DNA from: Deltaproteobacteria bacterium ADurb.Bin207
GTDB taxonomy: Bacteria; Myxococcota_A; Polyangia; Polyangiales; Polyangiaceae
Direction: 5' to 3'
Length of the DNA stretch: 64,000 nucleotides
NCBI GenBank assembly: GCA_002070115.1
Contig: MWCO01000003.1
Coordinates: forward strand, 124,001-188,000
How positions within the stretch are numbered: the stretch's first letter is position 1; each line of letters begins with the position of its first letter. The notes beneath the pieces were generated by a model. It saw only the letters and a list, made by a program, of their open reading frames with translations, was not told the DNA's origin and made no database searches. Made by a program: the position numbers and the translations under genes. Of the stretch, positions 1 to 64,000 are shown piece by piece.

Positions 1-1240
1 CGGATCCGGTGGAACGGTACACGCGCCCTGGAGTGGTGGAAGAGCTTTTGATGCCACCATCGAATTCGATATTGAGCGCGGAGTGAGCATCGACGAGCAC
101 TTCTCCGCTGCGAGTTTTCGGTTTGGCAATGAACCAAGCGCTGATTCCGATGACCGCGACGATCGCCAGCGAGCCGCTGATAAAAAGAGCTTTGTTGCGA
201 GTGGTTTTGGATTCTGCCACCACGGAGCGCTCGAGTTCGATTTTTTCCGCGACGATTTGTTTGTTGAGCTTGGCGTGCTCGGCGAATGGGGCGAACTCAT
301 CCCAATCGGAGATGGGGCGTTCGTCTTGAGAAAAAGAATCGACGAGAATGTGTTGTGCTTCGAAGGTGTGGGAGGCGATTTGTTGAAGCAATTCGACCGC
401 GGAAAACGGTCCGTGGTCCATTCCGTCTTTGATGACGACGTAGCGGGGACGGGGATCGGCTTCGAGTCTATCGCGAAGCTGAGCCAATGCGGAGGTGGGA
501 TCGATCGGGTCGGGGGCTCGAGGCGCGCGGGCTACCGCAACCAGGCCGCCATCGTCGGTTCCCATGAGATCATGGGGAATGGGTGCGGGGGGAGGCAGGG
601 GTGCCACCGCTGCCTTCGGTGGGGGAGGAACCATGGAAAGCGAGATGTCGACTTCGAAATCCTCGTCATCGAGCGCTGCTTCGTCGATGGGGGGAGGAGC
701 TTGGCTCGCCGTGGGAGCGAGATTGTGAAGGGCTTGCGCAAGGGCTCCCAGATCGGGGGGACGGTGGGAAGGATCGCCAATCAACGCTTTGCTGAGGATG
801 GTGTCGACGATAGCAGGCAGAGAAGGAACGATCTCGGAAGGACGTCGCATACCGGGGCCCACGGCATCGCCGGTGAGCATTTCGTAGGCGATGGCGCCGA
901 TACTGAAAACGGTGGAGCGTGCGTCGCCGCCTTTGCCAGTGCGAGATTCGGGGGGCAAGCAGGCTCGGTCTCTAGGCAGTCCGGACGATGGTTGTCCTGG
1001 AATCAAAGCGGTTGGGCTACCTACTTGAAAGCGAATGAAAGAGGGGGTGAGCAAGAGTTGTTCACCCCTTTCGTGGCGTGCGATGAGGTCCGTGCAGAGC
1101 GGGACGAGTATCGCGACCACCTCGCGGGTAGAGTAACGTTCGCCTCGGGATCGTCGGTTTTCCATATCCGCGCGGAGCGTTCCGGGCGGGATGACGACGT
1201 TGGCGGGGAGGGGTGTTAAACCAGGGCCAGCTTGAGTCAT
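1..1240 (-). CDS. Pseudokinase-like membrane protein with GYF-type domain (3' end outside window)
   Basis: I translated this by hand from the ATG at 1240; it stays open for 413 codons to the window edge. Residues 25-175 resemble the C-lobe of a Ser/Thr kinase (FSIGAIAYEMLTG, then ALIGDPSHRPPDLGALAQAL). No glycine loop, HRD or DFG is visible, so I call it a pseudokinase. A Pro/Asp/Glu linker follows. Residues about 265-320 (RYVVIKDGMDHGPFSAVELL) look like the GYF_2 fold seen in bacterial membrane signalling proteins. A basic stretch precedes one membrane helix at about 352-372. The tail starts like a PEGA-type surface domain but is cut off. It is divergent from the response regulator at 1404. 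A scaffold role is inference. Confidence 0.72.
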   Translation of the reverse strand, partial: MTQAGPGLTPLPANVVIPPGTLRADMENRRSRGERYSTREVVAILVPLCTDLIARHERGEQLLLTPSFIRFQVGSPTALIPGQPSSGLPRDRACLPPESRTGKGGDARSTVFSIGAIAYEMLTGDAVGPGMRRPSEIVPSLPAIVDTILSKALIGDPSHRPPDLGALAQALHNLAPTASQAPPPIDEAALDDEDFEVDISLSMVPPPPKAAVAPLPPPAPIPHDLMGTDDGGLVAVARAPRAPDPIDPTSALAQLRDRLEADPRPRYVVIKDGMDHGPFSAVELLQQIASHTFEAQHILVDSFSQDERPISDWDEFAPFAEHAKLNKQIVAEKIELERSVVAESKTTRNKALFISGSLAIVAVIGISAWFIAKPKTRSGEVLVDAHSALNIEFDGGIKSSSTTPGRVYRSTGS

Positions 1241-1403
1241 TGAAAGTCGAAGATACGACAGGGGCGGTGGGCTCTCAATACAGACGAGTCTGAAGTGAGC
1301 GAAGGAGGTGTAAGTCGTGAAGAAATAACGCATTGCGTTGTCAATGATGGGGTCGTGAGAGGTCGGCCTTTGGGTTCCAGCGACCTTGGGCTAGGATTCG
1401 AGC

Positions 1404-2300
1404 GTGAGCGTTCCGACGTCGCGCGTTACGGTAGTCATGGTGGTCGAAGACGACCCTGTTAATCGGATGCTGCTTGGGGAGGTGTGTCGCGGTGAGGGGT
1501 ATGAGGTGTTGCTGGCGGACGATGGGGAGATGGCGCTCAGTCAGTTTATGGAACGGGATATTGATGTGATTTTGGTGGATGGTGCGATGCCGCGCATGGA
1601 CGGATTTGCGTTTTCTCGCTGGGTTCGGTCGTTGAGCGACGTGCCGATCATCATGGTTTCGGCGAGTATCGAGCCGGGGGTGCAGCGCAAGGCGCGGGAT
1701 GCTGGGGTGACGACGTTCATATCGAAGCCGTTTCGGGTTTACGAGCTGACGAGACAGATTCGGGCGGTGATGAGGGGGGTATCGCCGAGTGAACCGCCGG
1801 GGGGGCAACGTCGGCGTTTGGCGGCCGTATTGGATAGGCTGAGGACGTCGAAGCCGTTGCGTGCGGACTTGGGGCGAGCGATTCAGCAGGGGGGAGTCTG
1901 TTTGGTTCTTCGGTTGGAAAACGAGCAAGATGTGGTTCGGAGGATAGGGCGTACGGGACGGGATGCTTTGCTTGGGTATGCGGGGCAGGGGTTGGAGGGG
2001 TATTGGGGGCATGAGTCCGTGTATTGGACTGACAGCCATGAGTTGGCCGTGGTGGTTACGGCATCTCAGTTCGAAGGGTTGATGGAAATGTTGCGAGGTC
2101 TCCTGGAGGAGATGCAGCGTTTTGATGTGGGTGATGTGTTATTTCGCTATGGGGCCGTGAGGTTTCAACCCATGCAGGGGCTTGACCCCGATGAGGTGAT
2201 AAGGGTAGCACGCCACGCGGCGAACGAAGCTGGACATCGGGGAGAGCAAGGGCGTATCGAAGAGATTGGCGAGCGGGTGGAGCCAGCAGGAAGCGAGTGA
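1404..2300 (+). CDS. Response regulator with degenerate GGDEF-like output domain
   Basis: A CheY-type receiver occupies residues 8-125. The acidic pocket is E15/D16/D17, the phosphoacceptor is D59, the switch residue S86 and the conserved lysine K108 (SKPF), so it should be phosphorylated by a histidine kinase; none is visible here. Residues about 150-285 have the pattern of a GGDEF fold (RIGRTGRDALLGYAG, then ELAVVVTASQFEGL, then FRYGAVRF) but no GGDEF signature, so diguanylate cyclase activity is unlikely. The GTG start at 1404 is chosen because it preserves the first receiver beta strand; an ATG at 1437 would cut it. The next gene starts 9 bases after the stop, which suggests an operon with the AAA-TPR protein. 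Confidence 0.85.
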   Translation: MSVPTSRVTVVMVVEDDPVNRMLLGEVCRGEGYEVLLADDGEMALSQFMERDIDVILVDGAMPRMDGFAFSRWVRSLSDVPIIMVSASIEPGVQRKARDAGVTTFISKPFRVYELTRQIRAVMRGVSPSEPPGGQRRRLAAVLDRLRTSKPLRADLGRAIQQGGVCLVLRLENEQDVVRRIGRTGRDALLGYAGQGLEGYWGHESVYWTDSHELAVVVTASQFEGLMEMLRGLLEEMQRFDVGDVLFRYGAVRFQPMQGLDPDEVIRVARHAANEAGHRGEQGRIEEIGERVEPAGSE

Positions 2301-2309
2301 ACGGTCAAT

Positions 2310-4943
2310 ATGTCTGAGATCATGGACTGGCTGGGCTTTGGTCCGAGTGACTTGCGTGCGCCGCTAACGGGACGCGAGCAAGAAATGCGTGACCTTGAGC
2401 AAGCGTTGGCGGAAGTGGTGGACGCACGAGAGTCGAGGCTCGTGACGGTGATGGGGGCGTCCGGAGTAGGGAAAAGTAGGTTAGTGCATGATTTTTTGAC
2501 GAGGCTCCGGAAGACGAAAGGGATGGTGTTGCGAACGTATCGGGGAAGTGCTCGGGATGCGCGGGATAGTTATGGGGTGTTTTCTCGTGTGCTTCGATCG
2601 CGTTTTGGTTTGGTGGAGGGAATGGGGGAGCAGGCAGCGAAGGACAAAGTGGTCAAGGAGTTGGCCTTGGTGCTCGAGGACCGAAAAGTTGGCGATGTTG
2701 CCTATTTTTTGGGCCAGCTCATCGGGTTGAGGTTCGAGGGAAGTCCATTGACGCGGGCTGTATCGGACGACGCTCTCGAGTCTCGGTTGCTCCGTCGCAC
2801 GGTGTTTCGGAGTTTTCTTGCGGCCGATGCCCAGCGAGGCCCCCTTTGTCTCGTATTCGAAGACCTTCATGAAGCGCACGATGAGTCGTTGGCATTGTTG
2901 CAGTTTTTGCTCGAGCATCTCGATGGTCCCGTTTTGGCTCTGTGTATTGCTCGCAACGAATTGGAAACGCGTCGTGATGGCTGGCGTTCGATCCGCAAGG
3001 AGCGACATCGAGTCATCGACCTGGGGCCACTTGGGGAAACGGATGCGGCAAGCATGATGCAGGCGTTGTTGGCGCCGTGCGGGGAAGCTCCACAGCCGTT
3101 GGTGGATGCGGCGTGCCAGCTTGCTGGAGGCAATCCGTTATTGCTCGAGCAGATGGTTCGCATTTTTCATGATACTGGGGTGTTGGAGGAGGAGGATGCT
3201 CTTTCGGAGACGCCGGTGTGGCTCGTTCATCTCGGCAAGCTCGAAACGGTACGTCTTCCTCTCACGGTGGAAGACGCCGTGCAGGCTCGAGTGGCGGCAT
3301 TGGCTCCGGCATTGCGGTTGCTGCTCGAGCAAGCGGCGGCGGTAGGGTCGGTGTTTTGGCTCGGAGCCTTGACCGTTTTGGCGCGTCTTGACAGCACCAC
3401 GCCGGAGCTTTGGTCTTTGCAAGACGACGCGGATATTCGCAAGATTCGCGAGTTGCTTCAGGAGTTGATGGATCGGGACTTCGTGTTGCGTTTGCCTGAT
3501 TCGACGTTTCCTGGGGATGAAGAGTATGTATTCAAACACAATCTGGAACGAGAGCGCGTCGCGAAGCTGACCTCGCCTTCGGTGTCCCGTCGTTATCATC
3601 GGTTGATCGCGGACTGGCTCGAGCATCAGTCCAACACCAGATCGGATGAGGAGTACGTGGCGATGCTTGCATCGCATCGGGAGGCTGCAGGTTCGATGCG
3701 GGAGGCTGCGATGGCCTATCTGGACGCGGGGGATGTGGCCCGTTCCCGGTATTCTCCTGCGAAAGCGATAGAACATTATGCGCGGGGGCTAGAGTTGCTT
3801 GGGGATGACGAACCGAGACGTCGTCTCGAGGTGTATCATCATCAAGGCGATGTCTGTCAGCAGCTCGGAAAGATGGAGGAAGCGCTTGTTTCGTTTCGCT
3901 CGATGCTTTCATTGGCGTACCGGTTGAATCTATTTGGCAAAGGCGGGGCGGCCCACAATCGCATAGGGCGGCTGCATCGAGAGACGGGAGTGTTGGATCA
4001 GGCGGCTCGACATCTTGGAACGGGGCTCGCTTTGTTCGAAGCATGCAACGACGAGCGGGGGATTGCATCGAGCCTCGATGACATTGGAAAACTTCATTGG
4101 CTTCGTGGTGATTACCCCTTGGCGCTCGAGCAGATGCGTCGTGCTCTCACCATGCGTCGACAGATTGGTGACCGGAGGTCGATAGCGCTTTCTTTGAACA
4201 ATGTCGGATTGGTGCTTCAGGATTCTGGCGAATTCAAGGAGGCCCTCGAGTCGTTTTCGCAAGCTTTGAAGATACGAAGAGAGATTGGGGACTTGCTTGG
4301 GGTGATTATCACCTTGAACAATCTCGGTACGGTTGCGCAGGACCAGGGCAATCATGCGAGAGCACTGGAGGTGTTTGAGGAGGCGTTGGCGGTAGCTCGC
4401 GAGGTTGGGGATAGAAACAAGATAGCGCTCGTGTTGACGAATCTGGGCGAGGCGCAGCGTTCGATGGGGCAGGCTTCGGAAGCGGTGTTGAGTTTGACCG
4501 AAGCGGTGACAACGTGCGAGGATCTGAACGACCGTCTAGGGGTAGCGGAAGCATTGCGCGCGCTTGGAATGGCCTATTTGGAACAGAACGAACTGGTCCA
4601 GGCTCGTGAGAGTATTTCTCGTGCGGTTGACATCTTTGCCGCCGCCAGAAGCAAGGTTCATCTTGGTTCGGCCCTCCGCACGCTTGGGGAAATCACCGCG
4701 GGGGGAGGTTGGGGCCGTGAGCATGCGAGCAAAGCTCGTGATTATTTCCAACGATCCATCGCGATCTTCGAAGAGATTGGAAATGAATTGGAGCTTGCTC
4801 GAAGTTTGACAAGCTATGCGGATTTTCTGGATCGAGGAGAACTGGTCGACCATATTGTCGAGGACTCACGTGTGTTACGCCATAGGGCCGAGGGAATCTT
4901 TTTAAAACTAAGAAACTCATCTCCTACGAACCATGCAAGCTAA
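2310..4943 (+). CDS. AAA ATPase with C-terminal TPR array (signal-transduction ATPase)
   Basis: Of 877 residues, the first ~420 form an AAA_16/STAND-type ATPase: Walker A GASGVGKS at 49-56, Walker B near 180 (LCLVFEDLH), followed by a helical region. From about 470 to 850 there are tandem kinesin-light-chain-style TPRs with repeated blocks such as IALSLNNVGLVLQDSGEFKE and VIITLNNLGTVAQDQG. Such modules usually follow a kinase domain in large myxobacterial kinases; here the kinase is absent and a response regulator lies directly upstream, so the pair may form a split signalling complex (inference). The last 11 bases overlap the next gene, which points to translational coupling. Confidence 0.88.
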   Translation: MSEIMDWLGFGPSDLRAPLTGREQEMRDLEQALAEVVDARESRLVTVMGASGVGKSRLVHDFLTRLRKTKGMVLRTYRGSARDARDSYGVFSRVLRSRFGLVEGMGEQAAKDKVVKELALVLEDRKVGDVAYFLGQLIGLRFEGSPLTRAVSDDALESRLLRRTVFRSFLAADAQRGPLCLVFEDLHEAHDESLALLQFLLEHLDGPVLALCIARNELETRRDGWRSIRKERHRVIDLGPLGETDAASMMQALLAPCGEAPQPLVDAACQLAGGNPLLLEQMVRIFHDTGVLEEEDALSETPVWLVHLGKLETVRLPLTVEDAVQARVAALAPALRLLLEQAAAVGSVFWLGALTVLARLDSTTPELWSLQDDADIRKIRELLQELMDRDFVLRLPDSTFPGDEEYVFKHNLERERVAKLTSPSVSRRYHRLIADWLEHQSNTRSDEEYVAMLASHREAAGSMREAAMAYLDAGDVARSRYSPAKAIEHYARGLELLGDDEPRRRLEVYHHQGDVCQQLGKMEEALVSFRSMLSLAYRLNLFGKGGAAHNRIGRLHRETGVLDQAARHLGTGLALFEACNDERGIASSLDDIGKLHWLRGDYPLALEQMRRALTMRRQIGDRRSIALSLNNVGLVLQDSGEFKEALESFSQALKIRREIGDLLGVIITLNNLGTVAQDQGNHARALEVFEEALAVAREVGDRNKIALVLTNLGEAQRSMGQASEAVLSLTEAVTTCEDLNDRLGVAEALRALGMAYLEQNELVQARESISRAVDIFAAARSKVHLGSALRTLGEITAGGGWGREHASKARDYFQRSIAIFEEIGNELELARSLTSYADFLDRGELVDHIVEDSRVLRHRAEGIFLKLRNSSPTNHAS

Positions 4944-6114
4944 TTCAGCCCAACCCAACACGCTGCATCAGCGGTTGCAGCAGGTCGCCTCTGTCATTTC
5001 CGGCCAATTCGTTGGAAAAGACGAGATCATTCGTTTGCTTTTGGTCGCTGTGATCGCGGGGGAACACGCGGTGCTTCTCGGCCCTCCGGGAACGGCAAAA
5101 AGCGCGCTCATTCGGTCGTTGTCCCAATTGCTCCAAGCGCGCTACTTCGAGTATTTGCTCACGAGATTCACGGAGCCCAACGAGATTTTCGGTCCGGTGG
5201 ATATCGCGGCGTTTCGCGAAGGTAGTTATCGGCGTCGAACCGAGGGGATGTTACCCGAAGCGGAAATCGTATTTCTCGACGAGGTTTTCAAGTCCAACAG
5301 CGCCATTCTCAATGCGCTGCTGACTTTGTTGAACGAAAGGCGGGTGGTGGTGGGCGGACAAGCGATTCCGTGCCCGCTCATCAGTGTATTTGGTGCATCC
5401 AACGAGGTGCCTGGCGACGAGACGCTGAATGCGATTTTCGATCGGTTTCTCATCCGTGTGCATTCGGACAATCTGGATGCCTACCACTTTTCGGAACTGC
5501 TTTCTCGTGGTGTCCAGCATGAACTGCGCGCGATGAAACAGCAGGCTTTGCATCCCTTGGTGTCGTCGACGGAGTTGATGTCGTTGTCAACGATGGTGGG
5601 TCAGCGGATGCAGTTCAACGAGTCATTTTTGTCTTCGTACAAGGGGTTGGTATTTCAGATTCGGGCCGAAGGCATTAGTTTGAGCGATCGGCGGGTGGTC
5701 AAGCTTCTCAAGCTATTTGCCGCAAACGCCTATCTCGATGGGCGCCAAGCCGCGGACGCGAGTGATTTTTTCGTTCTCAAGCATATTTGGAACAATGAAG
5801 ATCAGGTGCCTGTTCTTGCAGGGATCGTGCAGCCGGTGTTGGAAGCATTTTATCGTGAGTATCCCGACCGCAAGCGAGTTGGCGCCGCGGGGGTTGGAAT
5901 TGAAGCATTGGCTGTCGAGGTAGACCGTATTCGACAGGTTTTGACGGGAGGGGGGGCATTGAGCGACATCCAGCTTTTCAGTCAGCTCAAAGCCCTCGGT
6001 GAGGTGAAAACGGCTCTTTCCTCGATGACGGATCCGCGCGCGAGGGAACTCGAAAAACGCGTGGCTCAGCTCTTGGAGGCGTCTCTTCGGACGGGGCGAT
6101 TCGCGCAATTGTGA
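4933..6114 (+). CDS. MoxR/RavA-family AAA+ ATPase
   Basis: A 393-residue AAA+ protein with Walker A GPPGTAKS at 50-57, Walker [11 protein letters not shown], a sensor region ([14 protein letters not shown]) and the helix-2 insert typical of MoxR ATPases. The pattern [15 protein letters not shown] and [11 protein letters not shown] is closest to the RavA branch, which remodels protein partners and normally works with a VWA-domain protein. No VWA gene is adjacent. The start lies inside the previous gene (11-base overlap) and the stop overlaps the dut start in GTGA. Its client is unknown; co-expression with dut and dnaB hints at a housekeeping or replication-linked role, but that is inference. 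Confidence 0.9.
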
Positions 6115-6563
6115 CGTCTCGTGATCTTGTCATTCGAGTGAGAAACGTGGCTGGCGACGAGGCTCATCTTCCGGAATGCAAAACCGAAGGAGCCGCGGGA
6201 GCTGATTTGTCTGCGTCGATTCCCGAACCTTGGACAATCGAACCGGGGCAGCGGGTTTTGGTTCCCACGGGAATTGCGTTGGCGATTCCACAAGGGTTCG
6301 AAGGGCAAATACGTCCACGATCAGGCCTTGCGTTGCGCCATGGGGTGACCGTGCTCAATGCGCCAGGGACTATCGACAGTGATTATCGAGGCGAGCTGAA
6401 AGTGCTGCTCATCAACTTGGGCGAGCGTCCTTTCGTCATCGAGCCGGGCGACAGGATCGCTCAACTCGTGATTGCAGCCTGCGCGTGTCCGCGGTTTGAG
6501 GTGGTATGGGAATTGGACGAGACCCAGCGGGGGGCTGGTGGTTACGGGTCGACAGGTTTGTGA
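6111..6563 (+). CDS. dut: Deoxyuridine 5'-triphosphate nucleotidohydrolase (dUTPase)
   Basis: Hydrolyses dUTP to dUMP and pyrophosphate, keeping uracil out of DNA and feeding dTMP synthesis; cytosolic homotrimer in this family. All five motifs are visible in the 150 residues: GADLSA (I), [11 protein letters not shown] (II), [13 protein letters not shown] (III, with the catalytic Asp and the Tyr that excludes ribose), PGDRIAQLV (IV) and the C-terminal lid [10 protein letters not shown] (V). The length is normal. It starts with GTG at 6111, overlapping the upstream TGA by four bases. dnaB follows after 15 bases. Confidence 0.97.
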
Positions 6564-6578
6564 AAGAAAGGAAAGGCC

Positions 6579-8057
6579 GTGGAAATAAGGGGTGATGGGA
6601 GATCTGGCACGATATCGCATGCTGACGATGCGGGAGACAGTCGCGGCGATCGTGTACCGCCGCATGATCTGGGGGCGGAGTCGGCGGTGCTATCCGCCGT
6701 CTTATTGTCGCGGGACGTATTGGATAAGGTGCAGCCCATTGTTGCCGCGGACCATTTTTACAGTGATGCCAATCGAAAAATCTTCGAGGCTTTCGTTGAC
6801 TTATCCGCGAACGGTCGGCCGATCGATATTTTGACGGTTCGAAGCTGGCTCGATGATCGTGGGTTTTTGCAGCGTGTGGGAGGTGCGAAGTATCTTGCGG
6901 AAATTCTTGATGCGGTTCCTGCGGTTTCGAACGTCGACGATTATGCAAAACGAATTCGGGAGAAGTGGCGTGTTAGAGAATTGATTTCCGCGTGTCGTCG
7001 GGTGGCGGCGGAGGGATATGGGACGATCGAAGACGTTCAAAAGTTCATCGATAGTGCCGAGCAAACGGTTTATGACATCGCGAGAACGCCTGAATCGACG
7101 ACGGTCATGTCTTTGCGGGATGTCATTCAAGTGACGTTCACAAGGATAACGGATTCGTTGCGTCGGGGCAGTAGGATCACGGGGACGCCGACGGGTTTTA
7201 CGCGCTTGGATAAGTTGACGGGTGGGTTGAACGAAGGGGATTTGACGATTGTGGCGGCGCGACCGGGAATGGGAAAGACGTCGCTGGTACTCAACATGGC
7301 GGTCAACGTGGCGTTGCCGAAAGAGGTAAGGAGCGAGGATGCGGAAGGGGGGGAGGAGTATCGGTTGGAGCAGGGAGCGGGGGTGGCCATATTTTCGTTG
7401 GAGATGCCGCGAGAGCAACTTGCTACCCGCCTATTGTGTTCTGAGGGCCGAGTGGATGTGAGCAAAGTGCGGCAGGGGGGGCTTCAGCGTGACGATTGGA
7501 GTCGGTTGACGAAAGCCGCGGGAGAGCTTTCCAAGCTGCCGATTTGGATCGATGATACGTCGGACCTTTCGGTTCTCGAGCTGCGCGCCAAAGTACGTCG
7601 CATTCAATCGATGCAGGGCGATCGGGGCAAGTTGGGATTGGTGATGATCGACTATTTGCAGCTCATGAGCGGCAATCCGAAAGCCTCGAGCCGCGAGCAG
7701 CAAATAAGCGAAATCTCAAGGAATTTGAAGAAACTGGCGAAGGATCTTTCGGTGCCGGTGATTGCCCTTTCGCAATTGAATCGTGCGGTAGAAACGCGTG
7801 GGACGAAAGACAAGCGCCCGCAGCTTTCGGATTTGCGTGAGTCTGGTGCGATAGAGCAAGACGCCGATACGATCGTTTTCATCTATCGAGATGATTACTA
7901 TAACCCGGAGGATCCATCGGTGGCGGGGCTAGCGGAACTCATTGTTGCCAAGCAGCGCAACGGTCCCACGGGGCGGATCAAGGTACGCTTTACCAAGTCC
8001 TGTACGCGATTCGATAACTTGGCGGAAGAAGAGTATGGCGAAGAGGAGCCGGGCTGA
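6579..8057 (+). CDS. dnaB: Replicative DNA helicase DnaB
   Basis: Hexameric 5'-3' helicase that unwinds DNA at the replication fork and recruits primase. Of 492 residues, the first ~135 are the N-terminal DnaB domain (GAESAVLSAVLLSRDVLDKV). The RecA-like domain carries Walker A ARPGMGKTS near 227-235, Walker B VMIDYLQLM and the late motifs IALSQLNRAVE and LRESGAIEQDAD. No intein is present. A somewhat longer acidic loop (VRSEDAEGGEEYRLEQG) sits after Walker A. The GTG start at 6579 follows an A/G-rich ribosome-binding stretch (gaaaggaaagg). The next gene starts immediately after the stop. Confidence 0.96.
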   Translation: MEIRGDGRSGTISHADDAGDSRGDRVPPHDLGAESAVLSAVLLSRDVLDKVQPIVAADHFYSDANRKIFEAFVDLSANGRPIDILTVRSWLDDRGFLQRVGGAKYLAEILDAVPAVSNVDDYAKRIREKWRVRELISACRRVAAEGYGTIEDVQKFIDSAEQTVYDIARTPESTTVMSLRDVIQVTFTRITDSLRRGSRITGTPTGFTRLDKLTGGLNEGDLTIVAARPGMGKTSLVLNMAVNVALPKEVRSEDAEGGEEYRLEQGAGVAIFSLEMPREQLATRLLCSEGRVDVSKVRQGGLQRDDWSRLTKAAGELSKLPIWIDDTSDLSVLELRAKVRRIQSMQGDRGKLGLVMIDYLQLMSGNPKASSREQQISEISRNLKKLAKDLSVPVIALSQLNRAVETRGTKDKRPQLSDLRESGAIEQDADTIVFIYRDDYYNPEDPSVAGLAELIVAKQRNGPTGRIKVRFTKSCTRFDNLAEEEYGEEEPG

Positions 8058-9008
8058 TTGAATATCGAGACGCGATGGTTGAGGGTCGAACGGGCGGAAG
8101 CTCGGGATAGGAGTATTGAAGAGGCCGCGCGTTTGCTTGGCGCGGGTAAGCTCGTGGCATTTCCCACGGAGACGGTGTATGGGTTGGGGGCAAGGGTGGG
8201 CGACGAGTCCGCAGTCCGGGCGGTTTTTCGAGCCAAAGGACGTCCGGCGGCCGTGCCTTTGATCGTGCATGTTCGGGACATACAGCAGGCGCGACGTTAT
8301 GTGAGGGAGATGCCTGAGGTGGTGGAGGAGCTTGCGCGGAAGTATTGGCCGGGGCCGTTGACGGTTGTCTTGGACCGTTCGGAGCAGGTGCCGGATGCGG
8401 TGACGGCTGGGGGGGGTACGGTGGGGATTCGGGTACCGGATCATCCGGTGGCTTTGGCGCTGATTGATGCATTGGGGGAGGGAATTGCGGCGCCGAGCGC
8501 CAATCCGTATGGCAGGCTTCCGCCTGTTCGGGGGGAGCATGTGATCCATGCGTTGGGAGGACGGATCGATGCGGTGCTTGATGGTGGCCCATGTCGTGGT
8601 GGGCTGGAGTCGACGGTCATCGATGCGCGGATACTGCCTGCGGTGCTGTTGCGTCGAGGGGCGATGGATCCGCGGCAGCTTGGAATTTCGCTGGTAGAAC
8701 GAGTGGTTACGGAATATTGGGCCTTTGATGGATGGATTCGTGTAGGGCCGTCTTCCGAGTATGCACGATGGGCAGCGAGGTTGGGTGCCCTGAAGGTTGG
8801 GCGCATGGGCGAGCCTGAAATGTCGCGCAAGCCTTCGGATGTGGCTTCCTACGCTCGATGGTTGTACGAAGGATTGCACGAATTATGGGCACAGGGGTGT
8901 GCGCGAGTTTGGGTGGACGCACCGCCGCGGGGGCCGGAGTGGGAACCGATTTGGGATCGGTTGGCGCGCCTGTCGAAGTTGTCTCCGCCGGACTGTCCGC
9001 CAGACTGA
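8058..9008 (+). CDS. tsaC: Threonylcarbamoyl-AMP synthase, Sua5/YwlC type
   Basis: Makes threonylcarbamoyl-AMP from Thr, bicarbonate and ATP, the first step of t6A37 modification of ANN-decoding tRNAs. The YrdC-fold core (residues ~15-205) shows LVAFPTETVYGLGARVGD, the AMP-site KGRP, WPGPLTVVL, APSANPYG and ESTVID. The remaining ~100 residues (SSEYARWAARLGALKVG onward) form the extra Sua5 domain, so this is the long form (316 residues) rather than the short TsaC. The start is TTG at 8058, flush with the dnaB stop. It converges on the rnpB gene, ending at the edge of the rnpB terminator hairpin. Confidence 0.93.
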   Translation: MNIETRWLRVERAEARDRSIEEAARLLGAGKLVAFPTETVYGLGARVGDESAVRAVFRAKGRPAAVPLIVHVRDIQQARRYVREMPEVVEELARKYWPGPLTVVLDRSEQVPDAVTAGGGTVGIRVPDHPVALALIDALGEGIAAPSANPYGRLPPVRGEHVIHALGGRIDAVLDGGPCRGGLESTVIDARILPAVLLRRGAMDPRQLGISLVERVVTEYWAFDGWIRVGPSSEYARWAARLGALKVGRMGEPEMSRKPSDVASYARWLYEGLHELWAQGCARVWVDAPPRGPEWEPIWDRLARLSKLSPPDCPPD

Positions 9009-9050
9009 AAATACACGCCTACCATCGTCGGCAAGCGACGTGAAGGCGTG
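9008..9050 (-). terminator. Intrinsic terminator of rnpB
   Basis: Read on the minus strand just after the RNase P RNA, a nested hairpin forms. The outer stem CACGCCT/AGGCGTG pairs 9044-9050 with 9014-9020 and the inner stem CGTCG/CGACG pairs 9036-9040 with 9026-9030. A short U-rich run (TATTTT) follows. On the plus strand there is no T-run, so it should act mainly on rnpB. Confidence 0.75.
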
Positions 9051-9447
9051 GTCTCAGAAGCCTATAAGCCGAGTTCTGTTCCGGGAAACGATTGCTCGCG
9101 GCCCGGTGGTGATCATTCCTCTAGTGCGTATGGTTACCCATGGCATCGATAGCGGCCAACCCGGGGACGTTAGGAGGGCGACCTTCTCACAGCATGGTGA
9201 TGCTATATTGTCCCTTTATGCGGCCTTGCTCCGGGTGGGGTTTGCCGTGCCGCACTCGTTACCGAATGCGCGGTGGGCTTTTACCCCACCTTTTCACCCT
9301 TACGTCCCGGACGAACCGGGGGCGCGGTTTGTTTTCTGTGGCACTTTCCTTGAGGTTGCCCTCACCGGGGGTTACCCGGCACCCTGCCCTGTGGAGCTCG
9401 GACTTTCCTCCCGCCTTTCGGCCGACGGTCACCTATTCTTCTGAGAC
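9051..9447 (-). ncRNA. rnpB: RNase P RNA, bacterial type A
   Basis: Catalytic RNA that removes 5' leaders from pre-tRNAs. Read on the minus strand it carries the hallmark blocks GGAGGAAAGTCCGAGCTCC and CAGGGTGCCGGGTAACCC, then GGAAAGTGCCACAGAAA, the GGTAAAAGCCCACC segment, and near the 3' end ACAGAACTCGGCTTATAGG. The ends are set by a perfect 10-bp P1 helix: GTCTCAGAAG at 9438-9447 pairs with CTTCTGAGAC at 9051-9060. The length of ~397 nt is normal for type A. The P1 start coincides with the start predicted from the -10 box at 9454-9459, and a terminator follows directly. Confidence 0.97.
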
Positions 9448-9453
9448 GGGGGC

Positions 9454-9485
9454 ATGATAGCAGGATTTCGGGCGGATGGGATCTT
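9454..9485 (-). promoter_or_regulatory. Probable rnpB promoter
   Basis: On the minus strand an extended -10 element (TGC then TATCAT, the hexamer at 9454-9459) lies six bases before the G at 9447 that opens the P1 helix. No convincing -35 hexamer is visible at the usual distance, consistent with an extended -10 promoter. Confidence 0.6.
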
Positions 9486-9563
9486 GCTTTCTCCTTGGGT
9501 TCGCGCAACGGTGGATGCTGGTATTGGAATGAGGGCTTTGGATTCAGAGCGGTGGAGAGTTTG

Positions 9564-10061
9564 ATGCGAGTATTGGTGGTGATGGGTTCTGATTCGGACC
9601 TTGCGCAAATGACTCCAGCGTGGGTTGTGTTGCAGAGCCTTGGTATTGGGTATGAAGTCAAGGTTGCCTCGGCGCATCGTTCTCCGGAGCGGCTCGTACA
9701 GATTGCGCAGCGAGCGAGAGAGGATGGTTTTGGTGTCATTTTGGCCGGTGCTGGAGGAGCCGCGCATCTAGCGGGTGTCATGGCAGCCCACACAACCCTT
9801 CCTGTCGTCGCCGTGCCCATCGCGGTGGGAACCCTAGGTGGTGTGGATGCTTTGCTTTCGGCGGTACAGATGCCAGGGGGAGTGCCAATTGCGTCGGTGG
9901 GCATTGGGGGAGCTAGAAACGCGGGCTTGTTTGCTGCCGCGATTTTGAGTGCTTCCGATCCCGAACTAACCCAAAGGCTTCAGCGGTTCCGCCAAGAGCA
10001 GTCGGAAAGCGTGCTTGCAGCCGACCAACGAGTACAGGCACAACTAAAGGGGAACACGTGA
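9564..10061 (+). CDS. purE: N5-carboxyaminoimidazole ribonucleotide mutase PurE
   Basis: Converts N5-CAIR to CAIR in de novo purine synthesis. The start at the ATG at 9564 gives 165 residues, the usual class I PurE length, with MRVLVVMGSDSDL at the N-terminus; the upstream in-frame extension has no family similarity, and a GGAG lies just before this ATG. Key motifs: GSDSD, SAHRSPER (catalytic His), GAGGAAHLAGVMAAHT and GVPIASVGIGGARNAG. No purK follows; the next gene is a kinase 118 bases downstream. It is divergent from rnpB. Confidence 0.95.
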   Translation: MRVLVVMGSDSDLAQMTPAWVVLQSLGIGYEVKVASAHRSPERLVQIAQRAREDGFGVILAGAGGAAHLAGVMAAHTTLPVVAVPIAVGTLGGVDALLSAVQMPGGVPIASVGIGGARNAGLFAAAILSASDPELTQRLQRFRQEQSESVLAADQRVQAQLKGNT

Positions 10062-10179
10062 ATCAAGCGCGTTTTTGCCTGCCAATGCACAGGGTTTCCG
10101 ATTTTTCGAAATTATTCCCGTGCAAAAAGCGCCAGGGCCCTTCTTTCCGCACGCGGGCTCTTGTAGGCTAGGTGTCCCC

Positions 10180-11985
10180 ATGGCGGAAGACGTTTTCGGA
10201 ATCGTCGGCACGCTCGTCGGCGGGGCGTTCAACGTCGAAGCAGTGGTCGCTGAAGGCGGCTTCGCGGTCGTGTACCGTGCGTATCACGCCGCCTTCCATG
10301 CTCATGTTGCCCTCAAATGCTTGAAAGTACCCGTGGTTCGACGGGTGGACCGACGAGAGTTTCTTGAACGATTCCGGGAGGAAGGCGAAGTGATGTTTCG
10401 CCTCTCGCAGAGCATTCCCGCGGTCGTGCGCCCATTGCATGTCGATGCTTTCGAAACCGCCTCCGGTGTCTTCGTTCCCTACATGGCGCTCGAATGGCTC
10501 GATGGTGAAACGTTGGATGTGATGATTGCACGGCGTCGGGCCGATGGCCTCAATCCGATGAGTCCGAAACGGGTAGTGCGATTGCTTGCGCCGGTTGCGC
10601 GGGCTTTGCAACGGGCGCATCGGTTCCCTGGCAAAGATGGTCCCGTATCCATCGTGCATCGCGACTTGAAGCCGGACAACATAGCCATTGCCACGGTGAA
10701 CAATGAAGAAGTCATAAAAATCCTCGACTTCGGAATTGCCAAAGTCAAAAGCGTGGCGAGTCAGGTTGCAGGTCGTCAGTCTCAAGAGGCGCCCGCGGCG
10801 GTTCCTTTCACGCCCGGCTACGCAACACCAGAGCAGTGGATACCCAAACGTTATGGACAGACGGGGCCTTGGACGGACGTTTGGGGGTTGGCGTTATGCG
10901 CTGTGGAGGCGATGTCGGGCAAGCCAGCCATCGATGGGGACCATGCGGCGATGATGGGAACCGCGCTGGATGAGCGTCGACGTCCTACGCCTGGATCGGA
11001 AGGGGTTCGTGTATCGGACGAAGTGGAGGCGGTGTTCGAGAAAGCTTTGGCTGTCGATCCCCGGGATCGGTATCACGATGTGGGTCGATTCTGGGATGAT
11101 CTCGAGCAAGCCTTGGGTTTGTCATCGACGCGTATGTTGGCTGGGGGATTGTCTTCGGTGCTCGATCCGCGAAGCGAAGGGCCGCCCCCAATGCGAGAAG
11201 AGCGAATCGAAGCGGCGGATCATCGGCTTCGGAAACGAATTTCTGTTTCGATGGATAAGTCGGAAGAGAAACGTTCTCCCATGAGTGTTCCCGACCTCGA
11301 TCCCACGCCTCTTTCACCCGGGCAACCGAACACGAACTTGGAGGTCGACCTTTCGCAGGAAGCAAAGCTTGCTGAGATTGCACCTGTTCCCATGCCGGCG
11401 ACATCCACGGCGGAACAGGAGTCGGTCATGGACTTGGCTGCTCCCGAATCTTCTTCTTCCGAAGGACGTGCTCCGGCCAGTGGCGCTCTTACCGATGTTC
11501 AACGGATCGCCGAGGAAAGCTCCGACCACCATGGCATGGCGGAGGTGCGCGGAGAACCTTCCGGGATCGATCTTGCGGTCTCGCCCGGTGAAGTGAGACG
11601 AGTGTCTTCCTCGGGGATGCGTGCGGTCAATCCTGAGCAAAGCAAGCTCGCTCTTGCGGTCTCTCCGCAGGATGTTCGAAGAACCTCGAACGTGGCTATG
11701 CGAGCAGTTCGTCCTGCGCCGCCTGTGCCTTCCGCCAATTTGGGAACGAGAAGTGATGGGTATCGTCCCGTTTCTACGTTGGACAGCTCCAAATCGAAGA
11801 GGCTTGGCATACCTATCGTCCTGGCTGTCGTCGGGATTCTTGTGGCTCTTGCTTACTACGTCAACGCCAGCATGGGAGGGGGACGCTGGGCGTTGGGACC
11901 GGTGCCTGTCAACTGGATTGCGGGATTGCTTACCGTGGCGGGTACGGGAATGATTCTCGTTCGACTGTTTTGGCCCGAAGAATGA
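10180..11985 (+). CDS. Membrane-anchored Ser/Thr protein kinase
   Basis: A 601-residue Hanks-type kinase. The kinase domain (~15-335) has a glycine-rich loop AEGGFAVVY, ATP-binding K46 (VALKCL), HRD at 160-162 (HRDLKPDN), DFG at 183-185 and an APE-equivalent ATPEQW, so it looks active. A long low-complexity linker follows, with two related blocks (LAVSPGEVRRVSSSGMRAV and LAVSPQDVRRTSNVAMRAV), possible phosphorylation or docking sites. Two membrane helices lie at about 541-560 and 578-598 at the extreme C-terminus. I chose the ATG at 10180 because the 35 codons upstream show no domain. The stop overlaps the next start in ATGA. Confidence 0.9.
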   Translation: MAEDVFGIVGTLVGGAFNVEAVVAEGGFAVVYRAYHAAFHAHVALKCLKVPVVRRVDRREFLERFREEGEVMFRLSQSIPAVVRPLHVDAFETASGVFVPYMALEWLDGETLDVMIARRRADGLNPMSPKRVVRLLAPVARALQRAHRFPGKDGPVSIVHRDLKPDNIAIATVNNEEVIKILDFGIAKVKSVASQVAGRQSQEAPAAVPFTPGYATPEQWIPKRYGQTGPWTDVWGLALCAVEAMSGKPAIDGDHAAMMGTALDERRRPTPGSEGVRVSDEVEAVFEKALAVDPRDRYHDVGRFWDDLEQALGLSSTRMLAGGLSSVLDPRSEGPPPMREERIEAADHRLRKRISVSMDKSEEKRSPMSVPDLDPTPLSPGQPNTNLEVDLSQEAKLAEIAPVPMPATSTAEQESVMDLAAPESSSSEGRAPASGALTDVQRIAEESSDHHGMAEVRGEPSGIDLAVSPGEVRRVSSSGMRAVNPEQSKLALAVSPQDVRRTSNVAMRAVRPAPPVPSANLGTRSDGYRPVSTLDSSKSKRLGIPIVLAVVGILVALAYYVNASMGGGRWALGPVPVNWIAGLLTVAGTGMILVRLFWPEE

Positions 11986-12581
11986 CAACCACCGATTCTG
12001 GTCCGTCGGCTTCGCTCGACAGTCTCGCCCAGCGATTCTCTCCGAGCATGAATGCGGTCACGTCTCCTTATGGGATCCTGTGTGATCTAACGTTCACCTT
12101 CGCGGTCGTTGCTGCGGTTGGGATTTCGACCGCGGCTGTGTTTCATTACTTTCCTGCGATCCCAGGATGGGTCGCCATCATTCCCTTGGCAATTCCTTTT
12201 CTCATCAACGCTGCGGCCCATCTGGCTCTTTGTGGTGCGCGACATAGAGTGGTCAATTGGCTCATGGGCGTTCCGTTTCCCGTCGAGAATGTGAACGCCG
12301 TGTTATGTGGAGTTGGGGAGCAATTCGACGTGACTTTCGAAGAGGCGGTGCCTTCCCGCGACGCGCTGATGCAGTACTTGGCGCGAGCATCGGAAGACGC
12401 TTATGTTCTCGAGATCGATGAGTCACGCCGTGCGATGCTCGCTCGATTCGGGGTTGTCGAGTCCAAGCACAATCCGCATCGCGAAGCGCATCGTCGATTC
12501 AAGCGAATGCAGAAAGTCGTTTCGTTGGCACTGATACCCATGCATGAGGAGCATCGCATCGAGCGAGTGCTCATTGTGTGA
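11982..12581 (+). CDS. Small membrane protein, unknown function, coupled to kinase
   Basis: A 199-residue protein whose start overlaps the kinase stop by four bases (ATGA), so it is almost certainly co-translated. Residues ~30-85 form two membrane helices (LCDLTFTFAVVAAVGISTAAV and WVAIIPLAIPFLINAAAHLAL). The C-terminal ~115 residues are soluble, charged and without a motif I recognise. Given the kinase's own terminal membrane helices, it is plausibly a partner or substrate in the same membrane complex (inference). The 3' end lies within one copy of an imperfect repeat, see 12556-12648. Confidence 0.75.
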   Translation: MTTTDSGPSASLDSLAQRFSPSMNAVTSPYGILCDLTFTFAVVAAVGISTAAVFHYFPAIPGWVAIIPLAIPFLINAAAHLALCGARHRVVNWLMGVPFPVENVNAVLCGVGEQFDVTFEEAVPSRDALMQYLARASEDAYVLEIDESRRAMLARFGVVESKHNPHREAHRRFKRMQKVVSLALIPMHEEHRIERVLIV

Positions 12582-12648
12582 TGGGTAGATCGTTCGATGC
12601 GCCATGGCTGGTTGAGGACGAACGCGCACGGAGATGATTCGTTCGCCG
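12556..12648 (+). repeat. Imperfect direct repeat, copy 1
   Basis: About 93 bases, starting gcatcgagcgagtgctcat and ending gattcgttcgccg, align with the segment at 12757-12850 at roughly 70% identity by eye. This copy contains the last codons of the membrane protein gene. On the minus strand it encodes GERIISVRVRP, matching the C-terminal DERIVTIRVRP of the M16-like protein encoded in copy 2. Confidence 0.65.
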
Positions 12649-12756
12649 TATATCATTCGACACAACGATCTAGCGTTGAGGGCAGTGTTGTATTTGGAGT
12701 GCGAGAGCGTGGTGAATCGAAACGGAGGATAAATCAACTTGGTTGGGAGCGTCATG

Positions 12757-12850
12757 GCATCGAGCGAATGCTCATGATAGGATCGGAGGCTAATTCGATG
12801 CGCTATTGCTGGTGTGGGGTCGTACGCGTATGGTGACGATTCGTTCGTCG
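12757..12850 (+). repeat. Imperfect direct repeat, copy 2
   Basis: Second copy of the repeat at 12556-12648, starting gcatcgagcgaatgctcat and ending gattcgttcgtcg. On the minus strand it includes the last codons and the stop of the M16-like lipoprotein gene. The two copies sit about 201 bases apart between the convergent genes. Confidence 0.65.
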
Positions 12851-15282
12851 GAAACTGTACGCGCCACCCATGTTTTCCACTCTTGGATGCTTGGCATGGG
12901 GGGCAAGCTCGTTTCTTGACGCCAAGTTTGGGCAATGCGGACTCGTGGATCCAAGCGTTGGTGTAACAAATTGGTTTCGACCAACGTGTAGGTTCGTCGA
13001 AGCTCCTGTTCCGAAATATTTCCTTGTCGAAGTCGGGTCATTGCCATTTGGGCTAGTTGCAGAGCCCGATCGACGGCTTCATCGGCTCCGCGAAACGACA
13101 ATACCAAAGCTGTCATGCGACGCTGTCCGGTTGTCCTTGCCTCCGCGCGCAATGAGGTATCGAGGGAACGAAACGACTCGGGCAGCATCCCCTCCGAACC
13201 GGCAAGTATCTCACGGAGCATGGCGAACATCAGACGGTCCGATGGGGAGGGGGAGGGCTGGGCGACTCCGATCCAGGCTTGCGAAGAAGTATCGGAGTGC
13301 AGGGCGATATTGGTGGCATCTGGGCCGGATGACGGTGGTGGACTCGGAGAACAAGTGCGTGGTGACCCGGAACGGTGGATGATCCATCGATCGGTGACCC
13401 GAGCAGCCGATGGCACTTGTTGTGCGTCGGAATTGGCCAGGACGGCCAATCGCAGGGGACCGGAAGCCAGGGCGGCATGTCGCAGGGTTATGCTTTGGAC
13501 ATCGGCTTGAACGATGGTTTTGTATAATCCATAGGGTGCGAGCCAAGCGGGTTGTCGTGGTGACAGGGTTTTGGCGAGCATGCCAAATCCTTCGCCTTGC
13601 GGTCCGTCGGTGTGAAGATAAGCGATCAGGCGATGCCGAGCTTCTTGAATGGCATATTCCGGGGGGGGTGGTCCAAGCATGGCTGAGGCTGCGGCATTCG
13701 CAACGCGTCGTGCCAGCGCGCTTGGGTGTTCCCCAACTTTTGGTGAAGCGTGGGCGAGGATGCCGAGGCCATCTTGGGCGATCCATGGTTCGAGGGTAAC
13801 GTCGTCCTTACCGTTGTGGTGATGGGCTGCAGCGATCGCCGCGAGGGCCGAATAGCCGACATCGGTTCCTGTCTCTGCGGTCGTTCCGCAACGGTTTGCG
13901 AGAAGCAGCCAGAACTCGCCTTGTCCTTCTTCCAGTCGGGATATCGTATCGATATTGGGCTGTTGCCAAGAGGCGGAGAAGGTTGGCAACGAAGATTGGA
14001 AACTGGAAAGGGCCGTAGTGAGCGTGCGGCCTAGTTCGGATTTGTCGCGGATATCCTTGGGCGGAGGGAGTCCAAGAGCGATGGCTACGCGTGACGGGCC
14101 AGCTTGTAGGCGAGCGGCGTGGGACCACCAAGCAGCGATGGAAGCCGCTTGTTGGGGGTTGGAGGTGCGCAACACGATTTCGCCCGCGACCGAAGCGTCC
14201 GCGTAGGCATCTTGCAATTCACCTTGCATCTCGTGAGAAAGCCATGCGGCAACTCGAGCCGCGTCCAGTGTCAAATCCACGTCTTTTAGAGCGGGATCCC
14301 GTTCGACGGACAGAGCGAGGCAGGCTCCTCGGGGGCGGACGGTGGCGCTCGAGCGAGCCAGTCGCCAGGCTGTGGCGGCAGCGAGTCGTTGGGCGAGGGG
14401 GCCTGAAGCCGCGAAGGTGGTTTCCGTGAGCCGGGTGACGGCGAAGGTGTTCGACACGCGGGCTGCGAGGGTCAGTACCGGCGTATCTGTGCGAGATCCT
14501 GTGAGAAAAACAGCTTCCACCGTGTCGGCTTCCGGCCAAGGATCTTCCGAAGGTGTGACTGTTGGCCACGGGGAACCAGCGTTCAATTCCTCGTGAACTG
14601 CTGTGGTAAGAACGGAGGAGCCAACCGTCGCGAAGGCGATGCGTTGTGCGCCATGAAAGGAGGCGCGCCACTGCTCGAGGATTCGCGCACCATCGGGGGT
14701 GGAAGGAACGAGCACGGTTGTGGAGGCGGGAATGGCGATTTCGCCCGTGCATGCGTTGATGGCATCGAGTTCGAGTCTGGATGGCGATGAGCCTCGAAGT
14801 GATTGCAACGCGTTGGCAGCCGCTTTGGTTTCGGGGCTATCGGGTTGGATGGGGCGTTCGAAGGCATTGCGGAGTGCGGCGACCCATGCCCGTGCTTCGT
14901 TTGGGTCTTGCACGAGTGTGCTGATTCGGTAGCCGAGACGATCGGAGTGGACTTCGACGGGACGTCCTTGCGCGTTTTTCAAGCGCTCGGCCACGATGGT
15001 GGCGAGGGCTACGGAGGCTTGACCATCGCCGCCGGTAAGCACGAGAGCTGCGATGGCTCCAGCGGGATCGCCTTGTCGAACGATCGACGTAAATCTCGGT
15101 CTGCCTGGATCGTCGTGAACGGCGATGCGTCCGGTGCTGACATTGCCGAAGGTGGCTTGGGCGGCTTGTTGTTCTGCGGGAGGGCGGGATCGCCACGAGA
15201 CGCATGCGGCGGTGGACAGCACCATCATGAGTCCGGCTGCGATGATGAGTGTCGTGTACGGAGAAAGGGCAGGAAACCTCAT
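12790..15282 (-). CDS. M16-like (inverzincin-fold) lipoprotein, probably non-catalytic
   Basis: An 830-residue protein starting at the ATG at 15282, giving a lipoprotein signal (LMMVLSTAAC, Cys ~27). Two halves resemble M16 peptidase domains; the clearest part is the C-terminal ~150 residues (FAMLREILAGSEGM ... RMTALVLSFRG ... ARMRQG-type helix before QELRRTYTLVETNLL). No HxxEH zinc motif is present, so proteolysis is not expected. M16-fold proteins without zinc occur as partner subunits or scaffolds. It is probably periplasm-facing on a membrane. It is divergent from the methyltransferase at 15374. Family assignment is moderate, from pattern only. Confidence 0.6.
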   Translation of the reverse strand: MRFPALSPYTTLIIAAGLMMVLSTAACVSWRSRPPAEQQAAQATFGNVSTGRIAVHDDPGRPRFTSIVRQGDPAGAIAALVLTGGDGQASVALATIVAERLKNAQGRPVEVHSDRLGYRISTLVQDPNEARAWVAALRNAFERPIQPDSPETKAAANALQSLRGSSPSRLELDAINACTGEIAIPASTTVLVPSTPDGARILEQWRASFHGAQRIAFATVGSSVLTTAVHEELNAGSPWPTVTPSEDPWPEADTVEAVFLTGSRTDTPVLTLAARVSNTFAVTRLTETTFAASGPLAQRLAAATAWRLARSSATVRPRGACLALSVERDPALKDVDLTLDAARVAAWLSHEMQGELQDAYADASVAGEIVLRTSNPQQAASIAAWWSHAARLQAGPSRVAIALGLPPPKDIRDKSELGRTLTTALSSFQSSLPTFSASWQQPNIDTISRLEEGQGEFWLLLANRCGTTAETGTDVGYSALAAIAAAHHHNGKDDVTLEPWIAQDGLGILAHASPKVGEHPSALARRVANAAASAMLGPPPPEYAIQEARHRLIAYLHTDGPQGEGFGMLAKTLSPRQPAWLAPYGLYKTIVQADVQSITLRHAALASGPLRLAVLANSDAQQVPSAARVTDRWIIHRSGSPRTCSPSPPPSSGPDATNIALHSDTSSQAWIGVAQPSPSPSDRLMFAMLREILAGSEGMLPESFRSLDTSLRAEARTTGQRRMTALVLSFRGADEAVDRALQLAQMAMTRLRQGNISEQELRRTYTLVETNLLHQRLDPRVRIAQTWRQETSLPPMPSIQEWKTWVARTVSDERIVTIRVRPHTSNSASN

Positions 15283-15373
15283 GGTGAGCGATGGAAAGGT
15301 CCTACGGTACGAACTGGCGTTATGACAAGGTTTTTCCTGCATTGCGGGGAGGAACGGGGTCGCCGTTGGACAG

Positions 15374-16135
15374 GTGGTTCAGGCGGTTTTCATGGTTGAA
15401 CATGGGGAAGACGGCTATGATCAGCCGCGGTCGAATATGTCGAATACCGATTGTATGGTTGAGCCCGCTCGGCAGGACGTGGAAGCTGTCAACGATGAAC
15501 TGGCGCGGCGTCACCCGATTGATGATTACTACGACCGATCGATTTTTCCTATACGATGGATCGAGAAGCGTCGATTGGCGATCATTCGTTCTTTCGTAGA
15601 TGAGCGTGATGGAATGCGCATTGCGGAGGTGGGCTCTGGGGGTGGGCATGTGCTGCGCATGTTTCGAAGCTCGAAGCTGACGGCCATCGATGTATCGAAT
15701 GTATTTTTGGACACGGCGAGAAAAAACCTTCGCGGTTATGATGTCGAGTTCATCAAGGGCGAAGTCGACAAGCTTCCGGTTCTTCCCACGGGATTCGATC
15801 GTGTGATATGCACGGAAGTGCTCGAGCACACGCTGGATCCTCAGGCAATTTTAGCCACGATCGTACGGATGCTTGCTCCGGGGGGGCGAGCGGTGATCAC
15901 GGTTCCGCATGATCCACTCATCATGAAATTGAAAACGATGGTGCGGCGATCTCCAGCGGGATGGGTTCTTCGAGAGAAAATCAACTGGGGCGGTGACCAC
16001 TTGCATTTGCACCAATGGACTCCATCGAGTTTTCGACAACTGCTTTCCCGTAACTATCACGTGCTCGAGGCTGCCGCCGCGCCATCTGCCGTATTGCCCA
16101 TTCGCCTATGTTATCTATGTGCGCCCAAACGATGA
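15374..16135 (+). CDS. Class I SAM-dependent methyltransferase
   Basis: A 253-residue (or shorter) Methyltransf_11-type enzyme. The SAM-binding motif I is RIAEVGSGGGHVLRMF, motif II has the acidic residue in KLTAIDVSN, and the later block FDRVICTEVLEHTLDP and RMLAPGGRAVITVP matches the family. The start is uncertain: GTG 15374, ATG 15392 or ATG 15437 are all possible and none has a well-placed ribosome-binding site. The substrate is unknown. A radical SAM gene begins 16 bases after the stop, so the two probably act on the same small molecule or macromolecule (inference). Confidence 0.85.
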   Translation: MVQAVFMVEHGEDGYDQPRSNMSNTDCMVEPARQDVEAVNDELARRHPIDDYYDRSIFPIRWIEKRRLAIIRSFVDERDGMRIAEVGSGGGHVLRMFRSSKLTAIDVSNVFLDTARKNLRGYDVEFIKGEVDKLPVLPTGFDRVICTEVLEHTLDPQAILATIVRMLAPGGRAVITVPHDPLIMKLKTMVRRSPAGWVLREKINWGGDHLHLHQWTPSSFRQLLSRNYHVLEAAAAPSAVLPIRLCYLCAPKR

Positions 16136-16151
16136 GAATGAGAGGCGCGTG

Positions 16152-17045
16152 ATGTCGTGGTCTCGAGCCGACGTCAAGGTTGGTTTTGCTTGTAACAATC
16201 GGTGCTTATTCTGCGCCCAGGGGCATAAACGAGAAGGGTGTGCGCACGTTCCGTTCCAGGAACTCGTGGAACGCATGCGACAGGGGCGCGCGGCGAGTCA
16301 TGAACTTGTATTGACGGGAGGGGAGCCGAGCTTGCATCCGGATATCCTTGCGTTGGTTCGGGAAGCCAGGCAGATGGGATACCAACAAGTTCAGCTTCAG
16401 ACCAACGGACGAAGGCTGGCTTATGCCTCGTTTGTGGATGCTTTGATACAAGCCGGGGTGACGGAGATTTCTCCTGCGCTTCATGGTCCGACAGCGGATA
16501 TTCATGATGCGCTGACGCGTGCGCCGGGTAGTTTTCGGCAAACGGTTGCGGGGATTCGTGTCGTACGAAGTCGGGGGCTGCCCATCGTATCCAACAGTGT
16601 CGTGGTTCGGGACAACGTCGAGCATTTGGTGGCGTTGGTGGGGGTGTTGGGAAAGCTTGGAGTCGGACAAGCCCAGCTTGCATTTGTGCATCCCGTGGGC
16701 ACGGCGTACGAGCTATTCGATCGTGTCGTCCCGCGCTTGTCCGACGTGGTGGAACCCATTCGAGCTTGTCGAAAAATCGCAGCTCGATACCGGATGCGAT
16801 TGGTGACGGAGGCGATTCCTTTGTGTTTTTTGCGGGGAATGGAAGAATTGGCGGTCGAAGACACGATCCCCAATACGACCGTGATCGATCTTGATGGTAT
16901 GCCTTTTGATTACAGTATGTGGCGTCCATCGGAAGGGAAACTGCACGGTCCCCCGTGTGATGCGTGCGCTGCGAAAGGCCGTTGCGAAGGGCCTTGGCGG
17001 GAGTATCCGGAACGATTCGGCTGGGAGGAGTTTCGCCCTTTGTGA
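16152..17045 (+). CDS. Radical SAM protein
   Basis: A 297-residue radical SAM enzyme. C14, C18 and C21 form the CX3CX2C motif (CNNRCLFC) that binds the 4Fe-4S cluster and SAM; LTGGEPS is the GGE SAM-binding motif. The C-terminus has four more cysteines (residues ~277-290, CDACAAKGRC in part), possibly a second cluster or zinc site. I chose ATG 16152 because it puts the Cys motif at the usual distance and a GAGAGG lies upstream; the GTG three bases earlier is equally possible. Longer in-frame starts would overlap the methyltransferase. The reaction is unknown. Confidence 0.85.
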   Translation: MSWSRADVKVGFACNNRCLFCAQGHKREGCAHVPFQELVERMRQGRAASHELVLTGGEPSLHPDILALVREARQMGYQQVQLQTNGRRLAYASFVDALIQAGVTEISPALHGPTADIHDALTRAPGSFRQTVAGIRVVRSRGLPIVSNSVVVRDNVEHLVALVGVLGKLGVGQAQLAFVHPVGTAYELFDRVVPRLSDVVEPIRACRKIAARYRMRLVTEAIPLCFLRGMEELAVEDTIPNTTVIDLDGMPFDYSMWRPSEGKLHGPPCDACAAKGRCEGPWREYPERFGWEEFRPL

Positions 17046-17422
17046 GTGGGTTCCTCGATGCCATGGCCGATAGGGGATGATGCCGTTCAAGAGTCGTGGC
17101 AAGTTTTCACAATCACGGAATGATGTTCGTCCGATTGTTTCGTGCTCTTGGATTTTAGCAGTTTTCGAGTGGAGAAAACCTTCAGGTTCGTTTCAACCTT
17201 ATGACCAAGCCTTTCGGTCACTGCCATGGGGATAGGTGCGAAGTGACTACCATGGAAGGAGGGACAAGCCTGTGAATATCACGATTTTTAGCCTCGATTG
17301 ATGGTTTCTTGCGACGTGACAGCACCGCGATTCTTTCCTATGGTCGTGGTGTGTCACGGAGGATTGATTCGATCGGAGCAATCCACGAGTGGCGCTGTCT
17401 TCCAACGGAGAGGGTGTCCCGT
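17046..17422 (+). other. Intergenic leader region with three short inverted repeats
   Basis: A 377-base stretch without a convincing gene. Three small hairpins follow each other: GTTTTC/GAAAAC (17161-17179), AGGTT/AACCT (17184-17199) and TGACC/GGTCA (17202-17220). They may belong to the leader of the downstream lyase gene. The Shine-Dalgarno ggagaggg at 17407-17414 serves the ATG at 17423. I see no known riboswitch. Confidence 0.4.
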
Positions 17423-20095
17423 ATGAGTCGTAAACAGCCAATAAGTGAGCCGCACAAAATCAAGACGGTTCGGAGAATTGCGTTTCCGTCGATCGAGGAG
17501 CGAAAAAGGAATCTGGCCTCCGCCGCGTTCAACGTATGGCGACTGACGCCCTCACAGGTTACGTTCGACATGTGTTCGGCGGGGACGAGTGCGTTGAGCC
17601 AGGAACAACTCGCGGGGCAACTCATTGGCGATGAGGCTTATGCGGGAGCGAGGAACTTCGAGTCGTTGCAATTGGCGGTTCGAGATGTTTTTGGGCACTC
17701 GTACGTATGCCCGACGCACAACAATCTTGGCAGTGTGAAGTTGGTGGTTGCCACCATGGTGCCGTCGGGAAAAACGATTCCAAGCAATGCGCGAACGCGG
17801 GCGGATGTACTCGAGCCTCGGGGAGTTCAGGTTCCGGACATTCGAGATCGCGACGAGAAGGTGTTTACGGGCAATGTCGATCTCAAGAAACTCGAGCAAC
17901 TGATCGAAAAGGGCAATGTGGCCTTGGTGGGAATGCAGGCCTTTGCCGATGGCCAGCATCCTTTCAGTCTGGAGAACCTGCGCGCGGTGCATGCGCTTTG
18001 CAGTCGTCATGGACTTCGGCTTGTGCTCGACGGTTCTCGCGTGGTGGAAAACGCATGGTATATCCAGCGTCATGAGGTGGGACAGGCGGATCTGAGTATT
18101 GCGGATATCGTCAAGCGGATCGCGAAGACGGCGAGCATTTTTCAGATCGATGGGGCGCAAGATGCGAAATGCAATACCGGTGGGTTGCTCGCTACCGACA
18201 ACCCCGATGATTATGAAAAGGTGATGAATGAAGTCGTCGTGTACGAAGGACTTCATACCTATGGAGGGATGGCGGGGCGGACGATGGAGGTGTTTGCACG
18301 AGGTCTTCGTGAGATGTGTGATGAAGACGAAGTGCATTGGGTGATGCATCAGACCGAACGATTCACCGAGATGCTTCGTTCGGAGGGGATTCCTCTGGAG
18401 CGGGGCTGCGACGGTGCCTATTTGCGCGCGGATCAATTCTTGCCGCATATCCATGAGCATCAGGAAGATGCGTTGGCAGCAGCGTTGTACTTGATGAGCG
18501 GTGTGCGTGCGGTAGCCGCGGGGCGTGTTGGACGGGACAAGCTGCTTCCCGTGCAGATTCCGCGCTTGGCGATGACCGGCGAGCATCTCGATCAGGTGGT
18601 TGCCGCTATCGTTAGCTTGTATCGTCAACGCGAAAAAGTGGCGCCTCTCGAGCCGCTATCCGTGGGAACCTGGCGCGATCAAATGCGTTATCGTTCGGTA
18701 TTCGCGGACCTGACTCCCTACGAATTCGACACGTTCCCCTATCTCATCCACACGGTGGAACACGTGGGAACGCTTACCCGGGAAGAGCGTCTGAAGGCGA
18801 TCCGAGCGGCTGGATATAACACGTTTTTGCTTCGTTCCGCCGACGTTGCCATCGACTTGCTCACCGACTCGGGCACGTCTGCGATGAGCACCGATCAGTG
18901 GGCAGCGTATGATGCGGCTCATGCGTCATCCGCCAATAGTTCGGAATTCGAGCATTTTGTGGAGGTGTTGCAGGATATCTATGGGTATCAGCAAATCATC
19001 CCGACGCATCAAGGACGAGCTGCCGAGCATATCCTTTCGCAGATCATGATCAAACCCGGCCAACTCGTTCCGGGTAATATGTATTTTACGACGACCAAAG
19101 AGCATCAAGAGCTTGCGGGTGGGCACTTCATCGATGTGATTGTCGATGAGGCTCATGTTCCGCAGAGCGACTGCTTGTGGAAAGGAAACATCGATCTTGG
19201 CAAGATCGACAAAGCGGTGAAGGAGCGGGGAGCGGAGGGGATCGCTTATATTTCCTTCGAACTTGCGGTGAACATGGCTGGCGGGCAACCCGTGAGCATG
19301 GACAATATGAAAGAGGTCTATGCGTATTGCAGCGCCAGAAAGATTCCCGTTTTCTATGACGCCACGCGCGCTGTCGAGAACGCATACATGATCCAGCAGC
19401 GAGATCCACGATACCGCACGACAAAAATCCGCGACATCCTTCGAGAAATGATGCTGTATGGGGATGGATGCACCGTCAGCGGGAAGAAGGATTTCCTCAT
19501 CAACATCGGTGGCATCTTGGCGTTCCGCGATGACAAGGAGCTTGCGGCTCGCGCGCAGGAGCTGTTGCGAGTGTATGAGGGTAGCGTGGCGAGTGGAGGT
19601 CTTGCCACGGCAGATCTGGCTGTCATCGCGCAGGGAGCGCAGGAAATGCTCGACGATCGCTATATCCGATCGCGCGTTCGACAAACGCAATTGCTTGGAT
19701 CGATGCTGATGGAAGCGGGGGTGCCGATCGTTACGCCTCCTGGAAGCCACGCTATCTTCCTTGATGCGAAGCGTTTCCTTCCGCATGTTCCGCAAGAGGA
19801 GTATCCAGCGCAGCGACTCGCGGCCGAAATCTACGTCGAGACTGGCGTTCGAGTCATGGAGCGCGGCAATGTCTCGAGCGGACGCGATGAAAACGGAAAG
19901 AATTATTGCCCAGCTCTCGAACTCGTTCGCTTGACGATTTCGCGGCGTGTGTACACCAACGATCACATGCGAGCGGTCGCCGATGGAATCATCCGTCTAT
20001 ACCAGCGACGCAATGAGATCAAAGGCTTGCGTTTCGTGTATGAGCCCGCCCATCTTCGCTTTTTCCAAGGCCGATTCGAACCCATCGAAGGATAA
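17423..20095 (+). CDS. Tandem-fused tyrosine phenol-lyase-like protein with degenerate N-terminal half
   Basis: An 890-residue protein made of two complete beta-eliminating lyase (tyrosine phenol-lyase/tryptophanase) modules, ~10-435 and ~436-890; normal family members are ~460 residues. The C-half keeps the PLP lysine K689 (SGKKD), phosphate loop THQGR 528-532, N617, D646, R649, R836 and the TPL-type residues T556 (MYFTTT) and R814 (MERG), suggesting a tyrosine/phenol-type substrate rather than tryptophan. It has lost the GDEAYAG tyrosine. The N-half has lost the lysine (GAQDA), the QGR loop (THNNLG) and both arginines but retains GDEAYAG (Y73) and the YEGxxxYGGMAGR loop (275-286). The start at 17423 is set by ggagaggg eight bases upstream and by family alignment. 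Confidence 0.88.
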   Translation: MSRKQPISEPHKIKTVRRIAFPSIEERKRNLASAAFNVWRLTPSQVTFDMCSAGTSALSQEQLAGQLIGDEAYAGARNFESLQLAVRDVFGHSYVCPTHNNLGSVKLVVATMVPSGKTIPSNARTRADVLEPRGVQVPDIRDRDEKVFTGNVDLKKLEQLIEKGNVALVGMQAFADGQHPFSLENLRAVHALCSRHGLRLVLDGSRVVENAWYIQRHEVGQADLSIADIVKRIAKTASIFQIDGAQDAKCNTGGLLATDNPDDYEKVMNEVVVYEGLHTYGGMAGRTMEVFARGLREMCDEDEVHWVMHQTERFTEMLRSEGIPLERGCDGAYLRADQFLPHIHEHQEDALAAALYLMSGVRAVAAGRVGRDKLLPVQIPRLAMTGEHLDQVVAAIVSLYRQREKVAPLEPLSVGTWRDQMRYRSVFADLTPYEFDTFPYLIHTVEHVGTLTREERLKAIRAAGYNTFLLRSADVAIDLLTDSGTSAMSTDQWAAYDAAHASSANSSEFEHFVEVLQDIYGYQQIIPTHQGRAAEHILSQIMIKPGQLVPGNMYFTTTKEHQELAGGHFIDVIVDEAHVPQSDCLWKGNIDLGKIDKAVKERGAEGIAYISFELAVNMAGGQPVSMDNMKEVYAYCSARKIPVFYDATRAVENAYMIQQRDPRYRTTKIRDILREMMLYGDGCTVSGKKDFLINIGGILAFRDDKELAARAQELLRVYEGSVASGGLATADLAVIAQGAQEMLDDRYIRSRVRQTQLLGSMLMEAGVPIVTPPGSHAIFLDAKRFLPHVPQEEYPAQRLAAEIYVETGVRVMERGNVSSGRDENGKNYCPALELVRLTISRRVYTNDHMRAVADGIIRLYQRRNEIKGLRFVYEPAHLRFFQGRFEPIEG

Positions 20096-20145
20096 GCAAC
20101 GCTCCTCATCCTCTTGACGATGCGACGATTCTGACACGCTCTCTG

Positions 20146-22116
20146 TCAGTGGGGGGCCTCCCTGTTGCAATTGGCGCTGCAACCATCCCCTGAAACGCGG
20201 TTGCCATCATCACACGTTTCGCCCTCTTCCGTCTGCATGATCCCGTCCCCACAACGAGGCCCTAAGATACATCCGGGAGCACACTCCCCATATCCTCCAG
20301 CGTTGATTCCATCGTCGCATTGCTCGCCGAACAAACTATCCACGACCCCATCCCCACAATATCCTCCCAACTTACATCCCGGCGCGCATCCGCCATAAAC
20401 ACTCAAATTCAAACCGTCATCGCACTCCTCTCCTTCGGACGTTTGCACGATTCCATCTCCGCAATGAGGTGCACGAAGCTTGCAGCCGGGCATACAGCTT
20501 CCGTAAGAACCATCGTTGACGCCGTCATCACAGGCTTCGTACTTGGTGACGATCCCATCGCCACAAATCCAATCGCACTTGCTTCGCACGTTGTCGAAGT
20601 TGGATAACGTGAGACGATAATTGGATTGGGTGGTATGCCGTTCCGCTTGAAACACAGCGATTTCGTATACTTGTCCGAGTGTGAGCCCAAAGGCTGCCGC
20701 GGTCGTGGCGTTCAATTCAATCCCGCCGGGTAGAGCGCCATGAACCCCGCCCAAATCCACTGCCAACTTTCCGGCCAAAAATACCCAGACATCGTCATCG
20801 CCCGTAAACAGCAGTATCTCGTTGCCTTTGTATTCAAACCAATACCGAACCTCGCTCGTGAAGTGGAAGTTATGGGCTCGTCCTTCATTGCCGAATAGCT
20901 GACCATCCAACGGGAAAAAACTGCTGTTGTCGTATTGGTATTCGCCCGTGGCCAGACGTGTCAGTTCCAGCGTTTGCAATGCGGTAGCGTTCACGCCTGG
21001 CACGTCGCGATACCATTGGTTGAACGTGGCCTCGCTCGTCACGGTGAGACTCGAAGAGGTGCCATGCGCGTACTCGGGTTTTCGATCGGCCCCAAGCAGA
21101 GGTTTGACGATACCCGACTCGGTCCCAAGGTATTTTTCCATGTCCGGATGGGTGTCATGGAAATCCCGAAGAACGATGGGAAGCGTCATGGTTGGACCGC
21201 CGCCAACCACGATGGGCGCGCAAGTGAAACCGGGTTCGACTGTGCATGTCGCGGAACAACCATCGCCGGATTGATTGTTGCCGTCATCGCATTGCTCGTT
21301 GGAATCTCCAGGCAAGATGATCCCATCGCCACAACGTGATTTACAGGCACCCCCGCTACAATCAGGCTCTATCTCGCAAAATGGCGTGCAGCCGTCGCCC
21401 ATGTCGAAGTTGCCGTCGTCACACGCTTCCGATCCTTCGCGGATACCATCGTTGCATACGGTTGGAATGCAAGGTTTCCCTGGTTCCTCACACTTGAATC
21501 CAGGTTCCAGCAAGCAATTCTCATCACAACCATCACCCGATTCCGGTACCGCATTACCGTCTTCACACTGCTCGTTTCCAGCAATGATCCCATCGCCGCA
21601 CATCGCGGCTTCGCACGCTACGGCCACCACGGGGCATACCCACCCCGGCTCTACCGTGCAGGTTTCATCACAACCGTCACCAGGCTCATCGTTGCCATCA
21701 TCGCAAGTTTCCAATCCCGTAATCTTCCCGTCGCCACATACCACGGTCGAAACGCAAGCCTCGCCTGGAACAGGACAAGCAAAACCGTTTTCGACGGCCT
21801 TACAATCCCCTGAGCAACCATCTCCGGAATCCGTATTTCCGTCGTCGCATGTCTCTCCCACATCCAGCCGTCCGTCACCACAAGCGGGTTCTGGCGGTTC
21901 CGAACACCCATCTTCCGTGCAATCGGAGTCCGATTCTCGGTCTGGAATGACCAGGAGGTCATAGGGCGCGTCTTCGGGCGTGGTATCCGTCGTGGAGGCG
22001 TCATCAACACCCGAATCGGATTGGGAACCGGTGCCTTCTTTGTCGGCAGTGCATCCCAAGGACCAGACGGTTGAAACGCCAAGAATCGTGAAAAACATGA
22101 CGGCGCTGCGCATCAT
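20146..22116 (-). CDS. Fibro-slime domain lipoprotein with DUF4215 Cys-rich repeats
   Basis: A 656-residue secreted protein with a lipoprotein signal (TVWSLGC, Cys 22) and an Asp/Ser/Thr-rich linker. Six or so DUF4215 'myxobacterial Cys-rich' repeats (CGDG..E.CDDGN...GDGC...C) precede a fibro-slime/PA14-like domain at ~300-510 (FHFTSEVRYWFEYKG, LLFTGDDDVWVFLAGKLAVD, VYEIAVFQAERH), and four more repeats close the protein. PA14-type domains usually bind carbohydrate; a cell-surface or matrix role is inferred. It is divergent from the IscA-type gene. A weak inverted repeat (CTGACA/TGTCAG) lies past the stop. Confidence 0.88.
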   Translation of the reverse strand: MMRSAVMFFTILGVSTVWSLGCTADKEGTGSQSDSGVDDASTTDTTPEDAPYDLLVIPDRESDSDCTEDGCSEPPEPACGDGRLDVGETCDDGNTDSGDGCSGDCKAVENGFACPVPGEACVSTVVCGDGKITGLETCDDGNDEPGDGCDETCTVEPGWVCPVVAVACEAAMCGDGIIAGNEQCEDGNAVPESGDGCDENCLLEPGFKCEEPGKPCIPTVCNDGIREGSEACDDGNFDMGDGCTPFCEIEPDCSGGACKSRCGDGIILPGDSNEQCDDGNNQSGDGCSATCTVEPGFTCAPIVVGGGPTMTLPIVLRDFHDTHPDMEKYLGTESGIVKPLLGADRKPEYAHGTSSSLTVTSEATFNQWYRDVPGVNATALQTLELTRLATGEYQYDNSSFFPLDGQLFGNEGRAHNFHFTSEVRYWFEYKGNEILLFTGDDDVWVFLAGKLAVDLGGVHGALPGGIELNATTAAAFGLTLGQVYEIAVFQAERHTTQSNYRLTLSNFDNVRSKCDWICGDGIVTKYEACDDGVNDGSYGSCMPGCKLRAPHCGDGIVQTSEGEECDDGLNLSVYGGCAPGCKLGGYCGDGVVDSLFGEQCDDGINAGGYGECAPGCILGPRCGDGIMQTEEGETCDDGNRVSGDGCSANCNREAPH

Positions 22117-22318
22117 TCACCTCGAAAATCCAAGATAGCACGGGGAAATGGGATGTCGGTAGGCTTTGCCCAATTGTGGGGGAATACGGCCTTTTGACAA
22201 TTATTCTGGTGGGCAAGCCTGGCGGCAGGCTGTTGCCATCCCTATACTCACTGGCGCGACCGGGGTGGACCCGGAGGCGCAATGGTCAGACGGAATCCGG
22301 CATCAAGAGGTTTGGTTA

Positions 22319-22642
22319 ATGATTACCTTCACGGAAAAAGCTGCTGAAAAGGTCAAGGAAATCGCGGAAGCGGAGAATCTGCAGGGGCAGGGGATCAGGC
22401 TTCGCGTCATCGGCGGGGGGTGCTCTGGATTCTCCTATGACTTGTATTTCGACGATGAGCCGGGGGAGATGGATGAGACTTTCGAAACCAACGGGGTTCA
22501 GCTTTACGTGGACCCTATGAGCTTTCAATATCTGGACGGCACCGAGGTCGATTACGTCGAAACGCTTTCGGGTTCCGGCTTTAAGTTCAACAACCCGAAC
22601 ATCCAAGGTACGTGCGGCTGCGGCTCATCCTTCTCGGTTTGA
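22319..22642 (+). CDS. HesB/IscA-type iron-sulfur cluster carrier
   Basis: A 107-residue A-type Fe-S carrier that holds and passes Fe-S clusters to apoproteins in the cytosol. The three conserved cysteines are C35 (GGGCSGFSY), C99 and C101 (TCGCGSSF). The ATG at 22319 has an AGAGG about ten bases upstream; an in-frame extension to 22166 has no family match. No isc or suf genes are adjacent, so it resembles free-standing ErpA, but I cannot separate ErpA from IscA by sequence alone. Confidence 0.93.
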   Translation: MITFTEKAAEKVKEIAEAENLQGQGIRLRVIGGGCSGFSYDLYFDDEPGEMDETFETNGVQLYVDPMSFQYLDGTEVDYVETLSGSGFKFNNPNIQGTCGCGSSFSV

Positions 22643-22800
22643 GCCGACTTTGCAGAGAAGACGTTTCACTGCCGCACGTGGTCACTTTTCTTTTCTGAAC
22701 GTCGCTCTTGCTGAATAAAAATTAGGAAAAACTCACCACTCTCGACGTCATGTCGTTGCGCTTCCGGTCATGGTAACGTGCCGACCGGAAAGGAAATGCC

Positions 22801-23166
22801 ATGTCGTCGAAAGTGTTATTCGTCATCTTTTCCGATGAACCTTGTCGTCGCAATCATGCGATTCGGTATGCGTTGGATCTTCATCACAAAGGACATGTGG
22901 CGCGAATTATCTTGGAAGGTGCGGCCACGGGCAGCATGCGCGAGCTGGGTGATCGTGGCTCCGACTTTTCGAAGCTGTTTTGGGAAGCGAAGGATTTGGG
23001 TCTCGTAGCAGGAGCGTGTCGAGCCGCGTCGGCTGGTTGTGGAGATAAAAACCACAGCGTGTTGTCCATCGCCCAATCGAATGGAATCGAATTGTTGGAC
23101 GCGGCGGATGGGCATGCCAGTCTCGAGCCATTCATCCGCGACGGATTTCAGGTAGTCGTGTTCTGA
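22801..23166 (+). CDS. DsrE/DsrF-like small protein
   Basis: A 121-residue single-domain protein with the DsrE/F alpha/beta pattern: KVLFVIFSDEPCRRNHAIRYAL at the start (first strand plus helix), HVARIILEGAA, the helix with SKLFWEAKDLGL, a Cys-containing loop (AGACRAASAGC) and a C-terminal FQVVVF strand. Family members carry sulfur or form small oligomers in redox pathways; cysteines at ~15, 73 and 79 could serve, but the role here is not established. A ggaaagg precedes the ATG. It is followed after 54 bases by the transporter fusion. Confidence 0.75.
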   Translation: MSSKVLFVIFSDEPCRRNHAIRYALDLHHKGHVARIILEGAATGSMRELGDRGSDFSKLFWEAKDLGLVAGACRAASAGCGDKNHSVLSIAQSNGIELLDAADGHASLEPFIRDGFQVVVF

Positions 23167-23220
23167 CGACGTGGTTTCTGTCGTATTGATCTATCCGAAC
23201 ATGGATGGCAGGCGATTTCG

Positions 23221-26200
23221 GTGACGAGCGCACCTCAGATTTCCACGGAGACTCGATCCAGTCCGCCTAGGGCGCGCTCTTCTTCGGCATCATCCTATCC
23301 ATTATTCAATCCCACCCGTATTGCTCGTTCTCTTTCGGTCGAACCTGGTGAAGAGCGGCGAACCGCGTTGCTATTCGTGTTGTTGATCTTGGCCTCCATC
23401 GTTTTCGACATGGGGCGAGCAACTCGAGATGCGCTTTTTTTGACGCGCTATCCCGTGACGTGGATTGCCCATATGTGGATTGCGTACGGAGTGGTGTCTT
23501 CCGTGGCAGCCGTGGGGTACGGGTGGATTTCCTCGCGCGTTTCTCGTGCGCGCCTCGCCATCATTTTCGCCATCTTCTCCGCTGTGTCCTATGTCGCGTT
23601 CCGCGTGGCGATTGGTGCGGACTTCGGTTGGGCCATCGTTGTTTTTTATGTCTGGGCCGAGGTCATTGCGAATCTGTTCATCCTTCAAGCCTGGGCGATT
23701 ACCAACGACCTGCACGACCCTCGAAGTGGCCGAAGGCTATTTGGTCTCATTGGCGCGGGACGAATCGTGGGGATGCTTTTTAGTGGTTTTCTTACGGGCA
23801 GTATCGTTCGCGCTATTGGGACGCCCAATCTCATCGTGGTTGTCGCCGCGATCATGATTGTTTTCGCAGGTCTTGTGCGATTCATTGGAACACGTTTCCC
23901 ACTGGCAAGACCGAAGCAGCAGCCGGGAGCGGGACGGGAGCCGACAGCTTCGTTACGACGGCACAAAAAATACACCTTCTTTCTGTCGATCATGCTCCTC
24001 ACGGCGTTCATCGCGCTGACGGTCGGCGATTATCAGTTCAAGGCGATCGTCAAGTTCTCATATCCCGAACGGGATGATGTGGCCGAGTACATGGCTCGAT
24101 TCTACGCTTTGATGGGAACGCTCGCTCTATTTGTCCAACTCTTCGTTGCACCGCGAGTGCTCAAGTATCTTGGTGTGATTCCTGCGTTATTTGCCATGCC
24201 TGTCGCCTTTCTCGGAAGCACCGCGGCCCTTCTGTTTTCTCCGGTTCTTCCCATAGCGACGATGATGAAGCTGAGTGACAACGGATTGCAGTACACGATC
24301 CACGAGGCCACGATGCAGCTTCTGTACTTCGCGTATCCAGCCTCGCTTCGAACGCGTGTTCGCGCAATTTTGGATGCGATGATCAAACCTTTGGGCTGTT
24401 CTTTGGGGGGCGTCGTGCTGGTTTTCTTGTCGCCCGTGCCCTTCGCGGGAGAGTCATTGACGAGCTTGGCTGCGCGCGTGGCTTCCGTGGGCTTCGTGTC
24501 CTTGACGCTTGGCATCGCCTGGGTTGGGGTTCTTCCCCTGGTGAGGTGGGCGTATGTTGATGCTCTTCATCGAGCTTTGGTGCGTAGGCAGTCGGATTTG
24601 CGAGAGGAAGTGGAGCTTCAACTCGATGCCTCGATGGAAAAAGTGCTTCGAACTACCGTGCATTCGGGCACTCCCGTGCAAGTTACGTTCGCTTTCGAAG
24701 TGCTGGCATTGAGTTCGCCCAAGGCTGCGCGCGAGGAGTTTCCACGACTCATTGCTCATGAAAGCCCAATCGTCCGTGCATTTGGGGTTGAACAAATTGC
24801 TCGTCTGGACCCTGAACGAGCAGCCGATTTGGCACGGGCACAGCTCGCGGATCCGGATCCAGACGTTCGCTGTGCGGCGATCGCGACATTGGGTTCCGTG
24901 CGGCAGGAAGATGCGGTCGATGAGATCGAGCACTTTGCGTATGACGATGCGCATCCACGACTTCGCAACGAAGCCATTGTGACGCTCATTTCTCATGGGG
25001 GTTTGCCAGGGGTGCTGGCCGGGGGCGCGAGATTGCAACAATTGATTCATAGCCGTGACGAAAACGACCGAATCGAGGCGGCTGTCGTTGTCGGCAATGT
25101 GGGACAAAAGGGGCTTGCTCGAACCCTCAAACCACTGTTGAAAGACGAATCGCTGTTGGTTCGGAGGACCGCCGCAACGGCCGCTCGCGGCTGCGCTAGC
25201 ACGGGGTTGCTCGATGCGATGCTCGAGGCCATGTCGGAACGCTCCCTCGTCAAGCCGCTCATTGCGGCCATCATTGCTGTCGGGCCGGAGGCGATACCGG
25301 AATTGGCCAATAGCCTTCGAAACGAAGATACGCCGCGTCTCGTGCGACTCAGTATCCCGCGTGTTCTTCATGGAATCGGAACGATGGAGGCTCTCGAAGT
25401 GCTTCGCGGCTGTTTTGGCACAGACGATGAGGGGGTGCGTCAGAAATGTCTCGCGAGCGCCTCTCGGTTGCGTGAAGAACTCCAGGCGCCCGCTCTTCCC
25501 CCACAAACCCTGAAACCCTGGATCCAACGAGAGATCGAAGACCACGTTACCGCGCGGGATGGATGGCTTTCTGTTCGTCCTTGGCTTACTCGTCCGCTGT
25601 TGGACCGACAGCTCCAACTCGAACTACGCGGACACATCGTTCGCATCATGAGACTTTGTGAACAGGCATACCCACGCGAACAAGTGGCGGCTGCTCGAAA
25701 TGGCATTTTTTCTCGTGATGCAACCCGAAGAGCCAACGCATTGGAAGTGCTCGACAACGTACTGGACCGAGAACATCGTCTTGCGATCGTGGACATCGTT
25801 GGCAGATTCGCGACGGAGTACCCTTTCGTAGACGACCGTGAGCCCGTTACCACCCCCGTTCCCGAACGTGTCAAGCATTGGTTTGCGCAGCGTGTTGCTC
25901 TGCCCGGCTTCTATCGACGCTCCGTACTTTTCGAAGCGGTCGGTCATAATCGCGTTTGTGATCTTGCCGAGGCGGCCCTCGCCCATACTCGTCGGTCCAA
26001 CCCGTTTCTAAGAGAAAACGCGCTCATCGCGCTTGCGGCGTGCCGTCCTGTCGGATGGCAGGACCGTATGGAGCGTGCGTTGAACGATGAAGATGCCGTG
26101 GTTAGAGCGTACGCTACTTACGTGATGCAAACAGGTCGTTCGGGCCTGGATCCGGGGGACGAGATGTATACGACTGTAGAAAAAATATTGTATTTACAAG

Positions 26201-26625
26201 GGGTTTCGCTGTTTTCGAACGTGCCGGGCAACGAGTTGGTGCCCCTGGCTATGAGGGCTCGAGTCATTCGACTGGCACCCGGTGATGTGGTCTTCCACGA
26301 GGGCGATCCTGGAGACTCCTTGTTCATCGTGTTTCACGGTCAGATCGCCTTGCATGCGGGAGGGCGAGAGCTGGCCGTGTTGGGGGAAGGAGAAGTATTG
26401 GGTGAACTTGCGATGCTCGACGAAGCGCCGCGTACGGTGACGGCTACCGCGGTGGGTGATGCGGATGTGTTGCAGGTATCGACGGAGGACTTTCGCGTGG
26501 CCGTGCAAGATACGTCGGAGTTTGCCAATCGCGTCATCTCCGTGCTCGCAAAACGTCTTCGCGATGTGATGGGGAGTGGCAACGTCGTTCGGACGGATGA
26601 GGAAGGACGAAAGACCGCGCTTTAG
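23221..26625 (+). CDS. NTT-type nucleotide transporter fused to HEAT repeats and a cNMP-binding domain
   Basis: A 1134-residue fusion. Residues ~40-460 are about 11-12 membrane helices of the Npt1/Ntt (ATP:ADP antiporter, MFS-like) family, starting RRTALLFVLLILASIVFDMGRATRDALFL. Residues ~465-960 are alpha-helical HEAT repeats (for example PDPDVRCAAIATLGSV and LLVRRTAATAARG). Residues ~1000-1120 form a CAP-family cyclic-nucleotide-binding fold (GDVVFHEGDPGDSLFIVFHGQ is its core, in part; then LGEGEVLGELAMLDEAPRTVTATA). Similar fusions occur in bacteria outside the parasitic chlamydiae. The transported substrate is unknown. The start is GTG at 23221. Confidence 0.87.
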   Translation: MTSAPQISTETRSSPPRARSSSASSYPLFNPTRIARSLSVEPGEERRTALLFVLLILASIVFDMGRATRDALFLTRYPVTWIAHMWIAYGVVSSVAAVGYGWISSRVSRARLAIIFAIFSAVSYVAFRVAIGADFGWAIVVFYVWAEVIANLFILQAWAITNDLHDPRSGRRLFGLIGAGRIVGMLFSGFLTGSIVRAIGTPNLIVVVAAIMIVFAGLVRFIGTRFPLARPKQQPGAGREPTASLRRHKKYTFFLSIMLLTAFIALTVGDYQFKAIVKFSYPERDDVAEYMARFYALMGTLALFVQLFVAPRVLKYLGVIPALFAMPVAFLGSTAALLFSPVLPIATMMKLSDNGLQYTIHEATMQLLYFAYPASLRTRVRAILDAMIKPLGCSLGGVVLVFLSPVPFAGESLTSLAARVASVGFVSLTLGIAWVGVLPLVRWAYVDALHRALVRRQSDLREEVELQLDASMEKVLRTTVHSGTPVQVTFAFEVLALSSPKAAREEFPRLIAHESPIVRAFGVEQIARLDPERAADLARAQLADPDPDVRCAAIATLGSVRQEDAVDEIEHFAYDDAHPRLRNEAIVTLISHGGLPGVLAGGARLQQLIHSRDENDRIEAAVVVGNVGQKGLARTLKPLLKDESLLVRRTAATAARGCASTGLLDAMLEAMSERSLVKPLIAAIIAVGPEAIPELANSLRNEDTPRLVRLSIPRVLHGIGTMEALEVLRGCFGTDDEGVRQKCLASASRLREELQAPALPPQTLKPWIQREIEDHVTARDGWLSVRPWLTRPLLDRQLQLELRGHIVRIMRLCEQAYPREQVAAARNGIFSRDATRRANALEVLDNVLDREHRLAIVDIVGRFATEYPFVDDREPVTTPVPERVKHWFAQRVALPGFYRRSVLFEAVGHNRVCDLAEAALAHTRRSNPFLRENALIALAACRPVGWQDRMERALNDEDAVVRAYATYVMQTGRSGLDPGDEMYTTVEKILYLQGVSLFSNVPGNELVPLAMRARVIRLAPGDVVFHEGDPGDSLFIVFHGQIALHAGGRELAVLGEGEVLGELAMLDEAPRTVTATAVGDADVLQVSTEDFRVAVQDTSEFANRVISVLAKRLRDVMGSGNVVRTDEEGRKTAL

Positions 26626-26693
26626 TTTTCTACGTGACGCTTTCTCATCGACTGGGCTTCGTCGACCTTCGAGGGTGCAGCAGACGATGTTGG

Positions 26694-27581
26694 TCAGCGA
26701 GTTCGAGCAGGGACGAAGGGAAGAAGGTCCTTGCTGGCTACCGTGTTTTGTTCTCCCGAAGCGAAGCTGACCAACCATTTATCATTTTGCTCTGCTTCGA
26801 TTCGAACGACTTGCCAAACGTACTCGCCCGTGGGTGGACGCAAACACGCGAAGCTTTTCGGTGAAAGCGTCGTTTCCACGGGCGGTTCGGGCCATACGTC
26901 CTCGACCGCCACCGCATGAGGTTTCTGTCCACCCGATTGTACGAGCAACAGGGTGTTGCGCGCTTCCGACACGGTAGCTCCGACGAAATGACTTCCATTT
27001 CGGAGGATGACGTTTTCTCCGGCTCGTGGTTTCCAGTCGGTGGGACGATACAAATCTCCGGCGTTTTGACGCTCCATTTCGAAATGGCGTCTGCGTTCGA
27101 CACGATCGAACGCGTGGACGAGATTGAGTTTCGTTACGGGGGAGGGGACGAGTAGCTGACGGTGATCGACGGTATGATCATGGCCTTGATCGTCTACGAT
27201 GGATATCTGGTTTGCATGAAACGACGTTATTTTACACCCTCTCCAGCGAGAGGGTTCGATGCGACAGATCGCAAGATCTCCGATTTGCCATTCGGTTTTT
27301 GCGGGTTTTCCCAATCGGTACACGTTGGCTGAGTCCACCTCGCGCGTTTTACCGGTTTCATGGTCGGTAAGAATGAGTGTTTGACGATGCACCGCGGACA
27401 CGGACCCTTCGATGAAAGATGCGTGGGCGACTTCGGCCACGACAGCATCACCGGGAGCAATGACCTCGGGCAAAGAAACGGACGCTACCGCATTGGGTTC
27501 GTTGGTTTTTTCTGAACACGTAGAACAGCCCGTGGTCACCACCGGCAAAAATAGCAAGAAATAATGGCGAATTGGCCTCAT
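26694..27581 (-). CDS. Lipoprotein with four Tudor-like repeats
   Basis: A 295-residue protein from ATG 27581, with a lipoprotein signal ending VVTTGC (Cys ~19). The rest reads as four ~50-residue beta-barrel modules, each opening with a G-D/E-x-V-type strand and closing before 'V..E/L': PGDAVVAEVAHASFIEG, IGDLAICRIEPSRWRGC, AGENVILRNGSHFVG and SFACLRPPTGEYVWQ. The pattern is Tudor/agenet-like, which is unusual for an exported lipoprotein. Longer starts (27605, 27644) would lengthen the n-region. Function unknown. It is convergent with the transporter fusion. Confidence 0.65.
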   Translation of the reverse strand: MRPIRHYFLLFLPVVTTGCSTCSEKTNEPNAVASVSLPEVIAPGDAVVAEVAHASFIEGSVSAVHRQTLILTDHETGKTREVDSANVYRLGKPAKTEWQIGDLAICRIEPSRWRGCKITSFHANQISIVDDQGHDHTVDHRQLLVPSPVTKLNLVHAFDRVERRRHFEMERQNAGDLYRPTDWKPRAGENVILRNGSHFVGATVSEARNTLLLVQSGGQKPHAVAVEDVWPEPPVETTLSPKSFACLRPPTGEYVWQVVRIEAEQNDKWLVSFASGEQNTVASKDLLPFVPARTR

Positions 27582-27693
27582 GAATCGTAGGACTCGCAAG
27601 AGCATCGTGATGGGATTCGTCGCGATAGACAAGACCAATTCCACATCCCGATGTCGCTGTCTGCCACCGATCTCGCGGGTATGGTGATGCTTC

Positions 27694-29973
27694 TTATTGC
27701 TTAACGCACGCTCCGAGTCGTCGCTCCAACACGCGCCAGCGCACCTCTTGCAGTTCTGGTTGCGCTTTCCAGCGTGTCATCACTTTTCTAGCCGTCGCAA
27801 CGTCTCCCACGGCGCAGGCTACGATGATGCGAAGACGCAGGGCTTCACGCATGATTCTTGGTTCGTGCAGGTCTCGCTCGAGCGCCCAATCGAGTGATTC
27901 GGCAGCGGCCATCCAGGCCCGTGCGTTCATCAAATTGCGACCCGCCAAGTATGCGGGCAGACCATCTGCAGGCGCTTCCACGATCCACTTTCCAAGCAGG
28001 GTGAAGGCCAATCTCGGATCGGGGCTCCCATCTCCAAGCAGCAAGGCTCGAATCGCTCTGCCTTCATAGGGGCTTCGCGTTCCGCGAAGCTTGACATCCA
28101 AGGTTCGTAACGCGTCTTCGTTGACGTATCGATCGAGCAAACTCGTGTAGATCTCGTCGGCTTTGGCAGCTTGTCCCTGCATGAAGTACAAATCCGCCAA
28201 CGCTTCGTTCGCACGATATCGGGTGGTGTCTGGAAGCATCGTGTCGTCCTCGATTGCTTTCCACTGTCCTTTGGCTTCCGCGAACCCGAGCGAACGTTGG
28301 GCGCATGATGCTTGATTCATTCTCGTCCGAGGATGGACGGGATCGAGCTTCAACGCTTGTCCGAATCGCAGCATGGCGGTGCTGCAGTCTCCTTGCGATG
28401 CGAGCACTTGTCCTTCGTCGTTGAGGGCATCGACCGTATGTGGACAGCGACGTTGAAACACACCTGGTCGATCGAAACGCGCTTTCGCATAGGCAAGTTC
28501 GGCTTCGGAAAGCGTGACTTGTCGTAGATCGTTTCGCCATGCTTCTTCGAGGTTTTGCAGACTGTCGTGAGCAACTTCCTCCAGCCGCTCACCTGCGTAC
28601 CAGCGGCGTATGGCCTGCATGCCGTGCCGGTCGGCAATCCATTGCACGAAGGCACCGGCGACCGTGTAGGCCATCGATGAGTTTTTATTCAAAAAACCAA
28701 GGGCAAACACAGTATCCAAAGAGGGGAGAACATCGAGTTTCAGCATGGCGGAAGACCAATGATGCGGTGTCAGCACATCGTCATCCGGTGAGGCAGCCAC
28801 GGCGATGCCTTCGATCAATCCAGGGTCGGGCCACCAGCCGCCGAGTCGGCCGGCTACGGAAAAAGGACCACGAGCCCATGTTCCCGCGAGCACATGGGCA
28901 AGCTCATGACCCAGGATGGGGTGTGGGTATTCGTCCAGGTGAACGTAGACTTCTTTGCGCCAGGGCTTGGCGACAGAGGTCCGCCCCGCGCCGGTCAACA
29001 TCCGCTTTTGTTCCGGGCTGTGGAACATATAGACACGAATGCGTGGAGCAGAATCGATTTCGAGCGCGGTTTTGACTTCATATAGCTGGGTCGAGCAGTC
29101 ACGGAGCAACAGCTTCGCCAACTCATGATCCACCGATCGTGGATAAATGAGTTCACAACGATCGTCGAACAACGATGCTCCAAGCGCGTTGGATATGGTA
29201 TTCGCCGTTTGCCAATGACCCAGGCGACTGCCTTCGATGTTGAGGATGACGCTGGTCATGGTGGTAGCAACACTCAGCCAAAGCACGCCTGGGTGGCGCT
29301 GCTTGGAAAAGTGCAAACGACCCGATTCGCTTCGATGGAAGAGAAAGGCGGCGCTGCCGACGGCTATGATCGAACAGGCGCTTCCTGCCCGGTAGGTCAG
29401 CAGCGTGACAAGGTTATCCGTCACGTTCGTGTCATAGAGTGTTCCGGAAAAAAATCCGAAAAACGGATCATAAGCAAACACCATGGGACTCGTATAAAAA
29501 CGAATTAGGCTGATCCCCACGCCCAACGCCGGACCCAATAGCGAGAGCATAATCAGCAAAATATTTCGCAATCTTCGGGAACCAAGCGATGGCATCACCT
29601 GGCCCACGACGAATCCCCAACAAGCTCCCATCACGGCGCCGACGGCCGGACCAAGTAGAAATAGTGTAATGCCGGTGCTGGCGTCACAAAACCCAACCCG
29701 AAGACCATGAAGCAAGGTTGTCAACAACGCTACCGTGGAGAGTAGCAACGCGTTTTCGATCGACCGGACGAATACTTCGCTGGGTTGAGTGTCCGGTACC
29801 TTGGAAAAAAACGCAGCCGCTACGGCCGCGAGCGACGGGAGCAGAAGCCCGCAGACCAACGACGATTCGTAGCCTGGGCCGCCGACGAGGGGAAAGAACC
29901 CGAGCACCAACAGCACGATGAACGCGACCGCGGAACTCGCGATCACGGGCGGTGATCGATAAAGAGGAAGCAT
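27694..29973 (-). CDS. Membrane protein with gluzincin-type metalloprotease motif and TPR tail
   Basis: About 759 residues from ATG 29973 (an upstream TTG at 30015 adds 14). Residues 1-260 carry seven or so membrane helices. The central soluble part contains HELAHVLAG, a zinc-binding HExxH, followed ~35 residues later by GLIEGIAVAAS with a candidate third zinc ligand Glu, and AYTVAGAFVQWIADRHG, as in peptidase MA-like proteins. The last ~280 residues form irregular TPR-like helices (GDCSTAMLRFGQALKLDPVH). It is predicted to be a membrane-anchored protease facing the periplasm (inference). The substrate is unknown. Confidence 0.7.
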   Translation of the reverse strand: MLPLYRSPPVIASSAVAFIVLLVLGFFPLVGGPGYESSLVCGLLLPSLAAVAAAFFSKVPDTQPSEVFVRSIENALLLSTVALLTTLLHGLRVGFCDASTGITLFLLGPAVGAVMGACWGFVVGQVMPSLGSRRLRNILLIMLSLLGPALGVGISLIRFYTSPMVFAYDPFFGFFSGTLYDTNVTDNLVTLLTYRAGSACSIIAVGSAAFLFHRSESGRLHFSKQRHPGVLWLSVATTMTSVILNIEGSRLGHWQTANTISNALGASLFDDRCELIYPRSVDHELAKLLLRDCSTQLYEVKTALEIDSAPRIRVYMFHSPEQKRMLTGAGRTSVAKPWRKEVYVHLDEYPHPILGHELAHVLAGTWARGPFSVAGRLGGWWPDPGLIEGIAVAASPDDDVLTPHHWSSAMLKLDVLPSLDTVFALGFLNKNSSMAYTVAGAFVQWIADRHGMQAIRRWYAGERLEEVAHDSLQNLEEAWRNDLRQVTLSEAELAYAKARFDRPGVFQRRCPHTVDALNDEGQVLASQGDCSTAMLRFGQALKLDPVHPRTRMNQASCAQRSLGFAEAKGQWKAIEDDTMLPDTTRYRANEALADLYFMQGQAAKADEIYTSLLDRYVNEDALRTLDVKLRGTRSPYEGRAIRALLLGDGSPDPRLAFTLLGKWIVEAPADGLPAYLAGRNLMNARAWMAAAESLDWALERDLHEPRIMREALRLRIIVACAVGDVATARKVMTRWKAQPELQEVRWRVLERRLGACVKQ

Positions 29974-30213
29974 GCCTTTCAAACTAGGCCTATCCCTCGA
30001 ACCCCAGAGAAACAAGGGGGATCAATGACAAGCGATTTTTATGGCGTTTTCCATGAACAACACGAGACTCGCCGTCCGATCGAGAATCCGTGTCAACGGG
30101 AGGATGACGTGTGATATCGTCGGAAGTGCGACTGCTTGCGGTACCGATTCGTGAGGCACTGACGAAAGGACAGATGAGGTGTTGGTGGATGCGGGCAGAG
30201 GCATGAGGCCTCG

Positions 30214-32127
30214 ATGGAGGCGAACGTGGTCCATTGCGTAGGTTGTGGCGCACTCAACACGCTGGAAGGAGCACGGTTTTGTGTTCAATGCGGTGCCCGG
30301 CTCCCGGTTCAAATGGAACCGTCGGAGGTTGCTCCTTCTCCCGCGCCTATCGATGTTCGCTTTCCTGCGCCGGTGCCTGGTCCACCGCCAGCACACCCCC
30401 AACAGCCTACCCCTGAATCACTCAGGATGATGACTGGTGCGAGAGAGCTTGCCGCGCCTTCTTCGTATTCCTTCGTAGGAAACCGTTCCGTGGAGCGACC
30501 ATCGATTCACGATGAATCCTACGCCGCACAAACGTCCGGCACGCATGCCCAACGGCTGGCGGACGCCGTAGCGCAAGCATCCTTGACGCAATCTCATTCG
30601 GAACCCCGCGGTCCTACTGACCTCGGCCCTTCGGAACGAAGCATCGAGTCGTCCTTGCACGGACCGGAAGTATCGAAACCATCGCACGAGCCTTTGGTAT
30701 TCGCGCAGACGATCTCCCGTGCTGCTTCCACGCCGGTGCCTGAACTGGCGACGCGCACGTTGCCCGCGATTGAACACGTTGCGGACGGCGTTTCTAAGCC
30801 CAGCACGGAGCCGCGGGTCGTCGTGAAATCCGTTCCGGACAAAGCCGCCTTGGCCGATACGGTGAGTGTTTCGAGCCTATCAAGCTCTCCCGTCGATGCA
30901 GCGGAACCACAGGCATCTTCGGTCCCTAAGGGAGAACAATCACGTATCGGTTCACCTCAGCGCCCGATGTATTCGCCCATCGTGAAAAAAGCAGCGGCGA
31001 GCGCATTCGGCTTCGACGCTCCCGAAGATGACTTGTCTTGGGCTCCGCCGCCCTCGGGTCAGGAGCCCGCGGTATCCCCGCTGGAATCATCCCCATCTCG
31101 GTCTTTCGACAGCCCGGTTGTCGTGGCGTCACCGTCAAAAAGTGCCGAAGCAACGTTCAAGCAAGAGGTGAATGAAGCGGATATCGCGGGACTGCTCGAC
31201 GATATCGATGCGGGATTCGATCGAATCGTTTCGAGTCCTGGTGTCGATGCGAAGGTGGAAATGACCGAGGGGGAATCGCAAGAAGTCATTGAATTATTTA
31301 CGAATATCGCTGCTGGGTACATGAGACCGGTTCGTGATTTCATGGTAGAATTGGGGCTTGGTGAACCGCCTCGTGAGTGGATCGATGTGGTCAAACCCGC
31401 CGTGGCATCCCTAGGGAAATCCGGCAAAGTCATGGGTTTGTCAGAGCTTGGAGCGGCTACCGAGGTGTTTCTCGAAGCGTTGACGAGCGTGGAAAACAGT
31501 GAAGGAACGCGGTTCACGGCAGAGCATGTCAAAGAGTTGACCGAGGCATTCGAGCTGTTGGCAGCGGAACTTCCGGGTGCATTCAACCTCGAGCAAGAGC
31601 GCGAACGCAGGGAACCCATCATCGTGCAATCGTTGCTACGGCAGATCCCGGATGTGCGAAAGGTCGCTCTCGACAAGCTGTATTCGGCAAATCTTACAAC
31701 TCTGTCGATGTATTATCACGCCAAGCCGTATGACATTGCTCAAGCGGCAGGGTTGAGTGAGGAGTTGGCGGCTCGGATCGTTTCGCATTTTTCGCGGTAT
31801 CGTGAGCAAACCTCGGTGGTCACGCCGGACCTGGAGCGCTCGCAGGAACACGAAAAACTCACGGCGCTGATGACGCTATTGCAGCAGCAAAACGATGACT
31901 TCGAAGCGGCATCGAAGTCGTGGTCCGCGCATGCGATGCAGGATAAGAAAAGGTTGCGCAAAGAGCGAAACGATACGGTATTGGAGATCAACCTCCTTCT
32001 CGCAAGGCTGGGGGAGGTGGATCTCGTCAAGCAGATCGAGAAACTGCCGTTGCACGCCAAGGTGCGTGCATTACAAGCCTATTTGGATGAGCATAAGGAG
32101 CACGTCGCGGCCGATTCGCGGCGTTGA
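30214..32127 (+). CDS. Zinc-ribbon, helix-hairpin-helix and coiled-coil protein
   Basis: A 637-residue cytosolic protein. An N-terminal zinc ribbon (C8-x2-C11 and C23-x2-C26) is followed by ~270 residues of Pro/Ser/Ala-rich disordered sequence. An alpha-helical domain (~310-455) follows, then a helix-hairpin-helix-like segment at ~485-530 (LTTLSMYYHAKPYDIAQAAG) and a charged coiled coil to the end. Such HhH modules can bind DNA or proteins. It is first in a probable operon: the pentapeptide protein starts 27 bases downstream and a bactofilin follows, which suggests a cytoskeletal or spatial-organisation role (inference). Confidence 0.7.
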   Translation: MEANVVHCVGCGALNTLEGARFCVQCGARLPVQMEPSEVAPSPAPIDVRFPAPVPGPPPAHPQQPTPESLRMMTGARELAAPSSYSFVGNRSVERPSIHDESYAAQTSGTHAQRLADAVAQASLTQSHSEPRGPTDLGPSERSIESSLHGPEVSKPSHEPLVFAQTISRAASTPVPELATRTLPAIEHVADGVSKPSTEPRVVVKSVPDKAALADTVSVSSLSSSPVDAAEPQASSVPKGEQSRIGSPQRPMYSPIVKKAAASAFGFDAPEDDLSWAPPPSGQEPAVSPLESSPSRSFDSPVVVASPSKSAEATFKQEVNEADIAGLLDDIDAGFDRIVSSPGVDAKVEMTEGESQEVIELFTNIAAGYMRPVRDFMVELGLGEPPREWIDVVKPAVASLGKSGKVMGLSELGAATEVFLEALTSVENSEGTRFTAEHVKELTEAFELLAAELPGAFNLEQERERREPIIVQSLLRQIPDVRKVALDKLYSANLTTLSMYYHAKPYDIAQAAGLSEELAARIVSHFSRYREQTSVVTPDLERSQEHEKLTALMTLLQQQNDDFEAASKSWSAHAMQDKKRLRKERNDTVLEINLLLARLGEVDLVKQIEKLPLHAKVRALQAYLDEHKEHVAADSRR

Positions 32128-32154
32128 AAAACAAGGAAGCCACAAGGATTAACG

Positions 32155-33393
32155 ATGGCGGACTACTCCCGAGACCAAGTGCTTGCGAAAGTAAAAAGCG
32201 GTGAGGGGCTTGCACGGGCCGACTTGCGGGGCCTCGATCTGTCCGAAACCGAACTACTTTCTGTTGATTTCCGACGATCGGACCTGGAAGGGGCCAACTT
32301 CGAGAATGCAAAACTCGATGAGGCCAACCTCGCGAACGCCAATTTGGTAGAGGCGTATCTCAAAGGGGCGAGCCTGCGGGGGGCAAAACTCGACAAAGCG
32401 GATCTCGATAGCGCCAACCTCGAACGGGCCAACCTTCAAGGGGCCGATCTCAAACGCGTTTCGCTCGAAGGGGCAACGCTGACGGAAGCGAATCTGTCGC
32501 AGGCCCTCGTCATCAACGCAAGCCTCGAAATGGCGGATATGGGAGGGGCTACCCTCGAAGGTGCTTCCCTTTCGCATGCGCAGATGAATGAGGCTTACTT
32601 GGGAGCCGTCAAAGCCAAGGCTGCCGACCTCAGCAATGCCGACCTGTCCAGCGCCAATCTCGAAGAAGCCAACTTCGAAAGCGCCAATCTCACAGAAGCC
32701 AACTTGACCGACACCAAAGCCCCAGGAGCCGTTTTTGCCAAGGCTTGCCTATTGCGTATCAATGCCACGAACGCATCGCTCGCGGGAGCAGACTTGTCCT
32801 TCGCCGATCTTCGAGGCGCGGACTTCTCCAACGCCGACTTGCATGGCGCCACCCTCACCGGGGCCAAAGTCTTTGGCGCTACGTTCTCTCACGCCAACCT
32901 CGATGACCTGCTGCTCGAGCACCTCGATATCAGTTCCGACGGCGACGATTCGCGTCGGATAAGCGGTGAAGCGGCCATGCAATGGCTCCAAAGCGGTCGC
33001 CCTTCCGCCGAAATCCCTGGCCGACGCTACTTCGGAAAAGGGGATGTCATGCGCAATGCGGCTCTCGAATTCGGCGATAACTCCTTGGTCGAAATCGAAA
33101 GCAGATTCGAAAAATGCTCGATCACACTCGGAGACGGAACCGAATTGATCGTCGGAGAAGCCGGCGTGTTACGAAGCTGCACCATCAAAGGCGCCGGCAA
33201 TATCATCATTCATGGCCGATTTCTCGAAGACAATAGCCCGGGTATCATCGGACCCAAACGCCTCATCGTCAGCTCCCGTGGGGCTATCCATGCCACCGTC
33301 AAACAACCCGAAGGCCATACCCAATTCGCTTTTGAACCTGGTTCGAAATTACGGCTCAACATCGTCCGCCCGGACGACGAGAAAGGTAGGTAG
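32155..33393 (+). CDS. Pentapeptide-repeat protein with C-terminal bactofilin-like beta-helix domain
   Basis: A 412-residue protein. Residues ~19-260 are some 45 consecutive A(D/N)LxxA-type pentapeptides, which fold as a right-handed quadrilateral beta helix. After a linker, residues ~300-400 resemble a bactofilin core (SLVEIESRFEKCSITLGDGT, VLRSCTIKGAGNIIIHGRF, LIVSSRGAIHATV). The stop is only six bases before a true bactofilin gene, so the two probably co-assemble (inference). No resistance-type context such as gyrase genes is seen. Confidence 0.85.
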   Translation: MADYSRDQVLAKVKSGEGLARADLRGLDLSETELLSVDFRRSDLEGANFENAKLDEANLANANLVEAYLKGASLRGAKLDKADLDSANLERANLQGADLKRVSLEGATLTEANLSQALVINASLEMADMGGATLEGASLSHAQMNEAYLGAVKAKAADLSNADLSSANLEEANFESANLTEANLTDTKAPGAVFAKACLLRINATNASLAGADLSFADLRGADFSNADLHGATLTGAKVFGATFSHANLDDLLLEHLDISSDGDDSRRISGEAAMQWLQSGRPSAEIPGRRYFGKGDVMRNAALEFGDNSLVEIESRFEKCSITLGDGTELIVGEAGVLRSCTIKGAGNIIIHGRFLEDNSPGIIGPKRLIVSSRGAIHATVKQPEGHTQFAFEPGSKLRLNIVRPDDEKGR

Positions 33394-33399
33394 CGTCGA

Positions 33400-33768
33400 A
33401 TGGCTGATCTCAAGAGCGGGGAAAAACAAACCCTCGTCGAGGAAGGAACCCAGTTCAAGGGCTCGCTTACATCCTCCTGCCCCGTCGTCGTTCGGGGAAA
33501 GATCGAAGGAGAAATCGAGACCCCTTCTCTCACCATCAGCGAAACAGGTGCCGTCCACGGAAAGGTTACCGTAGGTGCCGTCGTTTCCATGGGGGATATC
33601 GCCGGAGAGTATGACGCCGATTCCGTGCAACTATCCGGATCCGTACAGGACAATACCGTGATTCGAGCCAAAACCCTCGAAGTCAAGCTTTCTTCCGAGA
33701 AAGGAAAAATGGAAGTCGTTTTCGGAAATGCAAAGCTTTCCGTCGGCGATGAGCCCGAGGACTCCTGA
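33400..33768 (+). CDS. Bactofilin
   Basis: A 122-residue cytoskeletal protein of the bactofilin family, which polymerises without nucleotide and often anchors to the membrane or organises cell shape. The beta-helix core is seen as FKGSLTSSCPVVVRGKIEGE, IETPSLTISETGAVHGKV, VGAVVSMGDIAGEYDA and NTVIRAKTLEVKL. Short charged tails flank it, and no membrane helix is visible. It is last in the operon with the zinc-ribbon/HhH protein and the pentapeptide-bactofilin-like fusion. Confidence 0.9.
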   Translation: MADLKSGEKQTLVEEGTQFKGSLTSSCPVVVRGKIEGEIETPSLTISETGAVHGKVTVGAVVSMGDIAGEYDADSVQLSGSVQDNTVIRAKTLEVKLSSEKGKMEVVFGNAKLSVGDEPEDS

Positions 33769-33806
33769 TCGTCACCGCCTTTGATGCATGCCTTGCCGAA
33801 CCCGCT

Positions 33807-34379
33807 CTAGGGCAAAGCACACGCGCTTACCACGAACACCATGAGTGATGATCCGCCTTCGTGAGGCGACGCTAGCCGTAAACCATCCAACGATTGGCTC
33901 ATACAACCAACCAAATCGGTAGGTATCGCACCACCGGGAGATACGACCACCTCCGAAAGCGCTCCCGATTCAGCGACCTTTGCCTGAACATAGAGCGTTC
34001 CTTGCACGCCGCCACGTTTTTGCATGCACTCCGACAGTGACCGCTGTAGTTCTTGCTCCACACGACTCCGCTGCGCTTCCGCAAAACGATACGTGGACCC
34101 AAGTCCTTGCCGCATCTCCACTTCACACGACCCAACCTGCCAAGTTGCATGAAACGGTGTCGCCTCCGATGGTTCGGCAGTCATACTCGTTTGCTTTGAG
34201 GAGGAGCCTTCCGCCTGTGCAAATTCGGAAGGAGGCTTCGCCCCAGCACAACCCATTGCCGCTGCACCGGCCGTTGAAATCAATGCGATGAGGATTCCCA
34301 AGATCCAAAACCAGCGGCGCTGTCGTCGTCCCATCGCGCCCAAGACTAACCTGGGCAGAACGATTCGACCAGTCATCAT
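33807..34379 (-). CDS. AgmX/PglI-like C-terminal domain lipoprotein
   Basis: About 190 residues from ATG 34379; ATG 34334 (MGRRQRRWFW) is an equally plausible start. A basic n-region and hydrophobic helix end in AAMGC, a lipobox. After a Ser/Thr-rich linker, the C-terminal ~95 residues (LQRSLSECMQKRGGVQGTLY, then KVAESGALSEVVVSPGG, DLVGCMSQSL) match the myxobacterial AgmX/PglI C-terminal or TonB-like fold, a small alpha/beta module of unknown role in gliding-related and other proteins. It directly follows the SUMF1-like gene on the same strand. Confidence 0.65.
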   Translation of the reverse strand: MMTGRIVLPRLVLGAMGRRQRRWFWILGILIALISTAGAAAMGCAGAKPPSEFAQAEGSSSKQTSMTAEPSEATPFHATWQVGSCEVEMRQGLGSTYRFAEAQRSRVEQELQRSLSECMQKRGGVQGTLYVQAKVAESGALSEVVVSPGGAIPTDLVGCMSQSLDGLRLASPHEGGSSLMVFVVSACALP

Positions 34380-34407
34380 GCCGTGGTGTGACGCCAATAT
34401 CTTTCGA

Positions 34408-35298
34408 TCATTGCGGATCTGCACAACAACGAAACCCCGTGGAATAGTCCCGTTGGTTGCGAGTGGGTTCGTTTGGATAGTAGCCGTGAGCTACGTTTCT
34501 GGCTTCACAGCCTTCATAATTTCGTCCTTGCCCCATGTAATGGTCGCCCAGGGCAATGGCGTTTCCCTTATGCTCCTTCTCTGACACCAAATCGAAAACC
34601 CATTCCTGTAAATTGCCCACCATATCGAACGTTCCGTAGGCATTCGTACAATCAACATATTGGCCCGTGGGCGCAAGACCGTCGGGAACTTGATTGATGC
34701 GCGGGTCATTCATCTCGGACGTGCTCCACGTCGTGTGAGGATAGAAATACAACACCAAGTGGGAAGGGCCTGGGAATTTATGCGTGTTGCATCGCCGTTC
34801 GATACGGTGCTGAGTCCCGTACGGAAATATCATCCCTTGGGGACCGCGACAGGCAATCTGCCATTCGTGTTGCCTGCAAAGCCGAAAGCCCGCATTTTTA
34901 CAGGCGATCTCAGCTTGGTCGCGACCCGTATACCCTTGCGGTACAACGCCAGGTAGTGCATGTGCGCGCCATTCTCCCATTTGTTCGGGAAACGGCGGAA
35001 CACGATAAGGATCGTGCATCTGTCCCCGATCATCGATCAAATGAGCTTCCCAACGATGAATACAGAACGATGATTGAACCAGGATCATCGAGGAAGGACA
35101 TTGGTCCTTGGGGCGTTCGAGAACCATCGATTCAGCGTGTTCGACAGGCTCCGCACTTGCCGAAAGCACAACCTGTTCCACAGAAGATGACGACTTCGTT
35201 TCGACGGGATCCGTTTTTGCACAAGACATTTTTGCACAAGACACGACAATGCCCACAATCACCATCGAACGGGATCGGGATGGGAGCGTCGCGAGCAT
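34408..35298 (-). CDS. Lipoprotein with formylglycine-generating-enzyme (SUMF1) fold
   Basis: A 296-residue protein from ATG 35298, with a short signal ending IVVSC. The SUMF1/C-lectin fold is seen in SFCIHRWEAHLIDD, GFRLCRQHEWQIACRG, FDMVGNLQEWVFD and the terminal STGFRCC. The paired catalytic cysteines of true formylglycine-generating enzymes are not present in their usual context, so it is more likely a binding or structural member, common in myxobacteria. In-frame starts further upstream overlap the divergent cupin gene at 35391 and give no signal, so I rejected them. Confidence 0.75.
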   Translation of the reverse strand: MLATLPSRSRSMVIVGIVVSCAKMSCAKTDPVETKSSSSVEQVVLSASAEPVEHAESMVLERPKDQCPSSMILVQSSFCIHRWEAHLIDDRGQMHDPYRVPPFPEQMGEWRAHALPGVVPQGYTGRDQAEIACKNAGFRLCRQHEWQIACRGPQGMIFPYGTQHRIERRCNTHKFPGPSHLVLYFYPHTTWSTSEMNDPRINQVPDGLAPTGQYVDCTNAYGTFDMVGNLQEWVFDLVSEKEHKGNAIALGDHYMGQGRNYEGCEARNVAHGYYPNEPTRNQRDYSTGFRCCADPQ

Positions 35299-35390
35299 CT
35301 GTCGTGCATAATCTTTCCTCCCCAAAGGTCCAAGCTCGTTGCGCAAAACACGTGGCTGACACCGTTTGTACTTCTTGATAAAGCAAAGAT

Positions 35391-35792
35391 ATGAAAAACG
35401 TCCAAACGAGGCCTCCCTCGTTTCCCCAAGCTCCGCTTCACCAACCGCTGGCCTGGGAAAAGCAAACCCAATGGCAGGTTCTTTGCGGCGATACCCATCA
35501 TTGGCGTATGGGGATGTATTCACCGAAAGAAACGTCTCGCGCGGAACTTCATAACCTCGAACGCCATGATTGCCCCGAGTTGTTCGTACTTCTTCACGGA
35601 AGCTTGACCCTTGTCATCGCCGAAAGCAGCGGCTTGCGGGAAATTGTGCTCGAGCCCCATGTTCCCGTGCTCGTTGCCGCCCCCCATGCCGGCTATTGCC
35701 CCAGGGGACCGTATTCCGGCGTGGCCCTCGTGGTCGAAAGGGATTCGTTCGACACCGAATACCGCCCTGCGCGTTCGTGGATCGAATCATGA
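35391..35792 (+). CDS. Cupin-domain protein
   Basis: A 133-residue single-domain cupin: HNLERHDCPELFVLLHGSLT is motif 1 (with H, H, E) and APHAGYCPRGPYSGVALVVE covers motif 2 with one conserved His. It may bind a metal and act as a small enzyme or sensor; the substrate is unknown. Its stop overlaps the start of the dual-specificity phosphatase (ATGA), so the two are translationally coupled. Confidence 0.75.
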   Translation: MKNVQTRPPSFPQAPLHQPLAWEKQTQWQVLCGDTHHWRMGMYSPKETSRAELHNLERHDCPELFVLLHGSLTLVIAESSGLREIVLEPHVPVLVAAPHAGYCPRGPYSGVALVVERDSFDTEYRPARSWIES

Positions 35793-36295
35793 ACGCTGAC
35801 AACGCCTCTTCGAACGATCCCATCCCGACGGTCTGTGTTTGCTCCCGCCTTCGCGCGGAACGCATCCTCCACGGTCAAGACCCCCTTGCTTCGCTTCGTA
35901 GCCTGCTTTCCATCGGTGACCCCGGTCAGCCCGGTTGCTCTGGCCCGCGGATGCCGCAATTCGTCGTTCGTCTGGAGTTTAGCGACCTGTTGGGACCTTC
36001 GACGAAAGACGTGGAGCAAATCGTTGCTTTTGCTTCGAAGGCTAGACAACTCCAAGGTGCGTGCCTCGTTCATTGTGAAGCGGGAATCAGCCGATCGACC
36101 GCCGCGACCATCGTGCTTTTTGCTTCGTGGTTTGGTCCTGGACGTGAACAAGATGCTGCGCTTGCCTTGCTCCGCCTCGTTCCCCGCGCCATGCCCAATG
36201 CCATGCTCGTGGCTATCGCCGATCGTTGCCTCGATCGACAAGGCGCGCTCATTGATGCCGTGGACGAAACGTTCCTATCGTTGCGCATGGCGTAA
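35789..36295 (+). CDS. Dual-specificity / tyrosine-type protein phosphatase
   Basis: A 168-residue protein with the CX5R active-site loop HCEAGISRS (C96 nucleophile, R102) followed by the typical helix STAATIVLF. This loop uses a phosphocysteine intermediate to dephosphorylate Tyr or Ser/Thr. The fold resembles the small bacterial DSPs rather than Wzb-type low-molecular-weight phosphatases. The start at 35789 overlaps the cupin stop by four bases. It converges on a PP2C gene, placing two phosphatases end to end. Confidence 0.85.
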   Translation: MNADNASSNDPIPTVCVCSRLRAERILHGQDPLASLRSLLSIGDPGQPGCSGPRMPQFVVRLEFSDLLGPSTKDVEQIVAFASKARQLQGACLVHCEAGISRSTAATIVLFASWFGPGREQDAALALLRLVPRAMPNAMLVAIADRCLDRQGALIDAVDETFLSLRMA

Positions 36296-36332
36296 GTGCC
36301 GAGGCTATCGAATCACGAAGGGCAGGGAAGGA

Positions 36333-37604
36333 CTAACGCTTCGAGAAGGGCGAAGGGAAGATTCCGAATTGATCGGTAGCGCGCCCCGAGGGCGGCTTGC
36401 AGGGGATGCAGCTTTCTTCGAGACGTAACGAAAGCGTTTGCGCTAGTTTCCACAGGAATTTGACTCCGAGCACGGCATCTTGCTGCGCTAGATCATAAAA
36501 AGATTCCCTTTCCAACACCCGGATGCGGCAGGGACCAGCAGCTCGCACCGTGGCTGTGCGCGGTCGCTGTGTCAGCAACGCCATCTCTCCAAAATGCGTG
36601 CCCGCCGATAGCGTAGCCAGCACCTCCCCATCGCGAACGACTTGCGCGGACCCCTCTACCAAAACGTATAAGCTTTCCGTGCACTCACCCTGATGCAATA
36701 TCTCTTCGCCGTCCGCCACCTCCAAGGTCCCCATCACTTGAGTCACCCGCGACAGCTCCGCATACGAAAATTCTGTAAACATATCAATATGTTGCAATGT
36801 CGCCAGATCCGCGGCCACCTGCGTGGTCCTGTCGAAAAACTCGTCTCCGGCTTCCTCCGACAGAACGCGCAAAACCACGGCCGTGATGTTGTCTTCTCCG
36901 CCCCGTTCGTTCGCAAGCGCAATGAGTTGTTTGGGAACCTCCTCGATGGGTTGCACCATCCTGTCGAGCAGTTCCGTCTCCGATTGGATGTATCCGTGCA
37001 AACCATCGGAGCATAAAAGCAAGGTATCACCCGGAAGAAGATCGAATAACAACGTGTCGACGACCACGGACGGATGAGGGCCGACGGCACGGGTGAGATA
37101 CGCGGCTTCGGGGATTTCGGCGGCCTCTTCAGGGGTCAATACCCCACGTGCAATGGCTTCGGCGGCGTAGGTGTGGTCCAAGCTGAGCTGATGGATTTGT
37201 CCGTATCTTGCCAGATACACGCGACTATCTCCCACATGAGCAAGCGCAGCCTTTCCATCCCGCACCAGAAGTGCCGAGCAAGTGGTTCCCGCTCCCAACG
37301 TTTTTTCGTTGCGGCTCAACGCATGAACCGCACGGTTCGCGTATTCCACCGCGGAACGTATCAGCGTCTCGAGAGCACGCCCCCGGGCCTCCGGCGTCTC
37401 GGGTGTGTCCAAGTCCGAGATGTAATCGTCGATTATCGTATGAATCGTGTCGACTGCGAGCTTCGAGGCCACCTCTCCTGCCAAGTGACCACCCATCCCA
37501 TCGCACATGACGAACAATCCGTGCTCGTGAACGACGAGATGAGAGTCTTCGTTGTGATCCCGCTCGCGTCCCACATCTGTCGCGGCTGCGAAGACGATCT
37601 GCAT
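36333..37604 (-). CDS. PP2C Ser/Thr phosphatase fused to a cyclic-nucleotide-binding domain
   Basis: A 423-residue cytosolic protein. Residues 1-245 are a PP2C domain with metal-binding motifs RDHNEDS, VMCDGMGGHLAGE, AHVGDSRVYL and CSDGLHGY, and late GGEDNITAVV. Residues ~275-400 form a CAP-type cNMP-binding fold (EEILHQGECTESLYVLVEG and GTHFGEMALLTQRPRTATVRA). The obvious inference is that a cyclic nucleotide controls the phosphatase, probably counteracting the many Ser/Thr kinases in the region; some such folds no longer bind nucleotide. Confidence 0.92.
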   Translation of the reverse strand: MQIVFAAATDVGRERDHNEDSHLVVHEHGLFVMCDGMGGHLAGEVASKLAVDTIHTIIDDYISDLDTPETPEARGRALETLIRSAVEYANRAVHALSRNEKTLGAGTTCSALLVRDGKAALAHVGDSRVYLARYGQIHQLSLDHTYAAEAIARGVLTPEEAAEIPEAAYLTRAVGPHPSVVVDTLLFDLLPGDTLLLCSDGLHGYIQSETELLDRMVQPIEEVPKQLIALANERGGEDNITAVVLRVLSEEAGDEFFDRTTQVAADLATLQHIDMFTEFSYAELSRVTQVMGTLEVADGEEILHQGECTESLYVLVEGSAQVVRDGEVLATLSAGTHFGEMALLTQRPRTATVRAAGPCRIRVLERESFYDLAQQDAVLGVKFLWKLAQTLSLRLEESCIPCKPPSGRATDQFGIFPSPFSKR

Positions 37605-37867
37605 GGCGGCAAGGATACATCGAAATGCCTTTCCTTGCTCTTGCGAAACCGCCGGTCTGCAAGCGGATTCGACGATGGATCATCGTTTGTGGAATAAGAC
37701 GCCTCGTTTCTCGTAGGAAGTCCGATCGCTCCGGTCATGAAATCGGAAAGGAGTCGATTGGTGCTTGACCTTCCGCGTCAGATGCTCTCCACCAAGGATA
37801 GTAGTATCCAGGGGGATATTTCCGTTCGAATTAACCCGATCCGATGGAGCGTTTCCAAAAGGCGGCC

Positions 37868-38390
37868 ATGAGTCTTACGCTCATCCTTACGGTTTGGCAC
37901 AGGAGTTGTCTCGACGACTTTCATGCGCAACCCGTGGCAGCGACCCAGTGCGGATATTTCGCCGCTTTTCGCTGGCTGGGAACCTCCGACGAATCCCGGG
38001 AAGCCTGTCAGGAAGCTGCCTCGCGAGCCCTCGGCGCGGCTCATCGATACGATCCAGAGCAACCTTTTTTCCGTGGTTTTATCGAATTTTGCGTAATCAT
38101 GGCGAAGGCTGTTTGCGGGAACGTCGACGATTTTGCGCGAACGATGCCAAACAAAGCTCCGTGGCCGCGCCTTCGGAAACAATGCTCGCGCAAAGCGAAC
38201 AACTGCGATCGATGGCAGAGGCTATTCAAATACTCCCGGAAAGACGTTCCTTTTCACCCTAACCGTGATGGCTCCCTGTTCGCTTGCACCCTCGCTGGCG
38301 ATCCAATCGCTGGGATTTGCAAAATTATGAACAATTACAATATGTTGACTCATGTTCAAGAGGGGCTGGGACGGCCCCTGCGTCGCTCTC
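37868..38390 (+). pseudogene. Decayed ECF-type sigma factor gene (frameshifted)
   Basis: In one frame the segment encodes YFAAFRWLGTSDESREACQE and ALGAAHRYDPEQPF, a sigma region 2 pattern. At the T6 run 38065-38070 the match jumps frame to FPWFYRILRNHGEGCLRERR, the hallmark continuation. It then reads AEAIQILPER, and a second jump gives FTLTVM with a region 4-like tail. Each single frame hits a stop or unrelated sequence. One extra T in the run would restore the first junction. The 3' end runs into the convergent lnt gene. A sequencing error at the T-run cannot explain the second shift. Confidence 0.6.
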
Positions 38391-39912
38391 TCAGCCGCAA
38401 TCCCAGGCCCATCGTCGACACGAGGAGGGATACCACAGGCACCGCATCTCCGATGGTTCCATACCAACTTGGCTCTTCGAGCCTTCGCACGAGCCCCCAA
38501 CCCGTTTTGAAGTCATCATGACTTCGATTCAACGATGAAAGGGACAAAATCTCTCCCGTGGCGCCAATCAAAGCCGATATCCCGCCCCCGGAAACGCGAA
38601 GCAAATCCCGACGGTTTTCTATGGCTCGAAAAACGGCATGCGCCAGGTGCTGTTCCGGTTCCGCCGTATCGCCAAACCACGTATCGTCCGAAAGATTGAC
38701 CAATACGGAAGAACGCCGCCCGATCGTTCTGACATGGCTCGGAAACGTGGATTCGAAACAGATGAATACACCGACCGAAATCCCGCCCACCTGCACCGGT
38801 TCCATGGACTCGCCCGGACGATAACGTCGGTTTTCCCGGCTCTCTAAAAAAGAAGGAAGCCATTCGCTATAGGGGATGAGCCGTATCTTCTCATAAACGA
38901 CTCCCAGTTGGTCATCCGGTTGGAGAAAAGCCGCGGCATTGCGGATTTCTCGCGAGGCTTTGTCCACGCTCGTGACACCAAATAAAAGGGGACTCGTAAA
39001 TCCTTTTCGGATCCTTAAGGGATGGGAAAGGCCATAGTCATGACGGGCCGTACGAAGCAGCAACCCTACCGCTTTTTCCGGCCATATCACCAAGTCCAGC
39101 GGGCCGACGTCGTTTTCCAGGATATGGCTAAGGTGTTGATAATCCGTCAAATTAATCTGCTCCGCTCCGGCTTGCCACCCTTTCGCTATCACGCCAGCCT
39201 GTACCCAACCCATCCGCATCGGAGCCGCAGATTGCCGTCGATTCCGTATTTGGACCATCCGTCCCCAGCCCCCCCCATGAATCAATACCATCATGGATAA
39301 CGCCAGGATCGCCGTTTGCCACCGCCGTGTTTTCGAGACTATCCCATGGGCAACCGCAGCATTGAACGCCACAAGCAAGGCACTTACGACATGAATCCCC
39401 CCTGCTTCGGCAACCTGCGCAAGAGGAAGATTACAATATTGCGTCAGGCCGAGGCTGAAAGGGAATAGCAGAGGCATGGCATATTCCATCGCCATGAAGG
39501 TAAGGGGGGCGGCCACGGAAAGGGGCCAACGCGGGAATAAGTAGCGAAGGCTCGCGGCCCAGATCGCCCATCCCAACGCTTGCAGCGCGAAAATCGTAAG
39601 TCCGAGGCCGATGGCCAAGCCGGGAGGAAGGCCAGCAAAACGGGCCATGAGCCCCGGAAACCAAGACATGGCGATGACTTGAAGCATCATGCTTGCCACC
39701 CAACCCAAGAACGCCGCCTTGGGTGGGCTGCTTTCCGAAATCCCCACGAGCAATGGCACGAGCGCTATCCACGCTAACCATGCCATCGCCCATGGCGGAG
39801 CCACGCTCAAAACGCCAGGCGCCGCAAGGGCAACACCCACCCCGGATAGCGCCGCAAGAGCAACCGGACGGCAACGACGCAAACGAGGTGGCAGCAAATC
39901 AAAAAAAATCAT
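38356..39912 (-). CDS. lnt: Apolipoprotein N-acyltransferase Lnt
   Basis: Transfers a fatty acyl chain from phospholipid to the N-terminal Cys of lipoproteins, the last maturation step in the inner membrane. Of 518 residues, about eight membrane helices frame a nitrilase-type periplasmic domain. The catalytic triad is visible: E279 (WPEKAV), K342 (YEKIRLIPYSEW) and C385 (ICFES). The length is normal. The many predicted lipoproteins in this window are its expected clients. The 3' end overlaps the decayed sigma gene. The ATG at 39912 is followed by a T-rich codon run and has no clear ribosome-binding site. Confidence 0.93.
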   Translation of the reverse strand: MIFFDLLPPRLRRCRPVALAALSGVGVALAAPGVLSVAPPWAMAWLAWIALVPLLVGISESSPPKAAFLGWVASMMLQVIAMSWFPGLMARFAGLPPGLAIGLGLTIFALQALGWAIWAASLRYLFPRWPLSVAAPLTFMAMEYAMPLLFPFSLGLTQYCNLPLAQVAEAGGIHVVSALLVAFNAAVAHGIVSKTRRWQTAILALSMMVLIHGGGWGRMVQIRNRRQSAAPMRMGWVQAGVIAKGWQAGAEQINLTDYQHLSHILENDVGPLDLVIWPEKAVGLLLRTARHDYGLSHPLRIRKGFTSPLLFGVTSVDKASREIRNAAAFLQPDDQLGVVYEKIRLIPYSEWLPSFLESRENRRYRPGESMEPVQVGGISVGVFICFESTFPSHVRTIGRRSSVLVNLSDDTWFGDTAEPEQHLAHAVFRAIENRRDLLRVSGGGISALIGATGEILSLSSLNRSHDDFKTGWGLVRRLEEPSWYGTIGDAVPVVSLLVSTMGLGLRLRERRRGRPSPS

Positions 39913-40125
39913 GGTGAAATCGACGGGTCAAGCCTTCTGAGGCTCCGCTCACGAGACGTTCCGCGAACATGCCGCCCATGAGACAGCAACAGGCGCGATG
40001 GGTGAAGGCGTGCCCAGGATACGCGCCTTGCAGGGACTGTTCGAAAGGACATCTGCGGACTTGGTTTTGGGCAACGACGCCAACGACGCCTTTCGTTCGA
40101 CACCAAAGAGCATCATACTCGAAGC

Positions 40126-41244
40126 GTGTCTCCTGCGCCGAGCGATATTCACCTGACGCTATCGTTGACCCACGATTGCAATCTTCGTTGCCATTATTGC
40201 TACTCAGGTGCGAAACAGGCACGACACATGCCGCTGGAAGTGGGAAAACGTGCGTTGCAATCCGCGTTGCGGCAGACCCGGCGACGATTGCATCTCGTTT
40301 TTTTTGGAGGGGAACCTTTGCTACGCTGGGCTGATCTGTTGGCCTTGACCGATGAGGCCCGGACAAGGGGAGAAAGCTGCGGCGTGCAAATTCTCCCGAC
40401 CCTTACCACCAATGGTACCCTGCTGACGGACGATCGCTGCGCCGAACTCGCTCAACGTCGCTTTCTACTGGCCGTATCTTGCGATGGGCTCGAGATGGCC
40501 CACGATGCTCTTCGACGCGATCGCGCCGGAATGGGTAGTTTCGCTCGGACCTGGCAAGGAATCAACACCGCCCTGAAAGCTCATCTACGGCCTCGGATCG
40601 CGCTCGTGGTCCATCCTTCGAATATTGCCTATCTGCCTGAATCTATTGAGTTTTTCGTTGCCGCGGGCCTGCGGGACTTCGTGGTCAATCTGGATTGGTC
40701 CGCCCCCTGGGATGCTCGAGGAATGAAGGAGCGGCTCACCCACGCTTACGAAAATGTGGCTGCCTTGTATGTGCAGGCTTACCGCGACGCGAATCCCTTT
40801 TGGATATCGATGATCGACTCGCGCATTGCCGACCGTATCCGAGGGGTCGATACGCAGGATCGATGCGACCTGGGCCGACGAAATCTCGTCGTGGCTCCCA
40901 GCGGCAACCTTTACCCTTGTGACCGATTGATAGGCGAAGACGACGGCCTTATGTCGATCGGTCATATCGACTCCGGGGTGGATGCAAGAAGGCTCGAAGC
41001 ATTCATGAAACAGGCTTCTTTCATTCCGACCGCGTGTTTGTCTTGCGCCATCCGCGAGCGGTGTAGACATCGATGCGCCTGTGCCAACCTCGCGATGAGC
41101 GGCCATGCGGGAACACCTACTTCCTTGCTCTGTTTCTATGAACAACTTTGCCTTCGGACGGCTGACGACGCGGCCGAGATGTTGTTTTCGGAAAGGAACG
41201 AAGGATTCCTTGGACAGCATTATGGTGACAAGGTACCTTTCTAA
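40126..41244 (+). CDS. Radical SAM/SPASM-type peptide-modifying enzyme
   Basis: A 372-residue protein. C18, C22 and C25 (CNLRCHYCY) bind the radical-SAM 4Fe-4S cluster, and FFGGEPLL is the SAM-binding GGE motif. The C-terminal ~120 residues carry ten or so cysteines in SPASM/twitch order (CDLGRR, NLYPCDRL, CLSCAIRERCRHRCACA, LLCFYEQLC), implying one or two auxiliary clusters. SPASM proteins usually modify peptides or proteins. The small gene at 41295 and the M50 protease at 41561 follow in the same direction, so a peptide-maturation role is likely (inference). The start is GTG 40126. Confidence 0.87.
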   Translation: MSPAPSDIHLTLSLTHDCNLRCHYCYSGAKQARHMPLEVGKRALQSALRQTRRRLHLVFFGGEPLLRWADLLALTDEARTRGESCGVQILPTLTTNGTLLTDDRCAELAQRRFLLAVSCDGLEMAHDALRRDRAGMGSFARTWQGINTALKAHLRPRIALVVHPSNIAYLPESIEFFVAAGLRDFVVNLDWSAPWDARGMKERLTHAYENVAALYVQAYRDANPFWISMIDSRIADRIRGVDTQDRCDLGRRNLVVAPSGNLYPCDRLIGEDDGLMSIGHIDSGVDARRLEAFMKQASFIPTACLSCAIRERCRHRCACANLAMSGHAGTPTSLLCFYEQLCLRTADDAAEMLFSERNEGFLGQHYGDKVPF

Positions 41245-41294
41245 TGCTTATCGCTTGTTTCGCACGGTTCTGAGTTCGACCGAAGGAGTTGATG

Positions 41295-41543
41295 ATGGGT
41301 TCGAAATTATCGCCCGTTTCTGCTTATCGCGAACGTGCTTACCCCAAGGTCGAGAGCCCCACGCTGCAACGGTTGTTGCTGCTCGTGGGGATGACCGCCA
41401 CTTCGCTTGGAGGATGCGGCCCCGCGATCGATTCGCGTACCGTCGACCGCGCCATCGATGAAGGCGATCTGGACGGTGCGGTGGATTGTGATGCGAATCC
41501 CGAAGCCGAATCTTGTACCCCCGCGGACGCCTCGACCGAGTGA
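41295..41543 (+). CDS. Small Asp/Cys-rich peptide, candidate substrate of the radical SAM enzyme
   Basis: An 82-residue protein with a good ribosome-binding site (aaggag, six bases upstream); ATG 41292 is an alternative. The N-terminal ~30 residues are basic and leader-like, then comes a hydrophobic helix (LQRLLLLVGMTATSLGGC). The last ~40 residues are acidic with three cysteines in all (GGCGP, VDCDAN, ESCTPAD). The GGC could be a lipobox, so a small lipoprotein is the alternative reading. Its position between a SPASM enzyme and a site-2-type protease suggests a modified, processed peptide. Confidence 0.6.
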   Translation: MGSKLSPVSAYRERAYPKVESPTLQRLLLLVGMTATSLGGCGPAIDSRTVDRAIDEGDLDGAVDCDANPEAESCTPADASTE

Positions 41544-41560
41544 GCGTCGAGACATCTTGA

Positions 41561-42556
41561 ATGCGTGTGTTTTGGCTACTACTCGGCCTCAGCGTCCTGG
41601 TGTTGTGGCACGAAATGGGGCACGCGCTGGTCGCCAGGGCGTTGCGTCTTCACCTAACCGATTTTTCCTTTGGCTTTGGCCCCACGATGGCTTCGAGATC
41701 ATGGCGGGGCGTGCGCTGGCGATGGGGAATGATCCCTTTCGGCGGTTTCGTTCGTGTCGCTCAACTTTCGTTGCGAGCCGATGAACCCGGGCGATTTCTT
41801 CCTCGTGCGGTTCTTTCCCGACTCTTGACCATTGTGGCTGGCTCGGCCGCCAATCTGCTGTTGGCGGCAATACTCGCTTTTTCGAGCGCGTGGTGGTGGG
41901 GCGAACCCACGGGGGCGATAAGCGGTTTGCAAGTGACGATGGTTCCCGAACGGTCCGCACTTCGGGTGGGGGACCGAATCGAGAAGATCAACGATATCGA
42001 GGTGAAAAGCGTGCATGATCTTCGTCGTGCGGTAGCAAAAGCCAAAATCGCGGAAGTCCAATTATGGCGGGCAGGCAACCTCATGCATTTGCCCATCGTA
42101 CCCATCGAACGGGCTGGTAAGAGGGGATTCGATGCTCGTTATGTCATTGTCGAACAGACCTATAAACCGAACCTGCGCCAAGCGTTGGGGATAGGCGCAC
42201 GAGCGCCATACCATCAGGCCATCTCGCTTTTTCGAAACAGTGGGACGATCGTCAGACCAGATTCCGGCGTGCGCCCGGTAACGGCTGTCGGATTGGCCGA
42301 TCGGGTGTCGCAAACCGGACGGTGGGATGGTCGACGCCTCTTTTCTTTGGCCTCGACGCTTTCGGTGGCGGTGGGGCTGTTCAACTTATTACCAATACCG
42401 GGCTTGGATGGGGCCCGCTTCGTGCTGGAAGTCGTGGAGTCCGTCCGACGAAAGCGCATTTCGATTCGTTGGGCCTTGTATGTGCAGGTGGCGGGTGCCG
42501 TTTTTTTGGGGCTGCTGTGGCTATGGCTAGGATGGCTCGACTGCCTCGGACGATAA
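41561..42556 (+). CDS. M50 (RseP/site-2-type) membrane metalloprotease
   Basis: A 331-residue intramembrane zinc protease. HEMGH at 17-21 lies in the first membrane helix, and the third-ligand motif GLDGARF near 282 in the last region. A single PDZ-like domain sits at ~125-195 (SALRVGDRIEKINDIEVKSV). Three to four membrane helices are visible. It would cleave a membrane-inserted peptide or anti-sigma factor. It starts 17 bases after the small peptide gene, whose hydrophobic helix is an obvious candidate substrate (inference). Confidence 0.88.
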   Translation: MRVFWLLLGLSVLVLWHEMGHALVARALRLHLTDFSFGFGPTMASRSWRGVRWRWGMIPFGGFVRVAQLSLRADEPGRFLPRAVLSRLLTIVAGSAANLLLAAILAFSSAWWWGEPTGAISGLQVTMVPERSALRVGDRIEKINDIEVKSVHDLRRAVAKAKIAEVQLWRAGNLMHLPIVPIERAGKRGFDARYVIVEQTYKPNLRQALGIGARAPYHQAISLFRNSGTIVRPDSGVRPVTAVGLADRVSQTGRWDGRRLFSLASTLSVAVGLFNLLPIPGLDGARFVLEVVESVRRKRISIRWALYVQVAGAVFLGLLWLWLGWLDCLGR

Positions 42557-42766
42557 GGGGTTGAGCGGGCTCATCTTTCTTGCCAAAATGGTATTATTGT
42601 GAAAATTGCAGAAAATAATACGAATGCAAAGACCAAAACCTAAGACAGTCTCCTCGGATGTGGTGTAACTATTGGAATTCATTATTAAAATTACTATTTC
42701 CTGAAAGAGTGATCGCTTTCTGGAACGGCATATTGTACCTTCAGCTCCGAAAAAAGGAGAGGATTC
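42557..42766 (+). other. AT-rich intergenic segment
   Basis: About 210 bases, clearly richer in A and T than the flanking genes, without a convincing gene. It ends in a strong ribosome-binding site (aaaaggagagg) for the lipoprotein at 42767. It probably holds the promoter for that gene; I could not fix -35/-10 boxes with confidence. Confidence 0.4.
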
Positions 42767-43333
42767 ATGAACCTTGGATTTCGACCGTATGTCCTTCTGG
42801 GTTGTGCATTTTCGATGGTTCTTGCCGTGTCGGGATGCTGCAAGGACAAAACGCAGGACACGCCAGGGGAGACACCTGCTGTCGCTTCGGAAACGCCGGT
42901 CATTCCTGGCCTGCCCACCAAAAAGCCCGTCTCGGTAAAAACGATCAAGATCGGGGAGTCTGCGGAAATGAGCGAATTCAAACTCGAGGCAAAAGAAGCC
43001 AAAGAGTGCAAGGCCAAAGGATATTCGCGCCCCAAAAAGGATCATAAGTGGGTTGGCGTAGACGTTTTGATTGAAGCCACCGGCACCAAAGAGCTTCTGG
43101 TCAATCAATTATCTGCTAAAGTAACGGATTCCGAAGGCGTGGTTCATAACGCATCCTATGCAACACAGAGTAGTTGTGGAGAACATTTTAAATCGGCACG
43201 CCTCAACAATGGTGAAAAAGCAAAAGGATGGTTGATTTTTGAAGTACCGAAAGCGGCGAAAGGGTTCACCATGACTTATACTGAGCGAAGTTATACGGAG
43301 AGCGACGCCGTTAAAGTGGAATTAGGCTTGTAG
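42767..43333 (+). CDS. DUF4352-like lipoprotein
   Basis: A 188-residue exported protein with lipobox AVSGC (Cys 24) and a polar linker. The C-terminal ~125 residues have the DUF4352 immunoglobulin-like pattern: KIGESAEMSEFKLEAKEA, KWVGVDVLIEATGTKELLV, KVTDSEGVVHNASY and GWLIFEVPKAAKGFTMTYTE. Proteins of this type sit on the outer face of membranes with unknown ligands. Codon use is more A/T-ending than that of its neighbours. A clear ribosome-binding site supports the start. Confidence 0.8.
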   Translation: MNLGFRPYVLLGCAFSMVLAVSGCCKDKTQDTPGETPAVASETPVIPGLPTKKPVSVKTIKIGESAEMSEFKLEAKEAKECKAKGYSRPKKDHKWVGVDVLIEATGTKELLVNQLSAKVTDSEGVVHNASYATQSSCGEHFKSARLNNGEKAKGWLIFEVPKAAKGFTMTYTERSYTESDAVKVELGL

Positions 43334-43464
43334 CGATTGTCTGCACCCTGCTGTCTTGCAGAACCCAATCGATGGTATTTTCCGTCGATCGACTGATCTC
43401 CAATTCTATTCAATCTCCTGAACCTTTCGACTATAATAGTATCTGAACGAAATGAGTAATTGAA

Positions 43465-44004
43465 ATGCTCCATGTCGAGGATACAGCGCTCGTCTTGATC
43501 GATGTGCAGGGGAAGCTGGCGCAAATCGTCGAGAATTCGGAAACGCTTCATATCAACATCTCGAAGCTGATTCGAGGCTTTCAAGCTCTTGAAGTCCCCA
43601 TCCTGTGGTTGGAACAAATACCGGAAAAACTTGGTCCAACGACGAAATCTCTCGCCGAGTTGTTCAAAAATCAACGGCCGATCGCAAAAACTACCTTTAG
43701 TGCGGTTCGAAACAATGACTTCATGGATAGACTACAACGGTCGAAACGAAGAAAACTACTGCTTGCGGGAATAGAAACTCATATCTGTGTATATATGACG
43801 GCCTCTGAATTGGTGGCCAATAACTACTATGTGGAAGTGATTGCGGACGCTGTTTCGTCCAGGAATCCGAAAAACCATGCGATTGGTATTGCAAAAATGC
43901 AAAACCAAGGCGTGTCCGTGACCTGTGTCGAAACTGTATTATATGAACTGCTGGGTGATGCTCGCTCGGAACATTTCAAAAATATCCTCGAAATCGTAAA
44001 ATAG
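43465..44004 (+). CDS. Isochorismatase-family cysteine hydrolase (YcaC-like)
   Basis: A 179-residue hydrolase with the family triad D13 (LIDVQGKL), K75 (AKTTFSA) and C108 (GIETHICVYMTA). The cis-peptide context before the Cys and the ETHICV pattern fit the YcaC/nicotinamidase-like branch; the substrate cannot be read from sequence. Codon use is AT-richer than the surroundings, as for the gene at 42767. No operon partner is evident; the flanking gaps are 131 and 71 bases. Confidence 0.87.
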   Translation: MLHVEDTALVLIDVQGKLAQIVENSETLHINISKLIRGFQALEVPILWLEQIPEKLGPTTKSLAELFKNQRPIAKTTFSAVRNNDFMDRLQRSKRRKLLLAGIETHICVYMTASELVANNYYVEVIADAVSSRNPKNHAIGIAKMQNQGVSVTCVETVLYELLGDARSEHFKNILEIVK

Positions 44005-44075
44005 CGATATTAATATGGAAGAGAGCGGGCCAACGTCGACAAGTCAAAAGTAATTAATCATTCGGGAGATATCTC

Positions 44076-44942
44076 GTGGTCGAATCGAGAAAGCCCCCCG
44101 CTACGTATTGCAGTCTGTTTCAGACTTATGCGCGCATGGGGGCTGTTTTCGTTGCATCGACGTTGCCCATCCATGCATGCCAGAGCAATAAGGACTCCCT
44201 CCCGCCGTCGCCCCCTGTTTCTGCCTCCGCTTTCGCCTCCACCTCTGCCTCTGCGGTGTCCCTGCCCACCGCGGCAGCATCCGATGGCGCAGCCGATGGG
44301 GACGTTCGGCGAGTTCTGGTGGAGCAGCTCGAAATCGATGGCGATCTTCCAGCTTTTGTGGTTCGTGGCAAAAAAGACGGTTTCAAGATGGTGTTTTTGC
44401 ATGGTTTATGCGGAAACCCTTATGCCTATGCCCTCTCCTTTCGCCATGCCGCCGCTCGCTTGGGGACTCTGCTTGCCCTGCAAGGCAATATTTCATGCGG
44501 TTCGGACTTTCGAGATTGGTCCTGTCCGCCAAGTCAGGTGGACGCCAGGATCGAAAGAGCTTTTCGTGCGCTGGGTGATGAGTCGGACCTTCGTAACCTT
44601 ATCCTTATCGGGTATTCGTCGGGGGCCACGTATGCCGAGCTGCTTGTCTTGCGAAATCCATCTCGCTATGCTCTGCCCATCCTCATCGCAAGTCCTCAAA
44701 AACCTGCGTATTTTCGCCTTCGCAAGGCTCGTGGGGTGGTCTTGATGGCAGGAGAACGCGACAGGCACGACCTGATGAAGTCCGGGCTTCGGGATTTATC
44801 CGCAAGGGAGATTCCATCTGCCTTTTTCATTCTTCCTGGCGCAACCCACGGTGAAATGGGTAACGATGCCGAGAATGTGATGGAAAATGCTTTGCTATGG
44901 ATCGTTCGAAACGCCTTGGCCGACTCGACCACCGCTCCGTGA
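44076..44942 (+). CDS. Alpha/beta-hydrolase lipoprotein
   Basis: A 288-residue exported hydrolase. The GTG at 44076 has ggga at a good distance; an ATG at 44136 would give a shorter signal ending LPIHAC. A Ser/Ala-rich linker follows. The core shows the oxyanion loop VFLHGLCGNP, nucleophile elbow GYSSGATYA (Ser), an Asp-containing strand (VVLMAGERDRHD) and the catalytic His in GATHGEMG. It is probably an esterase or peptidase-like enzyme at the cell surface. The substrate is unknown. Confidence 0.8.
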   Translation: MVESRKPPATYCSLFQTYARMGAVFVASTLPIHACQSNKDSLPPSPPVSASAFASTSASAVSLPTAAASDGAADGDVRRVLVEQLEIDGDLPAFVVRGKKDGFKMVFLHGLCGNPYAYALSFRHAAARLGTLLALQGNISCGSDFRDWSCPPSQVDARIERAFRALGDESDLRNLILIGYSSGATYAELLVLRNPSRYALPILIASPQKPAYFRLRKARGVVLMAGERDRHDLMKSGLRDLSAREIPSAFFILPGATHGEMGNDAENVMENALLWIVRNALADSTTAP

Positions 44943-45003
44943 TCTTCCGGCTCCCATAATTTCAATCATGCGTGATTAGAAGGCGAAGGATGGCATGCCA
45001 TGG

Positions 45004-46350
45004 TCAGAACTTTTTGACGGGGCCACCCACGGCTTCTTGAAAAGGAATCTCTTTGGAAATATTTCGATACCGTTCCATCATCGCCGCGGCACGCTCTTTT
45101 TCAACTTCGATGAGATTTTTGCTCTCATGCGGATCATCTTTGATATTGTACATCTCGAAAACTCGATCCGCGCCGGCTACCGAGAGCTTATAACCATTTT
45201 CATCGATGAAAACCCGTTTTCGAACGTTATAGGTATCAGCGGGAAGGTCAGCGATGATCGGTCGAGCAGGTGTTTCCTTCCCTTGAATTTCTGGCCATAA
45301 GCTGACACCCGGCAGGTCTTTGGGAATGGGTATACCCATCATATCCAAAATAGTCGGTACGAGATCGATATGACTTCGCCATCGGGAAATTTTCCTACCC
45401 TCGAGACCCGGAACATATATAAATAGAGGCACACGGATCAACACCTCGTACAACTCAAAGGCGTGCTTCCAGAAATTGTGTTCACCAAAAGCCTCACCGT
45501 GATCACCAGTTACGATAACGACCGTATGCTTGCCCCACGGCTGTGTATTGACATAATCTAACATGGCTTGAATGTGATGATCGGTGAACCATATCTCCTG
45601 ATCATAACGGTCACGCCCTTTTTTCCCGAAGTCAGGAGCTATGGAGTGCGTATTGTAAACATCGTGCGGATCCATATAATGGTAATACGCAAAAAATTGC
45701 CCTGAAGTATTTTCTCTTTCCGCATGAATCTCATTGATGAGTTTGGTATGATCCGGTGCGGTAATATATGGGTCTTTGTTGTAATCCCATTGAATACCCG
45801 GAACCATTTTCCATACATCGAATCCTTGGTGAAATCCTGCAACGGATTTCAAATACATATGTGCCTGGACGCCGAGCGTTCGGATTCCACGTTTCTGAAG
45901 TAACTCCGCCATGAATTCGTTTTCATCTTTATAAGATGTGAAAAACGGAGAGGTCCGAGCCAAGGATGACGGATATCGTCCAGTCAATAAACCACCCACG
46001 CTCTTGGACGTAAATGATGAAATCGCATAACCCCGTTCGTAGGCAATGGACTTGGCATGAAGTTGCGTCAGATTCGGGGCGATAGCTCGGTCGTAACCCT
46101 CCCAGGGCATGTCGTAACGCATGGCATCGACCACCAACAAGATGACATTCAGTGGTTTCTTAGGCGTTTCAACGGGAATAGGAGTCGAGGAGGCGGCTAC
46201 GGCGGGTGAAGAGGATGTGGCAGTTGGCTCGGGATCTGTCGTTTTGCCCCGCTCACAGCCGGTGATCAGCAAAACGACGGTAACGAGGATTCGGGTAGAG
46301 GCCTGGGAAAACATGGCGGAACCATGCAACGCGCCGATTCGATTTTCCAT
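45004..46350 (-). CDS. Sulfatase-fold (alkaline phosphatase superfamily) lipoprotein
   Basis: A 448-residue protein with lipobox LLITGC. The core fold is clear: LLVVDAMRYDMPWEG (metal Asp), FAYYHYMDPHDVYN, VVIVTGDHGEAFGEHNFW (metal-binding DH) and late IDLVPTILDMMG. The nucleophile region reads SSFTSKSVGGLLTGRYPS, with Ser/Thr where true type I sulfatases have C/S-x-P-x-R. It may therefore be a phosphohydrolase or transferase-like member. The start at 46350 or at 46314 is uncertain. It is exported and probably surface-acting. Confidence 0.82.
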   Translation of the reverse strand: MENRIGALHGSAMFSQASTRILVTVVLLITGCERGKTTDPEPTATSSSPAVAASSTPIPVETPKKPLNVILLVVDAMRYDMPWEGYDRAIAPNLTQLHAKSIAYERGYAISSFTSKSVGGLLTGRYPSSLARTSPFFTSYKDENEFMAELLQKRGIRTLGVQAHMYLKSVAGFHQGFDVWKMVPGIQWDYNKDPYITAPDHTKLINEIHAERENTSGQFFAYYHYMDPHDVYNTHSIAPDFGKKGRDRYDQEIWFTDHHIQAMLDYVNTQPWGKHTVVIVTGDHGEAFGEHNFWKHAFELYEVLIRVPLFIYVPGLEGRKISRWRSHIDLVPTILDMMGIPIPKDLPGVSLWPEIQGKETPARPIIADLPADTYNVRKRVFIDENGYKLSVAGADRVFEMYNIKDDPHESKNLIEVEKERAAAMMERYRNISKEIPFQEAVGGPVKKF

Positions 46351-46392
46351 CTCGAAGAGAGCAAAAAAATCGATGTGCGAAAGGCAGCCTGG

Positions 46393-47046
46393 TCAATGAA
46401 CACGCAATCCCGCCAGTTTCACCGCTCCTCTGTGATATCCACTTGGAAATAACTGCGCCAACGTTTCCAACGAGAGCCCCAACTCCTCGCATACGGAGTA
46501 TACCGTCGGAACGTCCCCAGTCTCGTCGTAAACGTTTCGAAGGTGATCGAGCACTTCCCAATGTTGTTGGGTCAACCCTGCCTCGATTCCCATTTCCCGA
46601 GCGCGATGGATAGCGAAGGCACTGTCCCATTCGTCGGGATCCACTAGAAAACCCAGCACATCGACACGATACACTTTATCGATCCCTTTGGCCGTGCATT
46701 GTCGATCGTCTTTTCCATGGCACGGACTACAGAGAATCGAATCGCGATAGGAAATACCAGCCAGGCGGCACGCACCGCGCAAGTAGCCACTTGGAAATAG
46801 GGCCTGCAAATCGGCGACGGACAACCCGTTGTCGGAGCAAACGAAGTAGAGCAATGGGCATCGTCCGGTCTTCTCGAATTGGCTGCGAAGGTAGCGAATG
46901 ACAGCCCAGTGACGGTCTGTCAATCCTTGCGTGATTCCAACGATTGGTGCCGTTTGGCGTGCAAAATCTTCCGTCCAGTCTTCCGGATGATCGAGAAAAC
47001 CCAGATGATCCACCGAGGGGGCCTTGTACGTGCTGTCGTGCATCAT
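46393..47046 (-). CDS. Tandem double-domain DsrC/TusE-like protein
   Basis: A 217-residue protein made of two DsrC-like modules, ~11-105 and ~128-217; a normal DsrC is ~105-110 residues. Each repeats the family pattern GFL..P..W, L(T)..HW.V...LR..(Y) and FPSGY.RGA..LAG. The N-module keeps a Cys in the ACRLAG position (C93), while the C-module has Val (GAVKLAG). The family's C-terminal Cys arm is missing in both; instead the linker has C106, C109 and C117. A sulfur-carrier role cannot be assumed. It lies 43 bases upstream of the sulfatase-fold gene on the same strand. Confidence 0.75.
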   Translation of the reverse strand: MMHDSTYKAPSVDHLGFLDHPEDWTEDFARQTAPIVGITQGLTDRHWAVIRYLRSQFEKTGRCPLLYFVCSDNGLSVADLQALFPSGYLRGACRLAGISYRDSILCSPCHGKDDRQCTAKGIDKVYRVDVLGFLVDPDEWDSAFAIHRAREMGIEAGLTQQHWEVLDHLRNVYDETGDVPTVYSVCEELGLSLETLAQLFPSGYHRGAVKLAGLRVH

Positions 47047-47276
47047 GACTTCAACAGGCCAGGGTAGGCATCGACGTCGAAATCATGCCATCGTCGTCCC
47101 TATGAATCCGTTGTCACGGTTCTTGGGACCTCGGCGTGAATAAGGAAAAATACAATGATTTTGCATTGCCTTCGTTGTTCGTGCAGTCACGGTATGCTAC
47201 CCCAATATATCTGCTTGGATGGTCACGGCTCCGCTTTGCGCGAACGTGTCGTGTTGTTGTTCTAAACGGAATCGCA

Positions 47277-49013
47277 ATGGTTTCTCAGTCTGATTCGAAA
47301 GACGATCTCACCCGCGAACCTCCGCTCCGTCCTGTACGCATGCGCCTTGACCCGGGAAATCTCCAACTCGGAAAATACCGTATCCTGGGCGAGGTTGGAC
47401 GTGGGGGAATGGCCGAAGTCTTCTTGGCGGTCGCACAAGGACTTAGCGGTTTCAATAAGTTGGTCGTTCTCAAAATCATTCGTGCGGAGGTGGCGGAAGA
47501 CCCGGACGCTCGCTCCATGTTTGTCGATGAAGCTCGCCTGGCCGGAAGACTCAATCACCCGAACGTCGTGCATACGCTCGAGGTGAGTGAAGATGCGGGT
47601 CGTCCCATCCTCGTGATGGAGCATCTCGACGGTCAGCCGCTCAGTTCCATTTTGCGAAGGTGCCAGCGGGATGAAAAGCCGATGCCCATGGCCATGGGGT
47701 TACGGGTGCTTGCGGAGGCGCTTCAAGGACTGCATTACGCGCATACTCTGAAGAATTTCGATGGAACACCCTTGCGTTTGGTTCATCGAGATGTGTCTCC
47801 ACAAAACATTTTCGTGACCTTCGATGGGCAAATCAAAGTGTTGGATTTTGGAATCGCCAAAGCGGCGATTTCGTCTTCGGAAACGCGGGCAGGCGTGATG
47901 AAAGGCAAAGCGGCTTTCATGGCGCCGGAGCAAGTGTCTGGCGAGTCTATCAACCATCGTGCGGATATCTACTCGACCGGAGTCGTTCTTTGGCAGTTGG
48001 TGACCGGACAACAATGGTGGAAGGGAAAAGCGCAAGGCCAAATCTTGCTCACGGTGTTGAACGGCGATGTTCCCAAACCGAGTGATGTTTGTGAAAACGT
48101 GGATGCGGATCTGGAAGCCATCTGCCTCAAGGCGATGGAAGTGGATCCCTCCAAACGGTTCCAGTCCGCGCTGGAGATGCACGACGCCATCGAGGCGGCG
48201 ATCGATGCAAGATCGTCGGTTTCCACACGCGATGTGGGAGCTTTCGTGGCGAACCTGTTCAAAGACGAGCGTGAAATGCTCAGTCGCACACTTGAAACCG
48301 AACTGAAATCACTCAGTGAATCTGGATACCGAACACAGACGGGAACCCTTTCGCACCCCCACAGCGAGGATTCCCAAAGTTCGATTCGTTCCGTCAACTC
48401 CGACGCTTCCTTGTCTGGGATGCGGCTTTCTCGACGCCCTGAGAAACGGAAAGGAGCGGCGGTCATCATGGCTGTCGTCGGACTGGCGATTCTTGCGGGA
48501 GCTACGGCGCTTCTGCTGCGAACGCCGCCCGAAACCGTAGCTTCTGCCGAGCAGATGAGCGCGCCTTCCGAACCGTCGAATCCTCCACCGCCAGCGCTTT
48601 CCCTCGAAGCGACCAAACCAATGGTTCCGGCGGCAAGCTGCACCATCGCTGTCAAAGCCATCCCAAGCAACGCCACCATCTCCATCGATGGAAAACCGAT
48701 GAAAGACAATCCGTCGACTCTGCACGTGGTGCAGGATGGAAAAGTCTATTCAATTCACGCACATGCGCCAGGATTTGTCCCTCGTACGGTCGAAGTGGCT
48801 GCCCTACGGGATGCGAGTTTCGTGGTCGAGTTGGAGCCGGTTCGCACCGGAGGTGTTGTTCCCCGCGTTCTGGATCCCAAGGCACCTGAGCCGGTGGTTC
48901 AAGAGCAGCCGCCTGCATCGCCCCCTGAAGCCAAGCCGCCTGCCGAAAAAAAAGAAGACCCCAAAAGCGCGCGGGATCGGATCAAAGAACTCGATACGAC
49001 GAGCCCCTGGTGA
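47277..49013 (+). CDS. Ser/Thr protein kinase with PEGA domain
   Basis: A 578-residue membrane kinase. The kinase domain (~34-310) has the loop GRGGMAEV at 41-48, K66 (VVLKII), HRDVSPQN, DFGIAK and MAPEQVSG. A membrane helix lies near 400 (AAVIMAVVGLAILAGATALL). The outer part has a Pro-rich linker and a PEGA domain (CTIAVKAIPSNATISIDGKP), a surface domain thought to bind wall or carbohydrate. The tail is rich in Pro, Lys and Glu. The ATG at 47277 gives the normal N-terminus; 47 upstream in-frame codons show no domain. Confidence 0.92.
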   Translation: MVSQSDSKDDLTREPPLRPVRMRLDPGNLQLGKYRILGEVGRGGMAEVFLAVAQGLSGFNKLVVLKIIRAEVAEDPDARSMFVDEARLAGRLNHPNVVHTLEVSEDAGRPILVMEHLDGQPLSSILRRCQRDEKPMPMAMGLRVLAEALQGLHYAHTLKNFDGTPLRLVHRDVSPQNIFVTFDGQIKVLDFGIAKAAISSSETRAGVMKGKAAFMAPEQVSGESINHRADIYSTGVVLWQLVTGQQWWKGKAQGQILLTVLNGDVPKPSDVCENVDADLEAICLKAMEVDPSKRFQSALEMHDAIEAAIDARSSVSTRDVGAFVANLFKDEREMLSRTLETELKSLSESGYRTQTGTLSHPHSEDSQSSIRSVNSDASLSGMRLSRRPEKRKGAAVIMAVVGLAILAGATALLLRTPPETVASAEQMSAPSEPSNPPPPALSLEATKPMVPAASCTIAVKAIPSNATISIDGKPMKDNPSTLHVVQDGKVYSIHAHAPGFVPRTVEVAALRDASFVVELEPVRTGGVVPRVLDPKAPEPVVQEQPPASPPEAKPPAEKKEDPKSARDRIKELDTTSPW

Positions 49014-49016
49014 GCC

Positions 49017-49829
49017 TCATCCAAAACGGGTGACGGGCATCGCTCGTTTGTGCTTGGTTGCGACATAGATCGCTTCGAGGCGCTTGGCGATTTGTGCATC
49101 GACGGACTTACCTTCCAAGTAGTCATCGATTTGTTCATAGCTCATTCCCAAGGATGCCTCGTCGGGGTAGAGCGGCCTCAAATCCTCCAGGTCCGCGGTC
49201 GGCACTTTTTCGTATAACCGCGCGGGGGCCCCCATAGATTGCAGCAAGAGGCGCCCTTGTCGTTTCGTCAAACCGACCAGCGGCGCCAGATCGCATGCAC
49301 CATCACCGTACTTGGTAAAAAAACCTGTAACGGCTTCCGCGGCATGCTCCGTTCCCAACACCAGCAGGTTATGGCTTCCGGCCAATGCGTATTGCATCAC
49401 CATTCGCTCCCGGGCTTTGACATTGCCACGGTGATAGTCCGACAACGGCTCGCCCAACCCATCTTCCAACGCTCTGACCGAGGCATCCACACTGGCTTGC
49501 ATATTTACGGTTACCAAGCGATCCGGCTCGATGAACGAAAGCGCAAGCTTCACATCCTGTTCATCTCGCTGCTTACCGTAAGGAAGGTGCATCGCCCAGA
49601 ATGATATCGGGAGCGCCGAGTGGTGACGCGCATCCTCAACGGCCAATTGGGCCAGCTTGCCGCATAGTGTCGAATCCTGACCACCGCTGATTCCAAGCAC
49701 GTACCCTCTCGCTCCCGAACGAATCAGGTAGCTGCTTAGAAAACGCACGATCTCCGATATCGTGACCTTGGCGTCGATTACGGATTGTACATGCAATGCT
49801 TGCGCGATTCGTTCCTGTTGTGGATTCAT
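49017..49829 (-). CDS. nadE: Ammonia-dependent NAD+ synthetase NadE
   Basis: Amidates deamido-NAD to NAD using ATP and ammonia, the last step of NAD synthesis. The 270 residues match the E. coli-type single-domain enzyme: PP-loop [43 protein letters not shown] and [15 protein letters not shown]. No glutaminase domain is present. The ATG at 49829 has GGAGAC directly upstream and matches the family N-terminus; upstream in-frame ATGs do not. It converges on the PEGA kinase with a three-base gap. Confidence 0.95.
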
Positions 49830-49894
49830 CGTCTCCTCGGCTAGACCCTTGTACAGCTTCGACATTAAGGGTCGCAAGCCCTGTGACCAGAGCG

Positions 49895-50956
49895 ATGATT
49901 CATGGTAGCGGTGCAAGCGTGAGACCTGTGATTGTTTTTGTGGCCATGGTTTGCACCATGCTGGGATGCGAAAAACATCCCCCGTCGGACGTGCAAACGC
50001 AAAAAACCGTGGCTTCCGTTACCTCGAAGGAGCAAGCAAAACCAGCGATTTCACTTGCGTCTGCCGCGTCATCCTCTTCCGTGAGCGAAGAGATTCGAAA
50101 CAAAGAAGGCAGGGCATCGGGAAAGGTTCGTGAATTCACGTTACGATTCGACGACACCCCCGTGGGACCCATGCAAGCTGTCGTTGTGGTTCCCCGAGAG
50201 GCAAGTCCGCATCACCGTTTACCGGTGCTGATCGCGATGCATGGGCAAGGGGAGGCCTTGAAAGGGCCAGCCAAAGGGGCGCGCGGCTGGGTCGATGACT
50301 ACTGGCTCGGCAAGGCGTTGCGTCGCTTGAACGCTCCACCATTGACGAACGCTGATTTTCGTCATCGTTTCTCGGAAAAACGGCTCGATATGCTGAATCA
50401 ATCTCTTTTTGCGCAACCCTTTCGAGGTCTCATCGTGGTGTGTCCGTATACACCGCACAAGTACCTCAAAGGCAAGGAAGCGTTCTCTCAGTCTTTGCTC
50501 GCGGATTTCATCGTGGATACGCTATTGCCCCAAGTATATGAACAGGCTCCGGCAATGGGAACGCCAGCCTCCACGGCCATCGATGGCGTTAGTTTGGGGG
50601 GGCGCGCTTCCCTGCTGGTTGGATTGGCTCGGCCTGAGGCGTTTGGGGCGATCGGTGCATTACAGCCGGCTTTCGATGGGGAAGACGCTCCGGAGTTGGC
50701 GAAAAGAGCGCGAAACGCATTGAAAAAAAATCCGAGCCTCACCGTACGATTGCTCACGAGCGACAACGACTATTACCTCGAGTCCACGCGAACGATCTCC
50801 AAAAGGATGGAAGCGGAAGGAGTCAAACCCATGCTCGATGTCGTGCCAGGAGACCATTCCTACGACTTCAATCGCGGCCCTGGCGTGTACGAGATGCTTC
50901 TGTTTCACGAACGCGTGCTTCGAGGCGAACATGCTCCCGGCACGCAGGGCCGTTAA
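49895..50956 (+). CDS. Esterase-like alpha/beta-hydrolase lipoprotein
   Basis: A 353-residue protein with lipobox CTMLGC and a Ser/Ala-rich linker. The hydrolase core has [12 protein letters not shown] (oxyanion region), the nucleophile elbow [10 protein letters not shown], an Asp near LTSDNDYY and a catalytic His in VPGDHSYDF. The pattern fits the Esterase D/feruloyl-esterase-like group. The substrate is unknown; it is likely periplasmic or on the surface. The start at 49895 overlaps the nadE 5' region only in the divergent promoter. Confidence 0.78.
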
Positions 50957-51072
50957 TCCTCATGTCGCAGGAGCCAACACCACGAACCCCTCCGATTTCC
51001 ATGACGGATGGGAGTTTCACGTGCGTTGCACTTTTGCGTTGGACCTAATCCGGTTACTCATATACTCACGCG

Positions 51073-52185
51073 ATGCCCAAGGTTTCGATGTCCTCTCTCA
51101 ATCAATCAATCGATGCCGCTGGAATGACAGACGCCGGAACGGTGCGAGAGCATAACGAAGATGCTTTTCTCGTTCGCAATGACTTGTGTTTATTCATGGT
51201 TGCCGATGGGGCAGGGGGGCATAACGCAGGCGATATCGCGAGCAAGCTGGCGATCAAATCGATCGAGAACTTCTTCGAAGCCACGGAAAGCGTAGCCAAA
51301 ACTCGTCCGGAACGAGACCGTTTCGGGCTGATGACACAAGCAAGAAGACTGGCCGCGGCCGTACAGAAGGCTAACGCGGACGTCATGGAAATCTCCCGCT
51401 CGTTCGAAAAGCGAAAGGGGATGGGAACGACGGTTGTGGTAGCGTATCTGCGCCCATCTTGGAATCGCCTGTATCTTGCGCATGTGGGAGATAGCCGCTG
51501 TTATCGCGTGCGAGGTGAGCACGTGGAGGTGCTGACCCATGACCACACGATACTCAACGATGTCATGGAGATGCGTCCGGACGTGGGTGATGACGTTTTG
51601 GCCCGGCTTCCCCGCAGTGTCGTAACCCGGGCCCTGGGAATGGGCGAACGGATTCGTGTGGATTTACGAGCCTTTGTCTTGGTTCCGGGAGATCGATATC
51701 TACTTTGCAGTGATGGGCTGTACCGGGATTTGCCGGAAGATGTGCTGTTCGAAACGCTTCGCATAACGGCAGAACCGGAGGAGGTGGCGCAACGGCTCAT
51801 TGCTTTGGGAAAAAAAGCGGGGGGAGGCGACAATCTCACGGCTCTGGTCTTCGATTGCGTCCGACTCGGCAAGCCAAGCCACGACAAGCAGGGCGCCGAT
51901 TCATCTTCGACTCGGAGAAAAACGGCTTCCGCGCCAGAAATACTGCTGCTCGGAATCGAAAGCGATGTCGATATTCAGCCAACGGGTGAAGTGCAGATTC
52001 TGCCGAGCGATGCATACGATGCCGAGGTGCGACAAGCGGTGGAAGATTTCGTATCTCCCTTGAGGCCCGATCACGCGGCCCTTCCCATCGACCTGACGAA
52101 AACATCGCAGTGCGGTGCTTGCGGTGAACAAATCCCCGTGGGAGCGCGATTCTGTCCGTATTGTGGAGCGCCGCGAAAGACGTGA
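51073..52185 (+). CDS. PP2C Ser/Thr phosphatase with C-terminal zinc ribbon
   Basis: A 370-residue cytosolic phosphatase. The PP2C motifs are REHNEDAF, VADGAGGHNAGD, AHVGDSRCYR, CSDGLYRDL and GGGDNLTALVF, with both metal aspartates present. After a ~60-residue linker the last ~30 residues form a zinc ribbon (CGACGEQIPVG, FCPYCGAP). The same type of ribbon occurs in the kinase at 62148 and the protein at 30214, so it may be a shared docking device (inference). A second start at 51088 is possible. Confidence 0.92.
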   Translation: MPKVSMSSLNQSIDAAGMTDAGTVREHNEDAFLVRNDLCLFMVADGAGGHNAGDIASKLAIKSIENFFEATESVAKTRPERDRFGLMTQARRLAAAVQKANADVMEISRSFEKRKGMGTTVVVAYLRPSWNRLYLAHVGDSRCYRVRGEHVEVLTHDHTILNDVMEMRPDVGDDVLARLPRSVVTRALGMGERIRVDLRAFVLVPGDRYLLCSDGLYRDLPEDVLFETLRITAEPEEVAQRLIALGKKAGGGDNLTALVFDCVRLGKPSHDKQGADSSSTRRKTASAPEILLLGIESDVDIQPTGEVQILPSDAYDAEVRQAVEDFVSPLRPDHAALPIDLTKTSQCGACGEQIPVGARFCPYCGAPRKT

Positions 52186-52265
52186 CGGGATCGGTTCGAG
52201 GCACGATACCCTGAGACTCGATTCTGAACCTTGCTCCAAGCCGTTCTGGCATCTACGATGATTGT

Positions 52266-52790
52266 ATGCTGCGTACCGTGCGGATGAGTGTATGGCTTAC
52301 TTGGATTGGTGTTGTGGGCGTCAGTGCTGCTTCTTGTGCTCAGGCGCAAGACCCGGATGCTGTCGTTGATAAGCCTGAGGCAGGGGTGGGCGGCTCTGCC
52401 GGTCAAGCCACGGGAGGCACCGGAGGCCAACTCGAGGATAGTTCCTCCGAAGCAGATGGCGGTGAAGCAGGAATGGGAGCCATGGGGGGCTCCAACCCCG
52501 GTGGAACGGGTGGAGCAGGCGGGAACGGTGGCACAGGCGGCACAGGCGGCTACGGCGGAACTGGCGGCGTTCCTGTCGATGCCGAACCGGAAGCAGGTAT
52601 TGTCTGCGGCACGGAAATCTGTACCGATTGGCTCTGTGAAAAGGCCAATATCGGCGTGTCGATGACCGTGAAGGCTTGCTGTCAGAAAACCAACGAATGC
52701 GGCGCCGTCAACGAAGAAGGAGGCAGTCTCTGTGTCCCCGTCGAGGTGGTGGAGACTCTGCTCAAGATGACCTGTTCACCCATCGAGTGA
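52266..52790 (+). CDS. Lipoprotein with Gly/Thr-rich linker and Cys-rich C-terminal domain
   Basis: A 174-residue protein with a signal ending SAASC. Residues ~40-105 are a low-complexity Gly/Ala/Thr region (repeats like GGTGG and GGNGGTGG), typical of myxobacterial surface lipoproteins. The last ~65 residues carry eight or so cysteines (CGTEICTDWLC, ACCQKTNEC, LCVPVEV, MTCSP) and probably form a disulfide-rich domain. I recognise no family for the C-terminal part. Confidence 0.7.
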   Translation: MLRTVRMSVWLTWIGVVGVSAASCAQAQDPDAVVDKPEAGVGGSAGQATGGTGGQLEDSSSEADGGEAGMGAMGGSNPGGTGGAGGNGGTGGTGGYGGTGGVPVDAEPEAGIVCGTEICTDWLCEKANIGVSMTVKACCQKTNECGAVNEEGGSLCVPVEVVETLLKMTCSPIE

Positions 52791-52806
52791 AAGGCTATCC
52801 GGAAAA

Positions 52807-54555
52807 TCACAGGAAGTGACGAAGCTGCTCAGCGCGCTTGGGATGGCGAAGCTTGTGCAACGCTTTCGCTTCTATTTGACGAATGCGTTCACGCGTTACG
52901 TTGAAGCTCTGCCCTACCTCCTCCAACGTGTTATCCGATTTTTCGTCGATACCGAAACGAAGTCGCAACACCTTCTCTTCACGAGGAGAGAGCGTTTGCA
53001 GCATCTGCCGCGTGGTGGAGTTGAAGTCGATGTTGATGACGCCATCTTCGGGACCAACCGTTCGTTTGTCCTCGACGAAGTCGACGAGATGACGGTCTTC
53101 ATCATCTCCCACCGGTGTTTCCAAAGACACTGGGTCTTGGACCGTTCGCATGTATTTGCGGATTTTGTCGACCGGCAGATCCATCTTTTCGGCGATTTCT
53201 TCGGGCGACGGTTCGATGCCGGTCTCCTGGACATGAAGCCTTGTGATACGCGCGATTTTGTTGATGGCCTCGAACATGTGGACGGGAAGACGGATGGTTC
53301 GCGCCTGGTCCGCAATGGCTCGATTGATGGCTTGTCGGATCCACCAGGTGGCGTAGGTGGAGAACTTATAACCTCGACGGTGGTCGAATTTGTCCACGGC
53401 CTTCATCAAACCGATGTTGCCTTCCTGAATTCGGTCGAGAAAGTCGAGACCTCGGCCCGGATACTTCTTGGCAATGGAAACCACGAGACGCAAGTTGGCT
53501 TCGACGAGTTCGGCTTTGGCGCGTTCGGAGACTCGTTGACTGCGGCGTACTTCTCGCAGAACACTGCGGAGCTGAACGCGATCGATCCCGGCTTCTTCTT
53601 CGGCGGTTTGCGCTTGGGTCAGGAGCGTTCGAATGGTGTCGGCGTATTCCTGGAGTTCGTCGAGAGCGAGACGTTTGGGGCCGCCCGTAGTCGAACGAGA
53701 TGTCCCGTTTCCTTGTTGATCGATGAGCTTGACGATGGTTTTGAAAGGGATCCCCGCTTCGCACTCGCAACGTTCGAGCTGTTTTTCCGCGTCGTCGATT
53801 CGACGCTGAAGCGAGTATAGCTTGGCGACGAATCGATCCAGTTGTTTGCGATCGAGGCGAACGTCATGAAGCAATGCAATGGCGGCCTTGAGTTTTCGTT
53901 CGGCACCAGACAAGTGACGCTTGCCCGAGGAGCCTTTTGCGTTTGCTTTGCGCGCAGATTCGAGCAATTGCAGGCGCTCGTGGTGAAGAACCGCGATTTC
54001 TCTGGCAACGCGGACGAAGCGACCCTTCTCCGCATCATCTTCGTCGTCACAGTCCCGAAGCACATCCGCTATCCGGGTCTTGCCGGCTTCGACACGCTCC
54101 CCCAAGCGAATGATTTCACGCATCGTACTATGACATTGGAGCATGGCGGCAACCATACGCCGCTCTCCGTCTTCGATACGCTTGGCGAGTTCGACTTCTC
54201 CTTCGCGGGTCAGAAGCGGAGCACCACCGAGTTTGCGTAGATACATATCCGCGGGGTCACGCATGCCACTTGTGTCCACCAGTCGCTTCTCAGTGTCTCG
54301 ATGGGGATCGAGGGAAGAACGGTGGGTTGAGTCATGAACCTGGGAAGGAACGACTTCGATATGCTCGCGTTCGAGTTCTGTCATCAAATCACTCACACGG
54401 TCGGCTGACATCATAGAATCCGGAAGTGAAGCGTGAACGTCATCATAGGTGAGGAATCCTTGCTGTTTTCCGAGAGCAACGAGTTGGGCAAATGGGTGCG
54501 ACGGAATCGACTTCTTGCAGGAACCCGGACACCTATTGGTTTGGACTGAAGGCAT
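52807..54555 (-). CDS. rpoD: Principal RNA polymerase sigma factor (RpoD/SigA type)
   Basis: A 582-residue sigma-70. The ATG at 54555 has a strong GGAGG eight bases upstream. Region 1.2 lies at ~100-135 ([20 protein letters not shown]). A long non-conserved charged region (~150-330) follows, rich in Arg, Lys and Asp. Regions 2 ([34 protein letters not shown]), 3 ([20 protein letters not shown]) and 4 ([32 protein letters not shown]) are well preserved. The shortened region 1.1 and FLDRIQ in place of the more usual FLDLIQ are small oddities. It has a conserved C-terminus. Confidence 0.93.
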
Positions 54556-55020
54556 CAGAGAACCTCCGACACTGGGGTAAAAAGGAACCACAATCGTTTT
54601 GGCGAGCCGCGAGGGCTGACTCGCATCCGGCTCTCACCGCAGGATGCGCCGCTTCGACGCATCAGCCATTGAGAGCCGCGGGGCTTTAGCGCGGCAAGAA
54701 GGTGGATGCCAGAAAATCGACATCGAGCGATGCTTTTTCTTTCGACAAGCCCCCCAGCGTTGCGCTAACTATCCGAAAGTTGTGTCGAAAGACGCACGGG
54801 GACGCGTCTTTCAAGGCTGCAAAATCGCAAGCCAACGGGCACAAATCCTCCTTCTGCCGTCACTCTGCGACGGAATATTTTCCTTTAATTTCGTTTTATT
54901 GGGAACTCGATCGCTCCCCTTCGAGCCGCGCAATCCCCCTATCGCAACGGGGGAGAGTGGGGCAAAGAAGCGACGAAAATTGGGCAGTAAACCACGAGCT
55001 GCACCCGCGCGCGTCACACA
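54556..55020 (+). other. Intergenic region upstream of rpoD with a perfect inverted repeat
   Basis: A 465-base stretch without a convincing gene. It contains a 9-bp perfect inverted repeat, GAAAGACGC/GCGTCTTTC with an 8-base loop (54787-54812), and an AT-rich block near 54880-54900 that could belong to the rpoD promoter on the minus strand. There is no U-run, so the hairpin is not a typical terminator; an operator or leader structure is possible. Confidence 0.4.
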
Positions 55021-57117
55021 TCAGTTGAGTTCAGTCAAATTCAACCCGCCCGGATACCAGTAGCTCGTGTACTGTCCATATCCGTATACCGTGATGCCCA
55101 CCCGCTGATCCGCCTCCAAATGATGGTTCCCATTGCCCGACGTCGGTAGCTTCAGCCTCGCATCAGAGTATCCCGTCGTGCCCACCGGTACGAATCCCGT
55201 GACGGGTGCCCCATCCAACGTCACTTGGGCCCCATCAGGAGCGATGATGTTCACATAGTTGTGCTCGTAGTTGACCGGTGAGTGAAATAAATAACTCTGT
55301 CGGAATTGACTGCTGGTCACCGCCAACGCCATCGCCGGATCTCCCGAATTGCCTCCCGCGTTCTGTCCTTTCATGTATTGCGAGACAAGAATTCGCCCCG
55401 TGGCCTGGATGCGGAATGGCTGATTGGCGTCGATCTCCACGTAGTCGCCAAGGTTGTTCAACGTAATGGGAGCACTCACCGCAGGCTCAAAGGTTGCGCT
55501 GACCCCCGGTTCCGCAGCAATGACACGAACGAAAAATGCTTTGGGTTGCGCGAGTGTCGGAAGCGATGGCGGAGTGACAATATACTCCGATGCCAACGTG
55601 TTGATCGGAAACATCGACTCTTCGAGATGATCACAAGCCGGGACGGTCGAAGGAACGTATGTGCAGGCATGTCCCCCAATGACCTGAATGGGTTTGTCGG
55701 CTTCCACGATGGTTCCGGTGAGATCGTGAGACGGGGAGGTGCCGGAAAGCACTTGCAGAACGTCGCCCTGATTCAGGACAACTGTTCCCTGTCCCGACGT
55801 CAGTCCCGCGCCAGGAAGAATGTCGTTGCCTGTGGCCGATGGAACGAGATTGACGGTCGTGCCATCTTCCGAAGCCACCACCGAGTAAAACCCAGGAAGC
55901 CAAAATCCGCTGTACTGCCACGTGTTACGCGAAGCAACCATATAACGAGTTCCCCAGGCCGTTACAGGAATGAGCAAAGAAGCGTCGTTCGAATACGATC
56001 CATATCCGCTGACCATGTATTCGAGCGGGTTGAACTGATAGACGGTAACAGGCTGTGTGGAACGAAGACGATACGCCCCCTTCGTTGCAATCGTCGTTGC
56101 CGATGCCGTACGCAAGTCCGTCCATGGCAAATGGACGACCTGGACCGAATCAGGAGCCACCGTCGTGCTCGAAATCGTAGTAGGCCCTTGCGTAATACTG
56201 ATTTGTGCCTCGCTCGAACTGGTGTTCGAGATGGCTACTGAAAAATGAAAGTACTGAAATCCACCTAGCTCCGCAATTTGGGTGTTGAGCGTAACGGTGG
56301 GAAAATAATCGCAGCCGATATACGTGCGACCCAACGTCTCCGGCGCGCACGGACCCGTACAGGCTCCTTGTTCACACGTGCTGCCCACCAACGGATCGCA
56401 TTCGTATTCTATCCACCCAGAGCCGTCCGATAGACAGCGATGCACCACGTTGCCATCGCAAGAGGACTCCCCCGGCGTGCATTCCACACAGCCGTACAAC
56501 GGCAGGCAACTCTTCGCACCACAATCGATCCCTGGCTCCCACCCCCCCGAGGAATCACACGTGCGCTGCTCGTTGCCATCGCAACCCACCTCACCCGGAT
56601 AACACTTGTTCGCCTCCCCATCGCAGTCTTCATCGATGTCGTTACCCCAAATCTCAGTCTGATCCGGATTGATGGCCCACGCCGAATCGTCGCAGTCACC
56701 GGAGATGGTCACATACCCATCCGGCTGTGAACACGCTTGCATGCGCGCCGACGGATCATTGCTTCCAAACCCATCGTTATCCGCATCCCGATAGTACGTC
56801 GTCAAAAGCCCTTCGTCGATGCTCCCATCACAGTTGTCGTCGATTCCATTGCAGACTTCCGTGGCCCCTGGATGCACGTCCGGGTTGCTGTCGTCGCAAT
56901 CTTGAGGTGTGACGTAACCATCGTTGTCATCGTCTCGCCCCAACGCGCTGCCGCCCGAGCCGCCCGAGCCGCCCGAGCCGCCCGAGCCGCCCTTTCCACT
57001 CGATGTTCCCCCCTTTCCTGCATTGTTGACAGATTCACTGCCGTCATCACCACCGCAGCCGTGGACCAAGCATGCCGACAACGCTGTGAATACGATTAAC
57101 AAGGACAGCTTTTTCAT
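55021..57117 (-). CDS. MopE-type metal-binding and IgGFc-binding-like lipoprotein, copy A
   Basis: A 698-residue protein with lipobox LVHGC (Cys 21). A GGS-repeat linker (five GGS units) is followed by three calcium/metal-binding 'MopE-like' motifs (DNDGYVTPQDCDD, GIDDNCDGSIDEG, DADNDGFGSND) at ~60-170 and a Cys-rich stalk at ~170-265. The last ~420 residues match the IgGFc-binding N-terminal-like domain found in myxobacterial surface proteins (GAYRLRSTQPVTVYQFNP, LASEYIVTPPSLPTLAQPKA). It is probably a surface adhesin. It is the downstream member of a tandem pair with 57462-59531. Confidence 0.87.
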   Translation of the reverse strand: MKKLSLLIVFTALSACLVHGCGGDDGSESVNNAGKGGTSSGKGGSGGSGGSGGSGGSALGRDDDNDGYVTPQDCDDSNPDVHPGATEVCNGIDDNCDGSIDEGLLTTYYRDADNDGFGSNDPSARMQACSQPDGYVTISGDCDDSAWAINPDQTEIWGNDIDEDCDGEANKCYPGEVGCDGNEQRTCDSSGGWEPGIDCGAKSCLPLYGCVECTPGESSCDGNVVHRCLSDGSGWIEYECDPLVGSTCEQGACTGPCAPETLGRTYIGCDYFPTVTLNTQIAELGGFQYFHFSVAISNTSSSEAQISITQGPTTISSTTVAPDSVQVVHLPWTDLRTASATTIATKGAYRLRSTQPVTVYQFNPLEYMVSGYGSYSNDASLLIPVTAWGTRYMVASRNTWQYSGFWLPGFYSVVASEDGTTVNLVPSATGNDILPGAGLTSGQGTVVLNQGDVLQVLSGTSPSHDLTGTIVEADKPIQVIGGHACTYVPSTVPACDHLEESMFPINTLASEYIVTPPSLPTLAQPKAFFVRVIAAEPGVSATFEPAVSAPITLNNLGDYVEIDANQPFRIQATGRILVSQYMKGQNAGGNSGDPAMALAVTSSQFRQSYLFHSPVNYEHNYVNIIAPDGAQVTLDGAPVTGFVPVGTTGYSDARLKLPTSGNGNHHLEADQRVGITVYGYGQYTSYWYPGGLNLTELN
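56304..56968. repeat. Long direct repeat with the twin gene (copy A)
   Basis: This segment, within the 5' half of copy A, appears identical at the DNA level to 58745-59409 in copy B, including synonymous positions, as judged by identical translations in three frames over most of it. The boundary on the coding 3' side is sharp (mismatch at 56303 versus 58744), after which the two genes diverge. The other end lies in a GGS-coding minisatellite. Confidence 0.85.
56950..56996. repeat. 9-bp minisatellite encoding GGS units
   Basis: Tandem 9-base units gccgcccga (four here) encode the GGS linker of copy A on the minus strand. The corresponding tract in copy B has a single unit, a 27-base difference. 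This is a likely slippage-prone, length-variable linker. Confidence 0.8.
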
Positions 57118-57461
57118 GGTGTTGGCTCCAACTCGAGAAACCTCAACGGTACATCATGACATGCACCAGGCGCAAACGGGACTAGGAAGTTCAGAAGAAA
57201 CCGTTACCAAGCGGATTGGGGTGTCCTCACAGTCTGGGATTCATCGATGAGTCACGAATACTCCCACACCGGTCGAACGCGTACGCAACCGATGCCCCCT
57301 GGTAAACACGATGGCCGACAGCTCAATGACGGTCGCTTGTGCTTCTACGAATCGTTTGTAGGTTTGGATCGTCTTGTCCGCGTCTCGCCAATCAGTCGGT
57401 CGGACACATCGTGGGTATTGTTGAGGAGTGCGGTTTGAAGCGAGCGGAATATCGTTGGCGT
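57118..57461. other. Intergenic region between the twin lipoprotein genes
   Basis: A 344-base stretch without a convincing gene. Directly upstream of the copy A start (minus strand) lies GTTGGAGCCAAC, a near-palindrome containing the GGAG ribosome-binding site; the same motif precedes copy B. The shared motif and its neighbourhood are part of the duplicated unit. I see no terminator. Confidence 0.4.
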
Positions 57462-59531
57462 TCAGTTGAGTTCGGTCAGGTTCAGCCCCCCCGGATACCA
57501 GTAGCTCGTGTACTGTCCATATCCGTATACCGTGATGCCCACTCTTTGATCCGCCTCTAAATGATGATTCCCATTGCCCGACGCCGGTAGCTTCAACCGC
57601 GCGTCAGAGTATCCCGTCGTGCCCACCGGTACGAATCCCGTGACGGGTGCCCCATCCAGCGTCACTTGGGCTCCATCAGGAGCGATGATGTTCACATAGT
57701 TGTGCTCATAGTTGACCGGTGAGTGAAACAAATAACTCTGTCGGAATTGACTGCTCGTTACGGCCAACGCCATCGCCGGATCTCCCGAATTGCCTCCCGC
57801 CTCCTGGCCTTTCATGTATTGTGAAACGAGAATTCGCCCCGTGGCTTGGATGTGGAATGGCTGGTTGGCATCAATCTCCACATAGTCACCAAGGTTGTTC
57901 AACGTGATGGGAGCACTCACCGCCGGGTCGAAGACGACGTTGATGGCTGGTTCCGCTGCAATGACACGAACGAAAAAGGCTTTGGGCTGCGCCAGTGTCG
58001 GAAGGGAGGGCGGCGTGACGATATACTCTGAAGCCAAGGTGTTGACCGGAAACATCGACTCCTCGAGATGATCACAAGCCGCAACGTTCCAAGGGATATA
58101 CGTGCATGAATGTCCACCGAAAACCTGGATGGGTTTGTCTGCCTCCAGCAGCGTGCCCGTAAGATCATCAGAGCCCGACGGTCCTGACAGAACTTGCAAC
58201 ACATCGCCTCGGTTCAGAACAACTGTTCCTTGTCCCGAGGTCAGTCCCGCTCCGGGAAGGATGGTGCTGCCTGTGGCCGATGGGATGAGGTTGACCGTGG
58301 TGGCATCTTCCGAAGCCACCACCGAATAGAAACCGGGAACCGTGAAGCCGCTGTACTGCCATGTGTTACGCGCAGCAACCATATAGCGAGTTCCCCATGC
58401 CGTAACAGGAATGAGCAGCGAAGCGTCGTTGGTATAGGTCCCGAATCCGTTTGCCGTGTATTCGAGAGGATTGAATTGATAGACCGTGATGGGCTGCGTG
58501 GAACGAAGACGATATGCACCCTGCGTGGCAATCATCGTCGCTGATGCCGTGCGTAAATTCGTCCACGGCAGATGGACGACCTGTACGGAATCTGGGGGCA
58601 CGGTCGTACTCGAAATCGTGGCAGGCCCTTGCGTAATACTGATCTGTGCCTCGCTCGAACTGGTATTCGAAATGGCTACCGAGAAGTGAAAGTAATCGAA
58701 GCCCCCCTGTCCTCCGAGCAAACTATTGACGGTCACCGTGGGATAATAATCGCAGCCGATATACGTGCGACCCAACGTCTCCGGCGCGCACGGACCCGTA
58801 CAGGCTCCTTGTTCACACGTGCTGCCCACCAACGGATCGCATTCGTATTCTATCCACCCAGAGCCGTCCGATAGACAGCGATGCACCACGTTGCCATCGC
58901 AAGAGGACTCCCCCGGCGTGCATTCCACACAGCCGTACAACGGCAGGCAACTCTTCGCACCACAATCGATCCCTGGCTCCCACCCCCCCGAGGAATCACA
59001 CGTGCGCTGCTCGTTGCCATCGCAACCCACCTCACCCGGATAACACTTGTTCGCCTCCCCATCGCAGTCTTCATCGATGTCGTTACCCCAAATCTCAGTC
59101 TGATCCGGATTGATGGCCCACGCCGAATCGTCGCAGTCACCGGAGATGGTCACATACCCATCCGGCTGTGAACACGCTTGCATGCGCGCCGACGGATCAT
59201 TGCTTCCAAACCCATCGTTATCCGCATCCCGATAGTACGTCGTCAAAAGCCCTTCGTCGATGCTCCCATCACAGTTGTCGTCGATTCCATTGCAGACTTC
59301 CGTGGCCCCTGGATGCACGTCCGGGTTGCTGTCGTCGCAATCTTGAGGTGTGACGTAACCATCGTTGTCATCGTCTCGCCCCAACGCGCTGCCGCCCGAG
59401 CCGCCCTTTCCACTCGATGTCCCACCCTTTCCTGCATTGCTGGCAGATTCACTGCCGTCATCACCACCGCAGCCGTGGACCAGGCATGCCGACAACGCGG
59501 TGAATACGATTAACAAAGACTGCTTATTCAT
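57462..59531 (-). CDS. MopE-type metal-binding and IgGFc-binding-like lipoprotein, copy B
   Basis: A 689-residue paralogue of 55021-57117 with the same architecture: lipobox LVHGC, a shorter linker (two GGS units), three MopE-like metal-binding motifs, a Cys-rich stalk and an IgGFc-binding-like domain. The N-terminal ~270 residues are almost identical to copy A, while the middle differs clearly (TVNSLLGGQGGFDYF versus TLNTQIAELGGFQYF). The last ~160 residues are again nearly identical. The start is ATG 59531. It is probably a surface adhesin; the pair may allow recombination or variation (inference). Confidence 0.87.
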   Translation of the reverse strand: MNKQSLLIVFTALSACLVHGCGGDDGSESASNAGKGGTSSGKGGSGGSALGRDDDNDGYVTPQDCDDSNPDVHPGATEVCNGIDDNCDGSIDEGLLTTYYRDADNDGFGSNDPSARMQACSQPDGYVTISGDCDDSAWAINPDQTEIWGNDIDEDCDGEANKCYPGEVGCDGNEQRTCDSSGGWEPGIDCGAKSCLPLYGCVECTPGESSCDGNVVHRCLSDGSGWIEYECDPLVGSTCEQGACTGPCAPETLGRTYIGCDYYPTVTVNSLLGGQGGFDYFHFSVAISNTSSSEAQISITQGPATISSTTVPPDSVQVVHLPWTNLRTASATMIATQGAYRLRSTQPITVYQFNPLEYTANGFGTYTNDASLLIPVTAWGTRYMVAARNTWQYSGFTVPGFYSVVASEDATTVNLIPSATGSTILPGAGLTSGQGTVVLNRGDVLQVLSGPSGSDDLTGTLLEADKPIQVFGGHSCTYIPWNVAACDHLEESMFPVNTLASEYIVTPPSLPTLAQPKAFFVRVIAAEPAINVVFDPAVSAPITLNNLGDYVEIDANQPFHIQATGRILVSQYMKGQEAGGNSGDPAMALAVTSSQFRQSYLFHSPVNYEHNYVNIIAPDGAQVTLDGAPVTGFVPVGTTGYSDARLKLPASGNGNHHLEADQRVGITVYGYGQYTSYWYPGGLNLTELN
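58745..59409. repeat. Long direct repeat with the twin gene (copy B)
   Basis: Counterpart of 56304-56968, at a constant offset of 2441 bases across the MopE motifs and Cys-rich stalk. The identity ends at the GGS minisatellite, where the offset drops to 2414. Confidence 0.85.
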
Positions 59532-59688
59532 GGTGTTGGCTCCAACTCAAGAAACCCAAACTTATGCATTATGGCACGGGCGAGGAAACAACGGGAACCA
59601 GGGTGGAACGAAACGCATATCGACAGGATGGTCGCGTCCGGACGTTTCATCATCGCTCGATTTCGCTACAATTGCGCCCATTCAACCG

Positions 59689-62079
59689 ATGTCCTCTGTC
59701 GATCACGATGGCCGCTCGCCGATCATTGCCGCTTTGGGACCGACCAACACGGGAAAAACGCACCATGCAGTCGTGCGAATGCTTGAACACGCCAGCGGTA
59801 TGATCGGTCTGCCGCTTCGATTGCTCGCGCGGGAGGTATATGATCGCGTTTCCATGGAGGTTGGTGAGCAGAGCGTGGCTCTCATCACCGGAGAAGAACG
59901 CAAATTACCTCGTCATCCACGGTACTTCGTATGTACCACCGAGGCCATGCCCATTGACCGTGAGGTGGATTTCGTGGCCGTCGACGAAATTCAACTCGCC
60001 CAGCACCCCGACCGCGGACACGTGTTTACCGATAGAATGCTTCACCTTCGCGGGAAACGAGAAACCTGGCTGATGGGCGCGGAAACGATGCGAAATCGTA
60101 TCCAAGAATTGGTGCCGACGGCTACCGTTCAAGTGAGACCGCGCCTATCGCGGTTGACTCATAGCGGCCGGATTTCGATCAAAGCATTGCCCCCGCGATC
60201 TGCCGTCGTTGCCTTTTCCACCGCACAAGTCATCGAACTGGCCGATCGCATCCAACGCATCCACGGAGGCACCGCCGTTGTCCTTGGCGCCCTGTCGCCT
60301 CGCACCCGCAATGCACAAGTGGCCATGTATCAAGCTGGCGAAGTGCATCACATGGTCGCCACCGATGCCATCGGCATGGGATTGAACATGAATGTCGACT
60401 TGGTCGCTTTTGCCGGGATCCGAAAGTTCGATGGCCGAAAAGAACGTGTACTCGACGTGAGCGAGCTGGCACAAATCGCTGGCAGAGCTGGAAGGTTCAT
60501 GAACGATGGCAGCTTTGCCACGCTTGCGCCCCTGCCCGCATTTTCGCAGAATATAGCCTACGCGCTGGAAAACCACGTTTTTCCTCCCGCTTCACGCCTT
60601 GGTTGGCGGAACCACGACCTGGACTTTTCGAACGTGGATTCATTGCTCGCATCCTTGCGGCAACGCCCGCGGCACCCAGCCTTGCAGCCCGTCGATGGCG
60701 CGGAAGACCATGAAGCGTTGATTCAATTAGCATCGCGTCCCGAGATTCGTCGAGTGGCCATCGGCCCGCAGAAAGTGCGGTTGCTGTGGGACGTATGTCA
60801 AATCCCAGATTATCGGCAGCTTCTACAAGAAAGCCATTGGCGCTTGCTTTCCGACATCTTCCTGCAACTCGCGGGACCACGCGCTCTGGTGGATTCGGAT
60901 TGGCTCGCGCGTCAGGTCGCCCATGTCGACAACACACAAGGGGATATCGATACCTTGATGCTTCGTCTCGCGTTCATCCGTACATGGACTTACGTCTCGA
61001 ACCATGACGCGTGGGTCGATGAGCCGCGAGCCTGGCAGCAACATACGCGACAGATCGAAGACCGGTTGAGCGATGCTCTGCATGAGCGGCTCATTCAACG
61101 TTTTGTCACGCAGAAGCGCCCACGACTGTATTCCCCTGCGACCCCCCGCGCGCGCTCGTCGCCAAACAACGAAGATGAGCATCCAAACAAGAAGAAAGGA
61201 CCCTTCCAGACATTGGCCGCATGGAAAGCCCGCCTTGCCACTGCCACGCAGGTCGCTGCTCCTTCCCATGGGATCGACGATGTCCTCGAGTCGGATTTCG
61301 AGTCTTTTCAAGTCGATGCCCTCGGTCAAATCTTGCTCGACGGACTGTGTGTCGGACGCCTGTCTCGCGGCATCGACCTCAACCGCCCCGATGTCGCCGT
61401 CGTCGCAGAAGACTCCCTGCGAGCTGGTCCCAAACTGCAAATCCAACGACGATTACAAGCGTTTGCGAGAAGTTGGGCACAACAAGTCATCGCCCCGCTT
61501 CAAGGCCCCTGTTTGGAATCCTTGACCCCAGCAGGACGTGGCTTGCTGCATTTGCTCTCGGCACGTCTCGGCACCGTCGCCATGTCCGTGGCGCGAGAAC
61601 AAGTGGCCCTTCTACCCCCTTCCGATCGAAATACCCTGAAAAACATGGGAATTGTTCTCGGTTCTAGGTTTGTATTCAGCCGCCCGATGCTCGACCCACA
61701 AATTGTTCCACGACGTGTCTTGTTATGTCGAATATTTCTTTCATTTCCAGGAGTCGGTATATTTCCCGATGGCCACTCCACCTACTGTTCGTTGCAACCT
61801 GGTGTCGATCCCTCCGCGTATACGGCAATGGGTTATCCGGTCCTAGGAGATCGCGGAATTCGGGTGGATATGGTGGATCGCGTGCTGGGAGTACTCAGAA
61901 ATCATCGAGAATCTGACCGTTTCGATGTTCCGGAACGCATTGTTGCTTGGTTGGGTTTGGAGCCGGGAGCGGACATTCAGGCGTTGAAATTGGCTTTCTC
62001 TATCGCCCCATCAAAACGAAATGCCGATGCAAACGTCAGGAAGCCGAAGCCAAGGACGAAATCGAAACCTTATAAATAA
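59689..62079 (+). CDS. SUV3-type DExH RNA helicase
   Basis: A 796-residue helicase. Walker A GPTNTGKTHHAV at 17-28, a DEIQ box (VAVDEIQLAQHPDRGH), TDAIGMGLNMNVDLVAF (motif V) and QIAGRAGRF (motif VI) are characteristic of SUV3, the mitochondrial degradosome helicase, which has bacterial relatives. The C-terminal ~350 residues have helicase-associated helices and an LSFPGVGIFPDGH-type block also found in bacterial homologues. It is likely an RNA-unwinding enzyme in RNA turnover. I chose ATG 59689 because it sits just before the Walker A; in-frame starts upstream would cross the copy B promoter. The C-terminal tail is basic. Confidence 0.82.
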   Translation: MSSVDHDGRSPIIAALGPTNTGKTHHAVVRMLEHASGMIGLPLRLLAREVYDRVSMEVGEQSVALITGEERKLPRHPRYFVCTTEAMPIDREVDFVAVDEIQLAQHPDRGHVFTDRMLHLRGKRETWLMGAETMRNRIQELVPTATVQVRPRLSRLTHSGRISIKALPPRSAVVAFSTAQVIELADRIQRIHGGTAVVLGALSPRTRNAQVAMYQAGEVHHMVATDAIGMGLNMNVDLVAFAGIRKFDGRKERVLDVSELAQIAGRAGRFMNDGSFATLAPLPAFSQNIAYALENHVFPPASRLGWRNHDLDFSNVDSLLASLRQRPRHPALQPVDGAEDHEALIQLASRPEIRRVAIGPQKVRLLWDVCQIPDYRQLLQESHWRLLSDIFLQLAGPRALVDSDWLARQVAHVDNTQGDIDTLMLRLAFIRTWTYVSNHDAWVDEPRAWQQHTRQIEDRLSDALHERLIQRFVTQKRPRLYSPATPRARSSPNNEDEHPNKKKGPFQTLAAWKARLATATQVAAPSHGIDDVLESDFESFQVDALGQILLDGLCVGRLSRGIDLNRPDVAVVAEDSLRAGPKLQIQRRLQAFARSWAQQVIAPLQGPCLESLTPAGRGLLHLLSARLGTVAMSVAREQVALLPPSDRNTLKNMGIVLGSRFVFSRPMLDPQIVPRRVLLCRIFLSFPGVGIFPDGHSTYCSLQPGVDPSAYTAMGYPVLGDRGIRVDMVDRVLGVLRNHRESDRFDVPERIVAWLGLEPGADIQALKLAFSIAPSKRNADANVRKPKPRTKSKPYK

Positions 62080-62147
62080 CGATGTTCGAACAATGATCGT
62101 TCGGAAAAATGATGCCGTAGCCCTTATGCTTGAGTTGTCAAGTTTCA

Positions 62148-64000
62148 ATGAACGTGTTACGGGGCAGAATCGTGGTCGGGATTTGCCCTCAATGTGGAAG
62201 AGCGCGCGAAACGAGCTATCGTTTCTGCCCACAATGTGGTTTCCCCGTTGAGCATATCGAGGCTTCCCCCAACGACCCGCTTATCGGCCGTGTGCTCGGT
62301 CAAGCCTACGTGCTGCTGGAAAAAGTAGGCACCGGCGGAATGGGAGCCGTGTACCGAGCGGAGCAGCGAACCCTAGGGCGTACGGTGGCTGTCAAAGTCA
62401 TTCATGCCCATTTGTTACATGACCCTGGTGTGGGCGATCGCTTCTTCAACGAAGCTCACGCGGCCAGCCGGTTGAGCCATCCCCACCTCGTTAGCGTGAT
62501 CGACTTTGGAAAAACCGAAGATGGTCTTCCCTACCTGGTGATGGAATACCTTCGAGGTCGTGACCTCAGGAGCCTTCTCCAAGAAGAAGGCCCTCTCGAA
62601 CTGTCGCGTGCGCTCACCATCTTTCAACAAGTGCTGGAAGCCTTGGCAGAAGCGCATGCGCTGGGCGTCGTTCATCGAGACCTGAAACCCGCGAATATCG
62701 TGGTCGAGCAAACGCGGGCGGGTTGTGACTTCGTCAAGGTCGTCGACTTTGGCTTGGCCAAAATCATCCACGGAAGCTCCGAACGCGCCCTTGTCACCGG
62801 CGACCTCGTTCGCGGAACCCCTTGCTATATGGCACCTGAGCAAGCCATGGGAGGGGCCATCGATCCGCGAACGGATATATATGCGGCTGGCGTCACGCTA
62901 TTCGAACTTCTCACCGGCCGCCCGCCTTTCGAAGCGCGATCACCCATGGAACTGATGCTCGACCACCTCAATACCGCCCCTCCCGATCCTCGAACGCTGG
63001 CGCCGTCTCGTCACTTGCCCGCCGCTCTCGTGACTGCCTGCCTTCGCGCGCTTTCCAAGAAACCCGATGAACGTTATCAATCCGCCGAGGACTTCCTTCG
63101 TGACCTGCGTGGGTCGGATATGTCCCTGGATGAAGCCGGTGCCTATCCAACCATCCCCGTGCCCGGCAGGGCCGCCTCTTGCCCCTCTTGCGGAGAACCC
63201 CTTACCTCATCGCAGAAATTCTGTGGAGCCTGCGGTGAACGTATCCCATCGGGCCCCCCCCTGTCGGGACCGCAAAGCCCCAGCAGACCCCGACTCCCTG
63301 ACGACCCGCAATCGCTTTTCGCTCCCCAAGACAACGCTCATCTGCTGTGGCTCCAACAATTGCGTCTATCCCACACCACAGGCACCAAAGCCGTTCGCCT
63401 CGTCGGTCCACACGGAAGCGGAAAAACTTCGATCCTTCGAGATGTTGCCGCGTTTGCCCGAATGCAAGGGGATGCCGTCGGCTGCATGGAACCTGACCCG
63501 TGGTGGGCCGAACCATCGGAATATTCCCTGCGTCATCTCATCCTCCAACTCGTCCGCTTGCCAGAAGATGGTAAAGACCCGCTTTCCTGGGCAGGCGCCT
63601 GGCCCGAAGCCGTGTTGGGATTGCAAACCCTCTTTCTCACCACGAATGCCTCCTCCCCCCACTCCCCGGAAACGCTTCGGGCCGCTGCCTGCGCAGCTCT
63701 GCAATGGGCCATCGAACGCGCCGCACAAAGCGCCTTGAGCGGGCATGTCCTGGTCTTGGCCGATGACCTCGAACGCATCGATGGCGTCTCGCGCAACGCC
63801 CTCGCCGACGCTCTGGCTCTCCCTATTCGCGTCCCTTGGCTGTTGATGGTTACCCATGTCCCGCGCCAAGATATCGGATGGCGCTATGACCTGCCGGAAC
63901 GCGTCCTTCAAGGAATCCCGGTGGAAAGCGCCCGCCATACGCTCCGGGCCATCGGCGCCCGCGATGATGTGTTCGAAGGCCAATCCCACGTGCTTCCCTT
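62148..64000 (+). CDS. Zinc-ribbon Ser/Thr kinase with AAA ATPase module (3' end outside window)
   Basis: I translated this by hand from ATG 62148; it is open to the window end (617 codons). An N-terminal zinc ribbon (CPQCGRARE, then FCPQCGFPV, residues 13-36) precedes the kinase domain (~43-320): GTGGMGAVY, VAVKVIHAH, VVHRDLKPAN, VVDFGLAK and CYMAPEQAMGG. A second ribbon follows (SCPSCGEPLTSSQKFCGACG). An AAA-type ATPase then starts with Walker A GPHGSGKTS and continues with VLVLADDLERIDG. This is the kinase-AAA(-TPR) layout common in myxobacteria; a TPR array may follow outside the window. The stop of the helicase is 68 bases upstream. Confidence 0.9.
   Translation, partial: MNVLRGRIVVGICPQCGRARETSYRFCPQCGFPVEHIEASPNDPLIGRVLGQAYVLLEKVGTGGMGAVYRAEQRTLGRTVAVKVIHAHLLHDPGVGDRFFNEAHAASRLSHPHLVSVIDFGKTEDGLPYLVMEYLRGRDLRSLLQEEGPLELSRALTIFQQVLEALAEAHALGVVHRDLKPANIVVEQTRAGCDFVKVVDFGLAKIIHGSSERALVTGDLVRGTPCYMAPEQAMGGAIDPRTDIYAAGVTLFELLTGRPPFEARSPMELMLDHLNTAPPDPRTLAPSRHLPAALVTACLRALSKKPDERYQSAEDFLRDLRGSDMSLDEAGAYPTIPVPGRAASCPSCGEPLTSSQKFCGACGERIPSGPPLSGPQSPSRPRLPDDPQSLFAPQDNAHLLWLQQLRLSHTTGTKAVRLVGPHGSGKTSILRDVAAFARMQGDAVGCMEPDPWWAEPSEYSLRHLILQLVRLPEDGKDPLSWAGAWPEAVLGLQTLFLTTNASSPHSPETLRAAACAALQWAIERAAQSALSGHVLVLADDLERIDGVSRNALADALALPIRVPWLLMVTHVPRQDIGWRYDLPERVLQGIPVESARHTLRAIGARDDVFEGQSHVLP

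Follow-up and report, generated by a model that had tools for sequence, protein, structure and literature searches.

The gene at positions 17423–20095 of the + strand of the window—the whole 64,000-nucleotide stretch of DNA that was analysed—encodes 890 residues plus stop in an open frame, and this reading frame is a tandem of two tyrosine phenol-lyase (TPL) domains, each holding the part of a TPL active site that the other has lost. Probably, a TPL gene was duplicated and fused and the labour was then split between the copies: the C-half would be catalytic and the N-half its obligatory partner, with the active sites formed in trans. This best explanation builds on four observations—the open reading frame, the reciprocal loss of residues, the TPL fold of both halves, and the specificity residues—from which we infer an activity, a substrate, an assembly, and the trans geometry.

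A ribosome-binding-like GGAGAGGG lies immediately upstream of the ATG. The chain is covered by two stretches of the Pfam family Beta_elim_lyase, and the NCBIfam model tyr_phenol_ly (TIGR02618) scores 892 bits against a cut-off of 720.7, with the best stretch at residues 439–886; this score covers both stretches, and the share of the C-half is not separated in it. The N-half comprises residues about 1–429 (17423–18709, +) and is a TPL domain that is predicted to be catalytically dead and to supply the partner-side residues. It is followed by a short interdomain linker of residues about 430–438 (18710–18736, +), which has a pLDDT of about 94 and a constant anchor-to-anchor length in 33/34 homologues. 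The C-half, residues about 439–890 (18737–20092, +), is the predicted catalytic TPL domain for pyridoxal phosphate (PLP) and substrate. All features of the gene lie on this + strand, and alignment columns are numbered as in Citrobacter freundii TPL (CfTPL, 1tpl). Residues were tabulated for 33 N-halves and 32 C-halves and, for comparison, for the 52 single-domain TPLs that the same searches had yielded.

The C-half is a close relative of known TPLs: residues 437–888 share about 54% identity with Citrobacter/Erwinia TPL, phmmer matches them to TPL 9j3u (E 1.7e-160), and the model superposes on CfTPL at 1.1 Å with a Z of 60.7. The 17 own-subunit catalytic and substrate residues that were scored are all invariant in the 52 single-domain TPLs, and 17/17 are retained. 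The own-subunit residues named in the sequence-only reading of this DNA—K689, Q530-G531-R532, N617, D646, R649, R814, R836, and T556—are located where it had placed them, as were those of the N-half; K256 of CfTPL is present too, as K688. The QGR phosphate loop (residues 530–532; 19010–19018) and K688–K689 (CfTPL K256–K257; 19484–19489), which includes the PLP Schiff-base lysine, are found in 32/32 C-halves together with N185, D214, and R217. R814 (19862–19864) corresponds to the phenol-specificity arginine R381 of CfTPL in the residue tables and in the specificity table of PMC5805759. R836 (19928–19930) corresponds to R404, which contacts the substrate carboxylate in TPL (PMC9262865) and is kept in 31/32 C-halves. 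The sole exception is locus L037 of genome G150, whose C-half is interrupted after residue ~752; this fused gene matches in frame only to about that residue, apparently because of a frameshift. The partner-side segments of the C-half are reduced to remnants. In the former GDEAYAG segment (residues 499–505; 18917–18937), E69 has become A or P and Y71 has become A, P, S, T, or C; in the former partner loop (residues 718–730; 19574–19612), Y291 is replaced by D or S, G296 by A or T, and R297 by A. The substitutions in the window—A501 for E69, S503 for Y71, S721 for M288, S724 for Y291, T729 for G296, and A730 for R297—bear out the earlier statement that the C-half has lost the Tyr71 segment and the YEGxxxYGGxAGR loop, and E69, Y71, and Y291 are present in 0/32 C-halves.

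The N-half is more divergent. Predicted alone, it aligns with TPL over 423 residues at 2.0 Å (Z 46.8, 32% identity), and its sequence identity is about 36% with single-domain TPLs and 28% with the C-half. Only 2/17 own-subunit residues are left, D214 and R217 (D203 and R206 of the chain), both invariant across all N-halves. The QGR phosphate loop is replaced by N100-N101-L102 (17720–17728), with N100 in 33/33 and L102 in 32/33 N-halves. SGKKD is replaced by DGAQD (residues 243–247; 18149–18163), in which Q246 takes the place of the PLP lysine; this column holds Q, H, or R and never K in all fused rows. The substitutions in the window are Q98 to N100, R100 to L102, K256 to A245, K257 to Q246, R381 to A366, and R404 to P376, confirming that the lysine, the QGR loop, and both arginines have gone, and the F123–T124 region is deleted in the alignment. 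What the N-half keeps is the partner side: GDEAYAG (residues 69–75; 17627–17647), the acid/phosphate segment with E71 (CfTPL E69) and Y73 (CfTPL Y71), and the loop YEGLHTYGGMAGR (residues 274–286; 18242–18280) with L277 (CfTPL M288) and Y280 (CfTPL Y291). E69, Y71, and Y291, as well as the Leu at the M288 position, are held by the N-half in 33/33 rows. In TPL, E69 is a potassium (monovalent-cation) ligand that comes from the partner subunit.

This division recurs in every homologue. The reading made from the sequence alone had taken complementary loss as the mark of an obligate pseudo-dimer, and co-occurrence of the two losses was followed through 34 fused rows: the lysine in the N-half or Tyr71 in the C-half occurs in 0/34, the former column being Q, H, or R and the latter P, A, S, T, or C, whereas both residue sets are complete in the 52 single-domain TPLs. 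Among 163 TPL-invariant columns, the N-half retains 16/17 in the partner segments and 41/146 elsewhere (Fisher P 1.3e-7), and the C-half retains 5/17 and 125/146, respectively (P 2.3e-6), so that its losses amount to 12/17 in the partner segments and 21/146 elsewhere; the P values are descriptive because the segments (67–73 and 283–300) were chosen from the literature and the hint of the earlier reading and because the rows are phylogenetically related. The partner-subunit origin that the earlier reading gave for Tyr71 is supported for the equivalents of Tyr71 and Tyr291: in tryptophanase, Tyr74 and Tyr307 reach across to bond the PLP phosphate of the adjacent subunit (PMC2770544), and the proton donor is Tyr72, contributed by the second chain of the catalytic dimer (PMC11301627). 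The evidence strongly supports reciprocal loss and a composite site, and the protein probably cannot work without combining its two unlike halves.

The AlphaFold model of the 890-residue chain has a mean pLDDT of 91.5 and a pTM of 0.90, so the relative placing of the halves is confidently predicted. Their geometry was read from the DSSP strands, pLDDT, and pTM of this single-chain model, in which a second chain cannot appear. The fused model contains an N-half arm strand at residues 11–18 (17453–17476), whose predicted partner is the arm of the C-half, and a short strand at 58–59, both of which are absent from the N-half predicted alone, where the pLDDT of residues 11–20 drops from 94 to 56. 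The matching strands of the C-half are 440–447 (18740–18763) and 488–489. With tryptophanase numbering taken from a structure alignment (2v0y residue 7 = model 436), the arm strands map to residues 12–17 (440–447 in the C-half) and 58–60 of E. coli tryptophanase, which build the four-strand sheet of the non-catalytic interface—one of two kinds of dimer interface in that tetramer (PMC2770544). Because the strands fall on these interface residues and strand 11–18 vanishes without the C-half, the N–C pairing within one modelled chain appears to be of the tetramer-type, non-catalytic (A–C) kind. Halves that form an A–C pair in one chain need a second chain for the catalytic A–B pair, which makes a dimer of fused chains, with two trans sites, the more likely working unit. 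The arm residues are compatible with this: where single-domain TPLs have the pair K11/E14, all N-halves carry K14/R17 and all C-halves H443/E446, a split to be expected if the arms of unlike halves pair with each other.

In the proposed mechanism, the C-half would bind PLP on K689, with the QGR loop at the phosphate and D646 and R649 under the PLP ring, and would hold the substrate carboxylate by R836 and the phenol ring by T556, M812, R814, and F880. The N-half, as a dead TPL fold, would act as the obligatory partner subunit and insert into a C-half site Y73 (proton donor or phosphate contact), Y280 (phosphate), and L277. E71 would be inserted along with them as a monovalent-cation ligand, the role of its equivalent in TPL. 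The halves of one chain would be joined via the non-catalytic TPL/tryptophanase interface, and two chains would dimerise such that each catalytic pair consists of an N-half and a C-half from different chains. Of the four pockets in such a homodimer, two would be working composite sites and two would be dead. The reaction would be the cleavage of L-tyrosine into phenol, pyruvate, and ammonia, or the same reaction run backwards.

The same composite site could be formed inside one chain, as a true pseudo-dimer with one site per chain, which is how the sequence-only reading had seen it. Reciprocal loss demands nothing beyond an N–C pairing, cis or trans, and in the intrachain topology the heterotypic pair of N arm and C arm could likewise form between chains. 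However, the model seems to use the non-catalytic interface, with strand 11–18 depending on the C-half, and the partner loops of the N-half have a modest pLDDT that does not gain from the fusion (70 fused versus 74 alone for residues 71–80; 67 versus 68 for residues 271–280), which would be expected of loops whose binding partner is missing from the model. The composite site of the earlier reading stands with its 34 exceptionless rows, while its location within a single chain has become doubtful, and the intrachain arrangement is a secondary, rather unlikely possibility. A different role for the N-half is suggested by its former pocket (17720–18560), where N100, D176, S205, D243, D330, G331, and Q378 are fixed anew in all 33 homologues through the changes Q98 to N, N185 to D, S254 to D, T216 to S, H343 to D, A344 to G, and T406 to Q. 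Seven of the nine re-fixed columns lie in or near the old pocket (P 0.001, a descriptive value since the pocket list was author-drawn). These residues may have a structural role, or they may be the sign of a binding site put to new use. A mainly structural or regulatory pseudoenzyme, next to a C-half that is active with another C-half or with a residual loop, would account for this new invariant set, but every C-half row lacks E69, Y71, and Y291, and exactly these are kept in the N-half. A pair of C-halves would moreover be crippled, because the Y74F variant of tryptophanase has negligible activity (PMC2770544); such a division of roles is quite improbable. An obligate trans-composite enzyme whose dead N-half pocket (N100, D176, D203, S205, R206, D243, D330, and Q378) is re-used as a second, possibly regulatory, ligand site is conceivable, if on the unlikely side, and would be a TPL with a catalytic and a sensor pocket in one chain.

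A composite site would also be compatible with a natural substrate other than tyrosine, i.e. another phenol-bearing amino acid or another β-elimination, and the lack of a conserved gene neighbourhood pointing to a pathway leaves room for it. TPL and tryptophanase are discriminated by the positions Thr124, Met288, Met379, Arg381, and Phe448 (PMC5805759). The C-half has T556, M812, R814, and F880 for T124, M379, R381, and F448, and not the tryptophanase residues D137, V394/I396, and H463, in whose place Thr, Met, Arg, and Phe are found. The M288 position, which comes from the N-half, is Leu, as in 48/52 single-domain TPLs, and the YEGLHTYGG loop of the N-half is shared with most single-domain TPLs of these groups. 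The five TPL/TIL positions of PMC5805759 hence either are TPL-like or match the single-domain TPLs of these groups, and these organisms keep a separate tryptophanase-type gene—in the genome of the fusion this is L002, with residues D..I..H—both of which speak against a different substrate and make it unlikely. Given the TPL-type specificity residues of the C-half, the likely substrate, as judged from sequence, is tyrosine or a closely related phenol. That the gene is a pseudogene, an assembly artefact, or a chance fusion is suggested by nothing more than its unusual architecture. The open 890-residue frame, the constant linker length, and about 30 near-complete fused homologues at 65–74% identity from independent assemblies, some of them on long or single-chromosome contigs, make this exceedingly improbable.

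The fused homologues number about 35, show the same reciprocal loss throughout, and come from Myxococcota, Gemmatimonadota, Acidobacteriota, Lysobacterales, and others, phylum names being those in the record titles of metagenome bins. They share their 65–74% identity with the window protein along the chain. The fusion was found in four genomes of the source genome's family, on 27 further contigs—from Gemmatimonadota, Acidobacteriota, Lysobacterales, Deltaproteobacteria/Myxococcota, and one Planctomycetia MAG (L057, ending at a contig end)—and in three more homologues of a Gemmatimonadota sample. A stand-alone N-half gene, which would be a two-gene intermediate, was not seen among the homologues, and matches to the N-half only were contig ends. 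In trees, each half forms one clade (support 100), and in a tree without the divergent L027 both group among TPLs and away from tryptophanases (support 99); the tree was rebuilt in this way because the N-half had joined L027 through long branches. L027 (G043) itself is a very divergent single-domain TPL relative that keeps the PLP lysine and carries K256 to R, R217 to L, and the altered loop YEGFLTYGGMSSK. An origin of the N-half from tryptophanase was rejected, as it is 36% identical to TPLs versus 32% to tryptophanases and as both halves nest with TPLs. The sequences fit a TPL duplication, followed by fusion and then complementary loss. Single-domain TPL is absent from the 27 genomes reached via the fused loci (in 26 the fusion spans both halves; in L057/G170 the N-half is cut at a contig end) and from five other fused genomes, a weak indication with so few genomes. 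As a statistical argument, the idea that fused and single TPL exclude each other was discarded since the expected overlap is small and since the scan that gave the three homologues of the Gemmatimonadota sample scored no more than two candidates per genome, so that it was left out of this comparison. A tryptophanase-like gene occurs in nearly all fusion genomes. Single-domain TPL and tryptophanase-type genes stand directly head to tail on G273:C1, G200:C2, G292:C211, G545:C87, and G563:C22; these contigs belong to several Gemmatimonadota and to a single genome from the Lysobacterales sample. A conserved operon or pathway was likewise rejected: close relatives apart, the 31 fused loci whose neighbourhoods were compared have nothing in common besides the fusion.

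Known TPLs (Citrobacter freundii, Erwinia herbicola; TIGR02618, EC 4.1.99.2) have the fold common to both halves of the fusion and consist of identical subunits of ~456 residues with a complete set each, whereas the fusion combines two divergent copies that are each incomplete. Tryptophanase also shares the fold and receives its Tyr74/Tyr307 equivalents from the neighbouring subunit (PMC2770544), but the specificity residues of the C-half are of the TPL type. The claim that no example has been described holds within this lyase family, where no fused case was found among 5.39 million open papers; it does not hold for fold-type-I PLP enzymes at large. The P-protein of glycine decarboxylase (GLDC/GcvP) is one chain of two fold-type-I PLP halves, the N-half of which lacks the lysine and has a Gln in its place (PMC7259800), like Q246 of the fusion; it catalyses a different reaction, belongs to a different family, and its own fusion arose separately. 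Among the structural matches listed for the model, which were filled by TPL and tryptophanase chains, no P-protein chain appeared. In human serine palmitoyltransferase (SPT), the lysine-less LCB1 pairs with LCB2, and a single shared site to which the partner without PLP lysine gives residues, as is proposed for the fusion, is a working hypothesis (PMC3794620); unlike the fusion, SPT has two separate genes, belongs to another PLP family, and is membrane-bound. Beta_elim_lyase domains of NRPS/PKS systems (LnmJ-type; thiocysteine lyase 9cen) stand in the same Pfam family within a larger chain (PMC3870968) but are single domains with no reciprocal-loss tandem. The fusion shows the split-labour pattern of GLDC and LCB1/LCB2, with one half lysine-less and carrying the partner residues and the other the reverse. 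The principle is already known; what appears to be new is to find it among β-eliminating lyases and with these residues. The fusion would give a clean natural instance in which a well-studied enzyme was duplicated and fused and then underwent reciprocal loss. It can be compared across about 35 examples and with single-domain relatives that are intact, and would allow a test of how, and why, an obligate hetero-pair evolves from a homodimer. TPL engineering for L-DOPA synthesis could use it as a scaffold whose catalytic residues can be altered independently of the partner residues. The automatic annotation "tyrosine phenol-lyase" may conceal the fused architecture.

Just upstream of the fusion gene, a methyltransferase ORF is followed by a radical SAM protein in overlapping frames (15374–17045, +), a pair that is not conserved near other fused genes. 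Preceding it is an 850-residue ORF (12790–15342, −) with a lipoprotein-like signal at its start and no Pfam match. The other side of the fusion gene is adjoined by a 656-residue protein (20146–22116, −) with seven Cys-rich DUF4215 repeats and a PA14 domain; together with the very large genomes of its relatives, this protein points to Myxococcota as the probable source of the genome. A chain of 1134 residues (23221–26625, +) features a part resembling MFS and TLC ATP-ADP transporters, HEAT repeats, and a C-terminal cyclic-nucleotide-binding domain.

Follow-up and report, generated by a model that had tools for sequence, protein, structure and literature searches.

A candidate lipoprotein-maturation locus

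The genes described here are best read as a dedicated lipoprotein-maturation locus yielding a small lipopeptide that would be both triacylated and radical-SAM-modified, a radical-SAM counterpart of the DAG-RiPPs made by MNIO enzymes; we consider this reading somewhat probable. The window, by which we mean the whole 64,000-nucleotide stretch that was analyzed, comes from a genome of 6.55 Mb in 220 contigs (G000:C3:124001-188000). As the preliminary description had it, three genes lie in a row on the plus strand, encoding a radical SAM/SPASM protein, an 82-codon product, and an M50 protease; the cassette includes a fourth gene outside the interval first described, a divergently transcribed paralog of the apolipoprotein N-acyltransferase Lnt. 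The features are:

38356-39912, minus strand: Lnt-like apolipoprotein N-acyltransferase paralog, 518 aa (TIGR00546 above cut-off)
40126-41244, plus strand: radical SAM/SPASM maturase, 372 aa, GTG start (profiles, Cys pattern, AlphaFold2 model)
41295-41543, plus strand: 82-aa preprolipoprotein, proposed substrate (ORF, ortholog alignment, codon pattern)
41325-41348, plus strand: leader motif Y-x-x-R-x-Y-P-K, residues 11-18, N-terminal of the hydrophobic segment (three orthologs, and enrichment by related radical SAM genes)
41397-41426, plus strand: ATSLGGCGPA, residues 35-44, holding the lipobox L-G-G-C, with Cys41 as proposed lipidation site (ortholog alignment)
41430-41486, plus strand: Asp-rich mature block D..TVD.A.D.GDLD..VD, residues 46-64, proposed modified region (ortholog alignment)
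41561-42556, plus strand: RseP-like M50 site-2 protease paralog, 331 aa, with one PDZ-like stretch (Peptidase_M50, motifs)

The Lnt and radical SAM genes diverge from a 213 bp interval. The radical SAM gene is separated by 47-50 nt from the small ORF, which has alternative ATGs at 41292 (83 aa) and 41295 (82 aa) with GGAG directly before the pair, and the small ORF by 17 nt from the M50 gene. A promoter and terminator scan of 39700-42800 returned nothing above chance.

The small gene encodes a predicted lipoprotein

Among 183 genomes of the order, three contain an ortholog of the small protein at E < 1e-19, namely the window genome, G022, and G133, and the window protein is 48-49% identical to the other two. 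That only three orthologs are known, two of them (G022 and G133) in one genus, counts against our main reading. Further matches were weak (E 1e-3 or worse in the 183 genomes, 8.6e-5 or worse in a search of 377) and mostly within long open frames; we took them as chance without inspecting them singly. Between G022 and G133 the gene differs at 13, 5, and 43 sites in codon positions 1, 2, and 3 over 63 codons (the first 64, start codon excluded), with a dN of 0.157 and a dS that was not computable. Because these differences fall mostly at position 3, the small gene is protein-coding and under purifying selection, and on this pattern the 82-codon gene is real.

Alignment of the three orthologs reveals three conserved blocks: i) S-x-L-x-P...Y..R.YPK before the hydrophobic segment, in which the leader-motif residues Y11, R14, Y16, P17, and K18 are invariant; ii) ATSLGGCGPA, ten identical residues including the lipobox L-G-G-C; and iii) D..TVD.A.D.GDLD..VD, C-terminal of the lipobox. 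Judged by motif alone, a positive n-region, a hydrophobic segment, and an L-G-G-C invariant in all three make the small protein a predicted lipoprotein, with Cys41 as the Cys of the conserved lipobox.

The tail beyond these blocks is variable. The acidic three-Cys tail noted in the preliminary description is present in the window, but one of its Cys is that of the lipobox and the other two are missing from both the G022 and G133 orthologs, so that a Cys/Asp-rich C-terminal core does not survive the comparison. The same description would have given up the cassette idea for a plain lipoprotein with a conserved lipobox and no conserved core, or for homologs occurring without the enzyme. The lipobox is indeed conserved, yet so are the leader motif and the mature block; and none of the three orthologs found in the genomes searched lacks the radical SAM enzyme. 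Peptide homologs beside SPASM and M50 genes, a further expectation, were found insofar as the order enzyme-peptide-M50 is kept in all three readable orthologous loci (the window, G022, and G133), but these few orthologs are the only ones known.

The radical SAM/SPASM enzyme

The enzyme matches Pfam Radical_SAM (1.3e-14) and scores 15.4 bits against Pfam SPASM, under the cut-off of 21.5. It carries a CxxxCxxC motif (C18, C22, C25) and a complete SPASM Cys pattern, C247-x12-GX4C265 ... C304-x2-C-x5-C-x3-C317 ... C336 (C247, C265, C304, C307, C313, C317, and C336), and an alignment of 24 sequences shows six of the SPASM Cys to be invariant; by CxxxCxxC and the two-cluster SPASM pattern, it is classed as a radical SAM/SPASM protein. 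The best NCBIfam matches are peptide maturases, PapB first, and all those shown fall far below their cut-offs. An AlphaFold2 model built with 24 sequences (mean pLDDT 90.7, pTM 0.89) is closest among solved folds to CteB (5wgg, 5why; Z 36.8, rmsd 2.4 A over 341 residues, 24% identity; E 1.5e-27 by sequence), with anSME (Z 33.4, 2.8 A, 347 residues) and ChlB (Z 31.0, 2.7 A, 342 residues) also matching, in a comparison in which the absence of a family was never used to exclude that family. The enzyme shares its fold with CteB, the SCIFF maturase, but since CteB aligns only from its residue 88 on, the window enzyme lacks space for a leader-binding domain at its N-terminus; recognition of a leader would presumably fall to the core or to the SPASM half of the enzyme.

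The enzyme could in principle be a sulfatase maturase (anSME) acting on the sulfatase-fold protein encoded at 45004-46350, an idea encouraged by the rank of anSME among the closest solved folds and by the position of this Sulfatase-domain gene some 2.5 kb past the M50 gene. A maturable sulfatase carries the motif C/S-x-P-x-R, however, and the protein reads TSKSVGGLLTG at that position; the enzyme reaches 96.3 bits against TIGR03942, whose cut-off is 349.45; and around the G022 locus no sulfatase gene was seen among the listed ORFs of at least 180 aa. We rejected the assignment on motif and score, and regard it as disfavored to the point of being barely credible.

Closest to the preliminary description would be a ranthipeptide-like system, in which the enzyme forms a Cys-Asp thioether in the acidic tail as PapB does and the M50 protease releases the product. 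PapB is a radical SAM/SPASM RiPP maturase and the best NCBIfam match, CteB is itself a thioether maturase, and the window tail contains a CX3D (C-T-P-A-D). Against PapB (NF047865), however, the enzyme scores 171.3 bits, half of the cut-off of 340, and the window substrate has no conserved Cys-X3-Asp, the tail Cys being absent from both orthologs; we therefore do not place the enzyme among the PapB ranthipeptide maturases on either score or substrate. Moreover, 15 of 32 partner proteins collected from related loci (see below) have no Cys beyond that of the lipobox, or none at all. We consider a ranthipeptide-like system highly unlikely, and a core thioether, by the same 15 of 32, cannot be the general reaction of the family.

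Pairing of the enzyme family with exported YP-leader proteins

Of 97 kin genomes, 35 contain relatives of the enzyme with E values of 1e-15 or better, and more distant relatives occur in Akkermansia, Kiritimatiellae, Lentisphaerae, Clostridia, and others among the at least 80 loci listed from a GTDB scan, where distant relatives alone and no ortholog of the triad were seen. The direct neighbor of many of these relatives encodes an exported protein, in most cases a lipoprotein, with x-P-x-Y-P or similar in its n-region. With the YP motif defined after the cases were seen, 17 of 35 adjacent exported ORFs have it in the n-region, against 6 of 97 non-adjacent ones (Fisher p 1.6e-7), and 4 of these 6 are second copies in the same neighborhood. 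In a second, different scan, 30 of 67 related radical SAM loci, which are mutually related rather than independent and include close relatives (e.g. L116/L119), had a same-strand YP-leader exported ORF no more than 800 bp away; from 7 other matches across 881,954 strand-bases one would expect 0.0127 per locus, or about 0.85 over the 67. The YP counts draw on 23 of 80 GTDB-scan loci, L118 being omitted as lying on the same contig as L035, and the other 56, mostly more distant, being unused. As a control, 364 kb of the window genome yielded the YP motif in 1 of 58 exported-like ORFs, and that one is the small protein itself. A lipobox was recognized in 25 of the 32 collected partners. The preliminary description linked the genes by adjacency only; adjacent they are, but recurrence at 30 loci against fewer than one expected strongly suggests that this radical SAM family is associated with exported YP-leader proteins beyond mere adjacency.

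We wish to stress that 37 of the 67 loci, including that of a second relative in the window genome (L037, contig C67), show no YP partner by the 800-bp test. This weighs against our main reading; the C67 relative adjoins a gene that reads, by eye, like an RNA methyltransferase. The test was conservative at L053, which was scored as lacking a partner despite a YP lipoprotein there. The missing partners and the few peptide orthologs favor a reading in which the small protein is an ordinary lipoprotein and the real target of the enzyme lies elsewhere. We think this quite unlikely given the strong enrichment of YP-leader exported proteins beside the family and the single occurrence among 58 in the own-genome control.

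The Lnt and M50 paralogs

The Lnt paralog scores 205.5 bits against TIGR00546 (cut-off 132.9) and, aligned with the enzyme of entry 5n6m, retains the Glu (WPE), Lys, and Cys (ICFE) positions, which we take to be the catalytic residues of Lnt; by score and retained residues it is a predicted apolipoprotein N-acyltransferase. The M50 protein matches Peptidase_M50 (PF02163; 5.8e-39, 134.1 bits, cut-off 27.2) and contains HEMGH and NLLPIPGLDG, with HExGH and LDG motifs in all three cassette copies; on family score, HExxH, and LDG it is a predicted M50 site-2 protease. At 132.2 bits against the RseP equivalog TIGR00054, it does not reach the cut-off of 147.55.

Both genes appear to be cassette-specific copies. 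Both the window genome, where the separate RseP-like copy lies on G000:C36, and G022 contain a further Lnt and a further RseP at other places, and small trees split the cassette M50 and Lnt from the other RseP and Lnt copies of these genomes with support of 1.0 each. Lnt and radical SAM genes are neighbors in each of the three loci with a readable flank: the window, G022, and G144, whose contig breaks off within the radical SAM gene with the Lnt ortholog adjoining. The Lnt flank is not readable in G133, as its contig stops some 200 bp upstream of the enzyme gene. Neither M50 nor Lnt was seen beside the other radical SAM family members looked at, which also counts against the main reading. The proposal of the preliminary description that enzyme, small substrate, and membrane protease form one maturation locus is nonetheless borne out by the order in three of three loci and by the tie of the family to exported YP-leader proteins; the preliminary interpretation as a whole finds partial support, having been right in its maturation logic, wrong about the core, and without the lipoprotein assignment and the Lnt gene.

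The M50 gene also invites a pheromone-like scheme, in which the enzyme would modify the leader (Y..R.YPK or nearby), LspA would cut at Cys41, and the M50 protease would free a short modified peptide from the membrane. Site-2 proteases (RseP/Eep) act in this way on lipoprotein signal peptides of enterococci and streptococci. Successive cleavage by signal peptidase II and a site-2 protease is described for pheromones (PMC10202637); the leader and the h/c-region (MxATSLGGC) are unusually conserved, and the M50 gene adjoins the lipoprotein gene in three of three loci. But the mature block is conserved as well as the leader, the Lnt neighbor favors the lipidated half, and other family members have the leader with no M50 gene seen beside them. 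We regard a pheromone as rather unlikely.

A model for maturation

Returning to the lipoprotein-maturation reading, we infer that the small protein is the substrate, and propose the following order of steps and roles for Lnt and M50: i) in the cytoplasm, the radical SAM/SPASM enzyme would recognize the N-terminal Y..R.YPK leader and modify the Asp-rich stretch right after the lipobox; ii) the modified precursor would be exported and Cys41 diacylglycerated by the host Lgt; iii) LspA would cut before Cys41; iv) the cassette Lnt would N-acylate Cys41, adding the third acyl chain; and v) the cassette M50 protease would cut or clear the signal-peptide remnant in the membrane. Steps ii to v are modeled on the known lipoprotein pathway (PMC12636315) and on site-2 protease action on lipoprotein signal peptides (PMC10202637).

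More broadly, a Tyr-Pro leader precedes a Sec or lipoprotein signal peptide in deltaproteobacterial/myxobacterial, Akkermansia, and Lentisphaerae loci, and may mark a class of exported proteins with radical SAM modification that spans phyla. In such a class the leader would direct the cytosolic radical enzyme to act before export, the window branch having become a complete lipopeptide factory through its dedicated N-acyltransferase and site-2 protease; we find this wider proposal evenly balanced. If the maturation reading of the window locus is true, a radical enzyme would act on a protein bearing an export signal, which raises the question of how the modification is made ahead of export, and Lnt and a site-2 protease would each have been duplicated to serve a single substrate. 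With the Tyr-Pro leader as a query, many further pairs of this kind could be sought.

Comparison with known systems

The nearest parallel is provided by the DAG-RiPPs (DybA/DybH, NedABC; PMC12636315, a 2025 preprint), which likewise have a small lipobox precursor, an adjoining cytosolic metalloenzyme, and export by the general lipoprotein pathway; a lipobox precursor beside a RiPP-type enzyme, the mark of that group, is also seen at the window locus. According to the preprint, triacylated MNIO-modified lipoproteins have been demonstrated, a precedent for a RiPP that passes through the lipoprotein pathway, and RiPP-lipoprotein hybrids are grouped for MNIOs, with others beyond MNIOs forecast. 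DAG-RiPPs differ in using MNIO enzymes and the host lipoprotein pathway, whereas the window has a radical SAM/SPASM enzyme and its own Lnt and site-2 protease, and in that the ChrH family relies on C-terminal recognition, whereas an N-terminal leader motif is found here (PMC12636315). The authors expect lipidated RiPPs to be mostly leader-independent, which argues against the leader that we propose; "radical SAM" and "rSAM" have 0 occurrences in the main text (PMC12636315). The locus is a concrete radical-SAM candidate for such hybrids, three genes plus Lnt being small enough for expression as a whole.

Bufferins also resemble the window system in being RiPP precursors with Sec or lipoprotein signals (about 16% of Buf2 have lipoprotein signals), but they involve MNIO enzymes, Cys motifs, and copper (PMC12452194). 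The Eep and RseP site-2 proteases resemble the cassette M50 in acting on lipoprotein signal peptides after signal peptidase II, but the window protease gene is linked to one lipoprotein, and the review has 0 occurrences of a radical SAM enzyme (PMC10202637).

TIGR04133 and TIGR04134 (rSAM_w_lipo and lipo_with_rSAM) likewise describe a radical SAM enzyme and a putative lipoprotein as a pair, one typical of Bacteroidetes. The window enzyme scores 49.2 bits against TIGR04133, for which 425 are needed, and TIGR04134 had no match in the window peptide and none above cut-off in four genomes. A literature survey by title and beginning of abstract, covering few subscription journals, turned up no paper that we recognized as treating radical-SAM-modified lipoproteins of the window type; in the literature so found, a leader before a signal peptide combined with a pre-export cytosolic enzyme was seen for MNIO enzymes only.

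Possible chemistry of the proposed modification

In one branch of the family, the mature parts of the partners repeat short aromatic-acidic motifs (PYD, PFD, PWD), which would suit a ring-forming reaction. Because the conserved mature block of the window branch has no aromatic residue, the reaction there probably involves Asp or aliphatic side chains. The pattern G[DE][ILV][ASDR], one of seven chosen by eye and tried, occurs in 11 of 32 partner mature regions (shuffle mean 3.1, maximum 9 in 500), giving only a hint that G[DE][ILV] may be a common core motif of the partners.

Neighbor types at related loci

Relatives of the window radical SAM enzyme have several kinds of neighbor, among them partners, which are exported proteins and mostly lipoproteins. 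Eight loci (L036, L050, L051, L052, L056, L057, L060, and L061) encode Gly/Asp-rich lipoproteins on the upstream side of the radical SAM gene; these carry repeated motifs, e.g. GDIAYPYDAG, GGGAPYPYEDG, and GDISEPFDAA, and may be substrates with multiple cores for radical SAM enzymes that form rings. A larger partner type adjoins the gene in loci from several phyla (L105, L108, L116, L119, L124, L127, L034, L035, and L053); these proteins are mostly lipoprotein-like, their C-terminal ends are alike (...Q...F..W....G), and neither of the two tried against NCBIfam gave a significant match. In Planctomycete and Verrucomicrobia enzyme relatives (L121, L122, L131, and L132), a small membrane protein with a common GATRS-like stretch is encoded immediately downstream, followed in some by what we read as a signal-peptidase-like gene.

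Genes near the cassette

Four other window genes were noted:
34408-35523, minus strand, formylglycine-generating-enzyme-like domain protein (PF03781, 42 bits)
42767-43333, plus strand, DUF4352 lipoprotein (63 bits), directly 3′ of the cassette
45004-46350, minus strand, sulfatase-fold protein (PF00884, 130.6 bits)
46393-47046, minus strand, DsrC-like protein of 217 aa (PF04358, 131 bits, two stretches)

The DUF4352 lipoprotein is probably not a cassette member, since none was seen 3′ of the M50 gene in G022, a related genome carrying the orthologous cassette. In place of the Cys or Ser and the P-x-R that mark a maturable sulfatase, the sulfatase-fold protein reads TSKSVGGLLTG; it is probably a Thr-dependent relative. 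By eye, a lipoprotein downstream of the radical SAM gene in L037, the window genome's second locus of this enzyme family, resembles the formylglycine-generating-enzyme-like kind of protein. The two stretches of the DsrC-like protein constitute an unusual internal duplication of the sulfur-carrier fold.
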